Origin: Anaeromyxobacter sp. Fw109-5
GTDB lineage: Bacteria > Myxococcota > Myxococcia > Myxococcales > Anaeromyxobacteraceae
Reading direction: 5' to 3'
Assembly (NCBI RefSeq): GCF_000017505.1
Contig: NC_009675.1
Location: 930,001-994,000, forward strand
DNA: 64,000 nucleotides
Position 1 is the first letter of the stretch. Each line of letters opens with the position of its first letter. Under the pieces are notes generated by a model. The model did not search any database, was not told the origin of the DNA, and was given only the letters and a program-made list of their open reading frames with translations. The translations under genes were made by a program, and so were the position numbers. Positions 1 through 64,000 of the stretch are shown one piece after another.

Positions 1-867
1 CGGCAGCGCGCGACGCCCGCCGCGCGGGAGCTCGCGCGGCGCCTGGAGGAGGCGGAGCCGGTCGAGGCGGCGCTCACGCTGCTCGCGTTCTTCGCGGAGG
101 AGGCGGGCGGCAGGGCCCCGGACGCGATCGCGCGCGCGGAGGGATGGGCGGCGACCTGGGAGCGGCTCCGCCCCGTGCTCCCGGAGGCGCAGGAGCTGCC
201 GCGGGTGCTCGGGCGGCTGCCGCGCCACCTCGTCCTCGGCGCCCGCGCGCACGGCGACGAGCTCGTCGCCGGCGTCCAGCTCGCCGAGCCGGAGCTGCTC
301 GCCGGCGTGCAGATCGCGCTCGAGCGGGAGGGGGTCGCCGCGCTCGGCCGCGAGGTGCTGGCGGCGCTCGGTCCGGAGGAGGCGTGCGAGGGCTGCGGGG
401 CGGAGGGCCCGGCGCGTCACCTCCTGCGCACCCGCGGCCTGGACGAGCGGCACGGGCTCGCCTGCGCGGGCTGCGGCGCGATCCTGCGGAGCTACTGGCG
501 CTACGGCGAGCTGGACGGCCTCGAGGCGCTCGCCCCGCACGCCCTCCGGCTGGGGCTCGTGGCCGAGGTGACGATCCAGCTGGCCGGGACCGCGATCGGT
601 TTCCAGCTGCTGCCCGCCCAGCGCGAGGCGCTCACCGCCGCGGCACTCCTGCGTCGCTTCGCCGACCTGTACCTCGTCGCGTACGACGTCGAGCTGGAGG
701 CGGGCGCGACATCGCTCGTCGCGGCGCGGGGAGGCGCATTGCCCATGTCGGCGCCTCTCCCGGCGGGCGCCAGGGTGCGCCTGGCGCTCGATCCCTCGGC
801 GGGCATGACCGCCGAGGCGCTGCTCGATCTGCTGCGGCACCGGATCGAGCGTCGCTTCCGGCCCTGA
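1..867 (+). CDS. 3' part of an unrecognised protein with two CXXC pairs
   Basis: The reading frame is open from the first base of the window, so the 5' end is missing; 288 residues are visible, ending at TGA 865-867. I do not recognise the family. The middle holds two paired-cysteine knuckles about 33 residues apart (CEGCG and CAGCG), which look like a small zinc ribbon of the CXXC-x(n)-CXXC type. The rest is Ala/Leu/Glu-rich and predicted soluble, with no signal or membrane segment in the part seen. Codon use matches the neighbouring genes, so this is a real gene and not a remnant. The function is unknown and the zinc ribbon is inferred from cysteine spacing only. Confidence 0.7.
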   Translation, partial: RQRATPAARELARRLEEAEPVEAALTLLAFFAEEAGGRAPDAIARAEGWAATWERLRPVLPEAQELPRVLGRLPRHLVLGARAHGDELVAGVQLAEPELLAGVQIALEREGVAALGREVLAALGPEEACEGCGAEGPARHLLRTRGLDERHGLACAGCGAILRSYWRYGELDGLEALAPHALRLGLVAEVTIQLAGTAIGFQLLPAQREALTAAALLRRFADLYLVAYDVELEAGATSLVAARGGALPMSAPLPAGARVRLALDPSAGMTAEALLDLLRHRIERRFRP

Positions 868-982
868 GCCCTTGGAGCCTTGGGGCACAGCCGAGCCCCC
901 TGCGGGCGTTCGTCCGGGCGGGCTGCGAGACTCGGTCGCGCTTACATCGATCTCACGGGGTTCGTGTCCACCGGGAGGGATC

Positions 983-1360
983 ATGAAGCGCTTCACCGCC
1001 ATCGCCGCAGCCCTGGTGCTGGGCATCGTCATCGGCTCGGCCCGGCGCTCGCTCGACGGGCAGCACGACCCCTGCGCGTCGTTCACCGTCGCCGGGATCC
1101 TGCAGGATCCCGAGCTCGCCCGGCAGTATTTCGGGGCGCTGCGCGGCGACGATTCGCGCGCGCGACAGCAGCTCGACGCGATGGTCGGCGAGCTGCGCGC
1201 GATGCACGGCTGTTCCGCCGCTTCCTCGAGCGAGGGGGCGTCCGGGGAGCCCTTCGCCCACCCTCCCGTCGCGCCGCGGCTGCCGCCCGGCCATCCGCCC
1301 ATCGAGGGCTCGCCCGCCCCCGTCTTCGGGCTGGAGCCGGGAAGCACGCTCACCATCTGA
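983..1360 (+). CDS. Small exported or membrane-anchored hypothetical protein
   Basis: 125 residues starting at an ATG with a GGGAGGGA ribosome site just upstream (about 972-979). The N-terminus is a short positive stretch (MKRF) followed by a hydrophobic run of about 16 residues (AIAAALVLGIVIG), typical of a signal peptide or one membrane anchor. The mature part has two cysteines (CASF and HGCSA), so a disulfide outside the cytoplasm is possible. The C-terminal 40 residues are rich in Pro, Gly and Ser and look disordered. I do not recognise the family. It stands alone between the truncated gene and the receiver gene. Confidence 0.6.
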   Translation: MKRFTAIAAALVLGIVIGSARRSLDGQHDPCASFTVAGILQDPELARQYFGALRGDDSRARQQLDAMVGELRAMHGCSAASSSEGASGEPFAHPPVAPRLPPGHPPIEGSPAPVFGLEPGSTLTI

Positions 1361-1455
1361 CCGACGACGAATCGCCTCGAGCGTCCGTCCTACCGACCGG
1401 CTCCCCATCGGAGTGCAGACTCCCGCCAGGGGCTCGCTGTATAACCCGGCGGTCC

Positions 1456-1848
1456 ATGGCCACGACGCACCGCTCCATCCTTCTCATCGAAGACGACTCC
1501 GGGATCCGCGACACCGTCGCCGAGTGCCTGGCGTCGGAGGGGTACGAGGTGGCGCCGGTCGAGAACGGGAGAGAGGCGCTCTCCTGGCTGAGGAACACCT
1601 CCCGGAGGAACACCGCCCGCCCCGACCTCATCATGGTGGACCTCGTCATGCCCGTGATGAATGGCGCCCAGTTCATCGAGGAGCTGCGCGGCGACGCGAG
1701 CCTCCGCGACATCCCCATCGTGCTGATGACGGCGGCCTCCCCATCGAGCGCGATGCCGCTCCCGCGCGCGGACGCCTACCTGGCGAAGCCCTTCGACCTC
1801 GGGGCGCTGCTCGACACGGTCGAGCGTCACTGCACCGCCGCCGCGTAG
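1456..1848 (+). CDS. Stand-alone response-regulator receiver (CheY-like)
   Basis: 130 residues that are almost entirely one receiver domain. The acidic pocket is the IEDDS stretch (E12, D13, D14), the phospho-acceptor is D62 in MVDLVMP, the Thr switch is in LMTAAS and the conserved Lys is in AKPF. There is no output domain, so it probably acts by protein-protein contact, like CheY or the single-domain receivers common in myxobacteria. No histidine kinase is adjacent, so the partner cannot be named. The start is ATG 1456. The stop lies 5 bp before the GTG start of the next gene, so the two may be co-transcribed. Confidence 0.85.
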   Translation: MATTHRSILLIEDDSGIRDTVAECLASEGYEVAPVENGREALSWLRNTSRRNTARPDLIMVDLVMPVMNGAQFIEELRGDASLRDIPIVLMTAASPSSAMPLPRADAYLAKPFDLGALLDTVERHCTAAA

Positions 1849-1853
1849 CGACC

Positions 1854-2897
1854 GTGCGCGTCCTCGTCACCGGCGCCACCGGCTTCCTGGGCGGCGCGGT
1901 GGCGCGCGAGCTGCTCGCGCGCGGCCACTCGGTGCGCGTGCTCGCGCGCGAGGGCTCCGACACCGCGCCCCTGCTCGAGGGTGCGGACGCACGGCTGGGC
2001 GAGCCCTCGTCACCGGCGCCCGAGATCGTCCGCGGCGACGCGCTCGACCCGGTGGCGGTCCGGGCGGCGCTGGCCGGCTGCGAGGCCGTCGTCCACGCCG
2101 CGGGGCTCGCCGGGTTCCGCGCGACGCGCGAGGCGCTCATGGCCGCGAACGCACGCACCGTGGAGGTGGTGCTCGGCGCCGCGCGGGACGCAGGGATCGG
2201 TCGCGCCGTGCTCACCTCCTCCACCGCAGTGCTCGGCGGGACCCGCACGCCGGCGATCGCGGACGAGGCCGCCGCTGGCGACGCGGAGGCGCTCGGGATC
2301 CCGTACTTCCTCTCCAAGCTCCACGGCGAGCGGGCGGCGCTGGCGCTCGCGGCGCGCGGCTTCCCCGTGGTGATCGTGCGCCCCGCGTACGTGCTCGGGC
2401 CCGGCGACGTCCACGGCTCGTCCGCCGCGACGCTCGTGGCGCTCGTCCGGCGGCGCATCCCGGCGTACGTCGAGGGCGGAGCGTCGTTCTGCGACGTGCG
2501 CGACGTCGCGCGCGGGCACGCCGAGGCGCTCGAGCGCGGCCGGCCGGGCGAGACGTACATCCTCGGCGGTCACAACCTGCGCGTCGGCGAGATGATCGCC
2601 CGCGTCGCCGCGCTCGCCGGGGTGAAGCCGCCGCCGCGCATCCCGGTCTCCGTCGCGCTCGGGGCGGCCACCCTGCAGGAGCTGGGCGCCCGCCTCCGCG
2701 GGGGCCGCGCGGCGATGACCCGCGAGCTCGTCCGCGCGGCCGCGCTGTACACCTTCGTGTCGAGCGCCAAGGCGGAGCGCGAGCTCGGCTACGCGATCCG
2801 GCCGTTCGACGAGATGGTGCGGGACACGCTGCGCTGGGCGATCGCGCACGCGCGGCTGCGGGCCGAGACGGCGGAGCTGCGGGCGATCGCGGGCTAG
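1854..2897 (+). CDS. NAD-dependent epimerase/dehydratase family protein
   Basis: 347 residues of an extended short-chain dehydrogenase fold. The N-terminus carries the Rossmann glycine motif GATGFLGG directly after a GTG start. The catalytic YXXXK appears as YFLSK near residue 152, with a Ser/Thr-rich strand (TSSTAV) in the expected place before it. This pattern fits NAD(P)-sugar epimerases, dihydroflavonol-4-reductase-like or 3-beta-HSD-like enzymes; the substrate cannot be read from sequence. The start is a GTG because the first residues (VRVLVTG) form the first strand of the fold. The gene ends 7 bp from the convergent CorC-type gene, with a hairpin over both stops. Confidence 0.85.
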   Translation: MRVLVTGATGFLGGAVARELLARGHSVRVLAREGSDTAPLLEGADARLGEPSSPAPEIVRGDALDPVAVRAALAGCEAVVHAAGLAGFRATREALMAANARTVEVVLGAARDAGIGRAVLTSSTAVLGGTRTPAIADEAAAGDAEALGIPYFLSKLHGERAALALAARGFPVVIVRPAYVLGPGDVHGSSAATLVALVRRRIPAYVEGGASFCDVRDVARGHAEALERGRPGETYILGGHNLRVGEMIARVAALAGVKPPPRIPVSVALGAATLQELGARLRGGRAAMTRELVRAAALYTFVSSAKAERELGYAIRPFDEMVRDTLRWAIAHARLRAETAELRAIAG

Positions 2898-2915
2898 GGC
2901 GCGCTCACGCGCCCT
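2896..2915. terminator. Bidirectional terminator-like hairpin over two convergent stops
   Basis: AGGGCGCG, loop CTCA, CGCGCCCT form a perfect 8-bp stem. It overlaps the stop codons of the epimerase gene (+) and the CorC-type gene (-). There is no T-tract, so termination would be by a GC hairpin alone; this is inference. Confidence 0.5.
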
Positions 2916-4236
2916 CGGACCCCTCGCCCTCCTCCGGCCGCGGCAGGCTCGGCCGCAGCCGGACGAGCCGCACCACTCGCGGCGAGGCGTCGACCACCTC
3001 GAGCTCGGTCCCGTCCTCGGCGCGCAGGCGCGTGCCGCGCTCGGGGACGGCGCCGGCGAGGGCGATGCACAGGCCGGCGACCGTCGAGTAGTCCTCGCCC
3101 TCGGGCAGGTCGAGCGAGAGGGCGCGGTTCACCTCGCGGATGGGGGCCTCGCCGCGGACCAGCGCGGCACCGTCCGCCTCGCGCTGCCAGAGCGCCTCGG
3201 GCTCCTCCGTCTCGCCGAAAATGTCGCCGACGAGCTCCTCCACCAGATCCTCCAGCGTGATGAGCCCGGCGACGCCGCCGTGCTCGTCCACCACCGCGGC
3301 GATCTGGGTCCGGCGGCGCTGCAGGTCGCGGAGCACGTGGACCGCCTTGGCCGCCTCGGGCACGAAGTGCACGGGGCGCAGCAGGTCGTCGAGGACGATG
3401 AGCTGCCGCTCCCAGGCGATCGCCGCGAGGTCCTTCGCCATGACGTAGCCGACGAGGTCGTCCAGCGAGCCGTCGTACACCGGCATGCGCGAGTGCCCCT
3501 CCTCGAGGAGCATGCGCTTCAGATCCTCCTGCGAGGCGTCGCGCGGCAGCGCGACGATGCGGCTCCGCGGCACCATCACCTCGCCGGCGGTGAGGTCACG
3601 GAACGCCAGCGCGCGCGAGGCGATCTCGGCGGTGGGCGCGTCGAGCGCGCCCGCGCGCCCCGCCTCGTCCACGAGCTGCTCGATCTCCTCCACGGACAGG
3701 CGCGCCTCCGTGAAGGTGGTGCGGTCCCCGAACGGCCTGAGGAGGAGGTTCGAGGACGTCGTGAGGAGCCACACGAGCGGCCGCGCGACCTGCGCGAGCC
3801 CCAGGAGCGGGCGCGCGGTGAGGAGCGCGTAGCGCTCGGCGGCCCGGAGCGCGATGGACTTCGGCACGAGCTCGCCCAGGACGAGCGAGAGGTACGAGAT
3901 GAAGGCGACGACGAGGCCGAGGGAGAGCGGGTCGGCGTAACGTCCGAGCCCGGGGATCCTCGCGACGGTCGGGGCGATGTGGCGGGCCAGGGACGCGCCG
4001 CCGAACGCGGCGGCGGTGGCGCCGATCACCGTGATGCCGATCTGGACGGTCGCGAGGAACTGCTCGGGCGCGTCGCGGAGGCGCTTGACCGCTCGCGCCG
4101 ACGAGCGCCCCTCCTCGACGAGCTGGGCGAGGCGCGTCTTCCGCAGGGCGATGACGGCGATCTCGGCGCCGGAGAAGACCCCGTTCGCGAGGACGAGGGC
4201 GAGGACGATGGCGAGCTCGACGAGGATCTCGTTCAG
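2905..4236 (-). CDS. CorC/HlyC family membrane protein (DUF21-CBS-CorC_HlyC), apparent CTG start
   Basis: 443 residues if it starts at CTG 4236. The N-terminal DUF21 domain (about 1-190) has hydrophobic segments and the family signatures GVFSGAE and LGELVPKS. A CBS pair follows (about 200-330; MVPRSRI, EDLVEELVGDI), then a C-terminal CorC_HlyC domain. The family is implicated in Mg2+/Co2+ efflux or membrane-ion homeostasis. The first ATG/GTG/TTG in frame is GTG 4029, which would delete about 70 conserved residues of DUF21. The frame is open back to TAG 4260-4258, and the only plausible initiator is CTG 4236, placed 7 nt after a strong GAGGAGG. The start is an inference; the family call is secure. 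Confidence 0.85.
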   Translation of the reverse strand: MNEILVELAIVLALVLANGVFSGAEIAVIALRKTRLAQLVEEGRSSARAVKRLRDAPEQFLATVQIGITVIGATAAAFGGASLARHIAPTVARIPGLGRYADPLSLGLVVAFISYLSLVLGELVPKSIALRAAERYALLTARPLLGLAQVARPLVWLLTTSSNLLLRPFGDRTTFTEARLSVEEIEQLVDEAGRAGALDAPTAEIASRALAFRDLTAGEVMVPRSRIVALPRDASQEDLKRMLLEEGHSRMPVYDGSLDDLVGYVMAKDLAAIAWERQLIVLDDLLRPVHFVPEAAKAVHVLRDLQRRRTQIAAVVDEHGGVAGLITLEDLVEELVGDIFGETEEPEALWQREADGAALVRGEAPIREVNRALSLDLPEGEDYSTVAGLCIALAGAVPERGTRLRAEDGTELEVVDASPRVVRLVRLRPSLPRPEEGEGSEGA

Positions 4237-4384
4237 GATCTGGCCTCCTCGGGAGGTCTACCACGCGATCCGTCGCCCTGCGGGCGTACCGCCGGCGGCG
4301 TCGCCCGGCAGGGGACTCGCGCGGAGCGGCCGCAAGCCATAGCCCAGAGTACCACCTGACGGGCCCTCTGACGCGGAGCGTCAC

Positions 4385-5527
4385 ATGCGCAGCGACCACG
4401 CGGGACCGCCCGCGGACGAGGCACCATTCCCCGCGCGGGCCGGTCCGGCCGAACGCCTTCGGCATCTGCTCCGCTACGCGGTGCTCGCGCCGTCGCGCCA
4501 CAACACTCAGCCGTGGCTGTTCGAGGTCGAGGGCGACGAGGTCCGCGTCTACGCGGATCACTCCCGCGCGCTCCCGTCCGCCGATCCGGACGGACGGCAG
4601 CTCCTCATGGCGTGCGGCGCGGCGCTCGTGAACCTGCGCATCGCCGCGCACCACTTCGGGCACGCGACCTCGTCGGAGATCCTCCCCGGCTACCGGCCGG
4701 ATGGGCTGGTCGCGCGGGTCCGGCTCGAGGAGCGCTGCGCGACCACGCCCGACGTGGAGGCGATGTTCCGCGCGATCCCGCTGCGGCGCACGAACCGGCT
4801 GCCGCTCGAGGGCAGGGAGCCGCCGGAGGGGCTCGTCACGGCGCTGCTCCGCGAGGCGCGCCGCGACCGCGTGTGGCTCCGCTCGATCGAGGAGCACCAG
4901 CGGCGCGCGGTCTCGGAGCTCGTGGCGGAGGGCGACAGGCTCCAGTGGGCGAGCGGGAAGTTCCGCGCCGAGCTCGCCGGCTGGACGCGGCCGAACGGCT
5001 CGTCCCGCCGCGACGGCATGCCCGGCTATTCCTACGGGATGAGCGACGCGGCGGCCTTCGTGCACCCGCTCGCCGTGCGGTTCGCGAGCGCCGGGAGGGC
5101 GGAGGCCGAGCGCGACCGGCGCAGGGCCCTCGTCAGCAAGGCGCTCCTCGTCCTGTCCACCGACGGCGACGGACAGGCGGAGTGGATCGCGGCGGGCGAG
5201 GCGCTGCAGCGCGTGCTCCTGCGCGCCACCTGCGCCGGCCTGTACGCGTCCTACTTCGCGCAGGCGGTCGAGGTCCCCGAGCTGCGCCAGCGCCTCGCCG
5301 AGACGCTCGGCGGGAGCGGCGCCCCGCAGATCATGCTCCGGCTCGGGTACGGCCTCGACGTCCGGCCGCCGCCGCGGCGCACCGTCGACGAGGTCCTCCG
5401 CAGGATCGAGGAGGCGCCTCCGCCGCCGCAGCCGCTCGCGGTGCGCGCTCCCCCGCTCGTGCTGCCGCGCTCGATCCCCGCCGCGAGCGCTCGGCCTCCC
5501 GATCACCCCGGTCCGGCGATCCGGTAG
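4385..5527 (+). CDS. Acg-family FMN-binding nitroreductase-like protein
   Basis: 380 residues with the nitroreductase-family N-terminus (YAVLAPSRHNTQPW, which contacts FMN) and the double-domain length of the Acg-type subgroup, in which one chain makes both halves of the pseudo-dimer. A SRHNTQPW motif near residue 40 and a RRTNR motif near residue 137 support this. Mycobacterial Acg is thought to sequester flavin rather than reduce substrates, so enzymatic activity is uncertain. The C-terminal tail is Pro-rich. The start is ATG 4385. The 3' end overlaps the convergent methyltransferase by 25 bp. Confidence 0.8.
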   Translation: MRSDHAGPPADEAPFPARAGPAERLRHLLRYAVLAPSRHNTQPWLFEVEGDEVRVYADHSRALPSADPDGRQLLMACGAALVNLRIAAHHFGHATSSEILPGYRPDGLVARVRLEERCATTPDVEAMFRAIPLRRTNRLPLEGREPPEGLVTALLREARRDRVWLRSIEEHQRRAVSELVAEGDRLQWASGKFRAELAGWTRPNGSSRRDGMPGYSYGMSDAAAFVHPLAVRFASAGRAEAERDRRRALVSKALLVLSTDGDGQAEWIAAGEALQRVLLRATCAGLYASYFAQAVEVPELRQRLAETLGGSGAPQIMLRLGYGLDVRPPPRRTVDEVLRRIEEAPPPPQPLAVRAPPLVLPRSIPAASARPPDHPGPAIR

Positions 5528-6747
5528 AGCCGCGTCCGCTCCGCCGCGCGCGCCGCGTGGAGCGGATCGGCGCGGTCCCGTGCGCGGGGATGGGTCGGGT
5601 GGGTCTCGCGGACGGCGCGGACCGCGAGCCCGGCGCGCGCCGCGAGCGCCTCGACGGCTCCCGCCGGCCGCAGCCCGAGCCGCTCGGCCAGATCGGACAC
5701 GACGATCCACGCCTCGCCGGCCGGCGCGAGCCGGGAGGGGAGGGCGGACACGAGCCGCTCCAGGAACCGGCCGCCGGGATCGTAGACGGCGCGCTCGAGC
5801 GGAGAGGCGGCCTCGCCGGGCAACCAGGGCGGGTTCGACACGACCAGGTCCGCGGGGCCGACCCCGTCCGGGAAGAGATCCGCCCTCACCACCTCGACGC
5901 GCTCCGCCAGGCCGAGCCGGGCGGCGTTCTCGCGCGCGCAGGCGACCGCCGCGGGCTCCACGTCGGTCGCGATGACCCGCGCGCCGGCGCGCGCGAGGAC
6001 GAGCGCGAGCACCCCCGTGCCGGTGCCGACCTCGATCACGCGCTTGCCGGCGACCGGCCACTCCGCCGCGGCGCTCGCGACGAGGTCGACGTACTCCCCG
6101 CGGACGGGGGCGTAGACGCCGTAGTGGGGGTGGAGGCGCGCCCCCAGCGCCGGGACGTCGACTCCGCGCCGCCGCCACTCGTGCGCGCCGACGATCCCGA
6201 GGAGCTCGCGCAGCGGCAGGAGCCCCGGCGACGCGGCCATCGGCCCCAGCGCCTCCTCGCAGGCGGCGGCCACGTCCGGGGCGCGCGCCAGCGCGACGCG
6301 CCAGCCCGCCTCGACCGGGACGACGAGCCGCGTGAGGAGCTCGTGCTCGAGCCGCTTCACCGCGCGCTCCACGCGGAAGGCGGCGGAGAGGTCGCCGCCC
6401 GTCCCGGCAGGCGAGCGCTCGGGTCGGTGCGCCTCCGAAGCCCCGCGGGCGGACCGTCTCGCGCCGTCCGCACCGGACGGGCCTGGCGGCCCCGACGGCG
6501 CGGGCGCGAGCCGGCGCGACATGGCGGTGAGGAGCTGTCGGGCGTTGTGGTAGTCGCCCGCGTAGACGAGGGCCTCGCCCCGCCGGGCCCGTGCGAGGGC
6601 CGCCGCGGCCTTGGTCCGATCGTCGACCGCGCCCGCGCGGGCGGGGGGAGGCACCAGGCCCGAGAGCCACGCCGCGCGCCGCTCGCCCGCGGGGGTCCGC
6701 CAGACCAGCTCGGGGGGCCGCCTCACGCCGGAAGCTCGCTGCGGCAC
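5503..6747 (-). CDS. Class I SAM-dependent methyltransferase with NPPW motif
   Basis: 414 residues. The C-terminal half is a Rossmann methyltransferase with motif I VIEVGTGTGVLALVLA, an acidic end of strand 2 (ATDVEPAA) and the amide/adenine-methylating signature NPPW. NPP(Y/W/F) enzymes modify glutamine, adenine or guanine nitrogens, as in PrmC, PrmB and RsmC, so an N-methyltransferase of protein or RNA is likely. The N-terminal 150 residues are not typical of PrmC and include a Pro/Ala/Gly-rich low-complexity stretch. The start is GTG 6747 (a second GTG at 6725 is possible). It is divergent from sucA with only 46 bp between. Confidence 0.75.
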   Translation of the reverse strand: MPQRASGVRRPPELVWRTPAGERRAAWLSGLVPPPARAGAVDDRTKAAAALARARRGEALVYAGDYHNARQLLTAMSRRLAPAPSGPPGPSGADGARRSARGASEAHRPERSPAGTGGDLSAAFRVERAVKRLEHELLTRLVVPVEAGWRVALARAPDVAAACEEALGPMAASPGLLPLRELLGIVGAHEWRRRGVDVPALGARLHPHYGVYAPVRGEYVDLVASAAAEWPVAGKRVIEVGTGTGVLALVLARAGARVIATDVEPAAVACARENAARLGLAERVEVVRADLFPDGVGPADLVVSNPPWLPGEAASPLERAVYDPGGRFLERLVSALPSRLAPAGEAWIVVSDLAERLGLRPAGAVEALAARAGLAVRAVRETHPTHPRARDRADPLHAARAAERTRLYRIAGPG

Positions 6748-6783
6748 CGTTCCACGGGGCGTCTCGCGACCGGCGAATTAAGT

Positions 6784-6795
6784 ATGTCGCGACAT
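6784..6795. promoter_or_regulatory. 12-bp palindrome touching the sucA start codon
   Basis: ATGTCGCGACAT is a perfect palindrome whose last two bases are the first two of the sucA ATG. A related half-site TCGCGAC also occurs at 6764-6770, 23 bp upstream of the same heptamer at 6787-6793. Both lie in the 46-bp divergent gap, so this may be an operator controlling sucA and the methyltransferase. The sequence is seen; the function is inference. Confidence 0.4.
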
Positions 6796-9616
6796 GTCAT
6801 CACCCGAGACCGAACTCCCCGTCCCGGCGCCGAGCGCCAGCAACCTGAGCTTCGTCGAGGACCTGTACTACGAGTGGCTCGCCGATCCCAGCGCGGTGGA
6901 CGAGCGCTGGCGCCGCTACTTCGAGTCGGTGCCGGCGACGCCCGGCACGGCGAAGGCCCCTGAGGCCTTCGCGCCCCGCCGCCCGGACGGGGGCGTGGCG
7001 CCCGCCCCGGGGGCGGCCCTCGCCTCGGCGGACGCCGCCTTCCAGGCGAAGGTCGACCGGCTCGTGACGGCTTACCGCGAGTACGGTCACCTGCGCGCGG
7101 ACCTCGATCCGCTCGCCCTCACCCGGCGCGCGGAGCGCTTCTCGCCGGCGACGTTCGGGCTCTCCGACGCGGAGCTCGAGCGGCCGTGCGCCGACCCGGA
7201 GGGGCGTGGGGATCGAACGCTCCGCGGGCTCGTGGCGCGGCTCGAGGAGACCTACTGCCGGACGCTCGGCGTCGAGCTGGCGCACATGCACGACGCCGAC
7301 CTCCGCGGCTGGCTCGAGCAGCGGATGGAGCGCACGCGCAACCGCGTCTCGCTCGAGCCGGAGGTGAAGCGCCGCCTGCTCGAGAAGGTCGTGGAGGCCG
7401 AGACGCTGGAGCAGTACCTCGGCACGAAGTTCCTGGGCGCGAAGCGCTTCAGCGTGGAGGGCGCGGAGGGGCTCCTGCCGCTGTTCGAGCTCGCCGTCGA
7501 CCGGGCCATCGGCCACGGCGTCCGCAACGTCGTCATCGGCATGGCGCACCGCGGCCGGCTCAACGTGCTCGCGAACGTGGTCGGCAAGCCGCTCCGCGAC
7601 ATCTTCGCCGAGTTCCGGGACGCCGCGATCATCAACGCGGGCGGGGGCGACGTGAAGTACCACCTCGGCTACTCGTCGGATCGCGAGAGCGCCGAGGGCG
7701 TGCTCGTGCACCTGTCGCTCGCCTTCAACCCGAGCCACCTGGAGTGGATCGACACGGTGGTGCAGGGGCGCGTCCGCGCGAAGCAGGACCGCTACCGCGA
7801 CACCGACCGCCACCGCTCGCTGCCCATCCTGGTCCACGGCGACGCCGCGTTCGCGGCGCAGGGCGTCGTGGCCGAGTCCCTCCAGATGTCGGAGCTCGAG
7901 GGCTACGCGGTGGGCGGCACGATCCACGTCATCGTGAACAACCAGGTGGGCTTCACCACCTCTCCCAGGGACGCGCGCTCGACCACCTACGCCACCGGGC
8001 CCGCGCGCATGCTGCAGATCCCCATCATCCACGTGAACGGCGAGGACCTGGAGGCGATCGCCCAGGCGGTGCTGCTCGCCGTGGACTTCCGCCAGCGCTT
8101 CCACCGCGACGTGGTCATCGACCTGTGGACCTACCGCCGTCACGGGCACAACGAGGGCGACGAGCCGGCGTTCACGCAGCCGGTGATGTACCGGGCCATC
8201 TCGCGCAAGCCCACGCTCAAGGCGCTCTACGGCCAGCAGCTCGTGAAGGAGGGGACGATCGCCGCGGGCGAGGTCGAGCAGATGGTCGCGCGCTATCGCG
8301 CCCGGCTCGAGGAGGCCTACCAGGCGTCGGCGAAGATCGCGGTCCAGCCGGGGGCCCAGGCCATGAGCGGCTTCTGGAAGGACTACCGCGGCGGCCCGAT
8401 GGGCCGCGAGGAGCCTCCCACCGGCGTCGCCCCCGAGGTGCTGCGCCAGGTCGGCGAGCTGCTCGTCCAGCTCCCGCGCGGCTTCCGGGTGCACCCGAAG
8501 CTCGCGAAGGTGCTCGAGGCGCGCGCGCAGATGGTCCGGGGCGAGCGGCCGCTGGACTGGGCGATGGCCGAGGCGCTCGCGCTCGGGACGCTCGCGTGGG
8601 AGGGCGCGCGCATCCGGCTCTCCGGTCAGGACGTCCGCCGCGGGACGTTCAGCCACCGCCACTCCGTGCTGTACGACCACGAGTCGGGGGTCCCGTACTC
8701 GCCCCTCTCCCACCTGCGCAGCGGCCAGGGGCCCGTCGAGATCCGCGACAGCCTGCTCTCCGAGGCCGGCGCGCTGGGCTTCGAGTACGGCTACAGCCTC
8801 GAGATGCCGGACGCGCTCACCCTGTGGGAGGCGCAGTTCGGCGACTTCGTGAACGCCGCGCAGGTCATCATCGACCAGTTCCTCTCCTCCGGAGAGGCCA
8901 AGTGGAACAGGCTCTCCGGGCTCGCGCTGCTCCTGCCCCACGGCATGGAGGGGCAGGGCCCGGAGCACTCGTCCGCGCGCCTGGAGCGCTTCCTGGAGCT
9001 GTCGGTGGACGACAACTGGCGCGTGGTGAACCTCACCACGCCCGCCCAGTACTTCCACGCGCTGCGCCGGCAGGTGCGCTCGCCCTTCCGCAAGCCGCTC
9101 GTGGTGATGTCCCCGAAGAGCCTCCTGCGCCACCCGCAGGTCGTCTCGCCGCTGGACCTGCTCGCGCGCGAGCGTTTCCAGCCAGTCATCGACGACGAGT
9201 CCGCCGACCCAACGGAGACGACCCGCGTCGTCCTGTGCTCGGGCAAGCTCTACTACGACCTCGCCGGCGCGCGGACAGCGCAGGGCGCGCGGCACGCGGC
9301 CATCGTGCGGCTGGAGCAGCTCTATCCGCTCGACGTGGAGTCGGTCCGCGCGTCGATCGCGCGCCTCCGCCCCGGGGTCGAGATCGTCTGGGCGCAGGAG
9401 GAGCCGTCGAACATGGGTGCCTGGGACTACGTGAACGCCCACCTCGCTCCGAGGCTGCCGTCGCGCGTCGCCCTCGTCGCGCGCGCGCCGTCCGCGAGCC
9501 CGGCCGCGGGATCGGCGACGCGCCACCGCCTCGAGCAGGAACAGCTCGTGCGCGAGGCCCTCGGAGAGCCCGTCTCGCGGATCCGCGCCGACCGCGCGGC
9601 CGCCCAGGAGCGCTGA
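6794..9616 (+). CDS. sucA: 2-oxoglutarate dehydrogenase E1 component
   Basis: 940 residues, the normal length for the thiamin-diphosphate E1 subunit that decarboxylates 2-oxoglutarate in the TCA cycle and reductively succinylates the E2 lipoyl group. The N-terminus has the E1o recruiting helix (SFVEDLYYEWLADP). The core has HRGRLNVL, the E1o motif HGDAAFAAQGVV near residue 350, and NNQVGFTT. The C-terminal transketolase-type half includes AQFGDFVNAAQV. It is followed after 4 bp by sucB. No E3 (lpd) or succinyl-CoA synthetase genes are nearby, so E3 must come from elsewhere. There is no good ribosome site before ATG 6794. Confidence 0.97.
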   Translation: MSSPETELPVPAPSASNLSFVEDLYYEWLADPSAVDERWRRYFESVPATPGTAKAPEAFAPRRPDGGVAPAPGAALASADAAFQAKVDRLVTAYREYGHLRADLDPLALTRRAERFSPATFGLSDAELERPCADPEGRGDRTLRGLVARLEETYCRTLGVELAHMHDADLRGWLEQRMERTRNRVSLEPEVKRRLLEKVVEAETLEQYLGTKFLGAKRFSVEGAEGLLPLFELAVDRAIGHGVRNVVIGMAHRGRLNVLANVVGKPLRDIFAEFRDAAIINAGGGDVKYHLGYSSDRESAEGVLVHLSLAFNPSHLEWIDTVVQGRVRAKQDRYRDTDRHRSLPILVHGDAAFAAQGVVAESLQMSELEGYAVGGTIHVIVNNQVGFTTSPRDARSTTYATGPARMLQIPIIHVNGEDLEAIAQAVLLAVDFRQRFHRDVVIDLWTYRRHGHNEGDEPAFTQPVMYRAISRKPTLKALYGQQLVKEGTIAAGEVEQMVARYRARLEEAYQASAKIAVQPGAQAMSGFWKDYRGGPMGREEPPTGVAPEVLRQVGELLVQLPRGFRVHPKLAKVLEARAQMVRGERPLDWAMAEALALGTLAWEGARIRLSGQDVRRGTFSHRHSVLYDHESGVPYSPLSHLRSGQGPVEIRDSLLSEAGALGFEYGYSLEMPDALTLWEAQFGDFVNAAQVIIDQFLSSGEAKWNRLSGLALLLPHGMEGQGPEHSSARLERFLELSVDDNWRVVNLTTPAQYFHALRRQVRSPFRKPLVVMSPKSLLRHPQVVSPLDLLARERFQPVIDDESADPTETTRVVLCSGKLYYDLAGARTAQGARHAAIVRLEQLYPLDVESVRASIARLRPGVEIVWAQEEPSNMGAWDYVNAHLAPRLPSRVALVARAPSASPAAGSATRHRLEQEQLVREALGEPVSRIRADRAAAQER

Positions 9617-9620
9617 CGAC

Positions 9621-10934
9621 ATGTCGATCCAGCTGAAGGTCCCGTCTCTCGGCGAGTCGGTGACGCAGGCCACCATCGGAGCGTGGCTGAAGAGCGAGGG
9701 CGAGAGCGTCCAGGTGGACGAGCCGCTCGTGGAGGTGGAGAGCGAGAAGGCCACGGTGGCGGTGCCGGCGCCCGCGGCGGGCGTGCTGCGGCGGGTGCTG
9801 AAGCGCACGGGCGACACGGTCGCGGTGGGCGAGGCGATCGCCGACATCGAGGAGGGCGCGGCGGGGGCGAGCGTCGCGGTCTCCCCGCTCGGCTCGGGCC
9901 CGACGCCCGGCGGCCTCGTGCCCGCCGCGCGCCCGGAGTCTCCGCCGCCCCAGCCCACGCCGCCGGCTCCCGTCGCGCCCGAGGCCTCCGGGCCGCGGGG
10001 CGCGGCCTCCGCCCCGGCGCCAACCCCGGGCGGAGGGGCGGCCGCGCGGCGGGCGCCGCCGAGCGCGCGCCGGCTCATGGCCGAGCACGGCCTCGAGGCA
10101 GGCGCGGTCGCCGGGTCCGGTCCCGGCGGTCAGGTGCGCAAGGAGGACGTGGTCCGCGCGCTGGAGCGGCCCGCCGAGGCGCGCGCCCCGGCGCCGGCGC
10201 CCCAGCCGGCGGCGCGGCCCGATGGCGCGACCGCGCGCGAGCGGCTGGTCGCGATGACCTCGCTGCGCCGCACCGTCGCGCGCCGGCTCGTCGAGGCGCA
10301 GCAGACCGCGGCCATCCTGACCACCTTCAACGAGGTCGACATGTCGCGCGTCCTCGAGGTGCGCGAGCGGCACGGGGAGGCGTTCCTCGCGAAGCACGGC
10401 GTGAAGCTCGGGTTCATGTCGTTCTTCGTGAAGGCGGCGGTCGAGGCGCTGCGCGCGTTCCCCGTGGTGAACGCCGAGGTGCGCGGCACCGACATCGTCT
10501 ACAAGGATCACTACGACATCGGGGTCGCCGTGGGCGGCGGCAAGGGGCTCGTCGTGCCCATCGTGCGCGACGCGGACGCGCTCTCCTTCGCGGAGGTCGA
10601 GAAGCGGATCGGCGAGCTCGCGAAGAAGGCCCGCGACAACCGCATCACCATGGACGACCTCGCCGGGGGGACCTTCACCATCTCGAACGGCGGCATCTAC
10701 GGCTCGCTCCTCTCCACGCCCATCCTGAACCCGCCGCAGTCCGGGATCCTCGGCCTCCACAAGATCGAGAAGCGCGCGGTGGTGACGGCGGGCGACCAGA
10801 TCGCGGCGCGGCCGATGATGTACGTCGCGCTCTCCTACGATCACCGCATCGTCGACGGGCGCGAGGCGGTGCAGTTCCTCATCGCGGTGAAGAACGCGAT
10901 CGAGGACCCGGAGCGGATCCTGCTCGAGATCTGA
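9621..10934 (+). CDS. sucB: 2-oxoglutarate dehydrogenase E2, dihydrolipoyl succinyltransferase
   Basis: 437 residues in the usual E2 order. The lipoyl domain is at 1-80 with the lipoylated Lys in VESEKATV. A Pro/Ala linker follows (about 90-140), then a peripheral-subunit-binding domain (SARRLMAEHGLEAGAV, about 143-175), a second Ala/Pro linker, and the catalytic acyltransferase domain with the active-site motif SYDHRIVDGREAV near the C-terminus. GGTFTISNGG is the usual E2 strand. It passes succinyl from E1 to CoA. The gene sits 4 bp behind sucA and is clearly co-transcribed. The linkers are unusually Pro/Ala-rich, as expected at this GC content. Confidence 0.97.
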   Translation: MSIQLKVPSLGESVTQATIGAWLKSEGESVQVDEPLVEVESEKATVAVPAPAAGVLRRVLKRTGDTVAVGEAIADIEEGAAGASVAVSPLGSGPTPGGLVPAARPESPPPQPTPPAPVAPEASGPRGAASAPAPTPGGGAAARRAPPSARRLMAEHGLEAGAVAGSGPGGQVRKEDVVRALERPAEARAPAPAPQPAARPDGATARERLVAMTSLRRTVARRLVEAQQTAAILTTFNEVDMSRVLEVRERHGEAFLAKHGVKLGFMSFFVKAAVEALRAFPVVNAEVRGTDIVYKDHYDIGVAVGGGKGLVVPIVRDADALSFAEVEKRIGELAKKARDNRITMDDLAGGTFTISNGGIYGSLLSTPILNPPQSGILGLHKIEKRAVVTAGDQIAARPMMYVALSYDHRIVDGREAVQFLIAVKNAIEDPERILLEI

Positions 10935-10987
10935 GGACGAGTCGCGGCGCCTCGGCGCTCCCCGTCCGCCGACCTCCGCCGCTGGAC

Positions 10988-11737
10988 CTACGGCGCGTGC
11001 GCCGAGGGCGAGGGCCGCTCCACGCCGAGCAGGGCGAGCAGCGACAGGGCGTCGTGCACCGCGTGGCCGCCGAGGTCGTTGTTGAAGTAGACGAAGGCGT
11101 CGCCGCCCCGGACCGCCCAGGCGAGGAGCTCCGCGGCGAACGGCCGGAGCGCCTCGACCCCGTAGCGCCCCGAGTAACGCCCCGTCGTGCCGTGGAAGCG
11201 GACGTAGCGGAAGCCGCCGGTGAGCCGCGGCGGCGGGCGGCGCAGGTTGTCGTGCTCGCAGAAGACGGCGCCGTGGCGGTCGAGCACCGCGCAGGTCTCC
11301 TCCGTGTACCAGCCCTCGTGGCGGAACTCGACGGCGTGGCGCCCGGCCGGCAGGTGGGCGAGGAACCGATCGAGGCGCGCGAGGTCGGGCTTCATGTGCG
11401 GCGGGAGCTGCCAGAGGACGGGGCCGAGCTTCGGCCCGAAGTGCGCGACCGGATCGTAGAAGCGGTCGAGCCCCGCCTCCGCGTCGAGCAGCCGCTTGAG
11501 GTGCGTGAGGTAGCGGCTCCCCTTCACGGCGAAGGTGAACCCGCGCGGCACGCTCGAGCGCCAGCGCTCCACCGCCTCCACCGTGGGCAGCCGGTAGAAG
11601 GTGGCGTTCATCTCGACGGTGTCGAAGAAGCGCGCGTAGTGGGGGAGCCACTCACGCTGGGGCAGCCCCTCCGGATAGAGGACGCCACGCCAGTGTCGGT
11701 ACTGGTACCCGCTCGTGCCGACGCGGACGCGACCCAT
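10988..11737 (-). CDS. DUF72 family protein (YecE-like)
   Basis: 249 residues, full length for the family, with the N-terminal signature VGTSGYQYRHWRGVLYP and the conserved NATFYRLP and EFRHEGWY motifs of a TIM-barrel-like fold. The biochemical role is unknown. The gene lies just upstream of ligD on the same strand-wise order seen here, with 25 bp between the ligD stop and the DUF72 start. It is convergent with sucB across 53 bp in which I see no clear terminator. Confidence 0.9.
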   Translation of the reverse strand: MGRVRVGTSGYQYRHWRGVLYPEGLPQREWLPHYARFFDTVEMNATFYRLPTVEAVERWRSSVPRGFTFAVKGSRYLTHLKRLLDAEAGLDRFYDPVAHFGPKLGPVLWQLPPHMKPDLARLDRFLAHLPAGRHAVEFRHEGWYTEETCAVLDRHGAVFCEHDNLRRPPPRLTGGFRYVRFHGTTGRYSGRYGVEALRPFAAELLAWAVRGGDAFVYFNNDLGGHAVHDALSLLALLGVERPSPSAHAP

Positions 11738-11762
11738 GCGCGGAATGTAGTCGCGCCGGGCC

Positions 11763-13733
11763 TCACGGCGCGGGCGACGCCCCGACCGCGTCGAGCCGGC
11801 TGCGTGCGAGCGAGCGCCGCGCCCGGTCGTATCCCGCCCAGGGATCGGCCCGGAGCCGCGCGAGCCGCCGCGGCACGGTCCGGAGCGTGTGGCGGTCGGG
11901 CGGCGCGCGGGGGGAGAGCTCGTCCCAGGCGAGCGGCACGGCCACGGTCGCGGCTGGGCGCGCGCGCGTGGAGAACGCCGCGATGGAGGTGTTCGTGCGG
12001 TTGTTGCGCAGGTAGTCGAGCAGGATCTTCCGCTCGCGGCCCGCCTTCGCGTAGGCGACCGTGAACCGGGAGGGGTCGTGCCGCGCGAGCGTCGTGGCGA
12101 GCCCGCGCGCGAACGCCAGGCACTCGCTCCACGGGCGCTCGGGCACGAGCGGCGCGACGACGTGCAGCCCCGCGCCGCCCGTGGTCTTGACGAAGGCGCC
12201 GAGCCCCAGGGCGGCGAGCGCGTCGCGCAGCAGCCGCGCCGCGCGAACCACCTCCGCCCAGCCCACCGCGGGCCCCGGGTCGAGATCGAGCACCAGCCGG
12301 TCGGGCTCCTCCAGCCGGTCGACCGTCGAGCTCCAGGTGTGCAGCTCGAGGACGTCCATCTGGACGATCGAGAGGAGCGCCCGGGCGTCGTCCACGACGA
12401 GGTACTCTCCGAGCTTCGTCCGCTCCGGGATGCGGACGCGGCGCACGGCGTCCGGTGCCCAGAGCTTCGAGTGCTTCATGTAGCGGCACTCGCCGGCGAG
12501 CCCGTCCGGGCAATGCACCAGCGTGAGCGGTCGCCCCGCGAGGTGCGGCACCATCGCGTCCGCGACCGCCTCGTAGTAGCGGGCGAGGTCCCGCTTCGTG
12601 ACGCCGAGGTCCGGGTACATCACGCGGGCGGGGCTGGAGATGCGCACGCCGCCGATCTCCTCGGCCTCGCCCGCCCCGGGCGAGCGCGAGCGCCGGGGCA
12701 CGCGCTTCTCCGTCGGGGTCGCGGTCGAGGTGGCGGTCGAGGTCGCGCCCCCGGCCGCCCGCTCGCGTACGACGTCCTCGGGGCGCTTGTCCTCGCGGAG
12801 CCCCTGGAACGACGGGTGGCGGATCTTCCCGTCCGCCGTCCACTCGGTGAAGGCGACCTCGCACACGAGCTCGGGCCGGACCCAGTGCGCGTTGCGGCCG
12901 AGCCAGCCGCTCGGCCGCGGCGTGAACGGGCTCGAGTCGGTCGGAAGGCCGGCGAGCCGCTCGCGGAGCGCGCGAGCGCTGGCGTTCGTGAAGCCGGTCC
13001 CGACCTTGCCCGCGAACCTGAGCGCGCCGCCCTCCCGGTAGCCGACGAGCAACGCGCCGATGGCGTCGCGCGCCGCGCCCTCGGGATCGGTGAAGCCGCC
13101 GATGACGAGCTCCTGCCGCAGCACGCACTTCGTCTTCACCCAGGTCGCGTTGCGGCCCGCGCGGTAGGGCAGGTCGGAGCGCTTCGAGACGATGCCCTCC
13201 ATCCCGAGCTTGCACGCCTCGCGGTGGACGTCGGGCCCGCGTCCCTCGAAGTGCGGCGCGTACCGGACGACGCCGCCGTCGCCCAGGAGCCCCGCGAGCG
13301 CGGCCTTCCGCTCGAGGAGCGGGCGGGAGGTGAGGTCCTCGCCGTCCAGGTGGAGCAGGTCGAACGCGAAGTAGACGAGGTCGCGGCGTCCCCCGTGGAA
13401 GGCGTTCTGCAGCGCCTGGAAGCTCGTGCGTCCGTCCGGCAGCACGGCCGCCACCTCGCCGTCGAGGAGCGCCGACCGGACCTTCAGCCGCCGCGCCGAG
13501 GAGGCGACCTCCGGGAACTGCGCCGTCCAGTCCTTGCCGCGGCGGCTCCAGAGCGTGACCTCGCCGCCGTCGACCGCGCAGCCGATCCGGTACCCGTCGT
13601 ACTTCACCTCGTGCACCCACGCGGCACCCTCGGGCGCCCCGGAGACGAGGAGCGCGAGCTGCGGGCGGTAGGGCGGGAGCCTTCGTCGGGAGGTCACATC
13701 CGGAAGATGCGGGCCCCGAGCCGGGGTGGCCAA
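11763..13733 (-). CDS. ligD: Non-homologous end-joining DNA ligase LigD, ligase plus polymerase domains
   Basis: About 656 residues. The first half is an ATP-dependent ligase: the adenylation Lys is in HEVKYDGYR (near residue 44), followed by the LLDGEV, ACKLGMEGIVSK and WVKTK ligase motifs and an OB-fold. The second half is the primase-polymerase (POL) domain, with LDLDPGPAVGW containing the metal-binding DxD and TTGGAGLHVV. The third usual LigD module, the N-terminal 3'-phosphoesterase, is absent. The LIG-POL linker (about residues 330-345) is a Thr/Ala/Ser repeat encoded by a hexanucleotide repeat. The start is TTG 13733 or GTG 13697, and no good ribosome site decides between them. No Ku gene is in the window. 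Confidence 0.93.
   Translation of the reverse strand: MATPARGPHLPDVTSRRRLPPYRPQLALLVSGAPEGAAWVHEVKYDGYRIGCAVDGGEVTLWSRRGKDWTAQFPEVASSARRLKVRSALLDGEVAAVLPDGRTSFQALQNAFHGGRRDLVYFAFDLLHLDGEDLTSRPLLERKAALAGLLGDGGVVRYAPHFEGRGPDVHREACKLGMEGIVSKRSDLPYRAGRNATWVKTKCVLRQELVIGGFTDPEGAARDAIGALLVGYREGGALRFAGKVGTGFTNASARALRERLAGLPTDSSPFTPRPSGWLGRNAHWVRPELVCEVAFTEWTADGKIRHPSFQGLREDKRPEDVVRERAAGGATSTATSTATPTEKRVPRRSRSPGAGEAEEIGGVRISSPARVMYPDLGVTKRDLARYYEAVADAMVPHLAGRPLTLVHCPDGLAGECRYMKHSKLWAPDAVRRVRIPERTKLGEYLVVDDARALLSIVQMDVLELHTWSSTVDRLEEPDRLVLDLDPGPAVGWAEVVRAARLLRDALAALGLGAFVKTTGGAGLHVVAPLVPERPWSECLAFARGLATTLARHDPSRFTVAYAKAGRERKILLDYLRNNRTNTSIAAFSTRARPAATVAVPLAWDELSPRAPPDRHTLRTVPRRLARLRADPWAGYDRARRSLARSRLDAVGASPAP
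12715..12744. repeat. In-frame hexanucleotide repeat inside ligD
   Basis: Five hexamers in the register GGGGTC, GCGGTC, GAGGTG, GCGGTC, GAGGTC (GACCNN on the other strand) encode the Thr-Ser-Thr-Ala linker between the ligase and polymerase domains. The same unit recurs in hrpB and near 61.5 and 63.2 kb. Confidence 0.75.
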
Positions 13734-13754
13734 GCCCCCGGGACCGGAGGTCGT

Positions 13755-16433
13755 CTACCGGCGCGCCGGCGGCGGCGTGGCGCTGCGGGGGTCCTCCGGC
13801 CAGGCGTGGCGCGGGTACCGGCGGCCGAGCTCGCGGCGCAGGGCCGGGTAGTGGCGCTCCCAGAAGCCCGCGAGGTCGGTCGTCACCTGCACGGCGCGCT
13901 GGTTCGGCGCGAGCAGGTGCAGCACGAGCGGCACCTTGCCGCCGGCGAGCGCCGGCCCCTGGGCCAGGCCGAAGAAGTCCTGCAGCCGGCTCTCGATCCA
14001 CGGCGGCTTGCCGGTCTCGTAGTGGACGCGCGTGGTGCGGCCGCCGGGCAGGGTGACGCGCTCGGGCGCGAGCCGCTCGAGCGCCGCGCGCGCCCTGGGG
14101 TCGAGCCGCGCGAGGAGCGCGCTCGGCAGGTCCGCCTCCCGCAGCTCGGCGAAGCTCCTCCGGCCGGCGCACAGCTCGCGCAGCGCCGCCGCGAGCTCCT
14201 CGTCGGTGGGCGCGACGAGCCCGGAGTCCGGCGCGTGGGCGGCCGCGAAGGCGATCCGCGCGACGACCCGGTCGAGCGCGCCCTCCGGCGCGAACGCGCG
14301 GGGGCCACGCGCGAGCGCCTCGGAGGCGAGCAGGGCCGCGACCTTCTCCGGGTCGGCGCGCGGCGCGCGCGACTCCTCCAGCACGAGATCCTCGTACACG
14401 AGCCGCTCGGTCGCCTCCACGCGCTCGGCAGCAGCGTTCCACTGCACCGCCTCCTCGTAGCGGAGCGCGTCGGGGAACAGATCGAGGAGCATCTCCTCCG
14501 TCACGCCGCTGGCGATGCGGACGCGGGCCTCGGCCGCGCGCGCGCCGGGAACGCGCCGGTCGCCGCGCCGCTCCTCCGCGTCCACGGCGACGAGGAGCGC
14601 CGCCTCCCGCACCACGCTCGCGGCGTCCAGCCGCGCGCTGCCGCCGCCCACGAGGACCACCTCGTCCGACCCCGGCGCGCGCCGCCGCGCGACGCGGTCC
14701 GGGTAGGCGGCGAGCGTGGCGAGCAGGAGCGCGTGCTCCGCGGGCGTGGTGCCGGGGAGGAGGGTCGCGGTCGAGGTCGGGATCGAGGTCGTCCCTCGAC
14801 TCCGCTCCGCCGCCTCCGCGGCGGAGCTACGCTCGGGATGAGCGGGCGAGAGATGCGCGGTCGGGGTCGCGGTCGAGGTCGTCGCGGTCCTCACCAGCCG
14901 CTGGAGCTGCCTCCGGCTGCGCTCGACCGCCTGGACCGCGCCGGGGTTGAGCCCCATCCGCCGGAGCCGCTCGGGCTCGAACCGCGCGCGCGCCGCCTCC
15001 TCGAACGCGTGCGCGAGCTCGAGCAGGTCGGAGGGGCCGGTCGGCGGCAGCGCGCCGCCGTCGAGGGCGCGCCGATCGCGGAGCTCGCGCTCGCCGAGGA
15101 GGGCGGCGAGGAGCGCACCGCCGTCCGGCGCGCCGCGCGCGGCCGCCTCGAGGGCGAGGCGCGCGAGGCGCGGGTGGACGGGCAGGCGGAGCATGCGGCG
15201 GCCGAGCCCGGTGATCGCGCCGCCGCGATCGAGGGCGCCGAGCCGGAGCAGCAGCGCGCGCGCCACCTCGAGGGCGGCGGGCGGCGGCGGCTCGAGCCAG
15301 TCGATCCGGCCGCCGGCCTCCAGGGCCGAGGCGGCGAGGAGCGTCTCCGCGAGATCCTCGCGGAGGATCTCCGGCACCTCGAACTCGGGGCGGGTGTCGT
15401 GATCGTGGCGCGTGTAGAGGCGCAGCGCGCGGCCGGGGCGGGTGCGCCCGGCGCGGCCGGCGCGCTGGGCGGCGGAGGCGCGGCTCACCTTCCGCACCTC
15501 GAGCGTCGGGAGGCCGGACCACGGCGAGTGCGACGCGACGCGCGCGAGCCCGGAGTCCACCACCGCCACGACGCCCTCGATCGTCACGGAGGTCTCCGCG
15601 ACGTTGGTCGACAGGATCACCTTGCGACGCGCCCCCGCGCGCACCGCGCGGTCCTGCTCCTCGGGGGGCAGGTCGCCGTGCAGCGGGAGCAGGTCGACCG
15701 CCGTCGCGGCGGCCCACTCGGAGAGCGCCTCCCGCGCTCGCCGGATCTCCGCGGCGCCGGGAAGGAACACGAGCACGTCGCCGTCGAGCCCTTCACGGTG
15801 CAGCCGCCGCACGGCGCGCGAGACCAGCTCCTCGAGGCGCGCGTCCGGCCGCGCGGCCTCCTCGGGCGACAGGTACTCGACGGCCACCTCGAAGCGCCGG
15901 CCCTCGGAGCGGAGCGAGGCCGCGCCGAGGAACCGCGCCACCGGCGCCGCGTCGAGCGTCGCGGACATCGCGACGAGCTTCAGGTCGGGGCGGGTGGTCC
16001 GCTGCAGGCGCCGGAGCAGCGCGAGCGCGAGGTCCCCCTGGAGGTGCCGCTCGTGGAGCTCGTCGAGCACCACCGCGCCCACGCCCGGGAGCAGGGGCTC
16101 GGCGAGGAGCCGGCGGGTGAGGAGGCCCTCCGTCACGAAGCGCAGCCGCGTGCGCGGTCCGGCCACCTCCTCGAAGCGGACCTGATAGCCGACCGTCTCG
16201 CCGACGCGCTCGCCCAGCTCCTCTGCCACCCGCCGCGCGGCCAGCCGCGCCGCCAGCCGCCTGGGCTCGAGCACCACCACCTCGCCCGCGCCCGCCAACC
16301 CGCCGGCCAGGATCGCGGGGGGCACCCGCGTCGTCTTGCCCGCGCCGGGCGGGGCCTCGATGACGAGGGAAGGCGCCGCCCCGAGCGCGGCCAGGGCGTC
16401 GGGCAGGATTTCGTCGATCGGCAGGCGCTGCAC
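13755..16433 (-). CDS. hrpB: ATP-dependent RNA helicase HrpB
   Basis: 892 residues from GTG 16433; an upstream TTG at 16520 would add 29 poorly conserved residues. DEAH/RHA helicase motifs are in order: Walker [10 protein letters not shown], the Walker B variant DELHERH, motif [21 protein letters not shown], and motif [16 protein letters not shown]2-like and HrpB C-terminal domains follow ([26 protein letters not shown]). HrpB is a non-essential DEAH protein of uncertain substrate. An extra linker of about 45 residues (near 514-557) between the HA2 region and the C-terminal part is encoded by hexanucleotide repeats flanking a hairpin; I know of no such insert in other HrpB proteins. Confidence 0.93.
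14763..14891. repeat. Composite repeat insert in hrpB: hexamer array, hairpin, hexamer array
   Basis: Hexamers of the form GGTCNN occupy 14763-14792 (five units) and 14859-14891 (four units, a CGC interruption and one more). Between them, the 66 bp at 14793-14858 contain CTCCGCCG...CGGCGGAG and the TCGACTCCGCT / CTACGCTCGGG words of the REP-like family found at 18.5, 44.2 and 63.6 kb. The whole block is in frame with hrpB and looks like a composite insertion tolerated as a linker. Confidence 0.65.
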
Positions 16434-16609
16434 GGCGGGGTTGTACCCGAGGACGGCGTCAGCAGCGACGGCCGGCCTCCCGCGGCTGCGGCAAAATGTC
16501 GCGGCGCCGATGTCGTCCAACCCCGCATCCCCGGCTCACGGGGCGAGCCGTCGGTTGGCCGCCTGCCATACCGGATGAGACACTCCCGCTACCCATTTGG
16601 GAGGTCCTC

Positions 16610-18478
16610 GTGGCGCGTTCCGCATCCCTCAGCAACCGGTTCGTCATCTCGCTCGTCGCCGTCCTCTCGCTCACCGTGGCGCTCACCGCGTACGTGACGC
16701 GCACGGCGCGGGAGCGGCAGCTGCTCGACGCCGCGTCCGGCGAGATGCTCGCCAACGTGGCCGCGTTCGAGGCGGCGGTCGAGGCCGACGCGGAGGGGCT
16801 CTCTCGCGCGCTGACCGTGCTGTCCCAGGCCGAGCGGCTGCTCGCGCCGTTCGCGGCGGGAGACCGCGACGCGACGCTCGCGGCGGCGACGCCGCTCTTC
16901 CAGGAGCTGAAGGCGAAGAACGCGATCACGCACATGTACTTCATCGAGCCCGAGGGCCGCGTCTTCCTGCGCGTCCACAAGCCCGAGCAGCGGGACGACG
17001 TGCTGAAGCGCGCGACGTACCTGGCCGCGGCGAGGACGGGCCGCAACGCCCACGGGATCGAGCTCGGCAAGAACTTCTTCTCGCTGCGGAGCGTCCGGCC
17101 GGTGTCGCTCGGCGGGGCGCAGGTCGGCTACCTCGAGGTCGCCGAGGAGATCGATCACCTCTTCGCGCAGACGAAGCGCGTCACCGGCGAGGAGGTCGCG
17201 CTGTTCCTGCGCTCCGACTACCTGCGCGCGAAGGGGGCCGAGCCCGCGTCGAAGGAGGTGGTCGGCGAGTTCCAGGTGCTCGAGGCGACCGATCGCGCCC
17301 TGGCGCACGAGCTCGGCGCGGTCGTCGGGCTCGGCGACGGGCTCGAGGCGCCGGTGGCCCGGCTCTTCCGGCGCGGCGACGCCTGGTACGTGGCGGGGAT
17401 CGGGCCGCTGCGAGACGCGGAGGGGACGGTCGCCGGCGTCCTGTTCTTCTTCCGCGACGCGACCGCGCTGCACGCCGCCGCGGTGCGCGACGGGTGGATC
17501 ACCATCGCCCTCTTCGCGGCGATGATGGCGCTCGCGGGCGGGCTCCTCTACGCCTCCCTCCGCCGCAGCCTGGTCGCGCTGCGCGAGGCCGCCGCCGTCT
17601 CCGCGCGGATGGCCTCCGGGGACCTCACCGTCGAGATCGACGCGCCGGGGGCCGACGAGGCGGGCCAGGTGCTCTCCGCCATGCGCGACACGGCCGGCCA
17701 GCTGCGCGGCGCGGTGGGGGAGGTCCGCGACGCGGCGGGGGGGGTGGCGGCGGGGAGCGACAAGCTGCGCGGCGGCGCCGAGCTCATCTCGCGTACCACC
17801 TCCGAGCAGGCCGCCGCCGCCGAGGAGGCCGCGGCGTCCGTCGAGGAGATCTCCGCGACCATCACCGCGACCGCGCGGGACGCCGACGAGGTGGAGAAGG
17901 CGGCGCTCGCGTCGGCCTCCGCCGCGGAGGAGGGCGGCCGGGCCGTCGCGGAGGCGGTCGGGGCGATGCGCCAGATCGCCGAGAAGATCGGGATCATCGA
18001 GGAGATCGCGTACCAGACGAACCTGCTCGCGCTGAACGCCGCCATCGAGGCGGCGCGCGCCGGCGAGCACGGCAAGGGCTTCGCGGTCGTCGCCGCCGAG
18101 GTGAGATCGCTCGCCGAGCGCAGCCGCGGCGCGGCGATGGAGATAGGCGAGCTCTCCGGCTCGACGGTGGCCGTCGCGGAGCGGGCGGGGGCGGTGCTCG
18201 GCGCGCTCGTGCCGGACATCCGGCGCACGGCGCAGCAGGTCCGGGAGGTGGCGGCCTCGACGCGCGCGCTCGCCACCGGGGCCGCGCAGATCAGCGGGGC
18301 CGTGCAGGGGCTCAGCGCAGGCGTCCAGCACACGGCCGGCGCGGCGCAGGAGATCGAGGCCACCGCGCGCGATCTCGACGATCGCGCCGCGGCGCTCCAG
18401 GCCGCCATCGGCTTCTTCCGGCTGGAGGAGCAGGCGGCCGCGCGGGCGTTGCTCGCCCCCGGCCGCCGCGCCGCCTGA
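16610..18478 (+). CDS. Methyl-accepting chemotaxis protein (transmembrane chemoreceptor)
   Basis: 622 residues from GTG 16610, which has GGGAGG five bases upstream. TM1 (about 9-28) precedes a periplasmic Cache-like sensor (about 30-290; [17 protein letters not shown]). TM2 follows (about 295-315; [19 protein letters not shown]), then a HAMP linker and a long methyl-accepting helical hairpin. The signalling tip [20 protein letters not shown] is the invariant kinase-contact sequence. No pentapeptide CheR tether (NWETF-type) is at the C-terminus. No che genes are adjacent, so it is an orphan receptor. The ligand is unknown; Cache domains of this layout often bind small organic acids or amino acids. 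Confidence 0.93.
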
Positions 18479-18520
18479 CCTCGCTCCGCTCTCCGATCGA
18501 CGTGCGCGCCGAGCTCATGG

Positions 18521-18599
18521 CCGTGATCACTCCGGTCGAGCCTTCCCGCTCGCCCTTCCCCCCGAGCCTGTCGAGGGGTCAGGGGCGAGCGGATCACGG
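18521..18599. terminator. Nested inverted-repeat element between convergent mcp and clpA
   Basis: Outer arms CCGTGATC (18521-18528) and GATCACGG (18592-18599) enclose inner arms CCGCTCGCCC (18546-18555) and GGGCGAGCGG (18583-18592). A CCCC...GGGG core with the GAGCCTGTCGAGGGG word of the REP-like family lies inside. It sits in the 189-bp convergent gap and would act as a bidirectional terminator; the repeat is seen, the function inferred. Confidence 0.6.
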
Positions 18600-18667
18600 A
18601 ATGCCGCTCGCGGTGAGCCTGTGTACGAACCGCGAGCGAGCCGGTTCGACGCGAGCGGCCACGGCCA

Positions 18668-20959
<2,292 letters not shown>

Positions 20960-20961
20960 GC

Positions 20962-21288
20962 CTACTCCGGCTCGACCGTCACGAGGAGCGGGTACTCCGC
21001 CTCGCGCGCGAGCGCCATCGTCTTCTCCGCCTTCGTCTCGGCGATCTCGAAGGGATAGATACCGGCCAGGCCGACCCCGTGCATGTGAACGTGCAGCATG
21101 ATCCGGTGCGCGCTCTCGGGATCGTGGTGGAAGACCGTCACGAGCACCCAGTCCACGAACTCCTGGGTGGTGTAGTCGTCGTTGTGCAGCAGCACGCGGA
21201 ACAGCGACGGCCGCTTCGTCTCCTTCTCCGCCTTCGTCCGGGGGACGACGACGTCCGTGTCGCCCCCGGGGCGGGACCGCTCTGCCAT
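20962..21288 (-). CDS. clpS: ClpS adaptor for N-end-rule substrates
   Basis: 108 residues with the ClpS core signature LHNDDYTTQEFVDWVL, where Asn-Asp-Asp forms the N-degron pocket, and HVHMHGVGLAGIYPFEIAET. It delivers proteins with N-terminal Leu, Phe, Trp or Tyr to ClpAP. The N-terminal 25 residues are a flexible charged tail (VVPRTKAEKETKRPS) needed in the family for ClpA engagement. It sits 2 bp before clpA on the same strand, with aat upstream. Confidence 0.96.
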   Translation of the reverse strand: MAERSRPGGDTDVVVPRTKAEKETKRPSLFRVLLHNDDYTTQEFVDWVLVTVFHHDPESAHRIMLHVHMHGVGLAGIYPFEIAETKAEKTMALAREAEYPLLVTVEPE

Positions 21289-21536
21289 GGGCTCACATTC
21301 TAAGCGTACGCTCTCGACCCCGCGCACGCCGCCCTCCGCCGCCGGGACGCGTCGCGGTGTCGCCGTCCGGCCTGCGCCCGCGGGGCGCGCATGCCCCCTG
21401 GCGGGGCCGGTCCTGCGCGGTTCGCCCGCGGCCGTGGCCCGGACCGGCGAGGCAGCGCCCGGTCGTCCGGGAGCTGGCGCGGCGGCCCTCCGTACGCCGG
21501 CGACGGCGGCGCGCTGCTCGCGGGCGGGCATGGCCA

Positions 21537-22244
21537 TCAGGCGCCGGCCGGACGATCGCCGGCGTCGAGATCCCAGCGGCCGCGCAGCGTCGGCCGGTCG
21601 AGGGCGCGCCCCAGCCGCGCGAGGAACTCGGCGCGCGGGATCTCGCGCGCGCCGAAGCGCGCGAGGTGCTCGGTGCGGACCTGGCAGTCGATGAGCCGGA
21701 CGTCCCAGCGCGCGAGCCACTCGACGGAGCGGACGAAGGCGACCTTCGAGGCGTCGGGGCGATCGGCGAACATCGACTCGCCGAAGAACGCCCCCCCGAG
21801 CGAGACCCCGTAGAGGCCGCCGGCGAGCGCCTCGCCCTCCCACGCCTCGAAGGAGTGGGCGAAGCCGAGCCGGTGCAGCCGCACGTAGGCGTCGATCATC
21901 TCCGGCACGATCCAGGTGCCGTCCTGGCCCGGTCGCGCGCGGCCCGCGCAGCGCCGGACGACGTCCTCGAACGCGCGGTCCGCCGTGACGCGGTACCGGC
22001 CCCGCCGGATGGTGCGGGCGAGGGAAGCGGACACGTGCAGCCGCTCCGGCTCGAGGACGAGGCGAGGGTCGGGCGACCACCAGAGGATGGGCGTGTCCTC
22101 GCCGTACCAGGGGAAGATGCCCGCCGCGTACGCGGTGAGGAGCCGCTCCGGCGAGAGGTCCCCGCCGACCGCGAGCAGCCCATCGGGCTCCGCCAGGTCG
22201 GGATCCGGGAACGACACCTCGCGCGGGAGCCGGTAGATCGCCAC
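21537..22244 (-). CDS. aat: Leucyl/phenylalanyl-tRNA-protein transferase
   Basis: 235 residues from GTG 22244 (VAIYRLP). Family motifs are clear: LLAVGGDLSPERLLTAY, GIFPWYGEDTPILWWSPDPR, a GESMF motif, and LIDCQVRTEHLARFGA. The enzyme adds Leu or Phe from aminoacyl-tRNA to N-terminal Arg/Lys of proteins, creating the degron that ClpS reads. It lies directly upstream of clpS and clpA on the same strand, with a 248-bp gap (21289-21536) that holds nothing I recognise. The cluster forms a complete bacterial N-degron pathway apart from ClpP. Confidence 0.95.
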   Translation of the reverse strand: MAIYRLPREVSFPDPDLAEPDGLLAVGGDLSPERLLTAYAAGIFPWYGEDTPILWWSPDPRLVLEPERLHVSASLARTIRRGRYRVTADRAFEDVVRRCAGRARPGQDGTWIVPEMIDAYVRLHRLGFAHSFEAWEGEALAGGLYGVSLGGAFFGESMFADRPDASKVAFVRSVEWLARWDVRLIDCQVRTEHLARFGAREIPRAEFLARLGRALDRPTLRGRWDLDAGDRPAGA

Positions 22245-22275
22245 GCGCCGAGTGTAGTGCGGAGGAGGGCGAAAT

Positions 22276-22312
22276 TCTCGCCGGAGGAGCGGCGCGCGCC
22301 CCTCCGGCGAGA
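22276..22312 (-). terminator. Hairpin downstream of the glycine-zipper protein gene
   Basis: TCTCGCCGGAG (22276-22286) and CTCCGGCGAGA (22302-22312) make a perfect 11-bp stem. It sits just past the stop of the minus-strand gene at 22325, before aat; on the minus strand it is followed by AATTT. It probably ends that transcript. Confidence 0.55.
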
Positions 22313-22324
22313 GCGCTGGAGCCG

Positions 22325-22942
22325 CTAGAACCTCCCCGCCCAGCCCACGTAGGTGGGGGCGCTGACGACCGGGTCGCGGTCGGTCGTGCCGAGCCCGTCG
22401 CGGAACGCCACGCGCCGCTCGCGACGGTCCGCCTCGCGGGCCTCGTAGGTCGCGTGGATCACGCCCACCGCGGCGCCGACGAGCAGCCCCGCGCCGGCGC
22501 CGATCATCATGTCGCGCTGCCAGTCGTCCCACTCGTTGATGAGCGACACGCCCGTGCCCACGAGCAATCCGGCGACCCCGCCGTACGCCGCATCGGTCGC
22601 GACGGTGGCCATCGGGTTCGGCCGCTCACGCCGCTCGACGATCACCTGCGTCTCGGTTCCGGCGGCAGGCGGCGGAGTCACCACCGTCGTCGAGGACGGC
22701 GGCGGCGCCGTGGTCGTCCCCGGCTGGCCGCTCGGCGGGGTCACGACCACCTGCTGCGAGGCGCCGCCGGGAGCGGCGGTGGTCCCTCCCTGCGCGGGCG
22801 GCTGCTGCTGCGATGGCGGCTGCTGCGCCGGCGGTGGCTGCTGCTGCGGCGGCGTGTACGGTTGCTGGTACGTCGTCCCGGACTGTCCCAGCGCCGGGCC
22901 CGCGACGGCGAGCGCCGTCGCGAGTAGCGTTCCCTTGAGCAT
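22325..22942 (-). CDS. Exported Pro/Gln-rich protein with glycine-zipper segments
   Basis: 205 residues. A cleavable signal (MLKGTLLATALAVAGPALGQ) leads into a 90-residue Pro/Gln/Thr-rich, low-complexity region (repeated QQPP and TTTAPPP). Two hydrophobic Gly-rich helices follow (GGVAGLLVGTGVSL and MMIGAGAGLLVGAAVGVI) that resemble glycine-zipper membrane hairpins found in outer-membrane-associated proteins. The C-terminus is charged. The specific function is unknown. It follows the sigma-factor gene on the same strand after 108 bp, so co-transcription is possible but unproven. Confidence 0.7.
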   Translation of the reverse strand: MLKGTLLATALAVAGPALGQSGTTYQQPYTPPQQQPPPAQQPPSQQQPPAQGGTTAAPGGASQQVVVTPPSGQPGTTTAPPPSSTTVVTPPPAAGTETQVIVERRERPNPMATVATDAAYGGVAGLLVGTGVSLINEWDDWQRDMMIGAGAGLLVGAAVGVIHATYEAREADRRERRVAFRDGLGTTDRDPVVSAPTYVGWAGRF

Positions 22943-23050
22943 CCCCTCACCTCCCGAACCCGAAGATGGGGTGGGAGGGCGATCCCGGCAAAGGATGACG
23001 TCCTTCGAGTGGATGCCTAGAGCGGAGCCCCGCTCGGTCTGAGCTCCCCC

Positions 23051-23902
23051 CTAGCTGCGGAGCGCGACGAACTCCTTCAGCGCCTCCCGGATGGACGACT
23101 GGACGTGCGCCGGGACCTCCGGGAGCGGGGCGGCCTTGCAGAGCGCGAGCGTCCTCTGGAGCGACTGGCAGCGCGCGTCGCACGCCGGGCAGCGGGCGAG
23201 GTGACGCTCCATGTCGGCGCACAGCGTGGCGCTGATCTCGCCCTCGAGGTGCTTCGAGAACAGCTCGACGATGTCCGGGCAGGGCTCCGCCGCCGGCGTC
23301 GCGGGGGCGGGCGCGGGGGCCTCCGCACCCGGGATCCCGAGGAGGGGCGCCACGGCCGCGCGCACCGCCACCCGCGCGCGATGCAGGCGGCTCTTCACCG
23401 CCTCGACGGACAGTCCCATCACCTCCGCCACCTCGGGCGCGGTGAGCCCCTCGACGTCCCGCAGGACGAGCACCTCGCGGTACATGGGATCGAGGGAGCC
23501 GATGGCCTGCTCGAGCGCGACCTCGATCTGGCGACCGGCGAGCGCGTCGTCGGGCGGTCGACCGGGGTCGACGATCTGCAGCGCCGCCTCTCCCGGCTCG
23601 CGCGCGTCGAGCGACTCCTCCTGCTCCGGGGCGAACTTGGAGCGCCGCCGCTTCTTGATGCAGAAGCTCCGCGCGATCGTGTAGAGCCACGTCGACACGG
23701 AGGAGGCGCCGCGGAAGTCTTTCACGTTCCGTGCGACCGCCAGCAGGGTCTCCTGCAAAATATCCTTTGCGTCCTCCTCGTCACGGCACATCTTCAGGCC
23801 GAAGCGGTACACGCTCCGTTGATGCCGTGCCAGGAGCGCCTCCAGCGCCCGCCGGTCGCCCGCGCGGGCGCGTTCGAGGAGCTCGGTGTCGTGGGCGTCC
23901 AT
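23051..23902 (-). CDS. ECF sigma factor with C-terminal cysteine-rich zinc-finger (anti-sigma-like) tail
   Basis: 283 residues from ATG 23902; a GTG at 23944 is possible. Sigma-70 region 2 is at about 8-85 (EDAKDILQETLLAVARNVKDF, STWLYTIARSFCIKKRR). Region 4 is at about 130-190 (LDPMYREVLVLRDVEGLTAPEVAEVMGLS, VKSRLHRAR, residues abridged). An Ala/Pro linker leads to about 75 C-terminal residues with six cysteines, including a zf-HC2/ZAS-type HLARCPACDARC preceded by CPDIVELFSKHLEGE. ZAS domains normally belong to separate anti-sigma proteins; here it is in cis. The layout recalls the metal-sensing CorE sigma factors of Myxococcus, but no CXC motif is present. It is divergent from the respiratory operon, which is a plausible target. 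Confidence 0.88.
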   Translation of the reverse strand: MDAHDTELLERARAGDRRALEALLARHQRSVYRFGLKMCRDEEDAKDILQETLLAVARNVKDFRGASSVSTWLYTIARSFCIKKRRRSKFAPEQEESLDAREPGEAALQIVDPGRPPDDALAGRQIEVALEQAIGSLDPMYREVLVLRDVEGLTAPEVAEVMGLSVEAVKSRLHRARVAVRAAVAPLLGIPGAEAPAPAPATPAAEPCPDIVELFSKHLEGEISATLCADMERHLARCPACDARCQSLQRTLALCKAAPLPEVPAHVQSSIREALKEFVALRS

Positions 23903-24194
23903 GTGGGGTGGGTCGTAACCCGGAGCCGTCGATGGAACAAGCACCGCGTCGCCGCCGCGACCGTCCGCGCCTCGCGCGCCCAGCGCGCCTCATGCGCGTG
24001 ACCGACGACCGTTACGACCGCCCGACCGCGCATGGACGGGGACGCCGGGTCACGCGCGGGCAGTCCGCCGAGCAAGAACCCGAGCCCCTCGCCCCTTCCG
24101 AGACCTTCCGTCGATCCTTGATCCAAGACAATTTACGCCCCGACGCGGGCCCGGCAGCACCTGCACGCCGTCCACGGGGGCCGCGCAAACAGCG
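23903..24194. other. Divergent promoter region, sigma factor gene / respiratory operon
   Basis: About 290 bp between the sigma start and actA. It is slightly less GC-rich near 24110-24145, with TTGATC at 24118-24123 followed by AAGACAATTT, but no convincing -10 element can be fixed. The actA ATG lacks a strong ribosome site. Promoters for both directions must lie here. Confidence 0.4.
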
Positions 24195-24845
24195 ATGAGC
24201 GCACTCTTCTCTCCCAGATCCAACGGCATCTTCCGTCTCGTCATCGCGATCGTCGTGGCCGGCGCCGCCGGGACGGTGGGGGCGCTGATGATCTTCGCCC
24301 GCATCCCGGCCGGCACGGGCCAGGCGAAGCAGGTCGGCCAACCGGTGCAGTTCGACCACCGCCACCACGTGCAGGACGACCTCATCGACTGCCGCTACTG
24401 CCACACCACGGTCGAGCGGGCGGCGAGCGCCGGGATCCCGCCCACCGAGCTCTGCCTGAACTGCCACTCGCAGGTCTGGAACAAGAGCCCGCTCCTCGAC
24501 CTGGTCCGGGCGAGCTGGTTCGCGAACAAGCCCATCGAGTGGGTGCGCGTCCACCGCGTGCCGGACTTCGTCTACTTCAACCACGCCATCCACGTGAACA
24601 AGGGCGTCGGCTGCGTCGAGTGCCACGGGCGGGTCGATCTGATGCCGGCGATCGAGCAGGTCGCCCCGCTCACGATGGGCTGGTGCCTCGACTGTCACCG
24701 CGACCCTTACCCGCGTCTCCGCCCGCTCGAGGAGATCACGAACATGACCTGGGAACCCGAGGGCGACCGCGTCGCGCTCGGTAAGCAGCTGGCGAAGAAG
24801 TACGACGTGAAACCCCGGACGAGCTGCTACACATGCCATCGCTAG
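24195..24845 (+). CDS. actA: Alternative complex III pentaheme cytochrome c subunit ActA
   Basis: 216 residues with one N-terminal membrane anchor (about 13-35; [20 protein letters not shown]) and a periplasmic domain containing five CXXCH haem sites: CRYCH, CLNCH, CVECH, CLDCH and CYTCH. This matches the pentaheme ActA subunit, which passes electrons from the quinol-oxidising complex to the monohaem ActE or an outside acceptor. His residues in FDHRHH and FNHAIH are likely axial ligands. It is the first gene of a tight operon; its 3' end overlaps actB by 13 bp. Confidence 0.93.
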
Positions 24846-27800
24846 GCCTCCCCATCTACGGTCAGAAGACGGCGCTCGAGACGCGCCGCTGGAAGAGCAT
24901 CGAGGAGCTCGAGGGGCGCGGGGAGGCCGAGGCCGGGGAGTTCCCGGAGGGCGCCGCCGAGACGCCCGACGGGTTCTCTCGCCGCGGCTTCCTCCAGATC
25001 CTGGGCGCCTCCGTGGCGCTCGCGGGCCTCCAGGCCTGCAAGCCGCCCCGCGAGAAGCTCGTACCCTACGTGCGCGGGCCGGCCGGGGTGACGCCCAGCG
25101 TCCCCGTCGCCTACGCGACGGCCGCGAGCGAGGAGGGCTACGCCGTCGGCCTCGTCGTCCAGGCCTTCGAGGGCCGGCCGGTGAAGATCGAGGGCAACAA
25201 GCTCCACCGCGCGAGCCTGGGGGGAACGGACGCCATCCGGCAGGGGCTCGTGCTCGAGCTGTACGACCCGGCGCGCCTGCGCGGCTTCACGAAGCAGGGG
25301 CGCGCGCTCGCGTGGTCGGCGCTGCTGCAGGAGATCGCGGCGCTCGGGCGCGAGCACGACAAGGACGGCGGGGCCCGGCTGAGGTTCCTCGTGGCGCCGA
25401 CCAGCTCGCCGACGCTGGGAGACCTGCGCCGGCGGCTCCTGGAGCGGTTCCCGAAGGCGCGGTTCGTGGCGTGGTCGCCCGCCGCCGGCGGCGCGGAGCG
25501 CGGCGGCGCCGAGATCGCCTTCGGCCGCCCGCTCGACGCGACGTACGAGGTCGCCAAGGCGGACGTGATCCTCTCGCTCGACTCGGACTTCCTCGCCACC
25601 GAGGGCGAGCACCTGCGCCACGCGCGCGAGTTCGCGTCGCGGCGCGAGGGCGAGCGGATGAACCGCCTCTACGTGGCGGAGCCGCGCCACTCGGTGACCG
25701 GCGGCATGGCGGATCACCGGCTGCGCATGCGCGGCGCCGAGGTCGGCGCGTTCGCGCGCGCGGTGGCGGCGGAGCTCGCCGGGCAGGGGCTCGCGGCGCT
25801 GAAGGCGCTCGGGGCGCCCGCCGCCGGCCCGCACGCGAAGGCGGCGCGGGCGATCGCGAAGGACCTCGCCCGCGCCAGGGGCCGGTCCCTCGTCGTCGCC
25901 GGCGCGCGGCAGCCGCCCGCGGTGCACGCGCTCGCCGCCGCCATGAACGAGGCGCTCGGCAACGCCGGCGCGACGGTGCAGTGGCGCGCGCCGGTGCTGC
26001 TCGACGCGCAGGTCGGCCCCGCGCCGCTCGCGGAGCTCGCCGGCGAGCTCCAGGCCGGCAAGGTCGACACGCTCGTCGTCACCGCCTGGAACCCGCTCTA
26101 CACCGCCCCCGCGGACCTCGACCTGCGCGCCGCGTTCGGCAAGGCGAAGAACACCCTCGTCCTCGCGCTGCGGGACGACGAGACCGTGCGCGCGGCGAGC
26201 TGGAAGCTGGCGGCGAGCCACCCGCTGGAGTCGTGGGGAGACCTCCGCGCCCGCGACGGCAGCGTCTCCATCGTGCAGCCGCTCATCACCCCGCTGCACG
26301 AGAGCGCCACCGAGCTCGAGCTGCTCGCCGCGTTCGTCGGGGAGGGCGACCGCGGCGCCTGGCGCCTCGTGCGCGACGGCTGGCGCGTCCGCTCCGGCGC
26401 GCCGCCCGCGCCGCTGCCGCTCTCCGGGCCGGCCGCGGCGGCGAACCCGGCGGACACGAACCGCCCGCGCCCCCCCGATCCGTACGACCGGACCTGGGAG
26501 GAGTGGCTCGCGGCGGGCCTGCTCACCGAGAGCGCCGGCCAGCCCGAGCAGGCGTCGGTCGACGGGGGCCGCGTGGCCGAGGCGCTCGGGAAGCTCCCCC
26601 CGCCCGCGGGCGGCATCGAGCTCGGGTTCACCCCCGACTACAAGGTGTGGGACGGCCGGCACCTCGAGAACGCCTGGCTCCAGGAGCTGCCGGACCCGAT
26701 CACCAAGCTCACCTGGGAGAACGCCGCGCACCTCTCCCCGGCCACCGCGCAGCGGCTCGGCCTCTCCTCCGGCGACCTCGTGGAGCTCTCCCGCGGCGGC
26801 CGCAGCGTGGTCGCGCCGGTGCTGGTCGTCCCGGGCCACGCCGACGAGGCGGTCACCGTCGCCCTCGGGTACGGCCAGCGGGCCGCCGGCCCGGTGGGCC
26901 ACGGCGCCGGCTTCGACGCCTACGCGCTCCGCACGAGCGACGCGACCTGGTTCGCCGGCGGCGCGGAGCTGAAGAAGACGGGCAAGCGGACGGATCTCGC
27001 CGTCACCCAGGGTCACTTCTCCATGGAGGGGAGGGCGATCGCGCTCGCCCTCGACCTCGGGGAGCTCGACCACGCGAAGCCGGAGCTCGACGAGCACCGC
27101 GGCGAGGTGCCCACCATCCTCCAGCCCGTCGACTACTCCGGCGAGACCTACAAGTGGGGGATGTCGATCGACCTGTCGCGCTGCATCGGCTGCGGCGCGT
27201 GCACCGCGGCGTGCCAGGCGGAGAACAACATCCCGGTGGTCGGCAAGGAGCAGGTGCTCCGCAGCCGCGAGATGCACTGGATCCGCGTGGACCGCTACTT
27301 CGAGGGACCGGCGGACGACCCCAGGTCGGTCAGCCAGCCGCTCGCCTGCGTCCACTGCGAGATGGCGCCCTGCGAGTACGTCTGCCCCGTGAACGCCACC
27401 GTCCACTCGGACGAGGGCCTGAACGAGATGGTCTACAACCGCTGCGTCGGCACGCGGTACTGCTCGAACAACTGTCCGTACAAGGTGCGCCGCTTCAACT
27501 ACCTCGATTACCGAGGGGAGATGGCGCCCACGCTGCAGATGCTCATGAACCCGGACGTCACCGTCCGGAGCCGCGGCGTGATGGAGAAGTGCACCTACTG
27601 CACCCAGCGCATCCAGCGCACCCGCATCGACGCCCGCGTGGCCGGCCGGAAGATCGGCCCGGACGAGGTCGTGCCCGCGTGCGGGCAGGCGTGCCCCGCG
27701 GAGGCGATCGTCTTCGGCAACCTCAACGACCCGCAGTCGCGCGTCTCGCGCAAGCACGCGGACGCCCGCCGGTACGACCTGCTGCACGAGCTCGGCACCC

Positions 27801-27856
27801 GGCCGCGCACCGCCTACCTCGTCAAGCTCCGCAACCCGAACCCCGAGCTCGCATGA
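24833..27856 (+). CDS. actB: Alternative complex III iron-sulfur protein ActB (molybdopterin-like plus ferredoxin halves)
   Basis: 1007 residues. A twin-arginine-like N-terminal segment ([21 protein letters not shown], abridged) starts near residue 48. The first two thirds resemble the molybdopterin oxidoreductase fold; known ActB lacks the cofactor. The last third (about 765-985) is a four-cluster ferredoxin domain with [30 protein letters not shown] and a CTYC...C...CPAEAIVFG set. It carries electrons within the complex toward cytochrome subunits. The start ATG 24833 lies inside actA; the stop overlaps the actC start (ATGA). Confidence 0.94.
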
Positions 27857-29301
27857 GCACCGCCCAGAAGACGCTCGAAGAAGCCCACGCGCTCGAGGGT
27901 GCGCCGGTCCTCGTGGGCCGCCCCGACGATCGCGCCCTCACCGAGAGCCTGCTCGCGCCGGTCCTCGAGCCGACGCGCAAGGGCTTCGTCGTCCTGCTCG
28001 TCGCGCTGCTCGGCGGGGTGGGCTTCTGGCTCGTCTCGCTGGGGACGACCCTGTTCGTGGGCATCGGCGCCTGGGGCAACAACATCCCGGTCGCCTGGGC
28101 CTTCGACATCACCAACTTCGTCTGGTGGATCGGCATCGGCCACGCCGGCACGCTCATCAGCGCGATCCTCCTGCTCTTCCAGCAGCGGTGGCGCACCTCC
28201 ATCAACCGCTTCGCGGAGGCGATGACGCTCTTCGCGGTGGCGATGGCGGGCCTCTACCCCATCATCCACCTCGGCCGCCCCTGGCTGTTCTGGTGGCTCA
28301 TCCCGTACCCCTCGACGAACCAGATCTGGCCGAACTTCAAGAGCGCGCTCCCCTGGGACGTGTTCGCCATCTCGACCTACGGCACGGTCTCCTTCCTGTT
28401 CTGGTACCTCGGGCTCATCCCGGACCTCGCCACCCTGCGCGACGCCGCCAAGAGCCGCACCCGCCGGATCGTGTACGGGATCATGAGCTTCGGCTGGCGC
28501 GGGTCGGCGCGCCACTGGCAGCACTACCGCGTCGGCTACCTGCTCCTCGCCGGCCTGTCCACGCCGCTCGTCGTCTCCGTCCACACCATCGTCTCCTTCG
28601 ACTTCGCCATCTCGCAGCTGCCCGGCTGGCACACGACGATCTTCCCGCCGTACTTCGTGGCGGGCGCGATCTTCAGCGGGTTCGCGATGGTGATCACGCT
28701 GATGATCCCGGCGCGCCGAGTGCTCGGCTTCAAGCACGTCGTCACCGAGCGTCACCTCGACAACATGGCGAAGGTGATCCTCGCGACCGGGCTGATGGTC
28801 AGCTACGGCTACGCGATGGAGCACTTCATGGCCTGGTACTCCGGGTCTGGGTACGAGGCCTTCGCGTTCCTGAACCGCTGGACCGGGCCCTACGCGCCCA
28901 TCTGGTACATGCAGCTCGTCTGCAACGTGCTCGCGCCCCAGCTCTTCTGGTTCCCGTCGATGCGGCGCAGCGAGGTCGCGCTGTTCGTCGTCGCCATCCT
29001 GGTGAACGTCGGCATGTGGGCGGAGCGGTTCGTCATCATCGCCGTGTCCCTCACCCGCGACTTCGTCCCGTCCTCCTGGGCCATGTACGTGCCGACCTGG
29101 GTCGACTGGGGCCTGCTCTTCGGCTCCATGGCGACCTTCGGCCTCCTGTTCCTGCTCTTCCTCAGGTTCCTGCCCGCCATCCCGATCTTCGAGGTGAAGG
29201 AGCTCCGGCGCGAGCTCGAGCACCACGGGCCGGGCGTGCACATCCAGTCGCCGGCGGACGCCCCCGGCGCGCACGTCGAGGACCCGGAGGAGGTGCCATG
29301 A
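27853..29301 (+). CDS. actC: Alternative complex III membrane subunit ActC (NrfD/PsrC-like)
   Basis: 482 residues with about ten hydrophobic segments (for example 50-73, 82-104, 130-150, 190-212, 310-330, 380-400), the NrfD/PsrC-family fold that binds quinol at the periplasmic side. Pairing with a second NrfD-like subunit (ActF) further along is diagnostic of the complex. The short cytoplasmic N-terminus and the charged C-terminal tail ([13 protein letters not shown]) match known ActC proteins. The start is ATG 27853, overlapping the actB stop; the stop overlaps the actD start. Confidence 0.93.
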
Positions 29302-29825
29302 GGGCCTACGTCCTCGGCGAGTTCGAGCGCGAGCACGCGCTCCTCGACGCGGCGCGGACGCTGCGCGCGCGCGGCGAGGCGAGGCTCGACATCCACTCCC
29401 CTTACCCGCTCCACGGCACCGACGAGGCGCTCGGGCTGAAGCGCTCCACCGTCCCGCTCGTGGCGCTGATCGCCGGCGTGACGGGGGCGGCCACCGGCTA
29501 CTTCATCCAGTGGTACATGGTCGCGTTCGACTGGCCCATCAACGTCGGCAACCGCCCCCCGCACAGCGCGCCGGCCTTCATCCCGGTGACCTTCGAGCTC
29601 GGCGTGCTGTTCGCCGCGCTCGCCATCTTCTTCGGGCTGCTCGGCGGCTACTTCGGCTTCCCGCGCACGCACCACCCGGTCTTCGAGGTGGAGGCGTTCC
29701 GCTCGGCGAGCATCGACGCGCTGTGGCTCTCGGCCGAGGTGGACGGCAAGGACGCCGAGCCGCTCGCCGAGGAGCTGCGGCGGCTGGGCGCGCGCCACGT
29801 GTCCATCGTCCCGGAGGCGAAGTGA
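29298..29825 (+). CDS. actD: Alternative complex III subunit ActD (DUF3341)
   Basis: 175 residues, full length for DUF3341. A cytoplasmic N-terminal domain (1-55; [20 protein letters not shown]) is followed by two membrane helices (about 57-80 and 100-122) separated by the family signature [15 protein letters not shown], then a small C-terminal domain with [10 protein letters not shown]. ActD is a structural subunit without cofactors. ATG 29298 overlaps the actC stop; actE begins 2 bp after its stop. Confidence 0.92.
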
Positions 29826-29826
29826 G

Positions 29827-30399
29827 ATGAAGAGGATCCGCCTCGCCGCCCCGCTGCTGCTCCTCCTCGCCGCCTGCCCGCGGCTCGATCCGATGTGGGA
29901 TCAGCCCAAGGTGAAGGCCTACCAGGCCAGCCCGCACTATCCGGACGGCCTGGCGATGCGCGCGCCGCCCGCCGGCACGGTGCCGCACCGCCCGCCCGTG
30001 CAGCCCGCCCTCGCGACGGGGCGCGGGCCGGACGGCGTGCCGCTGGCGGTGTCGCCGCTGCCGCCGTCCGCCGAGGTCCTGGCGCGCGGGCGCGCGAAGT
30101 TCGACGTCCACTGCGCCGTCTGCCACGGGGTCCTGGGCGACGGCGAGAGCCAGCTCGCGCTCAACATGTCGCTCCGCAAGCCGCCGTCGCTGCACGCCTA
30201 CCGCGAGGTGGCGGACGGCTACATCTACCAGGTGATCACCGAGGGGTTCGGCCTCATGCCGTCGTACGCGGCGGAGCTGACGGTGCAGGAGCGGTGGGCG
30301 GTGGTCGCCTACGTGCGCGCGCTGCAGCTCTCGCAGAACGCCAGGCTGGAGCAGCTCCCGCCGGAGGCGCGCGAGCGCCTCGACCAGGAGACGCGATGA
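29827..30399 (+). CDS. actE: Alternative complex III monohaem cytochrome c ActE
   Basis: 190 residues. A lipoprotein-type signal (LLLLAAC) puts a lipidated Cys near residue 18 at the periplasmic face. One haem-binding CAVCH at about residue 98 is followed by a Met ligand candidate in GFGLMPSYA. The sequence YIYQVITEGFGLMPSY is typical of the class I cytochromes in these operons. It probably hands electrons from ActA to the caa3 oxidase encoded downstream. The stop overlaps the actF start (ATGA). Confidence 0.92.
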   Translation: MKRIRLAAPLLLLLAACPRLDPMWDQPKVKAYQASPHYPDGLAMRAPPAGTVPHRPPVQPALATGRGPDGVPLAVSPLPPSAEVLARGRAKFDVHCAVCHGVLGDGESQLALNMSLRKPPSLHAYREVADGYIYQVITEGFGLMPSYAAELTVQERWAVVAYVRALQLSQNARLEQLPPEARERLDQETR

Positions 30400-31580
30400 C
30401 GCTCACCCCGTACCAGGGAGGCAGGCGGCTCATGGTCCCCGCGCTCGGCGCCGCGGTCGTCGGCCTGGGCCTCACCGGCGTCGGCGCCATCTTCGATCCG
30501 AAGCGGGCGCTGTTCGCCTACCTCGTCGCGTTCGTCTACTGGGTCGGCATCGCGCTCGGGGCGCTCATCCTGCTCGGCGCCTTCCACGCCTCGAACGCGC
30601 GCTGGCCGGTGGTGCTGCGCCGCTTCGTCGAGACCGTCCCCGCCACGCTGCCGCTGTTCGTGCTGCTGTTCGTGCCGATCGCGCTCGGGATGCGGCACCT
30701 CTTCGTGTGGGTGGCGCCGCCGGAGGGGCTCGATCCGGTGATGGCGCACGCCATCCACCACAAGCACCCGTACCTCAACAGCGGCTTCTTCCTCGCCCGG
30801 GCGGCGATCTACTTCCTCTTCTGGATCGTGGTCGCGCACCTGCTGCGGAGCTGGTCGCTCCGCCAGGACTCCGCCGGCGGCGTGACGCTCACGGTGTGGC
30901 AGCGCCGGCTGGGCGCGGGCTCCCTCCCGTTCCTCGCCCTCACGCTGTCGTTCGCGTCGTTCGACTGGATGATGTCGCTCGACCCGCGCTTCTTCTCGAC
31001 CATCTTCGGCGTCTACTGGTTCGCGGGCAGCTTCATGGCCGCCTTCGCGGTCATCATCATCGCGAGCACCCTCACGCGCGGCGATCCCGCCGCGTTCGGC
31101 CACCACATGAACGCCGAGCACTTCCACTCGCTCGGGAAGTTCCTCCTCGCCTTCACGGCGTTCTGGGCCTACGTGGCCTTCTCGCAGTTCATGCTCATCT
31201 GGATCGCGAACGTGCCGGAGGAGGTGCCCTGGTACATCCTCCGCATCGACGGCGGGTGGAGGTGGGTGGGCGCGTTCCTGGCCGTGTTCCACTTCTTCGT
31301 CCCGTTCTTCCTGCTCCTCTCGCGCGACCTGAAGCGCAGCCCGCGGGCGCTCTCTCGCGTCGCGGCCTGGATGCTCCTCGTGCACTGGGTGGATCTCTAC
31401 TGGCTCGTCATGCCGCACCTCCACCCGCAAGGCCCGCGGCCCTCGCTCTGGGACCTGACGGCGTTCGTGGGCGTGGGCGGCGCGGCCATCGCCTTCGGGA
31501 TCTTCCGCATGCGCGGCACCCTCACGGTGCCGGTGCAGGATCCCTACCTCCAGGACTCGCTGAGGTACCTCCCGCAATGA
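30396..31580 (+). CDS. actF: Alternative complex III membrane subunit ActF
   Basis: 394 residues with about ten hydrophobic segments. It is the second, more divergent NrfD-like subunit, often annotated quinol:cytochrome c oxidoreductase quinone-binding subunit 2. Signatures include LSFASFDWMMSLDPRFFSTIFG and the C-terminal VQDPYLQDSLRYLP. It is thought to help proton movement but not to bind the Fe-S partner directly. It overlaps actE and the next gene by 4 bp each. Confidence 0.92.
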   Translation: MTLTPYQGGRRLMVPALGAAVVGLGLTGVGAIFDPKRALFAYLVAFVYWVGIALGALILLGAFHASNARWPVVLRRFVETVPATLPLFVLLFVPIALGMRHLFVWVAPPEGLDPVMAHAIHHKHPYLNSGFFLARAAIYFLFWIVVAHLLRSWSLRQDSAGGVTLTVWQRRLGAGSLPFLALTLSFASFDWMMSLDPRFFSTIFGVYWFAGSFMAAFAVIIIASTLTRGDPAAFGHHMNAEHFHSLGKFLLAFTAFWAYVAFSQFMLIWIANVPEEVPWYILRIDGGWRWVGAFLAVFHFFVPFFLLLSRDLKRSPRALSRVAAWMLLVHWVDLYWLVMPHLHPQGPRPSLWDLTAFVGVGGAAIAFGIFRMRGTLTVPVQDPYLQDSLRYLPQ

Positions 31581-32020
31581 ACCCGCACACCGATCCCGTG
31601 CACGGCGCGCCGCACGCCGCGGGCCACGGCCACGACGTCCGGTCCGAGGAGGATCGGATCTCGAGCGGCAAGGTCGTGTCCGTCGGCGTCGCGTCGCTGG
31701 TGGTGTTCTTCCTCGCCTCCCTGGCCGCCGTGGGCTACCTGCGCCTGCGGCAGAGCGAGCACCCGAAGGCCCCGGTGCCGGCGGAGCTCGGCCAGTCGAA
31801 GATCGCGATGGTCGAGCAGGACGTGTTCGACCTGGCGGTGCGCGGGGCGCGCGACCGCGCCCGCAAGCGGGAGCGGCTCGGCTCGTACGGCTGGGTGGAT
31901 CGCGAGGCGGGCGTGGCGCACATGCCCATCGAGCGGGCGATGGACCTGGTCGCCAAGGGCGTCCGGCCGCCGGCGGCGCCGCGGGGCGCCGAGGCGGCGC
32001 CGCCAGGGGCGCAGCCATGA
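31577..32020 (+). CDS. Small membrane protein at the complex III / oxidase junction (ActG position)
   Basis: 147 residues: a His-rich cytoplasmic start (HTDPVHGAPHAAGHGH), one membrane helix (about 32-55; VSVGVASLVVFFLASLAAVGY) and a periplasmic tail. The tail has the conserved string YGWVDREAGVAHMPIERAM, which recurs in small proteins beside cytochrome oxidase operons. It holds the position of the small ActG subunit, but I am unsure of homology to structurally defined ActG. The start and stop overlap both neighbours by 4 bp. Confidence 0.75.
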   Translation: MNPHTDPVHGAPHAAGHGHDVRSEEDRISSGKVVSVGVASLVVFFLASLAAVGYLRLRQSEHPKAPVPAELGQSKIAMVEQDVFDLAVRGARDRARKRERLGSYGWVDREAGVAHMPIERAMDLVAKGVRPPAAPRGAEAAPPGAQP

Positions 32021-32868
32021 CGCGCCGCCTGGCCGCCCTCGCCGCGCTCCTCGCGCTCGCCGGGCCGCGCCCGGCCGCGGCGCAGTTCTGGACGCGCGAG
32101 CCGCCGAAGGGCCCGCCCACCGATCAGCCGCCGGCGGTGCTGCAGGACGTGGGGGTCGAGGAGCGGCTCGGCAACCGCGTGCCGCTCGAGCTCACCTTCA
32201 CGGACTGGACGGGCCGTCCGTTCCGGCTCGGCGACGCCTTCGACGGCCACAAGCCGGTGGTGCTCACCCTCGTCTACTACGACTGCCCCATGCTCTGCGG
32301 CCTCATCCTCTCCGGCATGGCGAAGGCCATGCGCGAGAACGGCCTCGCGCTGGGCCGGGACTACGCCGCGGTGACCGTCTCGTTCGATCCGGAGGAGAAG
32401 CCGGCGCAGGCGGCGGAGCGCCGCCGCGGCTACCTCCAGTCGCTCGGCCGCGAGGACGAGGGACGCGAGTGGCCGTTCCTCGTGGGCACGGAGCAGGCCT
32501 CCCGCCAGCTCGCCGACGCGGTGGGCTTCCGCTACGCGTACGACCCGGCCACCAAGGAGTGGGCGCACATCGCGGCGATCTTCGTGCTCACGCCGGACGG
32601 TACGGTGTCGCGCTACCTCTACGGCATCGAGTATCCGCCGAAGGACTTCCGGCTCTCGGTCGTCGAGGCCGCGGACGGCAAGGTCGGCACCAGCTTCGAC
32701 AAGTTCCTCCTCACCTGTTACCGCTACGACCCCGCGTCCCGGAAGTACGAGCCGTACGCGTGGGGCTTCGTGCGCGCCGGGGGCCTCGCGGTGCTCCTCG
32801 CGCTCTCGAGCCTCATCGGCGGGCTCGTCTGGCGGGAGCGCAGGGGGAAGGCGAGGCGCACGTCATGA
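32017..32868 (+). CDS. SCO1/SenC/PrrC copper chaperone for cytochrome oxidase
   Basis: 283 residues with an N-terminal signal (LAALAALLALAGPRPAAAQ) and a thioredoxin-fold Sco domain. The copper-binding CXXXC is CPMLC near residue 91, and the distal His is probably in EWAHIAAIF near 189. It delivers copper to the CuA site of subunit II, which is encoded next. Unlike soluble Sco proteins, it has a C-terminal membrane helix (about 249-270; GGLAVLLALSSLIGGLVW). The stop overlaps the coxB start. Confidence 0.93.
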   Translation: MTRRLAALAALLALAGPRPAAAQFWTREPPKGPPTDQPPAVLQDVGVEERLGNRVPLELTFTDWTGRPFRLGDAFDGHKPVVLTLVYYDCPMLCGLILSGMAKAMRENGLALGRDYAAVTVSFDPEEKPAQAAERRRGYLQSLGREDEGREWPFLVGTEQASRQLADAVGFRYAYDPATKEWAHIAAIFVLTPDGTVSRYLYGIEYPPKDFRLSVVEAADGKVGTSFDKFLLTCYRYDPASRKYEPYAWGFVRAGGLAVLLALSSLIGGLVWRERRGKARRTS

Positions 32869-33894
32869 ACGAGCTCCTCCGCAGGCTCCTGTTCCTCCCG
32901 GAGCAGGCATCGGACTACGCCCGGCAGGTCGACGGGCTGCACTACTTCATCATCGCCACGACGATGATCGCGGCGGCGGGGGTGTTCCTCACCGCGATCT
33001 TCTTCTTCGTCCGCTACCGGCGGCGCACGGGCAGCGACGTGACGCCCCACGTCGCGCCGCGCGGGATCCACGAGGCGCTCTTCGTGGGCGTGCCCCTCGC
33101 GCTGTTCCTCGTGTGGTTCGCGATCGGCTTCCCCCAGTACGTGAAGCTCCAGCTGCCGCCCAAGGACGCGATGGACGTCTTCGTGCAGGGCAAGAAGTGG
33201 ATGTGGAAGTTCGCCTACGCGGGCGGCCCGAGCTCGATCGACACGCTGCGGGTGCCGGCGGGCCGCCCGGTGCGGCTGCTCATCACCTCGCGAGACGTCA
33301 TCCACTCGTTCTACGTGCCGGCGCTGCGCGTGAAGATGGACGCGCTGCCCGGGCGCTACACGCAGACCTGGTTCCAGGCCGAGAAGGCCGGCCGCTACGA
33401 GATCTTCTGCACGGAGTACTGCGGGCTCGGCCACTCCGCCATGCTGGGCGAGCTCGTGGTGATGCCGCAGGAGGAGTTCGACGTCTGGATCGCCGAGCAG
33501 CGCCGCGGCGCCGCCGCGGTGGCGCAGGACTCCTCGCCCTCCGGCGAGCGCGTGATGCCGGCGGCGAACATCGCCGAGGAGGGGCGCCGCGTCGCCTCCG
33601 AGCAGGGCTGCCTCAAGTGCCACAGCGTGGACGGCACCCGGCACATCGGGCCGACCTGGGTGGACCTCTACCTCCGCCAGGAGAGGCTGAAGGACGGCAA
33701 GACGATCGTCGCCGACGAGGCGTACCTCACGAAGTCGATGATGGACCCCGCCGCGGAGATCGTGGCCGGGTTCCAGAACGTCATGCCCACCTACCAGGGC
33801 AGGCTGTCGCCCCCCGAGGTGGCGGCGGTCGTCGAGTACATCAAGACCCTCAAGACGCAGGCGGTCCGCTCCGGCCCGTCGGAAGGCCCGGTCT

Positions 33895-33920
<26 letters not shown>
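32865..33920 (+). CDS. coxB: Cytochrome c oxidase subunit II with fused cytochrome c domain (caa3 type)
   Basis: 351 residues. Two N-terminal membrane helices (about 25-47 and 66-86) lead to a cupredoxin CuA domain: His in SRDVIHSFYVP and the cluster CTEYCGLGHSAM near residue 184, providing two Cys, His and Met. A linker leads to a C-terminal class I cytochrome c with CLKCH (about 249) and a distal Met in QNVMPTYQGRL. The fusion defines a caa3-type oxidase that takes electrons directly. The start is ATG 32865. The 3' end overlaps coxA by 26 bp. Confidence 0.96.
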
Positions 33921-35551
<1,631 letters not shown>

Positions 35552-35562
<11 letters not shown>

Positions 35563-36187
35563 CACGACCTACCTCGCGCACCACTTCGAGAGCCTCGACA
35601 AGCAGACGCACGCCGCGCGGCTCGGCATGTGGCTCTTCCTCGCGACCGAGGTGCTGCTGTTCACCGCCCTCTTCGCCGGCTACGGCGTGTACCGCTTCCT
35701 GTACGCGGACGCGTTCCGGGTCGCGAGCCGGGGCCTCGCGACCTGGATCGGCGTGGTGAACACCATCGTGCTGGTGACGAGCTCGTTCACGGTGGCGATG
35801 GGGCTCGACCGCCAGACCCGCGGCGACGGGCGCGGGACGCGGCTGCTGTTCGCCGTCTCGTTCCTGCTCGCGGTCGTGTTCCTCGGCTTCAAGGCGGTGG
35901 AGTACTCGCACCACTTCCACGCCGGGGAGCTGCCGGGGCGCTTCTACACGAGCGAGCACGCGCAGGGGCCGGGCGGGCCCATCTTCTACGCCCTCTACTT
36001 CCTCATCACCGGGCTGCACGCGATCCACGTCGTCATCGGCATGACGGTCCTGGCCATCATCGGCTGGCGCGCCGGCAGCGGCGCCTACACGGCCGAGTAC
36101 CACGTCCCGGTGGAGCTCGCCGGGCTGTACTGGCACCTCGTCGATCTCATCTGGATCTTCGTCTTCCCGCTCATCTACCTCATCTAG
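35552..36187 (+). CDS. coxC: Cytochrome c oxidase subunit III
   Basis: 211 residues with five hydrophobic segments. Signatures include ARLGMWLFLATEVLLFTALF, EYSHHFHAG, FYALYFLITGLHAIHVVIGM and YWHLVDLIWIFVFPLIYLI (abridged). It has no metal centre and stabilises the oxygen-reducing core and its proton pathway. Its first helices correspond to a shorter, five-helix subunit III as in bacterial caa3 enzymes. A GGAGGG site right at its stop serves coxD, 13 bp downstream. Confidence 0.95.
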
Positions 36188-36200
36188 GAGGGCGTCCCGC

Positions 36201-36602
36201 ATGGCCTCGCACGGCAACGGCAACGTCTCGCACGCCGAGCACGACCTCATGCACCACTCGCACGCGGGCCGGTACGTCGTGGTCTGGGGCGCGCTCCTCG
36301 CCCTCACCCTCGCCACGTACCTCCTCGCGAAGATCCACATCCCGGGCGGCTTCGGGATCGCGGTGGCCCTCGTGATCGCGACCGCGAAGGGCGCGCTCGT
36401 GGCGCTCTTCTTCATGCACCTGTGGGATCAGCGGGGCGCGAACCGGCTCGTGTTCGTCACCTCGCTCGTGTTCGTGGCGCTGCTCATCGGCCTCACCGTC
36501 GCGGACTACGCCACGCGCTTCCCGCTGGCGAACCCGCCCGGCAGCGAGGGCGCGCTCCCCGCGAGCGACTACTCGCCCCCGCCGGCGTCGCGGACGCACT
36601 GA
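36201..36602 (+). CDS. coxD: Cytochrome c oxidase subunit IV family protein
   Basis: 133 residues, His-rich at the N-terminus (SHAEHDLMHHSH), with three membrane helices (about 27-45, 51-74, 81-101). FFMHLWDQRGANRLVF is the family signature of small bacterial subunit IV. It is an accessory subunit of the oxidase. The start has GGAGGG eight bases upstream (36187-36192). It is the last gene of the twelve-gene respiratory operon, followed by hairpins at 36623-36636 and 36664-36681. Confidence 0.9.
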   Translation: MASHGNGNVSHAEHDLMHHSHAGRYVVVWGALLALTLATYLLAKIHIPGGFGIAVALVIATAKGALVALFFMHLWDQRGANRLVFVTSLVFVALLIGLTVADYATRFPLANPPGSEGALPASDYSPPPASRTH

Positions 36603-36663
36603 GGCTCCGCCCGGCGCGCGGGGCAGGTTCGCCTGCGTACGGACTCCGCGCACCCAGGCGCCT

Positions 36664-36681
36664 GGCGCCCGTCGGGGCGCC
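36664..36681 (+). terminator. Terminator-like hairpin after the respiratory operon
   Basis: GGCGCCC, loop GTCG, GGGCGCC: a perfect 7-bp GC stem about 60 bp after the coxD stop. No T-tract follows. Likely end of the operon transcript; inference. Confidence 0.45.
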
Positions 36682-36873
36682 CGCGATCCGCGACGCCGCC
36701 GTTCGAGGCTCCCCGCGTGCGCGCAGCGCTGAAAAGGCGAGGGCGCGTGCGCCTCGACGTGCGTCGGGATATTCATCAAGGGCGGCGGGCCGTTGGCGGC
36801 GTGCGGGCCCTCGGACGGCCTGAGAAGCGAAGCGCAGGCCCGCAATTCCTGCACGAAAAAACGTGCGAAAGCC

Positions 36874-36889
36874 GGGTACGCCGCTTGCT
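36874..36889 (+). promoter_or_regulatory. Possible sigma54 (-24/-12) promoter
   Basis: GGGTACG-CCGC-TTGCT matches the sigma54 consensus TGGCACG-N4-TTGCW at 10 of 12 fixed positions, with GG and GC spaced correctly. The ATG at 36908 would give a leader of only about 8 nt, which weakens the case. Confidence 0.3.
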
Positions 36890-36907
36890 ACGCGTTCGGC
36901 CGGTTTC

Positions 36908-38302
36908 ATGTCTCGAGATCGCATCCTCGTCATCGACGCGAACCCGCTGGAGGGTGCGTCGCTCAGGGCCGCCCTGTTCGAGCGCGGGTTCGACGCCGTC
37001 GAGGCGTCGACCGCCGACGGGGCGATCGCCCTCGTGCCGACGTTCGGCCCGGGGGCCGTCCTCGCCGACGCGACGCTCCCCGGCTGCGACGGCGCCGCCA
37101 TGGTGGAGCGCCTGCGCGCCGTGCGCTCCGACGCGTCGGTGGTGGTGTCCACGCCGCCCGATCGGATCGACGCGGCCGTCGCTGCCATGCGGGCCGGAGC
37201 GGAGAGCTACCTGGTCCGGCCGCTCGATCCCGCGCAGACCGTGATCGTGGTCGAGAAGGCCCTCGAGCGCCGCCGGCTTCGCAGCGACCGCGCGGCGCTC
37301 CGGGAGCGCGTGCGCGAGCGGGCGGCGATCGTCGGCACCTCCCCCGAGCTGACCGCGCTCGTCGAGGTGCTCCGCCGGGTCGCGCCGACCAAGGCGACCG
37401 TCCTCGTGCAGGGGGAGGTCGGCGCCGGCAAGGCGCACGTCGCGCAGGCGCTGCACGAGGGCTCCCCGCGCCGCGACCACCCCTTCGTGCGGGTGAACTG
37501 CGCGGCCCGTTCGGAGGCGCTGCTGGAGGCCGAGCTGTTCGGGCACGAGGCGGGCGCGTTCGGCGACTCGGAGCAGCGTCGGCCCGGGCGGCTCGAGGAG
37601 GCGGATGGCGGCACGCTCTACCTCGACGAGGTGGGGCGCCTCCCCGCGTCGGTCCAGGTGAGGCTGCTGCGCGTGCTCCAGCAGGGCGAGCTGGAGCGCG
37701 TGGGCGGGCGAGAGACGATCCGGGTGGACGTGCGCGTGGTGGCCGGCACGCAGCGGGATCTCGCCGAGGAGATCCGCGCCGGCACCTTCCGCGACGACCT
37801 GTACTACCGCCTCAACGTGGTGTCGCTCGCGCTTCCGCCGCTCCGCGCGCGCAAGAGCGACATCCCCGCGCTCATCGCGCACCTCCTCGCGACGTCGCCG
37901 GCCGCGGCGGCGAAGCGCATCACGGGCGTGACGCCCGGCGCGCTGTCGGCGCTCTTCGGCTACGACTGGCCCGGCAACGTCCGGGAGCTCGCCTCGGTGG
38001 TGGAGCGCGCGGTCGCCGTCGCGCGCGGCACCGAGCTCGCCGCGGAGGATCTCTCGCCGGTGCTCCAGGGCGGGGGCGCCGAGGACGCGGGCGTCATGGC
38101 GCTCATCCCCGGCGCGTCGCTGTTCGAGATCGAGCGCGAGGCGATCCTGCGGACGCTCGAGCAGGTGGGCGGCTCCACCGCGCGCGCGGCCGAGATCCTC
38201 GGGGTCTCCGTCCGGAAGATCCAGTACCGGCTGAAGGAGTACCGGACGGGCGGCGCGCCCCACGACGCCGCGATCATCGCCCTCGACCTGCCGAGGCGCT
38301 GA
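36908..38302 (+). CDS. NtrC-family transcriptional regulator with degenerate GAFTGA loop and receiver
   Basis: 464 residues. The receiver-like domain (1-120) keeps a phospho-acceptor Asp in LADATLPGCDG, but its acidic pocket is IDANP (only one acid) and the conserved Lys is Arg (YLVRPLD). The AAA+ domain (about 138-370) has Walker A GEVGAGKAHVAQAL, Walker B GGTLYLDEVG and an Arg finger region RDDLYYRL. The sigma54-contact GAFTGA loop instead reads GAFGDS. A Fis-type helix-turn-helix closes the protein (RAAEILGVSVRKIQYRLKEY). The start is ATG 36908. It may have lost sigma54 remodelling and act as a classical regulator, as described for some GAFTGA-lacking relatives. Targets are unknown. Confidence 0.9.
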   Translation: MSRDRILVIDANPLEGASLRAALFERGFDAVEASTADGAIALVPTFGPGAVLADATLPGCDGAAMVERLRAVRSDASVVVSTPPDRIDAAVAAMRAGAESYLVRPLDPAQTVIVVEKALERRRLRSDRAALRERVRERAAIVGTSPELTALVEVLRRVAPTKATVLVQGEVGAGKAHVAQALHEGSPRRDHPFVRVNCAARSEALLEAELFGHEAGAFGDSEQRRPGRLEEADGGTLYLDEVGRLPASVQVRLLRVLQQGELERVGGRETIRVDVRVVAGTQRDLAEEIRAGTFRDDLYYRLNVVSLALPPLRARKSDIPALIAHLLATSPAAAAKRITGVTPGALSALFGYDWPGNVRELASVVERAVAVARGTELAAEDLSPVLQGGGAEDAGVMALIPGASLFEIEREAILRTLEQVGGSTARAAEILGVSVRKIQYRLKEYRTGGAPHDAAIIALDLPRR

Positions 38303-38414
38303 TCCCGCGCCCGCGCCCCGACGATCCCGCCGGCCGCTCGCCGCGGCGGTCGCCTGACGAACGGGCGCGCCCGGTGGAGGTGACCTCGATGAAGTCCGGT
38401 CACTATTTTCGGGA

Positions 38415-39074
38415 ATGGCTTCGGAACGAATCGAATTCGGCAGCGTCCTGGAGAAGAAGGGCTCGGACGCCAAGCTCTGGCTCCTCATCATCCCCGCGAT
38501 CGTGGCCGTCGTCGGCGTCGCCGGCTACGGCATCGCCCAGACCTCCAAGATCGGCGCGCTGGAACGTGACGCGCAGGCCGCGCGGCAGCAGGCGGCCGAG
38601 CTCCAGAAGACCGTCGAGCAGCGCGACAAGCTGCTCACGGAGGCGCGCGCCGACGAGACGGTCCAGCGCTCGGCCGGCGCGGCGGTCGCGCTGTTCTACG
38701 GCGTGAACCCCCGCGCGCACGAGAGCGGGGTGGCGTTCGCTCACCCGTCCGAGCACGCCGTCCGGGCCTACTTCTACGGGCTCACCGCGCCGCCCGAGGG
38801 GCAGGAGTACGTGGTCGCGGCGCGCACCAGGGGCGGGGAGGCCAAGGCGCTCGGCTCCGTGCTCCCCGGCAACGACGGCACCGGGTTCCTCCTCGCCAAG
38901 GACGTCCCCGAGGACACCGTGGCGGTCGAGCTCCTGCTGCGACCGCGCGGCGAGGAGCGCCTCGACGGCGCAGAGCCGCGCGTGTCGGCGAGCTACCCGG
39001 GCCAGGGCCAGCGCGGCGTCCTCACCGAGGCGCCCGCAGTCCAGGCGCGGCGCGGCCGCCCGACCCGCGGCTAG
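38415..39074 (+). CDS. Membrane-anchored coiled-coil protein, RskA-like C-terminal domain possible
   Basis: 219 residues: a short cytoplasmic N-terminus, one membrane helix (about 22-44; [21 protein letters not shown]), a coiled coil (about 48-80; [20 protein letters not shown]) and a 110-residue periplasmic domain. The latter ([21 protein letters not shown] and later [18 protein letters not shown]) faintly resembles the Ig-like C-terminus of RskA-type anti-sigma factors, but no sigma factor is adjacent and no cytoplasmic ZAS is present. It starts at ATG 38415 without a good ribosome site. The function is unknown. Confidence 0.65.
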
Positions 39075-39580
39075 GGCTAGGGCGCGAGCGGCGCCAGGGG
39101 AGGCGCGGTCGCGCGCAGGGAGGTGAGACGCTCCCGGCGGCGGAGCTGGTCGGGGTTTCCACGCGAGCGGAGCGTCGGGCGAGGCGACCCCTGGGCGGCG
39201 CGATCTCCGTCGGGCGGATCGGGCGGGCGTGCGTGCGAGCGTCCACGGGGAGAGCACGCTTCCCGGGCATCCGACGCGCCGTTGCACGTCCGCCGAGCAA
39301 CCGCTCAGCGCGCGTGCTCGATGAGCGGGCAGCAGCGCGCCCGGATCTCGTGCACGCCGCGAATGCGTGGCGGGCAGTCTTGACGGGCGCGGGTCCCGTT
39401 CGAGAAACTCGTTTCCTTGCTCGAGCAGCGGTTCTCCGCACCCGGTGCGTCCGGGTGCGCGGCGCGCCCCGGTTGAGCGGCGGCGGCGCACGGCGTGCAA
39501 ACGCGAACTCCGATGATCCCGTCGAGCGGAGGCGCCGCGGCCGTCGCGGCGCGGAGGATTTTCAAAAAGTGAAGGGGAAG
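39075..39580 (+). other. Leader region of gltB, no gene seen
   Basis: 506 bp. It contains a perfect 9-bp hairpin (CGCACCCGG, loop TGCGT, CCGGGTGCG) at 39437-39459. A -35-like TTGACG lies at 39380-39385 without a convincing -10. No conserved riboswitch is recognised. Promoter and leader of glutamate synthase are expected here. Confidence 0.5.
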
Positions 39581-44191
<4,611 letters not shown>

Positions 44192-44194
44192 GAA

Positions 44195-44247
44195 CCCTTC
44201 GACTTCGGGCGCGCCGGGAGCCGGCGCGCCTACGCTCAGGGTGAACG
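44195..44247. repeat. REP-like element split by a GGCGCGCC inverted repeat, between gltB and gltD
   Basis: CCCTTCGACTTCG (from 44195) and TACGCTCAGGGTGAACGG (to about 44247) are two halves of a common interspersed repeat. They are separated by GGCGCGCC (44208-44215), GGGAGCC, GGCGCGCC (44223-44230). The whole can fold into one long hairpin in the gltBD intercistronic space and might lower gltD expression relative to gltB. Confidence 0.6.
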
Positions 44248-44254
44248 GAAAAGC

Positions 44255-45742
44255 ATGGGAAAGCCCACCGGATTCATGGAGTACCCGCGCGAGCCGAAGC
44301 ACGATCGGCCGCCGCTCGAACGCATCAGGGACTGGAGCGAGGCCCACCCGCCGTACGGGGAGGACACCCTCCGCGCGCAGGGCGCCCGCTGCATGGACTG
44401 CGGCATCCCGTTCTGCCACACGGGGACGCTCATCGCCGGCATGGCCGCGGGGTGCCCGGTCAACAACCTCATCCCCGAGTGGAACGACCTCGTCTACCGC
44501 GGCCAGTGGCAGGAGGCGTACATCCGGCTCGCCAAGACGAACAACTTCCCGGAGTTCACGGGGCGCGTGTGTCCTGCGCCGTGCGAGGGGAGCTGCACGC
44601 TCGGCATCGACGAGCCGCCCGTCACCATCAAGCTCATCGAGTCGGAGATCATCGACCGCGCGTTCGCCGAGGGGTGGGTGGTCCCGCAGCCGCCCGCGGT
44701 GCGGACGGGCAAGCGCGTCGCGATCGTGGGCTCCGGCCCCGCCGGGCTCGCCGCCGCGCAGCAGCTCAACAGGGCTGGCCACACCGTCACCGTGTTCGAG
44801 CGGGCCGATCGCGCCGGCGGGCTCCTCATGTACGGGATCCCGAACATGAAGCTCGACAAGGGCGTGGTCGAGCGGCGGGTGCAGCTCATCGCCGACGAGG
44901 GCGTGCGCTTCGTCACCGAGACGGAGATCGGCAAGCACATCCCGGCGCAGCGGCTGCTCAAGGACTTCGACGCCGTGGTGCTCGCCGGCGGCGCCACGCA
45001 GGCGCGCGACCTGCCCGTCGAGGGGCGCGAGCTGCAGGGCATCCACCTCGCCATGGAGTTCCTGCACGCGAACACGAAGTCGCTGCTCGACTCCCGCCAC
45101 GCGGACGGGCGGTTCGTCTCGGCGAAGGGCCACGACGTGGTGGTCATCGGGGGCGGAGACACCGGGACCGACTGCGTCGGCACCGCCATCCGCCACGGCG
45201 CGCGGAGCGTCGTCCAGCTCGAGATCCTCCCCCAGCCGCCCCTCGAGCGCGCGGCGGACAACCCGTGGCCGCAGTGGCCCAAGGTCCTCAAGGTGGACTA
45301 CGGCCAGGAGGAGGCGAAGGCGCTGTGGGGGAACGATCCCCGGCGCTGGCGCGTGCTCACGAAGCGCTTCGTGGGCGACGCCGAGGGCCGCGTGAAGGAG
45401 CTGCACGTCGTGGACGTCGAGTGGGCGAAGGGCCCGGACGGACGCTTCGGGCCGAGGGAGCTCCCCGGCTCGGAGCGCGTCATCCCGGCGAACCTGGTCC
45501 TCCTCGCGCTCGGCTTCGTGGGGCCCGAGAAGCCCATGCTCAAGCAGCTCGGCGTGAAGCTCGACGACCGCGGCAACGTCTGGACGGACGAGGCCAAGAT
45601 GACGAGCGTGCCGGGGGTGTTCGCGGCGGGTGACATGAGCCGCGGGCAGTCGCTGGTGGTGTGGGCGATCCGCGAGGGGCGGGAGGCCGCGCAGTCGGTG
45701 GACCGGTACCTCTCCTACGGAGAGACCGTCCTCCCTCCCTAG
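44255..45742 (+). CDS. gltD: Glutamate synthase small subunit
   Basis: 495 residues, full length. The N-terminal cysteine motifs ([10 protein letters not shown] and [13 protein letters not shown]) bind 4Fe-4S clusters. FAD- and NADPH-binding dinucleotide folds follow ([17 protein letters not shown] near 160; [11 protein letters not shown] near 310), and [17 protein letters not shown] closes the FAD site. It supplies electrons from NAD(P)H to GltB. It starts at ATG 44255. Its stop shares the bases CTAG with the stop of the convergent EamA gene. Confidence 0.97.
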
Positions 45743-46605
45743 CCCCGCCGGCGAGCGAGCGTCAGCGCGATCCCGCACAGGATCGCGGCCGCCGAGAGGA
45801 CGAGCCGCGCCGTGACGTGCTCGCCGAGCAGCGCCACGCCGCCGGCGGCCGCGAGCACGGGCACCGCGAGCTGGAAGGCGGCGGCGCGCGTGGCGCCGAG
45901 CGCCGGCACGACGGCGTACCAGAGCGTGTAGCCGCCGCCGGACGCGAGCGCGCCCGAGGCGACGGCGAGCACGGCGCCGGCCGCGGTGAGCCGCGCCTCC
46001 GAGGCCAGGAGGTGCGCCGCCGCGAGCGGCGCGGCGAGCGCCGTCGCGCGGACGAAGTTGTCGGCGGTCGTCGCGAGCGGATCGCGGGCCGACCGCCCGC
46101 GCAGCGAGTAGACGCCCCACGCCGCTCCCGCGAGGACCATGGAGGCGGCCGCGGGGACGGTCGCCCCGTGCGCGCCGGGGCGCGTCAGGGCCGCGAGGCC
46201 GCCGAGCGCGAGCGCGATGCCGAGCCACTGGGGCCTCGTCGGGCGGGCGCCCTGCGCGACGGCGACGCCGATCATGGTGACCTGCACGGCGGCGAAGAGC
46301 AGCAGCGCGCCCGTGCCGGTGGGGACGTGCACGTAGGAGAGGGAGAACGCCGCCGCGTAGACGAGGAGGGCCGCGGCCGAGGCCCAGCTCCCGCCGCCGC
46401 GCCGCCGGCGGCCGGCCGCCGCGGCGAGCACCGCCAGGAACGCCGCCCCGGACGCGATCCGGATGGCCGTGAAGCTCGCCGGGTCCGCGCGCCCGCCGCG
46501 GAGCGCGGCGCGCGCGAGGAGCGAGTTCGCCGCGAAGCAGACGAGCGCCGCGGCGGCGAGGAGGGCGGTGGCCGCGCGCGATCGCGGCGCGGGGAGCGCC
46601 GGCAT
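45739..46605 (-). CDS. EamA/DMT-family transporter
   Basis: 288 residues with ten hydrophobic segments arranged as two five-helix EamA repeats, the drug/metabolite transporter fold. The start is ATG 46605 ([16 protein letters not shown]). Such proteins export amino acids, nucleosides or other small metabolites; the substrate cannot be read here. It lies 5 bp after the stop of the DUF748 gene on the same strand, so the two are probably co-transcribed. It is convergent with gltD, and the two stop codons interlock. Confidence 0.88.
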
Positions 46606-46610
46606 CGTCC

Positions 46611-49481
46611 TCACCTGGCCGTGAAGTACACCCGCGCGCCCTTCTCCCGCCCCGCGCGCTCGCCGCCCTGCGTCAGGAAGAGCCGGGCCTGATCGACCCC
46701 CGCCGCGAGGAGCACCTCCCTGGCGCGCTGCGCCCGCTCGGCGGCGAGCGAGCGGTAGGCGTCGAGCGGCACCTCCTCGGCGGCCGCGAGGCGCTCCTCC
46801 ATCTCCTGCTGCGAGGGCTGCGGGGGCGCGGCCTCGCCCGGCTTGCGCCCGGCCGGCGGGAAGGCGGCGGCGTGCGCGGCGCGCACGAGGCGGCCGCGCT
46901 CGTCCGCCGTCAGCGTCACCTCGTCCAGCGACGGCGGCGGCGGTCGCATCGCCGCGGCCTTCGCGCGCCGGAGCGAGCGCTCCAGCGCGGCGCGCCGCAG
47001 GGCGGGGCCGTCCTGCTCGGGATCGGCCGAGCCCTCCAGCTCGAGCCCGAGCGCGGGCCGCTCCGCGAGCGATCGCGCGAGCATCCCGAGCCGCTCCCCC
47101 GCGGCCGGGGCGTCCGCGGTCCCCGGCGTGAACTCCAGGAGCGAGAGGTCGGCGGAGTCGCCTCCTGCGAGCGCGGCCAGCGCGCTGAACGGCGAGGCCG
47201 CCACCTTCACGAGCACGTTCAGGACCGTCCGCCAGATCACCTTGCCGAGGTGGAACTCGGGGTCGTCGAGGTCCCCCTCGACCGGGACGTCCAGGAGGAT
47301 GACGCCGTTCCGATCCTGGAGCAGCGCGAGCGCGAGCCGCACCGGGATCTTCGTCGCGTCGGGGCTGTTCGTCGCCTCGCCGAGCGTGAACTGGTTCACC
47401 TTCACGACGTTCGTCGAGGTGAGCTTCCGGCGCTCGATCGTGTAGCGGAGATCGAGGTCGAGCTTGCCCTTCTGGATGCCGTAGCCGAGGAACTTCCCGG
47501 CGTACGTGCCGAGCGGCGACAGATCGACGCCCTGGGAGGCCACCGTGAGCTGCGTGTAGGCCTCCTTCTGGAGCGGGTTGAGCGTTCCCGCGACGCGCAC
47601 GGGCGACGCGCCCTCGACCTGGAGCTTCACGTCCACGGTCGACCGCACCCTGGGATCGGAGGACAGCCTCGTCACGCTCGCGTCGGCGCCGGTGACGTTC
47701 ACGAGCGCGGGCGGGCTCACCGAGCGATCGACGAACGAGGCGCGGCCCCGCACCACCTGGACGGCGCCGATCGCGGTCCGCCACTCGGGCGCGGCGGCCG
47801 CGCGGGCCGGCGCCGCGGGCCTCGCGGGCGGGGGCGGGGCGCGCAGCGCGCGCTCGAAGCTCGTCGCGCCGTCCTCCCAGAGGTAGGCCTTGACCCGCGG
47901 CTCCACGAGCCGGACGAGCCGCACCGACGCGCGCGGCGGCGTGGACGCGGCGTCGATCCCGCTCACCTCGAGGGCGCGCCAGCGGAGCAGGTCCTCGTTG
48001 CCCCGCTCCGCGACGGAGAGCCCGTCGAGGCGCACGTCGCCGGCGAACTTCCAGCGCGGCGCCTCGCCGGACGCGTCGAGCTCGACCCTGGCCTTCGCCC
48101 CGGCGCGGCCGCCGGTGAGCCGCGCCGTGACGTCGGGCTCGAGGTACGGCTGGAGCGGCGCGAGGTCGAGATCGACGGCGTCGAGCTCGAGCGTCCCCTT
48201 GCTCGCGAACGGCTGCACCGGTCCCTTCACGGACAGCCGCCCGCGTCCGTTCCAGACGAGCGACAGCGCGAGGGGCCAGGTGGCGTCGACGTCGGGCCGG
48301 AGCTGCTCGAGCCGGAGCTGCACCTCGGTGAGCGGCAGCACGACCGGCCGGGCCGGGGTGCGGTCCTCGAGCTCCACGGCGAGGCCGGTGACCGCCAGCG
48401 CGCCGACCGACCACCTCCACGGGCTGGGCGGGGACGGCGGCGGGGCCATCCGCTCGAGCTCGAGCTCGCCGCCGGGCTCGCGCAGCACGCGCACGCGGCC
48501 GCCGCGGAGCGCGACCGCGGCGACCTTGGCGCGCTGCGCGAGCGCGTCCACGTCGATCCCGGTCACCTCGATGCGCGAGAGCTTCACGGCCGGGTCGGGC
48601 ACGCCGCGCGGCCCCATGGCGAGCCGGTCCACCGTCAGCCTGCCGCCCGCGAGCGCGAGCACGCGCCGGGCGGCGCCCCACTCCAGCTCGTACCGCGTCT
48701 CGAAGTCGAGGCGCCCGTCGTGCAGGTCGGCGGGGAGCTGGTCCTGGAGGTAGGGCGCGTACTTGGGGAGCTGGATCCCCTCGAACGCGAGCGTCCCCGC
48801 GGAACGGAGCGGCTCCGTGCGGACCGTGCCCGTCCAGCGGAAGGTCTCGCCGGACTCGGTCGTGCCCGCGAACGCGTAGGGGCTGTCGCCGCCGCCCCTC
48901 GTGCGGAAGGACTCGAGCCGGACGGTGAGCGGCCCGAGGAGGGTGTCGAACGCCGGGCGGCGGGTCGCGTCGCGGAACGTCACGCTCGCCTCCTCCACCG
49001 CGAGCCTCCCGATGGAGACCCGCGGTCCGCCCTGCGCTTCTCCGGGCGGCGGCGGCGCGGCCGCAGGCTGCCCCTCGGGCTCGAGCAGGTCCTGGAAGGT
49101 CAGCGCGCCGTCGGCGGCGAGGCCGACGTGCAGGGAGGGCCTCACGAGCCGGATCTCCGCGAGGCCGAGCTCGCCGAGGACGAGCCGGTGCGGGGCCAGC
49201 CGGACGTAGAGGGACTCCCAGCCGGCGAACGGCGCGCCGTCGCGGTGCTTCACGGCGAGCCCCTCGATGGTGAGCGACAGGGCGAGCGGGTTCACGCGGA
49301 CCTTCGCGACGGTGACGTCGCGGTGGAGCGCGGCCGAGCCCTCCTTCACGAGGACGCGCCGGAGGAGGGCGGGCGCGGCGAGGAAGCCGAGCGCGGTGTA
49401 GACGGCGAAGAGCGCGAGGAGGGTGACGGCGACGCGGACGAGCCGCCGCTTCCGCGGCGGTGTGGGCGTGGGGGCGGCCAT
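46611..49481 (-). CDS. AsmA-like DUF748 protein, large envelope protein
   Basis: 956 residues from ATG 49481. One N-terminal membrane helix (about 15-38; VAVTLLALFAVYTALGF) anchors a huge periplasmic beta-rich domain with the AsmA/DUF748 signatures VNPLALSLTIEGLAV and LRVEGASPVRVAGTLNPLQ-type repeats. Pro/Ala linkers lie near 530-560. The C-terminal 150 residues have an OmpA-like feel (LELEGSADPEQD, RAREVLLAAGV). AsmA-family proteins are thought to bridge inner and outer membranes for lipid movement. A 12-bp inverted repeat covers the start codon and ribosome site. Confidence 0.85.
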   Translation of the reverse strand: MAAPTPTPPRKRRLVRVAVTLLALFAVYTALGFLAAPALLRRVLVKEGSAALHRDVTVAKVRVNPLALSLTIEGLAVKHRDGAPFAGWESLYVRLAPHRLVLGELGLAEIRLVRPSLHVGLAADGALTFQDLLEPEGQPAAAPPPPGEAQGGPRVSIGRLAVEEASVTFRDATRRPAFDTLLGPLTVRLESFRTRGGGDSPYAFAGTTESGETFRWTGTVRTEPLRSAGTLAFEGIQLPKYAPYLQDQLPADLHDGRLDFETRYELEWGAARRVLALAGGRLTVDRLAMGPRGVPDPAVKLSRIEVTGIDVDALAQRAKVAAVALRGGRVRVLREPGGELELERMAPPPSPPSPWRWSVGALAVTGLAVELEDRTPARPVVLPLTEVQLRLEQLRPDVDATWPLALSLVWNGRGRLSVKGPVQPFASKGTLELDAVDLDLAPLQPYLEPDVTARLTGGRAGAKARVELDASGEAPRWKFAGDVRLDGLSVAERGNEDLLRWRALEVSGIDAASTPPRASVRLVRLVEPRVKAYLWEDGATSFERALRAPPPPARPAAPARAAAAPEWRTAIGAVQVVRGRASFVDRSVSPPALVNVTGADASVTRLSSDPRVRSTVDVKLQVEGASPVRVAGTLNPLQKEAYTQLTVASQGVDLSPLGTYAGKFLGYGIQKGKLDLDLRYTIERRKLTSTNVVKVNQFTLGEATNSPDATKIPVRLALALLQDRNGVILLDVPVEGDLDDPEFHLGKVIWRTVLNVLVKVAASPFSALAALAGGDSADLSLLEFTPGTADAPAAGERLGMLARSLAERPALGLELEGSADPEQDGPALRRAALERSLRRAKAAAMRPPPPSLDEVTLTADERGRLVRAAHAAAFPPAGRKPGEAAPPQPSQQEMEERLAAAEEVPLDAYRSLAAERAQRAREVLLAAGVDQARLFLTQGGERAGREKGARVYFTAR

Positions 49482-49510
49482 GGGCACCTTTAACCACCAG
49501 GTGCCCATGG
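49478..49510. promoter_or_regulatory. 12-bp inverted repeat enclosing the DUF748 start site
   Basis: CCATGGGCACCT (49478-49489) and AGGTGCCCATGG (49499-49510) are perfect complements around TTAACCACC. In the minus-strand mRNA, the 3' arm contains the ATG and its AAAGGTG ribosome-like sequence, so the hairpin could block initiation; alternatively it is a repressor operator. The sequence is certain, the role is inference. Confidence 0.55.
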
Positions 49511-49565
49511 CGCGCAACGGGCGCCCCCCAGGGTGCGCACCCGGCCGGCGAGGGGCTCGCGCCGA

Positions 49566-50894
49566 TCAGGCCGCGGCGCCGCGCTTCGGGAACAGGTGCG
49601 CCCACCGAGCGGCGCCCTCGCGCGAGGCGCCGGGGCGGCGCGTGACGACCGGCAGGATCGCCGCCACGAGCAGCATCGCGGCGATCACCGGCAGGGCGCC
49701 GGAGAACGAGCCGGTCAGGTCCTTCACCAGCGACACGAAGATCGGACCGACCACCCCGCCCACGCCCCAGGCCAGCAGGATCCACCCGTAGTTCACGCCC
49801 ATGTACTTCGTGCCGAAGTAGTCGGCGGTGAACGACGGCATCGTCCCGAACCCGCCGCCGTAGCCGAGCAGCACGACCGCGAAGAGGACGGAGACCACGG
49901 GCAGCGAGTGGACGCCCCCGACGAGGAAGAAGATCACGGCCTGCGAGCCGTAGATGAGGAGGTACGCGGCGTTCCGGCCGATGCGGTCCGAGACGGCGCC
50001 CCAGAAGAACCGGCCGAGCCCGTTGAAGAGGGCGATGAACCCGTAGACCGCGAGCGCCGCCTCGGGCGCGGTCCCGGTGAGCTCGCGCATGATCGGCACG
50101 GCGTTCGAGATGAACAGGATGCCGGCGGTGACGTTCAGGAAGAGCATCGCCCAGAGCGCCCAGAACTGGGGCGTGCGAAGCGCCTCGGAGGGCGCGTAGT
50201 CGCGGGCCACGCGCGAGGGGGCCGTCGCCGGCGCCGCGCCCGGCACCGCGCCTTGGGCGGGCGGGTCTCGCAGCGCGAGCGCGCAGAGCCCGCCCAGCGC
50301 CGCGAAGACGACCCCGGACCAGACGAAGGTCCGCATGACGGTGCTCACCGCCTCCGGGGAGAGCGCCCGGCCGCCGCCCGCCGCGACGACGGCCGCCGCC
50401 TCGCGGGACGCCGCCGCGAACGCGGGGATCGCCTTCAGGACGTTGTTGTAGAAGAACGCGCCGAGCCCGAAGCCCATCACGACCATGCCGCTGCCGAGCC
50501 CGCGCCGATCGGGGAACCACTTCGTCACCGCGGCGACCGGCGTGACGTACCCGAGCCCGAGCCCGAGCCCGCCGATCACCCCGTACGTCGCGTAGAGCCA
50601 CGGCGCTCCCAGGCCAGGGGTGCCGAGCCCCGCGAGCACGTTGCCGAGCCCCCACAGGAGGAGGCCCGTCACCGCCACCTGCCGCGGTCCCCGGGCGTCC
50701 TGCCAACGCCCGCCGACGACCGCGCCGATCCCGAGGAACAGGATCGCGAGGGAGAAGCTCCAGGTGGTGGTGGTGTTCGACCAGCCGAAGGCCGCGATGA
50801 GCGGCTGCGTGAAGAGGCTCCAGGAGTAGACGGTCCCGAGGCACGCCATCGCCACCGTCCCCGCCGCGGCGATGAGCCAGCGATTCGAAGCCAT
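49566..50894 (-). CDS. OFA-family major facilitator, probable oxalate/formate-type transporter
   Basis: 442 residues with twelve hydrophobic segments. The N-terminus (YSWSLFTQPLIAAFGWSNTT, abridged) and GGRWQDARGPRQV are hallmarks of the oxalate:formate antiporter (OFA) family of the major facilitators. It lies 21 bp behind moaA at the end of the formate dehydrogenase operon, so formate or another small carboxylate is a reasonable substrate. That is inference from context; family members also carry other monocarboxylates. Confidence 0.85.
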   Translation of the reverse strand: MASNRWLIAAAGTVAMACLGTVYSWSLFTQPLIAAFGWSNTTTTWSFSLAILFLGIGAVVGGRWQDARGPRQVAVTGLLLWGLGNVLAGLGTPGLGAPWLYATYGVIGGLGLGLGYVTPVAAVTKWFPDRRGLGSGMVVMGFGLGAFFYNNVLKAIPAFAAASREAAAVVAAGGGRALSPEAVSTVMRTFVWSGVVFAALGGLCALALRDPPAQGAVPGAAPATAPSRVARDYAPSEALRTPQFWALWAMLFLNVTAGILFISNAVPIMRELTGTAPEAALAVYGFIALFNGLGRFFWGAVSDRIGRNAAYLLIYGSQAVIFFLVGGVHSLPVVSVLFAVVLLGYGGGFGTMPSFTADYFGTKYMGVNYGWILLAWGVGGVVGPIFVSLVKDLTGSFSGALPVIAAMLLVAAILPVVTRRPGASREGAARWAHLFPKRGAAA

Positions 50895-50915
50895 CAGGAC
50901 CTCCCGCCGCGCAGC

Positions 50916-51971
50916 CTACCCTCCTATCCCGCGCATCGCGAGCAGCACGAGCCCCGAGCGCGCCTCCTCCATGTGGTGGCGCGGCGCCTTCCGCCCGAGC
51001 GCGCCCGCGACCGCCTCCGCGAGCGCCTCGTCCGGCTCGCCCGCACGCATCCGATCCCGCAGCTGCACGCGATCGGCGCCGCCGAGGCAGGCCTGGAACC
51101 CCCCGTCCGCCGCGATCCTCGCCCGGTTGCAGTCCTCGCAGAAGTTCTCGGTCATCGCGCCGATGAACCCGACGAGCCCCTCGCGTCCGTCGCGATCCCG
51201 CCCGCGCATGTGGCGGGCGGGGCCCCAGCCGCGGAAGCGGTCCGGGGTCAGGGAGATGCCGGCCTCCTCCAGCCGGCGGCGGACCTCGGCGAGCGGGACG
51301 ACCTCGCCCCCTGCGAACGGCATCTGCTCGATGAACCGTGGGAGGGCGCCGCGGTCCCAGGCGTAGCGCACGAGGTCGGCCACCTCGTCCTCGTTCACGC
51401 CGGGCATCACCACGGTGTTGATCTTGAGCGAGCGGAACTTCCCCGCGGCCGCGTCGATGCCCGAGAGGATCCGCTCGAGCCGCGCCGCCTGGCCGGAGAC
51501 GCCGCGGAGGCGCTCCGGCGCGAGCGTGTCGAGGGACACGTTCAGCGCGCCGAGCCCCGCCCCACGGAAGGGCTCGACGAGCTCGTCGAGCCGGTGGCCG
51601 TTGGTGGTGATCGCGACGTCCTCGATGCCCGGGGTCCCCGCCGCGTCCGCGACGAGCTCGACCACGTCCTTGCGGAGCGTCGGCTCGCCGCCGGTGAGCC
51701 GGACGCGCCGCACGCCCAGCGCGGCGAAGAGCCGGAAGAGCCGGGCCAGCTCGGCTCGCGAGAGGAGGGCGTCCGGGGGCTCGTGCGCCGCGGGGGAACA
51801 GTAGGTGCAGCGGAAGTTGCAGCGATCCGTGAGCGAGACGCGCAGGTAGCTGATGTTCCGGCCCTGCGCGTCCACGAGCGCGCCGCGCGGGTTGCACGCG
51901 CCGTTCACCGCTGCGCCCGCGGCGGGGCGCGTGGCCGGCTGCGGCCCGGCGAGATCAGGGGAACGCTCCAT
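50916..51971 (-). CDS. moaA: GTP 3',8-cyclase MoaA (molybdenum cofactor biosynthesis)
   Basis: 351 residues of a radical-SAM enzyme. The N-terminal cluster is CNFRCTYC (near residue 52), the SAM-binding glycines are TGGEP, and the C-terminal second-cluster motif is ENFCEDCNRARIAADG with a further Cys 14 residues on. It ends in Gly-Gly, as catalytic MoaA does. It makes the pterin precursor of the molybdenum cofactor needed by the FdnG encoded upstream. Its first 17 bp overlap the nrfD-type gene. The first 30 residues are an unusual Ala/Pro extension. Confidence 0.95.
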   Translation of the reverse strand: MERSPDLAGPQPATRPAAGAAVNGACNPRGALVDAQGRNISYLRVSLTDRCNFRCTYCSPAAHEPPDALLSRAELARLFRLFAALGVRRVRLTGGEPTLRKDVVELVADAAGTPGIEDVAITTNGHRLDELVEPFRGAGLGALNVSLDTLAPERLRGVSGQAARLERILSGIDAAAGKFRSLKINTVVMPGVNEDEVADLVRYAWDRGALPRFIEQMPFAGGEVVPLAEVRRRLEEAGISLTPDRFRGWGPARHMRGRDRDGREGLVGFIGAMTENFCEDCNRARIAADGGFQACLGGADRVQLRDRMRAGEPDEALAEAVAGALGRKAPRHHMEEARSGLVLLAMRGIGG

Positions 51972-53124
51972 GCTCCACCGATTCCTGGCCCGTCGCTTCG
52001 ATCCCGCGCGGCGCGGGCATCCGTCCGGGCGCCTCTCCCTTCCTAAGAACCTCCGCGGCCCCGCGCCCGGCGCGCTGCTGTTCGAACGTCGCGTGCGGGT
52101 CCCGGGCGGAGGCCCGGCCCGCCGCGACCACCCCGAAGCGGACGGCGAGCGTCCCCAGCGTGCCGAGCACGCCCGAGGCGATCCGCAGGCCCGGCGAGCC
52201 GCGGCGCAGCAGGTCGAGGACCGCCGATGCCGCGAGCGACGCGCGCGCCACCCGGAGCAGGACGCCCGCCTCTCCGCGGCCCAGCGGGTGGCGCACGCGC
52301 TCGACCTGCGCCTCGCGGTGGAGCGCCCAGGTGAGCGCGAGCTCTCCGCCCTTCGCGACGAGCCCGAAGCGGCGGGCCATCTCGCCGCCCGCGCCGGGCG
52401 GCGGCCAGAGATCCATGGCGGCGCCTGCGCTCACGGCCCCGGAGAAGGCGAACAGCATCGGGAGGGTGTTGCGCGTCTGCTGCCACACCGGGACGGCGGT
52501 GTTGGCGAGCAGCACGCCGGTGTAGCCGACGAGGGGGAGCCCTACGAGCCCCGCCCCGAGCCCCGCCAGGTCGGCCGGGCGCCGCAGGCCCCGCGCGCCG
52601 ATCGCCTCCGGCAGCGCCGCCGCACCGGACAGGGCGCCGAACGCGGACAGCGTCCAGGTCCCCATGTTCATCGGGGACGTCGGGCGGAACACCCTCAGCA
52701 TCGCGAGGAAGCGCGAGGGGCGGCCGAGGTCCGCGATGAGGAGCCCGGCGCTCGCGACCGCGCCGCCCGCGGCGACGAGCCGGCACCGCCGGACGAGGCC
52801 CGCCGTGTCGCGTCCGCCGGCGAGCTGGGCGGCGGCGCCGAGCACCGCGGCCGCGCCCGCGAGGCCGCCCACGTAGAAGTACGCCGGGATCATCCACCTC
52901 CACACGGGCTCCTTCAGCACCGGCAGGCCGTGGTAGCTCGGCCCCTCGGCCTCCTCTCGCGCGCGCTCCGCCGTGAACCGCTCGAGCCGCGCGAGCGCGG
53001 CCGCCGCCCGCCCGGGCGAGGCGCGCTGCGCGGACCCCTCGCCGGCGAGGCGCCCCACCGCCGGATCCACGTTGCGCCCGTCGCGGGCCGCCTGCTGCCG
53101 CCGCAGCGGATCGCTCGCGTCCAT
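51955..53124 (-). CDS. NrfD/PsrC-type membrane subunit of formate dehydrogenase
   Basis: 389 residues from ATG 53124. A soluble Arg-rich N-terminus of 75 residues is followed by about eight hydrophobic segments (first WMIPAYFYVGGLAGAAAVLG, abridged). IADLGRPSRFLAMLRVF and SPMNMGTWTL are NrfD-family signatures. It anchors FdnH to the membrane and exchanges electrons with quinone. It replaces the cytochrome b subunit of E. coli FdnGHI. The start overlaps the fdnH stop (ATGA). The C-terminal 60 residues are Arg/Ala-rich and cytoplasmic. Confidence 0.92.
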   Translation of the reverse strand: MDASDPLRRQQAARDGRNVDPAVGRLAGEGSAQRASPGRAAAALARLERFTAERAREEAEGPSYHGLPVLKEPVWRWMIPAYFYVGGLAGAAAVLGAAAQLAGGRDTAGLVRRCRLVAAGGAVASAGLLIADLGRPSRFLAMLRVFRPTSPMNMGTWTLSAFGALSGAAALPEAIGARGLRRPADLAGLGAGLVGLPLVGYTGVLLANTAVPVWQQTRNTLPMLFAFSGAVSAGAAMDLWPPPGAGGEMARRFGLVAKGGELALTWALHREAQVERVRHPLGRGEAGVLLRVARASLAASAVLDLLRRGSPGLRIASGVLGTLGTLAVRFGVVAAGRASARDPHATFEQQRAGRGAAEVLRKGEAPGRMPAPRGIEATGQESVEHGAFP

Positions 53125-54053
53125 CACGTCCTCCGCGCAGAGACCACCGCCGCCATCGCGAGCGCCGCGAGCGAGAGCACGCCGGCGGCCATCGATCGCC
53201 ACGACCGCACGATCTTCGCGGTGGGCACCACCGGATCGGGGGGGAGGTTGTAGACCTCCGGCCGATCGCACAGCAGGAAGAACGCGTGAAGCCCCTCGGT
53301 GCCCGGCTGGCTCGCCGCGTCCTCGCCGTACAGGTACGCGTCGCCCACGCCGCGCGCGCGCAGCTGCTCGACGCGGCGGCGGGCCCGCGCCCGCAGGTCG
53401 TCGAGCGCGCCGAACTGGATCGACGCGGTCGGGCAGGCCTTCGCGCACGCCGGCACCATCCCGCCCCTCAGCCGGTCGTAGCAGAGGGTGCACTTCCAGG
53501 CGCGCCCGTCCTCCTCGCGCCGCTCGATCACGCCGAACGGGCACGCGGACACGCAGTACCCGCAGCCGTTGCACACGTCCGGCTGCACGTAGACCGACCC
53601 GAACTCGGTGCGCACGATCGCGCCGGTGGGGCAGGCCTCCAGGCAGCCGGCGCGCTCGCAGTGCTTGCAGACGTCGGACATCATGAGCCAGGAGAACCTG
53701 CCGAGCGCGCGCTCCGTCGGGCCGAGCGCCACCGGCGTCTCCAGGTGCGTCGGCTGGATGTCGCCGAGCAGGCTCGTGGGTCCGGGCTGCCCGGCCGGGA
53801 ACAGCTCGCCGAAGGCCCGGGCCCCGCCCTCGACGCCGTCGCGAGGGCTGCCCTGCCCCGGCAGCTCCGCGGCGCGCTCCACGAAGGCGACGTGGCGCCA
53901 GGTCGAGGCGCCGAGCATCCCGGTGTTGTCATAGCTCATCCCGGTGAAGCGGAAGCCGTCGTCGGGGAGCTGGTTCCACTGCTTGCACGCGACCTCGCAC
54001 GCCTTGCAGCCGATGCAGAGCGTCGTGTCGGTGAAGAAGCCCAGCCGCTGCAT
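53124..54053 (-). CDS. fdnH: Formate dehydrogenase iron-sulfur subunit
   Basis: 309 residues with four ferredoxin-type clusters: CIGCKACEVACKQWN at the N-terminus, CKHCERAGCLEACP near 135, CNGCGYCVSACPFG near 168, and a split CTLC...CAKACP set. A C-terminal hydrophobic segment (about 284-305; AAGVLSLAALAMAAVV) anchors the protein. It relays electrons from FdnG to the NrfD-type subunit. It starts 2 bp after the fdnG stop. There is no N-terminal export signal, matching FdnG. Confidence 0.94.
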   Translation of the reverse strand: MQRLGFFTDTTLCIGCKACEVACKQWNQLPDDGFRFTGMSYDNTGMLGASTWRHVAFVERAAELPGQGSPRDGVEGGARAFGELFPAGQPGPTSLLGDIQPTHLETPVALGPTERALGRFSWLMMSDVCKHCERAGCLEACPTGAIVRTEFGSVYVQPDVCNGCGYCVSACPFGVIERREEDGRAWKCTLCYDRLRGGMVPACAKACPTASIQFGALDDLRARARRRVEQLRARGVGDAYLYGEDAASQPGTEGLHAFFLLCDRPEVYNLPPDPVVPTAKIVRSWRSMAAGVLSLAALAMAAVVSARRT

Positions 54054-54055
54054 GG

Positions 54056-57000
54056 CTACTTCCTCGGCTCGGTGGGCGGGTGGCGATGCGCCGTCCGGAT
54101 CCCCGGGAGATCCCGCGGCGGCGGCGCGTGGGGCGGCTCGGGCCGGCGGAGCTCGAGCCCGTCGGTCGCGGACCGCCGTCCGCGGGAGTGGCGGCCCTCG
54201 CGGATGTCCGCGGTGAGCGCCTTCGACTCCTGGATCGAGACGTTCGGGTCGGCGACGAACGGGATGAGCTCGTTCGCGGGATCGCCGCGCACGCGCCCCA
54301 CGTAGCTCCAGTGGTAGGGGAGGCCGATGGTGTGGAGCGTCCGGCCCCTGACGCGGAGCGGCTTCATCCGCTCCGTCACGAGCACGCGGCACTCGATCTC
54401 GCCGCGCGCGGTGGTGATCGTGGCCCAGCGCCCGTTCGCGAGCCCCTTCTCCGCGGCGAGCTCCGGGGAGATCTCGCAGAACAGCTCGGGCTGCAGCTCG
54501 GCGAGCCACGAGAGCCAGCGGCTCATCCCGCCCGCCGTGTGGTGCTCCGTGAGGCGGTACGTCGTGACCACGTACGGGAAGCGCGGATCCGCGAACGCCC
54601 GGTGGTACGGGTTGTCGCCGCGGTGCCACTCCATGCGGGCGGGGTTGCACTGCTGCCGGTAGAGCGGGTTCTCGATCACCGACTCCTCCGGCTCGTAGTG
54701 CGTCGGGAGCGGGCCGTCGAGGAGGCCCGACGGCGCGAAGAGCCAGCCCTTCCCGTCGGCCTGCATGATGAAGGGATCGTCGCCGGAGAGCGTGGCGAGC
54801 CCCTGCGCGTCGGGAGGAGGGCGGTACGAGGGCGGGCGGTCGGCGATGAAGTCCGGGACGTCGTACCCTGTCCACGCGCGCCTCTCCCCGTCCCACCAGA
54901 CGTAGCGCTTCCGCTCCGACCAGGGGCGCCCCTGGGGATCCGCCGAGGCGCGGTTGTAGAGGATCCGCCGGTTGGACGGCCAGGCCCAGCCCCACTCCGG
55001 CGCCACCCAGTGCTGGTCGCCCTGCGGCTTGCGGCGCGCGGGCTGGTTCACGCCGTCCTTGTAGCACCCGGAGTAGATCCAGCAGCCGCACGCCGTCGAG
55101 CCGTCGTCGGCGAGCTCCTTGAACCCGGGCACCGGCCTGCCGTCCGCGACGGTGAACCCGTTCACCTCGCGCAGCACCGCCTCCGCGTCCGGCTCCTCGT
55201 GCCTCCCCTTCGTCGGGTAGTCCCAGGTGAGCGCGCGGAGCGCCTCGGCGTTTGGCCCCGGCTCGTCGGCGTAGAGGCGCTTCAGGCGGCGGCCGAGGTG
55301 GTACGCGAACCAGAGATCGCTGCGGCAGTCGCCGGGCGGCTCGATCGCCTGGTGGTGCCACTGCAGGCAGCGCTGCGTGTTCGTGAACGAGCCGTCCTTC
55401 TCGGTGTGCGCCGCGGCCGGGAAGAAGAACACCTCCGTCCGGATGTCCTCGGTGCGGATCTCGCCGCGGGCGATCTCCGGCGCCGTGCGCCAGAACTCGG
55501 CGGTCTCGGTGAGGGCGAAGTCCCGCACGACGAGCCAGTCGAGCGCGCGCAGGCCCTTGCGGTGGAGGCTCCCGTGCATCGAGCCGACGGTCGGGTTCTC
55601 GCCGAGGACGAGGTACCCCTTCACCTTCCCGTCCGCCATCTCGGAGACGGTCGTCATGTGCGAGTGGTTGCCCGACAGGCGCGGCAAAGCGTCGAACAGC
55701 CAGTCGTTCTCACGCGTCGCGGCGTCCCCGAACCACGCCCTCAGCAGCGACACGACGTACTTGGGCATCTCGCTCCACCAGCCGGACGGCGAGCGGTTGT
55801 TCTTCAGGTAGCGCTCGAGGCCCCGGTCCGGCAGGAGGGCGTGCGGCATGGGCAGGTAGCCGGGGAGCATGTCGAACAGCGTCGGGATGTCCGTCGAGCC
55901 CTGGATGGACGCGTGGCCGCGCAGCGCCATGATCCCGCCCCCCGGACGCCCGATGTTGCCGAGGAGGAGCTGCAGGATGGCCGCGGTGCGGATGTACTGG
56001 ACGCCCACCGAGTGCTGCGTCCACCCGACGGCGTAGCAGAACGCCCCGGTCCGCTCGCGGCCGGAGTTGCGGCACAGGGTCTCGGCGACCTCGAGGAACA
56101 GCGGCTCGGGGATGCCGCACGTCTCCGCCACGACCTCCGGCGTGTAGCGGGAGAAGTGCCGCCTCAGGAGCTGGAAGACGCAGCGTGGGTCCTGCAGCGT
56201 GGGGTCGGTCCTGCGCTCGAGGACGTTGCCGTGCAGCGCCTCCCGGCCGGCGCCCTTCTCGGCGAAGAGCTCCTTGTGCCCGGCGGCGGGCACCGTGCCC
56301 GCGACGCCTTCGTACGACCAGGTCTCCGGGTCGTACGAGTTCGCCTCCGGGTCGAACCCGCTGAAGAGGCCCTCCAGGTCCTCGGTGTCCCGGAAGCGCT
56401 CGTCCACGAGGGTGGCCGCGTTCGTGTAGTGGAGGACGTACTCCTCGAACCAGCGCCGGTTCTCGATGACGTGGCGGACGAGGCCGCCGAGGAAGGCGAT
56501 GTCGGAGCCGGGGCGGATGGGGACGTGGAGGTCGGAGACGGCGCTCGTGCGCGTGAAGCGCGGATCGACGTGGATGACCGTCGCGCCGCGGTTCTTCGCC
56601 TCCATCACCCAGCGGAAGGCGACCGGGTGGCACTCGGCCATGTTCGAGCCCTGCACGACGATCCAGTCGGCGTTCTGCAGGTCAGCGGGGAAGGTCGTCG
56701 CGCCGCCGCGGCCGAACGAGATCCCCAGACCGGGGACCGTGGAGCTGTGTCAGATCCGCGCCTGGTTCTCCACCTGCACGATGCCGAGCGCCGTGTAGAG
56801 CTTCTTGAGGAGGTAGTTCTCCTCGTTGTCGAGCGTCGCGCCGCCGAGGTGCGCGACCCCGAGCGAGCGACGCACCCGCGCGCCGTGATGCTTCGCGCCG
56901 GGATCCTCGATGCGTTCCTCGAAGGTCGCGTCGCGCGAGCGCTTCACGCGCTCGGCGACCATGTCCATCGCCCGCTCCAGCGGGATGCGCTCCCACGCCG

Positions 57001-57337
57001 TGGCGCCCGGCCTGCGGTGGAGGACGTGCTGCTCGCGGTGCGAGCCGGTGACGAGCTGGAAGGTCGCGGCGCCCTTCGGGCAGAGGCAGCCCTGGGACAT
57101 GGGCGAGTCGGGATCCCCCTCGATGTCGATGATCCGCTCGTCCTTCACGTACACGAGCTGGCCGCAGCCGACGGCGCAGTACGGGCAGATGGAGCGGACC
57201 ACGCGATCCGCCGAGGCGGTGCGGGGCGCGAGCTCGCGCGTCCGCTCGCTCATCGCGCTCGCGCCGAGGCCGGAGCCATCGCCCGAGACGAGCTGCCGTG
57301 CGACCGGCCAGTCGGAGATGACGGGCAGCCTGGGCAT
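54056..57337 (-). CDS. fdnG: Selenocysteine-containing formate dehydrogenase catalytic subunit
   Basis: 1093 residues including selenocysteine at residue 196, encoded by TGA 56752-56750 (NQARI-Sec-HSSTVPG). The N-terminus has the 4Fe-4S motif CPYCAVGCG; after the Sec come FGRGGATTFPADLQNADW, QGSNMAECHP and the rest of a full molybdopterin-dinucleotide enzyme. It oxidises formate to CO2, with Sec ligating Mo or W. No twin-arginine signal is present before the Fe-S domain, so it is probably cytoplasmic. The start is ATG 57337, with GGGGGG about 8 bp upstream. Translation as two separate proteins is ruled out by continuity of the family alignment and by the SECIS. Confidence 0.96.
56723..56752 (-). 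promoter_or_regulatory. UGA selenocysteine codon and bacterial SECIS hairpin
   Basis: After TGA (56752-56750) come 18 nt ending in the stem CCCC, then the apical loop GGTCT (56731-56727) and GGGG. From memory, E. coli fdhF has GGUCU in its SelB-binding loop at the same 18-nt distance, so this is a textbook SECIS. Confidence 0.93.
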
Positions 57338-57516
57338 CGGGTGAACCCCCCGACGCGTCAGGGTGGGCACGCCGGGGACGTGATGCCAGCGCGGCCGCGA
57401 GACCGGGTCGCGGCGCGGCGCGGCTTGCCTGGGGCGACGTCAGGGCGGAGGGTAGGATGCCCCGCCGCCCGGACTGGCGTGCGGTCGTCCTGGCGCCGCG
57501 TTAAAAAGCTCGACCC

Positions 57517-59628
57517 TTGCCGAACCCGACGACCCAGCCGATCGCCCCCGCGGCCGACCTCGACGCCCGTGCGCGCGAGATCGTCGCCGAGGAGGAGGCC
57601 CTGCTCGCCGCGGTGCACGGCGCGCTCGGCGCGCGCGCGGCCGCCCGGAGCGGCGAGGGCGATCTCGCGGGCCGCCTACGGGAGCTGCGCGACGAGGCGC
57701 TCGAGTCCACCGCGAAGGACCTGCCGACCGTGTTCCAGGAGATGGGGCTCGTCCGCGCCGTCCTGGAGCGGCAGCGGCCGGACGGATTCCCCGACCCGAG
57801 CGCCCCGTACTTCGCCCACCTGCGCGTCCGCGAGGGCGGCGAGGTGCGCGACTACTGCCTGGGGCGCCACACCTTCGTGGATCGCGGCGCCGGCGTGCGC
57901 GTCGTGGACTGGCGTTACGCGCCGGTGTCGGCGCTCTTCTACCGGTACCGCGAGGGCGAGGAGTTCGAGGAGCCGTTCCCGGGCAGGGTGGCCGCGGGGG
58001 TGGTGGAGGCGCGGCGCGTGGTGGTGGTGGAGCGCGGGGTGCTGACGCGCGTCTCCACGGGCGAGCTGACCGTCGCGCGCGGCGCCGACGGCGTGTGGCG
58101 ACGGCTCGCGGTCGAGGGCGCCGCGCTGGGCGGGGGCGCCGGCACCGCGGCGCGCGCCGGGGTGCTCGGCACGGGTGCGGGCGCGCGGGGACGCGTGGCG
58201 ACGCCGGAGATCACCGCGCTGCTCGATCCCGAGCAGTTCGAGGCGGTCTCCTCGCCGCCGGATCGCCCCCTGCTCGTCATCGGCAGCGCCGGGAGCGGCA
58301 AGACGACCGTGGCGCTTCACCGCCTCGCCCGCATCGCCTTCGAGGATCCGCGGCGCTATCCGCCCTCCCGCATGCAGGTGGTCGTGCCCGAGCTCGGCCT
58401 CGCCCAGCTCGCCGCGCGGCTCCTCGAGCCGCTCGGGCTCGACCGCGCCGCCGTGCGGACCCTCGACGCGTGGTCCCGCGGGGCCTTCCAGAGCGTGTTC
58501 CGAGCGCCGCCCCCGCGCCTGTGCACGGACACGCCGCCGCTCGTCTCGCGCCTGAAGCGCCACCCGGCGCTGCACGAGACGCTCCGCCGCCGGCCGCGCC
58601 TGGCGGGGCAGCGGCCGGTGCTCTCCAAGCTGCGCCAGGAGCTCGGCGATCTGTTCGTGGACCGCGCGTTCCTCGAGGGCGTGGTCCGCGCGTCGGGAGG
58701 CGATCTCCCCACGACGGCGGTCGAGGAGACGCACCGCCACACCCGGCTGCAGCTGGCGCCGCCCCCGGACGACGCCATCGCCGGCGTGGACGCCGACCGG
58801 CGCGAGACGCTCGACGGGCTGGGCGTCTCGGAGGACACGCCGGAGGCGATCGCCGGTACGCTCGACCCGGAGGACCTGCCCATCCTGCTGTTCCTGGCGA
58901 CGCTCGGCGGCGCCGGGAGCGGGAGGAAGCTCGCGCACCTCGTGGTGGACGAGGCGGAGGACGTCTCGCTGTTCGAGCTGTTCGCCCTGGGGCGGCACCT
59001 CGAGGGGAGGAGCGTCACGCTCGCGGGCGACGAGGCGCAGCAGACGTTCTCGTCGTACGCCGGCTGGCCCCAGGCGCTCGCGGCGCTGGGCGCGGAGCGG
59101 GCCGCGACCGTCCGCCTGGAGACGACGTACCGCTGCCCCCGGCCGATCGCGGAGGCCGCGCACGCCATCCTCGGCCCGCTCGCGCCGCGCGAGCTGCCGC
59201 GCACCGGCCGAGACGGCGCGCCGGTGTCGCGCTTCGACTTCCCCACCGAGGCGCACGCGCAGCTCTTCCTCGTCGGCGCCGTCCGCGATCTCGTGGAGCG
59301 CGAGCCGGACGCCTCGGTGGCGGTGGTCGCGCACTCCGCCGAGGTCGCGCGCGCGTTCCACCGGCTCCTCGCCGACATGCCGGAGGTGCGCCTCGCGCTC
59401 GACGGCCGCTTCTCGTTCCGGCCGGGGGTGGACGTGACCGACGTCGCGAGCGTGAAGGGCCTCGAGTTCGACTACGTCGTGGTCCCCGACGCCTCGGTCC
59501 GCGCCTACCCGGACACGGACGAGGCAAGGCGCCGCCTCCACGTCGCCGTCACCCGTGCCGCGCACCAGCTCTGGATCGCGGCCCCGGGCACGCCGTCGCC
59601 GCTCCTCCGCGCCATCCCGGCGGCGTGA
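57517..59628 (+). CDS. HelD-like UvrD-superfamily ATPase
   Basis: 703 residues from TTG 57517. An N-terminal helical segment (REIVAEEEALLAAVHGAL) precedes the HelD-type motif VVDWRYAPVSALFYRY. Superfamily-1 motifs follow: Walker A GSAGSGKTTVALHR (near 252), Walker B VVDEAEDVS, TYRCPRP, GLEFDYVVVPDA and VTRAAHQLW. HelD proteins displace RNA polymerase from stalled complexes by inserting arms into the enzyme; length and the WRYAP signature fit, but DNA-helicase roles are not excluded. It is divergent from fdnG across 179 bp. Confidence 0.85.
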   Translation: MPNPTTQPIAPAADLDARAREIVAEEEALLAAVHGALGARAAARSGEGDLAGRLRELRDEALESTAKDLPTVFQEMGLVRAVLERQRPDGFPDPSAPYFAHLRVREGGEVRDYCLGRHTFVDRGAGVRVVDWRYAPVSALFYRYREGEEFEEPFPGRVAAGVVEARRVVVVERGVLTRVSTGELTVARGADGVWRRLAVEGAALGGGAGTAARAGVLGTGAGARGRVATPEITALLDPEQFEAVSSPPDRPLLVIGSAGSGKTTVALHRLARIAFEDPRRYPPSRMQVVVPELGLAQLAARLLEPLGLDRAAVRTLDAWSRGAFQSVFRAPPPRLCTDTPPLVSRLKRHPALHETLRRRPRLAGQRPVLSKLRQELGDLFVDRAFLEGVVRASGGDLPTTAVEETHRHTRLQLAPPPDDAIAGVDADRRETLDGLGVSEDTPEAIAGTLDPEDLPILLFLATLGGAGSGRKLAHLVVDEAEDVSLFELFALGRHLEGRSVTLAGDEAQQTFSSYAGWPQALAALGAERAATVRLETTYRCPRPIAEAAHAILGPLAPRELPRTGRDGAPVSRFDFPTEAHAQLFLVGAVRDLVEREPDASVAVVAHSAEVARAFHRLLADMPEVRLALDGRFSFRPGVDVTDVASVKGLEFDYVVVPDASVRAYPDTDEARRRLHVAVTRAAHQLWIAAPGTPSPLLRAIPAA

Positions 59629-59799
59629 GCGCCGTCACCCGGCGCGCGTGTGGCCCGTGGGCAGGAGCCGGCCGGCCGCCTCGCGGGTGCGACCGGAGCG
59701 CGCGACGGCGAGTGCGTCCCCGCTGGGGAGGAGCGGCGAACAATCCCGGCGCTCCGCGCGGGCGCGGGTTACAACCGCGCGAACTCGAACGGAGGATTC

Positions 59800-60303
59800 A
59801 TGGCCCAGGTGACGCTCAAGGGGAACCCGATCCACACCAGCGGCGAGCTGCCGGCCGTCGGCGCCAAGGCGCCCGACTTCAAGCTCACGGGGGGCGATCT
59901 CAAGGACGTCTCGCTCGCCGACTTCAAGGGCAAGCGGAAGATCCTGAACATCGTCCCGAGCCTCGACACGGCCGTCTGCGCCACCTCGACCCGCAAGTTC
60001 AACGAGAAGGCGGGGCAGCTCGCGAACAGCGTGGTGCTCGTCGTCTCCGCGGACCTGCCGTTCGCGGCGAAGCGCTTCTGCACGACCGAGGGGCTCCAGA
60101 ACGTCGTGACGCTCTCGCTCATGCGCGACAAGAAGTTCGCGCAGGACTACGGCATCCTGCTCACGGACGGCCCGCTCGCCGGCCTGTGCGGCCGCGCGGT
60201 GGTGGTCCTCGACGCGGACGACAAGGTGGTTTACCGCCAGCTCGTGCCCGAGATCGGCCAGGAGCCGGACTACGAGCCGGCCCTGAAGGCGGCGCAGGGA
60301 TAG
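59800..60303 (+). CDS. tpx: Thiol peroxidase (2-Cys atypical peroxiredoxin)
   Basis: 167 residues, standard length, with GGAGG four bases before ATG 59800. The active-site motif is [14 protein letters not shown] with peroxidatic Cys near 60. The resolving Cys is in [15 protein letters not shown] near 94. It reduces hydrogen and alkyl peroxides in the cytoplasm or periplasm; no signal is present. It is convergent with the bicupin gene across a strong 13-bp hairpin. Confidence 0.96.
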
Positions 60304-60329
60304 CTCGCTCCGGCGACGTCGCCAGCTCA

Positions 60330-60359
60330 CGAGGCCAGCGGGATCGCCCGCTGGCCTCG
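60330..60359. terminator. Strong bidirectional hairpin between tpx and bicupin gene
   Basis: CGAGGCCAGCGGG, loop ATCG, CCCGCTGGCCTCG: a perfect 13-bp stem in the 62-bp convergent gap. It almost certainly terminates both transcripts. Confidence 0.75.
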
Positions 60360-60365
60360 AGTCGT

Positions 60366-61367
60366 CTACGTCCCCGCGCCCTCGACCGCCGCATCCAGCG
60401 GGAACGTCATGGCGCTGCGAGTCCCCACGAATGTCTTCCGCAAGCCGAGCCCGGGGAAGTCGGCGATCTCGATGGTCGTCGGCGACCAGGCGTCGCCGCC
60501 GAGCAGGTAGACGAGCTCGCCCTCCGGCGACGCGCGGACGCCGTGCGCCGGCTCGCCGGCGGGGAAGCCGAGGAAGTCGCCGGGGCCGATGGGCTCCTCG
60601 CGATCGCCGATCACCGCGATGCCGGCCCCGGAGAGGACGTACATCCACTCCTCGTCGTGCCGGTGCACGTGCTTCACGAACGACTCTCTCCCGGCGGGCA
60701 CCACGCCGAGGCCCGCCGAGATCCGCTTCAACGCCGGCCGGGAGAGCCACGTCAGCCGGATCTCCGAGCGCGGGTTCTGGGGGTGATGGAAGATCCGCGG
60801 CTCGCCGCGCTCGGCGGCGCGAACGAGGAGGCGCGGCCGGTCGGCCGGCGGGCCCAGGCCGCACAGCTCGCGAGGCAGCTCCTTCATGCCCGGGATGAAC
60901 TCGATCTCCGCCTCCATCGGGTAGACCGCGAGCTGGTTGCCGAACCGGACCACCCGGCGCCGCAGCCGCGGAAAGTCGGCGACCTCCACGTCCGCGATGA
61001 TCTCCCCGCCCTCGAGCAGCAGGAGCCCCTCGTCCGCGGAGGCGTTGCGGACGTGGTGCGCCACGCCCGGCGGGAAGGCGACGAAGTCGCCGGGGCGGAG
61101 CTCGTGCTCCGCGTCGTCGAGCTCGACCACGGCGCGGCCCTGGAGGACGAACGCCCACTCCTCCTCGCGGTAGTGGACGTGGAAGATGGCGGACTCCTTG
61201 CCCGGTGGTAGCCACACCAGGTTCACCGCGATCCGCCGGAGACCGGCGGCGCGGGAGAGCATCCACCCGTGGACCTCGGACCGGGGGTTGTAGGGGTGGC
61301 TGTTCGAGTCTGCCGGACCGCGCTCGCTCGCGCGGACGAGGATGCGGGGGAGAGTGGCCTCGGGCAT
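60366..61367 (-). CDS. Bicupin protein with two homologous halves
   Basis: 333 residues from ATG 61367. Two cupin domains (about 20-140 and 190-310) are clearly duplicated: each begins HP(Y/Q)NPRSE and each has the metal-binding His-X-His...Glu motif (HVHYREEEW and HVHRHDEEW), then GPGDF/RPGDF and a later His (AHHV and AHGV). The first copy may bind metal; the second keeps similar ligands. Small-molecule or oxidative-catabolism roles are common for bicupins, but the substrate is unknown. Confidence 0.85.
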   Translation of the reverse strand: MPEATLPRILVRASERGPADSNSHPYNPRSEVHGWMLSRAAGLRRIAVNLVWLPPGKESAIFHVHYREEEWAFVLQGRAVVELDDAEHELRPGDFVAFPPGVAHHVRNASADEGLLLLEGGEIIADVEVADFPRLRRRVVRFGNQLAVYPMEAEIEFIPGMKELPRELCGLGPPADRPRLLVRAAERGEPRIFHHPQNPRSEIRLTWLSRPALKRISAGLGVVPAGRESFVKHVHRHDEEWMYVLSGAGIAVIGDREEPIGPGDFLGFPAGEPAHGVRASPEGELVYLLGGDAWSPTTIEIADFPGLGLRKTFVGTRSAMTFPLDAAVEGAGT

Positions 61368-61733
61368 GACCGCAGCATAGCGCCGCGCGCCGGCCCCACC
61401 AGAGGGGAAGCGGTCGCAGGGGTGTCGCAGATTGCGCTGCCGATGAGGATGACGGGAACGTTCGACCGCGACCCCGACCGCGACCCCGACCCCGACCCCG
61501 ACCCCGACCGCGACCCCGACCGCGACCGGGACCTCGACCTTGTCATTCGTCACATCGGCTCGCGCTGGCCTCGGGACGAGGTGCCGACCGCGCGACCGCG
61601 GTGGGCACGCGCGAGGGAGCACTACGAGCCAGGGAAGCCGGCTACGAGGGGCCGGAGAGGCGGCGTAGCCGCGCATCCGCCGCGTCGCCGCAACGCGCTG
61701 CGGTGGGCTTAGCTCCCGTTCCGCCGTCCGCGG
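61368..61733. other. Gene-free gap with a hexanucleotide array
   Basis: 366 bp between the bicupin start and the HNH relic. The only structure is the GACCNN array at 61464-61541; any promoter for the bicupin gene must also lie here. Confidence 0.5.
61464..61541. repeat. Hexanucleotide array, 13 GACCNN units
   Basis: Thirteen tandem hexamers beginning GACCGC, GACCCC and ending GACCTC, GACCTT, with GACCCC the commonest. It is intergenic, upstream of the bicupin gene. Same family as in ligD, hrpB and 63197-63256. Confidence 0.85.
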
Positions 61734-62680
61734 TCACGTGGCCCACAGTCCCTGCTGGATGGCACCCGGCGCGGCTCCGGCGTACCCCGTCCGCTCGGAG
61801 GCGCTCTCACGCCGGAAACGATCCATGTGCTCGCGCCCGTAGGTCTGTTCGGCGTGCAACAGGTTGTGCGACTTGCAGGCGACTCGGAGGTTCTCGACCG
61901 TCGAGGGTCCGCCCAGGGCCTTCGGGTGGATGTGGTCGAGCTCCAGCTGCCAGCGGCTGTCGCAGCGCCGCTCGTCCGGACCGACCCACGCGCAGCGTCC
62001 GCCGTCGCGCTTCCAGACCTCGCGCCGCACTATCGCCGGGATCGTGCTCGTGGGCGCGGCGGACTCGGCGGAGGGACGTGGCTCCCGGTCCTTCCGCTGC
62101 CGCTGCCGCTGCGGCGCGATCGCGCCCTTGCGCCTGCCGTGCGTCTCGATGGCGCAGCGGATGGCCTCGCGGAGCACCGCCGCGAGATCGCCGTCCGGGA
62201 TCATGTGCGAGATCGCGGCGGGAGCGCGGCGGGAGCGCGGTCGGGCAGCTTGCGCACGCCCGCCCGCGGAGCGGTGCGCGCCTGGAGCGAGGCGACGAGG
62301 TGATCCACCTCGGCCTTGGTGCGGTAGGCGGCCCGGGCGACGAGGTCGGGCAGGTTCTCCTCGGTCAGTACATGGCCGAGCAGCTGGACGGTGGAGATGC
62401 AAAGGCGGCCATCCCGAAGCGCGCCCTCGAGGCTGGGGAACCGGCGCAGCACCCGCATCGCCTGGATGCGTCGCCCGGCCGCGCCCTCGCGCAGGTGGAG
62501 CACCTCCAGGCAATACGCCCAGAGCGAGGGGTACCCGGCGTCCACGTACGCGCGGCGGCGATCGAACACCTCGAGGTGGAGGAGGAACTCGACCTGGACG
62601 TCGCGCTCCTGGCCTGCGAGCTCGCGCAGGCGCTGGGCGAGCAGGGTCGAGTCGAGGGCGGAAGGGGCGATCGCGGGCAT
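61734..62680 (-). pseudogene. Frameshifted DUF222-like HNH endonuclease relic
   Basis: The N-terminal part starts at ATG 62680 (MPAIAPSALDS) and shows the helical region found before HNH domains in this family (FLLHLEVFDRRRAYVDAGY, abridged), reading in one frame to about 62201. The C-terminal HNH nuclease reads in another frame down to 61734 (IRCAIETHGRRKGA, then an HNH core LELDHIHPKALGG...NLRVACKSHN). From memory, intact relatives have roughly 80 more residues between, so there is an internal deletion plus a shift near 62220, beside a duplicated GCGGCGGGAGC-type sequence. Such HNH genes are often multicopy. Confidence 0.8.
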
Positions 62681-63196
62681 GGTGCACCTCCTGTGCACCC
62701 TTCGTAACACGCGATTTCCGCACCTCCTGAGACGCGCCAGGATCGCGCCTGCGCCGCTTTCCGGGCCCGCCCCTTCGCCATCCACGCGGCGCGCGGGACG
62801 CGCAACGCGTGCCCTGTCTGCGCTCGCGAGGTGCGTGCTCTCGACGTGCCGAGGACGTCGGAGCGCGTTTCGCCTCGAACCACGTCAAGAGGGCAACGTT
62901 CACCCACCGCAACTGGGACTCGCGTGGCTCGCAGGAGCTATCGCTGGAGATGGCAAGAACTATTAGTGAATGTCGCCGCGCAACGGGAAACGTGCGTGCG
63001 ACATCCTCGGACCTGCGCTGCCCGCTGCCCAATCCTCGCGCCGACGCGGGCGAAGACCCGCCGCGTGCGATGCGCAGAGGTGCACGCCGGGAACCGAGCG
63101 CATTTCCGATCGATGCCCGAGCGCCTCTGCGTCGAGCGGCTGCACGCGACCGACCCGCGTGCGCGTGCTGTCGCCGTGGGATGTGATGAATGAAGA

Positions 63197-63256
63197 GACC
63201 GCGACCTCGACCTCCGCCGGGACTGCGACTGCGACTGCGACCGCGACCGCGACGCT
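63197..63256. repeat. Hexanucleotide array, ten units
   Basis: GACCGC, GACCTC, GACCTC, CGCCGG, three GACTGC, two GACCGC and GACGCT. It belongs to the same GACCNN family, with one divergent unit and a C-to-T variant. Confidence 0.8.
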
Positions 63257-63580
63257 AGATGATCACGTATTTACGGAACGTGACACCATTCGGCATACGT
63301 CTGGCCAGCCACGAGCGAGCCCAGTCTCCCCGCCCGCAGCGCGCCGCCCTACGTGGCGGGACCTCGCGCCCGGAGGCGGGCCACTGGACGCGGTAGGCGC
63401 CGCCCGACGCACGGCCCGGCCTGCAACGCGGTTGGCCGCCAAGGCCCCTTCGTCCATCGTCGACTCCGCCCAATGCGGCCCCGCGTTGCCGCCGGCGTCT
63501 GCGGACGGCACCGGCCCCCCGTACCTTGTCTCCGTCCATCGTGGCCCGCCGAGGACGTGAGGTCCCGCCCCCGGCGGCGC

Positions 63581-63788
63581 GCCACCGTGCCCCCTTGATG
63601 GACGACCGTGGGAGCCCGCTCGTGCTTCGACAGGCTCCGCACGAGCGGGTGCGTGAGCGCCACCGTGCCCTTGATGGACGACCGTGGGACCCCGTTCGTG
63701 CTTCGACAGCCTCAGCACGAGCCGGTGTTGCCCCGTTCGTGCGTCGACAGGCTCAGCACGAGCGGGTGTTGCCCCGCTCGTGCACTGG
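63581..63788. repeat. Tandem 78-bp repeat carrying REP-like hairpins
   Basis: The phrase GCCACCGTGCCC..TTGATGG recurs at 63581 and 63659 (78 bp apart). Each copy is followed by a hairpin around TTCGACAG: the first is CCCGCTCGTGC...GCACGAGCGGG, an 11-bp stem. A third hairpin without the phrase (63731-63771) and a half hairpin (63772-63784) follow. This is the same family as at 18.5 and 44.2 kb. Spacers are too short and too similar for CRISPR. Confidence 0.75.
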
Positions 63789-63815
63789 GCCAGCATCTGC
63801 CGGGACGCGCACGCC

Positions 63816-64000
63816 TCACGGACCCACCGCGAGCGCCCCCGCCCGCCACGCCACCCCGCCCGCGAGATCGCGGACGACGACCCACACCGTCGGAGCGCCG
63901 GACGCCGGCGTGGTCAGCTCCGCCGCCTCGGAGGGGTGGTTCGTGTGCAGCTTCTCGAGCTCCCCGGCCGTCGTGAACCAGGAGAAGGCCCAGTCCTCCT
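63816..64000 (-). CDS. 3' end of an unrecognised gene
   Basis: About 61 residues are visible, open to the window edge and ending at TGA 63818-63816. The segment EDWAFSWFTTAGELEK...PTVWVVVRDLAGGVAW resembles the C-terminal ends of large secreted/surface proteins common in myxobacteria, but the family cannot be named from this piece. Confidence 0.55.
   Translation of the reverse strand, partial: EDWAFSWFTTAGELEKLHTNHPSEAAELTTPASGAPTVWVVVRDLAGGVAWRAGALAVGP

Follow-up and report, generated by a model that had tools for sequence, protein, structure and literature searches.

A fused sigma/anti-sigma protein of Anaeromyxobacter and its probable link to sulfur- and thiol-stress genes

The window analysed here, a stretch of 64,000 nucleotides of the Anaeromyxobacter sp. 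Fw109-5 genome (NC_009675.1, positions 930,001 to 994,000), contains a gene for an ECF sigma factor whose C-terminus resembles an anti-sigma factor. It is transcribed away from a respiratory operon, and the question it raises is what such a protein could sense and which genes it would serve, those beside it or others in the chromosome. The evidence from the window, from related loci and from the genomes of the order indicates that the fused sigma factor probably activates sulfur- and thiol-stress genes elsewhere rather than the adjoining respiratory genes.

Domain layout and the cysteine-rich tail

The gene occupies positions 23051..23902 of the minus strand and encodes 283 residues from an ATG; an alternative GTG start at 23944 gives a longer reading frame, and the alignment of homologues begins at the ATG. 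The frame, read from 23902 to 23051, matches three Pfam domains above cut-off, namely Sigma70_r2 (PF04542, 58.3 bits; residues 23-89, 23636..23836), Sigma70_r4_2 (PF08281, 61.4 bits; residues 129-178, 23369..23518) and zf-HC2 (PF13490, 32.1 bits, cut-off 22.2; residues 208-241), all on the minus strand. Regions 2 and 4 without region 3 identify an ECF sigma factor, and TIGR02937 is also matched above its cut-off. Full-length fused homologues are found in 82 of the 145 genomes of the order.

The tail (residues 205-283; 23054..23290, minus strand) is recognised as a ZAS anti-sigma-like domain by zf-HC2, phmmer and profile comparison, and AlphaFold models it as four helices with charged residues in the last one. 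It contains exactly six cysteines (C208, C228, C238, C241, C245 and C255), together with H234 in an HxxxCxxC pattern. The CHCC zinc motif, C208-(26)-H234-(4)-C238-(3)-C241 (23180..23281, minus strand), is invariant in the 58 non-identical fused rows of an alignment that was drawn from the 68 loci with a match, from which identical proteins and six split sigmas were excluded. The extra cysteines C228, C245 and C255 (23138..23221, minus strand) are conserved in 58, 55 and 58 of these rows, respectively, and such invariance argues against a chance pattern. C39 and C81, located in sigma region 2 (23786-23788 and 23660-23662), are also invariant in the 58 rows and seem to be retained in several tail-less relatives.

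Among solved chains, the tail as a single sequence matches RsiW (5wuq_C, E=0.00034, phmmer), and its profile matches both RsiW (E=3.7e-10) and RsrA (E=1.2e-6). These profile matches, the zf-HC2 score and the HxxxCxxC pattern with an upstream Cys or His are the sequence features of a class-I ZAS domain. When the tail model alone was used for a fold search, RsiW was the sole sensible match and a weak one (Z 4.0, rmsd 6.2, 69 aligned residues, E=0.52), RsrA and ChrR being absent from the list, which does not argue against either of them. The full-length AlphaFold model (pTM 0.40) does not place the tail confidently against the sigma domains, which makes it unusable for docking one onto the other.

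At six other loci, a related sigma of about 200 residues is immediately followed by a separate protein of 77 to 89 residues with the same cysteine layout, and these split pairs form one supported clade in the sigma-domain tree. One of these separate proteins, a stand-alone anti-sigma of 79 residues encoded directly after the related sigma, has 21 identities with the tail in 69 positions (E=2e-11) and the same C-H-C-C-C spacing of 26/4/3/14. The CHCC residues are kept in all 61 rows of an alignment of tails and stand-alone proteins (seven stand-alone anti-sigmas); C255 is common to most of the latter, and C228 and C245 are absent from the three displayed. As these stand-alone homologues share its layout and its CHCC residues, the tail is, judged by its sequence, a class-I ZAS anti-sigma domain fused in cis. 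The original prediction had described sigma regions 2 and 4 followed by a six-cysteine zf-HC2 tail with HxxxCxxC and an upstream Cys, and had read it as an anti-sigma-like zinc finger in cis, distinct from CorE and without its CXC motif. The Pfam matches, the translation, the conservation and the tail homology all agree with that description, and no CxC motif was found anywhere in the 283 residues.

The closest parallel in zinc motif is RsrA, the CHCC zinc anti-sigma of SigR, which responds to disulfide stress in Streptomyces and whose thiol-related targets resemble the putative ones described here. Its motif is formed by Cys11, His37, Cys41 and Cys44 (PMC4960319), a spacing of 26/4/3 identical to that of the tail, where the first ligand is likewise a Cys (C208 in 58 of 58 rows). 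RsrA has a gene of its own beside that of its sigma, whereas here both are fused in one open reading frame, which in addition carries the conserved C228 and C245 and the two cysteines of sigma region 2. Among proteins of solved structure, RsiW, the class-I zinc anti-sigma of SigW in Bacillus, comes closest to the tail in sequence. It is bound to the membrane, distinct from its sigma, and is released by proteolysis. In contrast, the tail of 79 residues has no membrane segment by eye, since no hydrophobic stretch follows the zinc finger, and the protein ends 42 residues past C241.

CorE and CorE2 of Myxococcus (ECF238, formerly ECF44) likewise have a six-cysteine C-terminal region and no linked anti-sigma. 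PMC8999054 and PMC3107203 describe a CorE tail of 38 residues with invariant C181, C184, C192 and C194, including a CxC, and a CxC in the linker. Both CxC motifs, in the linker and in the CRD, are absent here, and the cysteine pattern rules out membership of ECF44/ECF238. OrbS of Burkholderia, an on-board Fe(II) sensor, follows the same idea of an anti-sigma made of C-terminal cysteines, although it differs by its short Cx2Cx3Cx5C motif, its iron signal and its iron-starvation regulon (PMC9023288). ECF48, ECF52 and ECF53 (e.g., SCO4117) also join an ECF sigma to a zinc-finger anti-sigma domain; PMC8999054 presents them as actinobacterial, membrane-anchored proteins with long extensions and a proposed proteolytic activation, whereas the protein described here is short and, as predicted from its sequence, soluble. 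An ECF52-like membrane fusion was discarded by the lack, by eye, of a transmembrane helix after the zinc finger. No report of this sigma-ZAS fusion or of its regulon was found in the open-licence literature, in which fused and cysteine-tailed ECF sigmas are treated by PMC8999054, PMC7406223, PMC8103513, PMC9023288 and PMC3107203.

The promoter motif and the genes behind it

In other clades, the fused sigma often adjoins genes for rhodanese, OsmC, DUF302, thioredoxin, TauE or YeeE/YedE-type proteins (Sulf_transp, DUF6691), and also for a metallo-beta-lactamase-fold protein that is read as a persulfide dioxygenase; several fused-sigma loci show none of these sulfur or thiol genes in view. The upstream regions of many of these neighbours have in common an ECF-type promoter, GAATCC-N14/15-GGCTCTCA. 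Across the 981,081 bases of the homologue loci, its degenerate form was counted 47 times (six duplicate loci and one stretch of 100 bases excluded), versus 0 to 2 times in 20 Markov-2 controls, and it is absent from the 64-kb window. At the non-ActA loci, 30 of the 45 sites lie within 150 nt upstream of a start on the same strand (6.7% of random positions do so), and none of them falls inside a called gene (74% of random positions). The motif also extends outside the order, where 13 fused-sigma loci (154,416 bases) hold seven sites versus 0 to 1 in 20 controls. One of them precedes a DUF302-like gene that is transcribed away from the sigma (L264) and another lies near a beta-lactamase-fold gene and YeeE (L263), while seven of the 13 loci have none (L258, L259, L261, L262, L267, L268 and L270). 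At three other loci (L161, L168 and L176), the motif adjoins a DUF302-like gene on the side that cannot drive it, and the gene downstream was not found.

Across the 145 genomes of the order, the strict motif is present in 62 of the 82 with a full-length fused sigma and in seven of the eight with only a tail-less close relative, compared with eight of the 55 with neither form (Fisher p=7e-13, shared ancestry being ignored). The association is seen within genera as well, as the motif occurs in 9/9 genomes with the sigma and 1/7 without it in genus g19, and in 2/2 and 0/5, respectively, in genus g21. Two of the eight genomes that have the motif and neither form of the sigma (G025 and G031) are 74% and 81% complete, and 20 of the 82 sigma-bearing genomes lack the strict motif.

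The genome from which the window was taken has five motif sites, none of them linked to the respiratory operon, versus none for a reversed control pattern. Downstream of them are found an OsmC protein (Pfam, 59 bits; promoter at C1:406849), a rhodanese (38.9 bits; promoter at C1:3471717), a YHS/E1-E2 P-type ATPase of metal transport (Pfam), a protein of 292 residues for which the Pfam search gave no match, and a frame that contains an in-frame TGA and was judged by eye to be HesB-like. The whole genome contains nine rhodanese and five OsmC matches, and the chance of finding two of these 14 among five random genes is 9e-5 (for an estimated ~4,460 genes). The survey was extended to 60 of the 67 matches listed for the clade (11 genomes; G024, with eight, and G033, with seven, were left out), families being assigned by eye except for proteins checked with Pfam. 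These sites precede 12 rhodaneses, seven thioredoxin-fold proteins, six OsmC, six zinc-ribbon proteins of the FmdB type, six YgaP-type or DUF6132 membrane proteins, four HesB-like proteins, four methyltransferases, three metal ATPases and three members of the 292-residue family, the remaining nine being other genes or none.

Two of the gene types under the motif carry an in-frame TGA. In the rhodanese (L120:1570-2000; G000:C1, just after 3471744), it stands where a relative, L197, has a Cys (CRGTGC), and it recurs in two related genomes (L172 and L184), so this rhodanese is probably a selenoprotein. The HesB-like frame begins 8-9 nt after the motif and its TGA is conserved (L225:887-1206; L160, L167 and L177), with the context HVGHG-stop-GG in relatives; it is probably a selenoprotein too. 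The genome also has a tRNA-Sec gene, which scores 75.4 bits (cut-off 47).

A possible on-board switch and the competing accounts

The simplest account of these data is an on-board switch of the RsrA type, and we consider it fairly probable that the protein responds in this way to thiol or sulfane-sulfur stress and has its targets elsewhere in the chromosome. In the resting cell, the reduced CHCC tail would be loaded with zinc and lock the sigma domains in a closed state, the role that RsrA and RsiW play in trans. Under thiol-oxidising or sulfane-sulfur stress, the zinc-binding thiols would be oxidised or persulfidated and the zinc would leave, after which C208 could pair with C238 or C241, opening the clamp. 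The opened sigma would then direct RNA polymerase to the GAATCC-N14/15 promoters, giving expression of rhodanese, OsmC, thioredoxin-fold, DUF302, persulfide-dioxygenase-type, YeeE/YedE and YgaP-like genes. That this sigma recognises the motif is what we infer from its relatives, on which the link rests within the window's clade, since there the motif does not lie near the sigma gene. Being part of the same polypeptide, the lock could close again once the thiols are reduced, which would suit a sigma that is made constitutively and is not autoregulated. Autoregulation was in fact discarded, since the shared motif is absent upstream of the sigma gene in this clade. Instead, a putative promoter, TTGTTC-N17-TACGAC (23912..23940, minus strand), was identified by eye 9 nt before the ATG, which would leave the transcript nearly leaderless. 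Again by eye, most members of the clade show a TTG-N17-TA pattern about as far from the start; it is weak with respect to the sigma-70 consensus (0 matches in a scan). Expression of the fused sigma may be constitutive.

It was originally proposed that the signal is either metal or redox. The redox part is plausible, and the signal would be thiol oxidation or persulfidation, for which PMC9952342 offers a precedent in PerR, whose zinc site senses sulfane sulfur. The metal part is not favoured, because the cysteine motif is that of RsrA and not that of CorE. A tail sensing copper, zinc, cadmium or iron, in the manner of CorE, CorE2 or OrbS, nevertheless agrees with the metal ATPase behind one of the five sites of this genome, and YHS or heavy-metal P-type ATPases follow three of the 60 clade sites, this one included. 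We regard such a sensor as unlikely, since the cysteine pattern differs from those of the three proteins and has no CxC, the tail has a homologue among stand-alone anti-sigmas and most motif sites are followed by sulfur or thiol genes.

The zinc could instead be structural as in RsiW, the sigma being freed by proteolysis, by a partner protein or by a change in its amount. The zinc motifs of many class-I anti-sigmas are thought to be structural, according to PMC7406223, and the genes after the sigma in this clade encode Aat, ClpS and ClpA, of the N-degron pathway (18668-22244). This block is restricted to the same clade, however, and the first zinc ligand is a Cys in 58 of 58 rows, the feature behind disulfide-stress sensing by RsrA, with RslA as a reported exception (PMC4960319). 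Further invariant cysteines and the thiol chemistry of the target genes also speak against a purely structural zinc, and an account of this kind appears improbable.

If the RsrA-like switch is correct, a single soluble protein combines sensor, anti-sigma and sigma, which would allow signal, lock and output to be examined on one purified component, and a sigma factor would run a reactive-sulfur response in Myxococcota. By contrast, BigR, SqrR, CstR and FisR, which are bacterial regulators of sulfide and persulfide, act as repressors or activators. With a concrete promoter sequence and a gene list, the claim is directly testable. The broader proposal, a phylum-wide ECF class that senses sulfane sulfur or persulfides through an on-board zinc-thiolate and drives a sulfur-detoxification regulon with selenoproteins in it, is more tentative and we hold it to be somewhat doubtful.

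The respiratory neighbour and the relatives of the fused sigma

The operon divergent from the sigma gene (24195..36187, plus strand) was predicted to be of the ACIII-Sco-caa3 type, and Pfam confirms it, with genes for a multihaem cytochrome, an Fe-S protein, NrfD, ActD, Sco, COX2, COX1 and COX3. A divergent ActA is found at 16 of the 68 sigma loci, which represent 12 species besides that of the window (some of them twice), all from family f1. The intergenic region (23903..24194) had been singled out as the place to test for a promoter driven by the sigma. The shared type was not found in it: scored with a matrix built from 47 sites that lie outside the window's clade, it reaches -9.8 at best, which is equalled or exceeded by 89% of 300 pieces of 292 nt taken at random from the window, while the window as a whole reaches no more than 8.6 and scores at the five sites of the genome range from 13.9 to 28.2. 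None of the 12 related sigma-ActA intergenic regions scores above 1.4.

The original proposal that the sigma controls this operon according to metal or redox state is thus very improbable, as the close divergent adjacency, even if kept in 13 species of the family, the window's included, is absent from all other fused-sigma clades (at L085, the ACIII genes lie on the same strand, 2.6 kb downstream), the shared promoter type is missing from these intergenic regions and the five own-genome sites all lie away from the operon, which remains a neighbour and not a supported target. In front of ActA, a block of sequence is conserved among the nearest relatives (24090-24170; GAGACC...TTTACGCCCC); it would fit respiratory control, and it is unlike the sulfur-gene motif. 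ActA may thus far be served by a promoter of another type.

Tail-less relatives from Myxococcus-like genomes (L211, L215, L216, L217 and L221) are nested among the fused sigmas at more than one position of the sigma-domain tree (192 columns, bootstrap not fully settled), which suggests that they arose by loss of the tail. Two others (L218 and L219) sit on a very long branch and have no motif nearby, so their placement is unsure. In the tail-less L211-L217, the motif stands beside YeeE or rhodanese genes, and L221 has none nearby. Because tail-less relatives keep an adjoining motif, some lineages can do without the tail, and those with the same promoter are natural controls for the function of the lock. 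In some genomes, a further ECF sigma paralogue has the motif immediately in front of it (L210, G029:C27:77715; G030:C185:1939), which suggests a sigma cascade there.

Follow-up and report, generated by a model that had tools for sequence, protein, structure and literature searches.

An alpha gene at 54056..57337 (minus strand) of the window, the whole 64-kb stretch of Anaeromyxobacter sp. Fw109-5 DNA that was analysed, almost certainly encodes a selenocysteine (Sec) formate dehydrogenase (FDH) in which UGA codon 196 is decoded by SelB and a SECIS hairpin.

A single frame with one internal TGA

The minus-strand frame from 57337 to 54056 is open for 1093 codons and is interrupted only by a TGA at 56750..56752 (minus strand), codon 196. 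The original prediction, that two adjacent open reading frames are one protein which a gene caller would split, holds in both parts; there is one frame broken by the TGA alone, and translation with table 11 yields ORFs at 57370-56750 and 56656-54056. Read through, the 1093-residue product (FdnG/FdhA type) matches NF041513 over its full length (1869.6 bits) and TIGR01553 (979.9 bits), both above the curated cut-offs. Pfam molybdopterin and Fe4S4 domains are found in it, and it is homologous to solved Sec-containing FDHs (Escherichia coli FdnG, 1kqf, and the 8cm4 group). The gene product is thus a full-length FDH-alpha molybdopterin oxidoreductase, and E. coli FdnG and the protein described here are both molybdopterin alpha subunits of about 1000 residues. 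The TGA had been placed where FDHs have Sec or Cys, and codon 196 does match the Sec of E. coli FdnG. Its context, NQARI-U-HSSTVPG, is that of the active site, with the conserved His next; the E. coli counterpart is NQARV-U-HGPTVAS, and in both Sec is assigned to UGA.

Orthologs of the NF041513 type were found in Actinomycetota, Myxococcota and Geobacterales. The alpha protein is 60-92% identical to the named loci, the closest being that of Anaeromyxobacter soli (92%). All 110 ortholog loci read by codon have a stop at the Sec codon (TGA in 106, TAG in 4), counts that are not independent events since the loci share descent and a few genomes, drawn from two collections, are possibly counted twice. 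A Cys version at this codon was seen in none of these 110. The four TAG loci (L069, L099, L105 and L109) are from Geodermatophilus and Blastococcus (Geodermatophilaceae) and have the same SECIS hairpin after the TAG; a tRNA-Sec with anticodon CUA has been published for the Geodermatophilaceae (PMC5330540). Across 195 genomes of the phylum, the full-length matches listed, at 67% identity or more, each carry one internal TGA. In every genome with a full-length match selA scores above its cut-off, as judged from two tables compared by reading.

The SECIS hairpin and its conservation

The RNA downstream of the UGA has as its minimum free energy fold a stem of 7 bp closed by the loop GGUCU. With the U of UGA as +1, the stem occupies +15..+21 and +27..+33 and the apical GGUCU +22..+26 (56720..56738, minus strand). 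A hairpin 3' of the TGA had been predicted, along with a folding check, and this stem-loop is what the fold recovers; the spacing of 18 nucleotides assigned to its CCCC arm requires correction: that arm begins at +18, 14 nt past the codon, and it is the GGUC loop, beginning at +22, that lies 18 nt past it. Comparison with the fdhF sequence of E. coli shows an identical register, the GGUC loop starting at +22. The E. coli loops, GGUC in fdhF and AGUC in fdnG, have the same spacing from UGA as the loop here. The bulged U of the E. coli fdhF upper stem is absent and the fold is a continuous stem; such a bulge is not universal among bacterial SECIS elements.

Folding energy is no evidence for the element, since GC-rich DNA makes it unremarkable (z = -0.60 against shuffles). 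A search of the 64-kb window at Rfam gathering thresholds matched no family, and the SECIS was therefore judged by register and covariation. When the same peptide was recoded synonymously with local codon usage, 7 bp and a GGTC loop appeared at the same register in 0.19% of the recodings. Both bases of the stem pair +18/+30 are synonymous third positions, and in each of the 70 distinct sequences they pair, as C-G, G-C, U-A or U-G. In shuffles of this pair the mean number paired was 39, and 70 was reached in 0 of 20000. Because of the recoding null and the covariation among relatives, the hairpin is more than chance; it is under selection. Conservation among relatives does not extend to the outermost pair, +15/+33, and the common stem is for this reason probably 6 bp.

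The loop codon GGT (codon 203) is the sole GGT among the 96 Gly codons of the alpha gene. The codon is GGT or AGT in all 111 entries (the 110 loci and the paralog L024), and elsewhere in the same genes GGC and AGC predominate over GGT and AGT. Several relatives (L040, L044, L068, L089 and others) have the loop AGUU or AGUC for GGUC; Ser replaces Gly there, the first loop base being G or A. No block of synonymous conservation near the SECIS stands out among the 10-codon windows of the gene, and such conservation is not counted in favor of the element, though individual codons, GGT 203 among them, do stand out. The element has what defines a bacterial SECIS: a hairpin, a GGUC-type loop, a fixed distance from the UGA and selection.

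Decoding genes and the reading of the UGA

The genome surveyed is one contig of 5,277,990 bases, 99.96% complete. That it must hold selA, selB, selC and selD, all outside the window, was anticipated correctly. The selA, selB and selD genes each exceed their curated cut-offs, selB is a full-length ORF of 651 aa, and a tRNA-Sec with anticodon UCA is present. A second match to the tRNA-Sec model (L015) was rejected, as ARAGORN identifies it as tRNA-Ser. The selD gene, the tRNA-Sec gene and selA/selB are found at different genomic sites, and none adjoins the alpha gene; scattered sel genes are common, but they give no linkage support. Homologs of fdhD and fdhE are also present. The selD gene (L010, genome 4028582-4029508, minus strand) is itself interrupted in frame by a TGA in the active-site motif MSHGAG-U-ACKI, so that making SelD requires SelD itself.

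Two further FDH alpha genes in the genome are each interrupted by an in-frame TGA, and downstream of it, in the corresponding position, stands a SECIS-like sequence. One (L023) is at 3547692-3550667 on the minus strand and the other (L024/L025) at 2272917-2275916 on the plus strand. For Anaeromyxobacter dehalogenans, 11 selenoproteins were reported in Genome Biology in 2006, including three FdhA and a SelD, and FdhA and SelD were described there as the most widespread selenoproteins (PMC1794560). The same set, three FdhA and one Sec SelD, occurs in the genome described here, that of a different species or strain. Sec FDHs, and their occurrence in Anaeromyxobacter, were already known (PMC1794560). 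FdhA is the most common selenoprotein family of bacteria, and the alpha gene is an ordinary case.

In the proposed mechanism, the product of the alpha gene would act as the catalytic subunit in a formate dehydrogenase of the Mo/W-bisMGD type. SelA and SelD would supply Sec on the tRNA-Sec (UCA), and SelB would bind the GGUC-loop hairpin just 3' of the UGA and insert Sec at codon 196. Sec 196 would then be a metal ligand at the active site, and electrons would pass from alpha to the adjacent iron-sulfur subunit and on to an NrfD-like membrane subunit.

A naive annotator would label an in-frame TGA a nonsense mutation, and the gene would then be a pseudogene or carry a sequencing error, with the TGA as a true stop. 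That explanation is extremely improbable for the alpha gene. The same TGA is found in all independent orthologs, the 898 codons downstream of it are still conserved at 67-92% identity, and the hairpin covaries among relatives. In about 50 related myxobacterial genomes the full-length orthologs all have the one TGA, which argues against sequencing error. Alternatively, a near-cognate tRNA could read the TGA as Cys or Trp with no part played by a SECIS. Bacteria do show low-level UGA readthrough, yet the Sec machinery is complete here and the SECIS stands in the canonical register, kept there by covariation, and we give such decoding hardly any weight. Reading of the UGA as selenocysteine, as the original prediction had it, is the interpretation favored by selA, selB, selD, the tRNA-Sec (UCA) and the register and covariation of the SECIS.

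Operon neighbors and significance

Four genes follow on the same strand. The first (53124..54053) encodes an iron-sulfur beta subunit of ferredoxin type, 309 aa, with Fer4 Pfam matches; its best NCBIfam FDH-beta match, TIGR01582, scores 186 bits, below the cut-off of 334.7. The second (51955..53127, start codon uncertain) is a probable NrfD-like membrane subunit with a weak NrfD match (28 bits, E 9.4e-7). MoaA, for molybdenum cofactor synthesis, is encoded at 50916..51971 (TIGR02666, 307.6 bits, above cut-off). An MFS transporter of the lactate / oxalate-formate type, a possible substrate carrier, is encoded at 49566..50894; it scores 349.8 bits with NF049980 (L-lactate), above cut-off, and 222 bits with the oxalate/formate family, below cut-off. 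The gene order suggests that the alpha, beta, NrfD-like, MoaA and MFS genes form one transcript and that there is one complex.

The E. coli FdnGHI enzyme has a twin-arginine signal on alpha, an FdnH-type beta subunit and a cytochrome b gamma subunit, FdnI. This arrangement is not matched by the operon, whose beta subunit does not reach the FDH-beta cut-off and whose membrane subunit is of the NrfD-like kind. No twin-arginine motif was seen by reading residues 1-44 of alpha, whose start codon is uncertain, and the periplasmic FdnGHI layout is for that reason not assumed. With a Sec FDH that has no visible Tat signal, an NrfD-like subunit, MoaA and an organic-acid carrier, the operon might represent a formate:quinone module that faces the cytoplasm and differs from FdnGHI, its alpha subunit being common to Myxococcota, Geobacterales and Actinomycetota; this is a tentative suggestion, and on balance a doubtful one.

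The alpha gene raises no new question on Sec decoding. It provides a clean and fully checked example, from sequence, of Sec recoding, and it matters for annotation, where a naive gene caller breaks the gene in two and the catalytic residue is lost.
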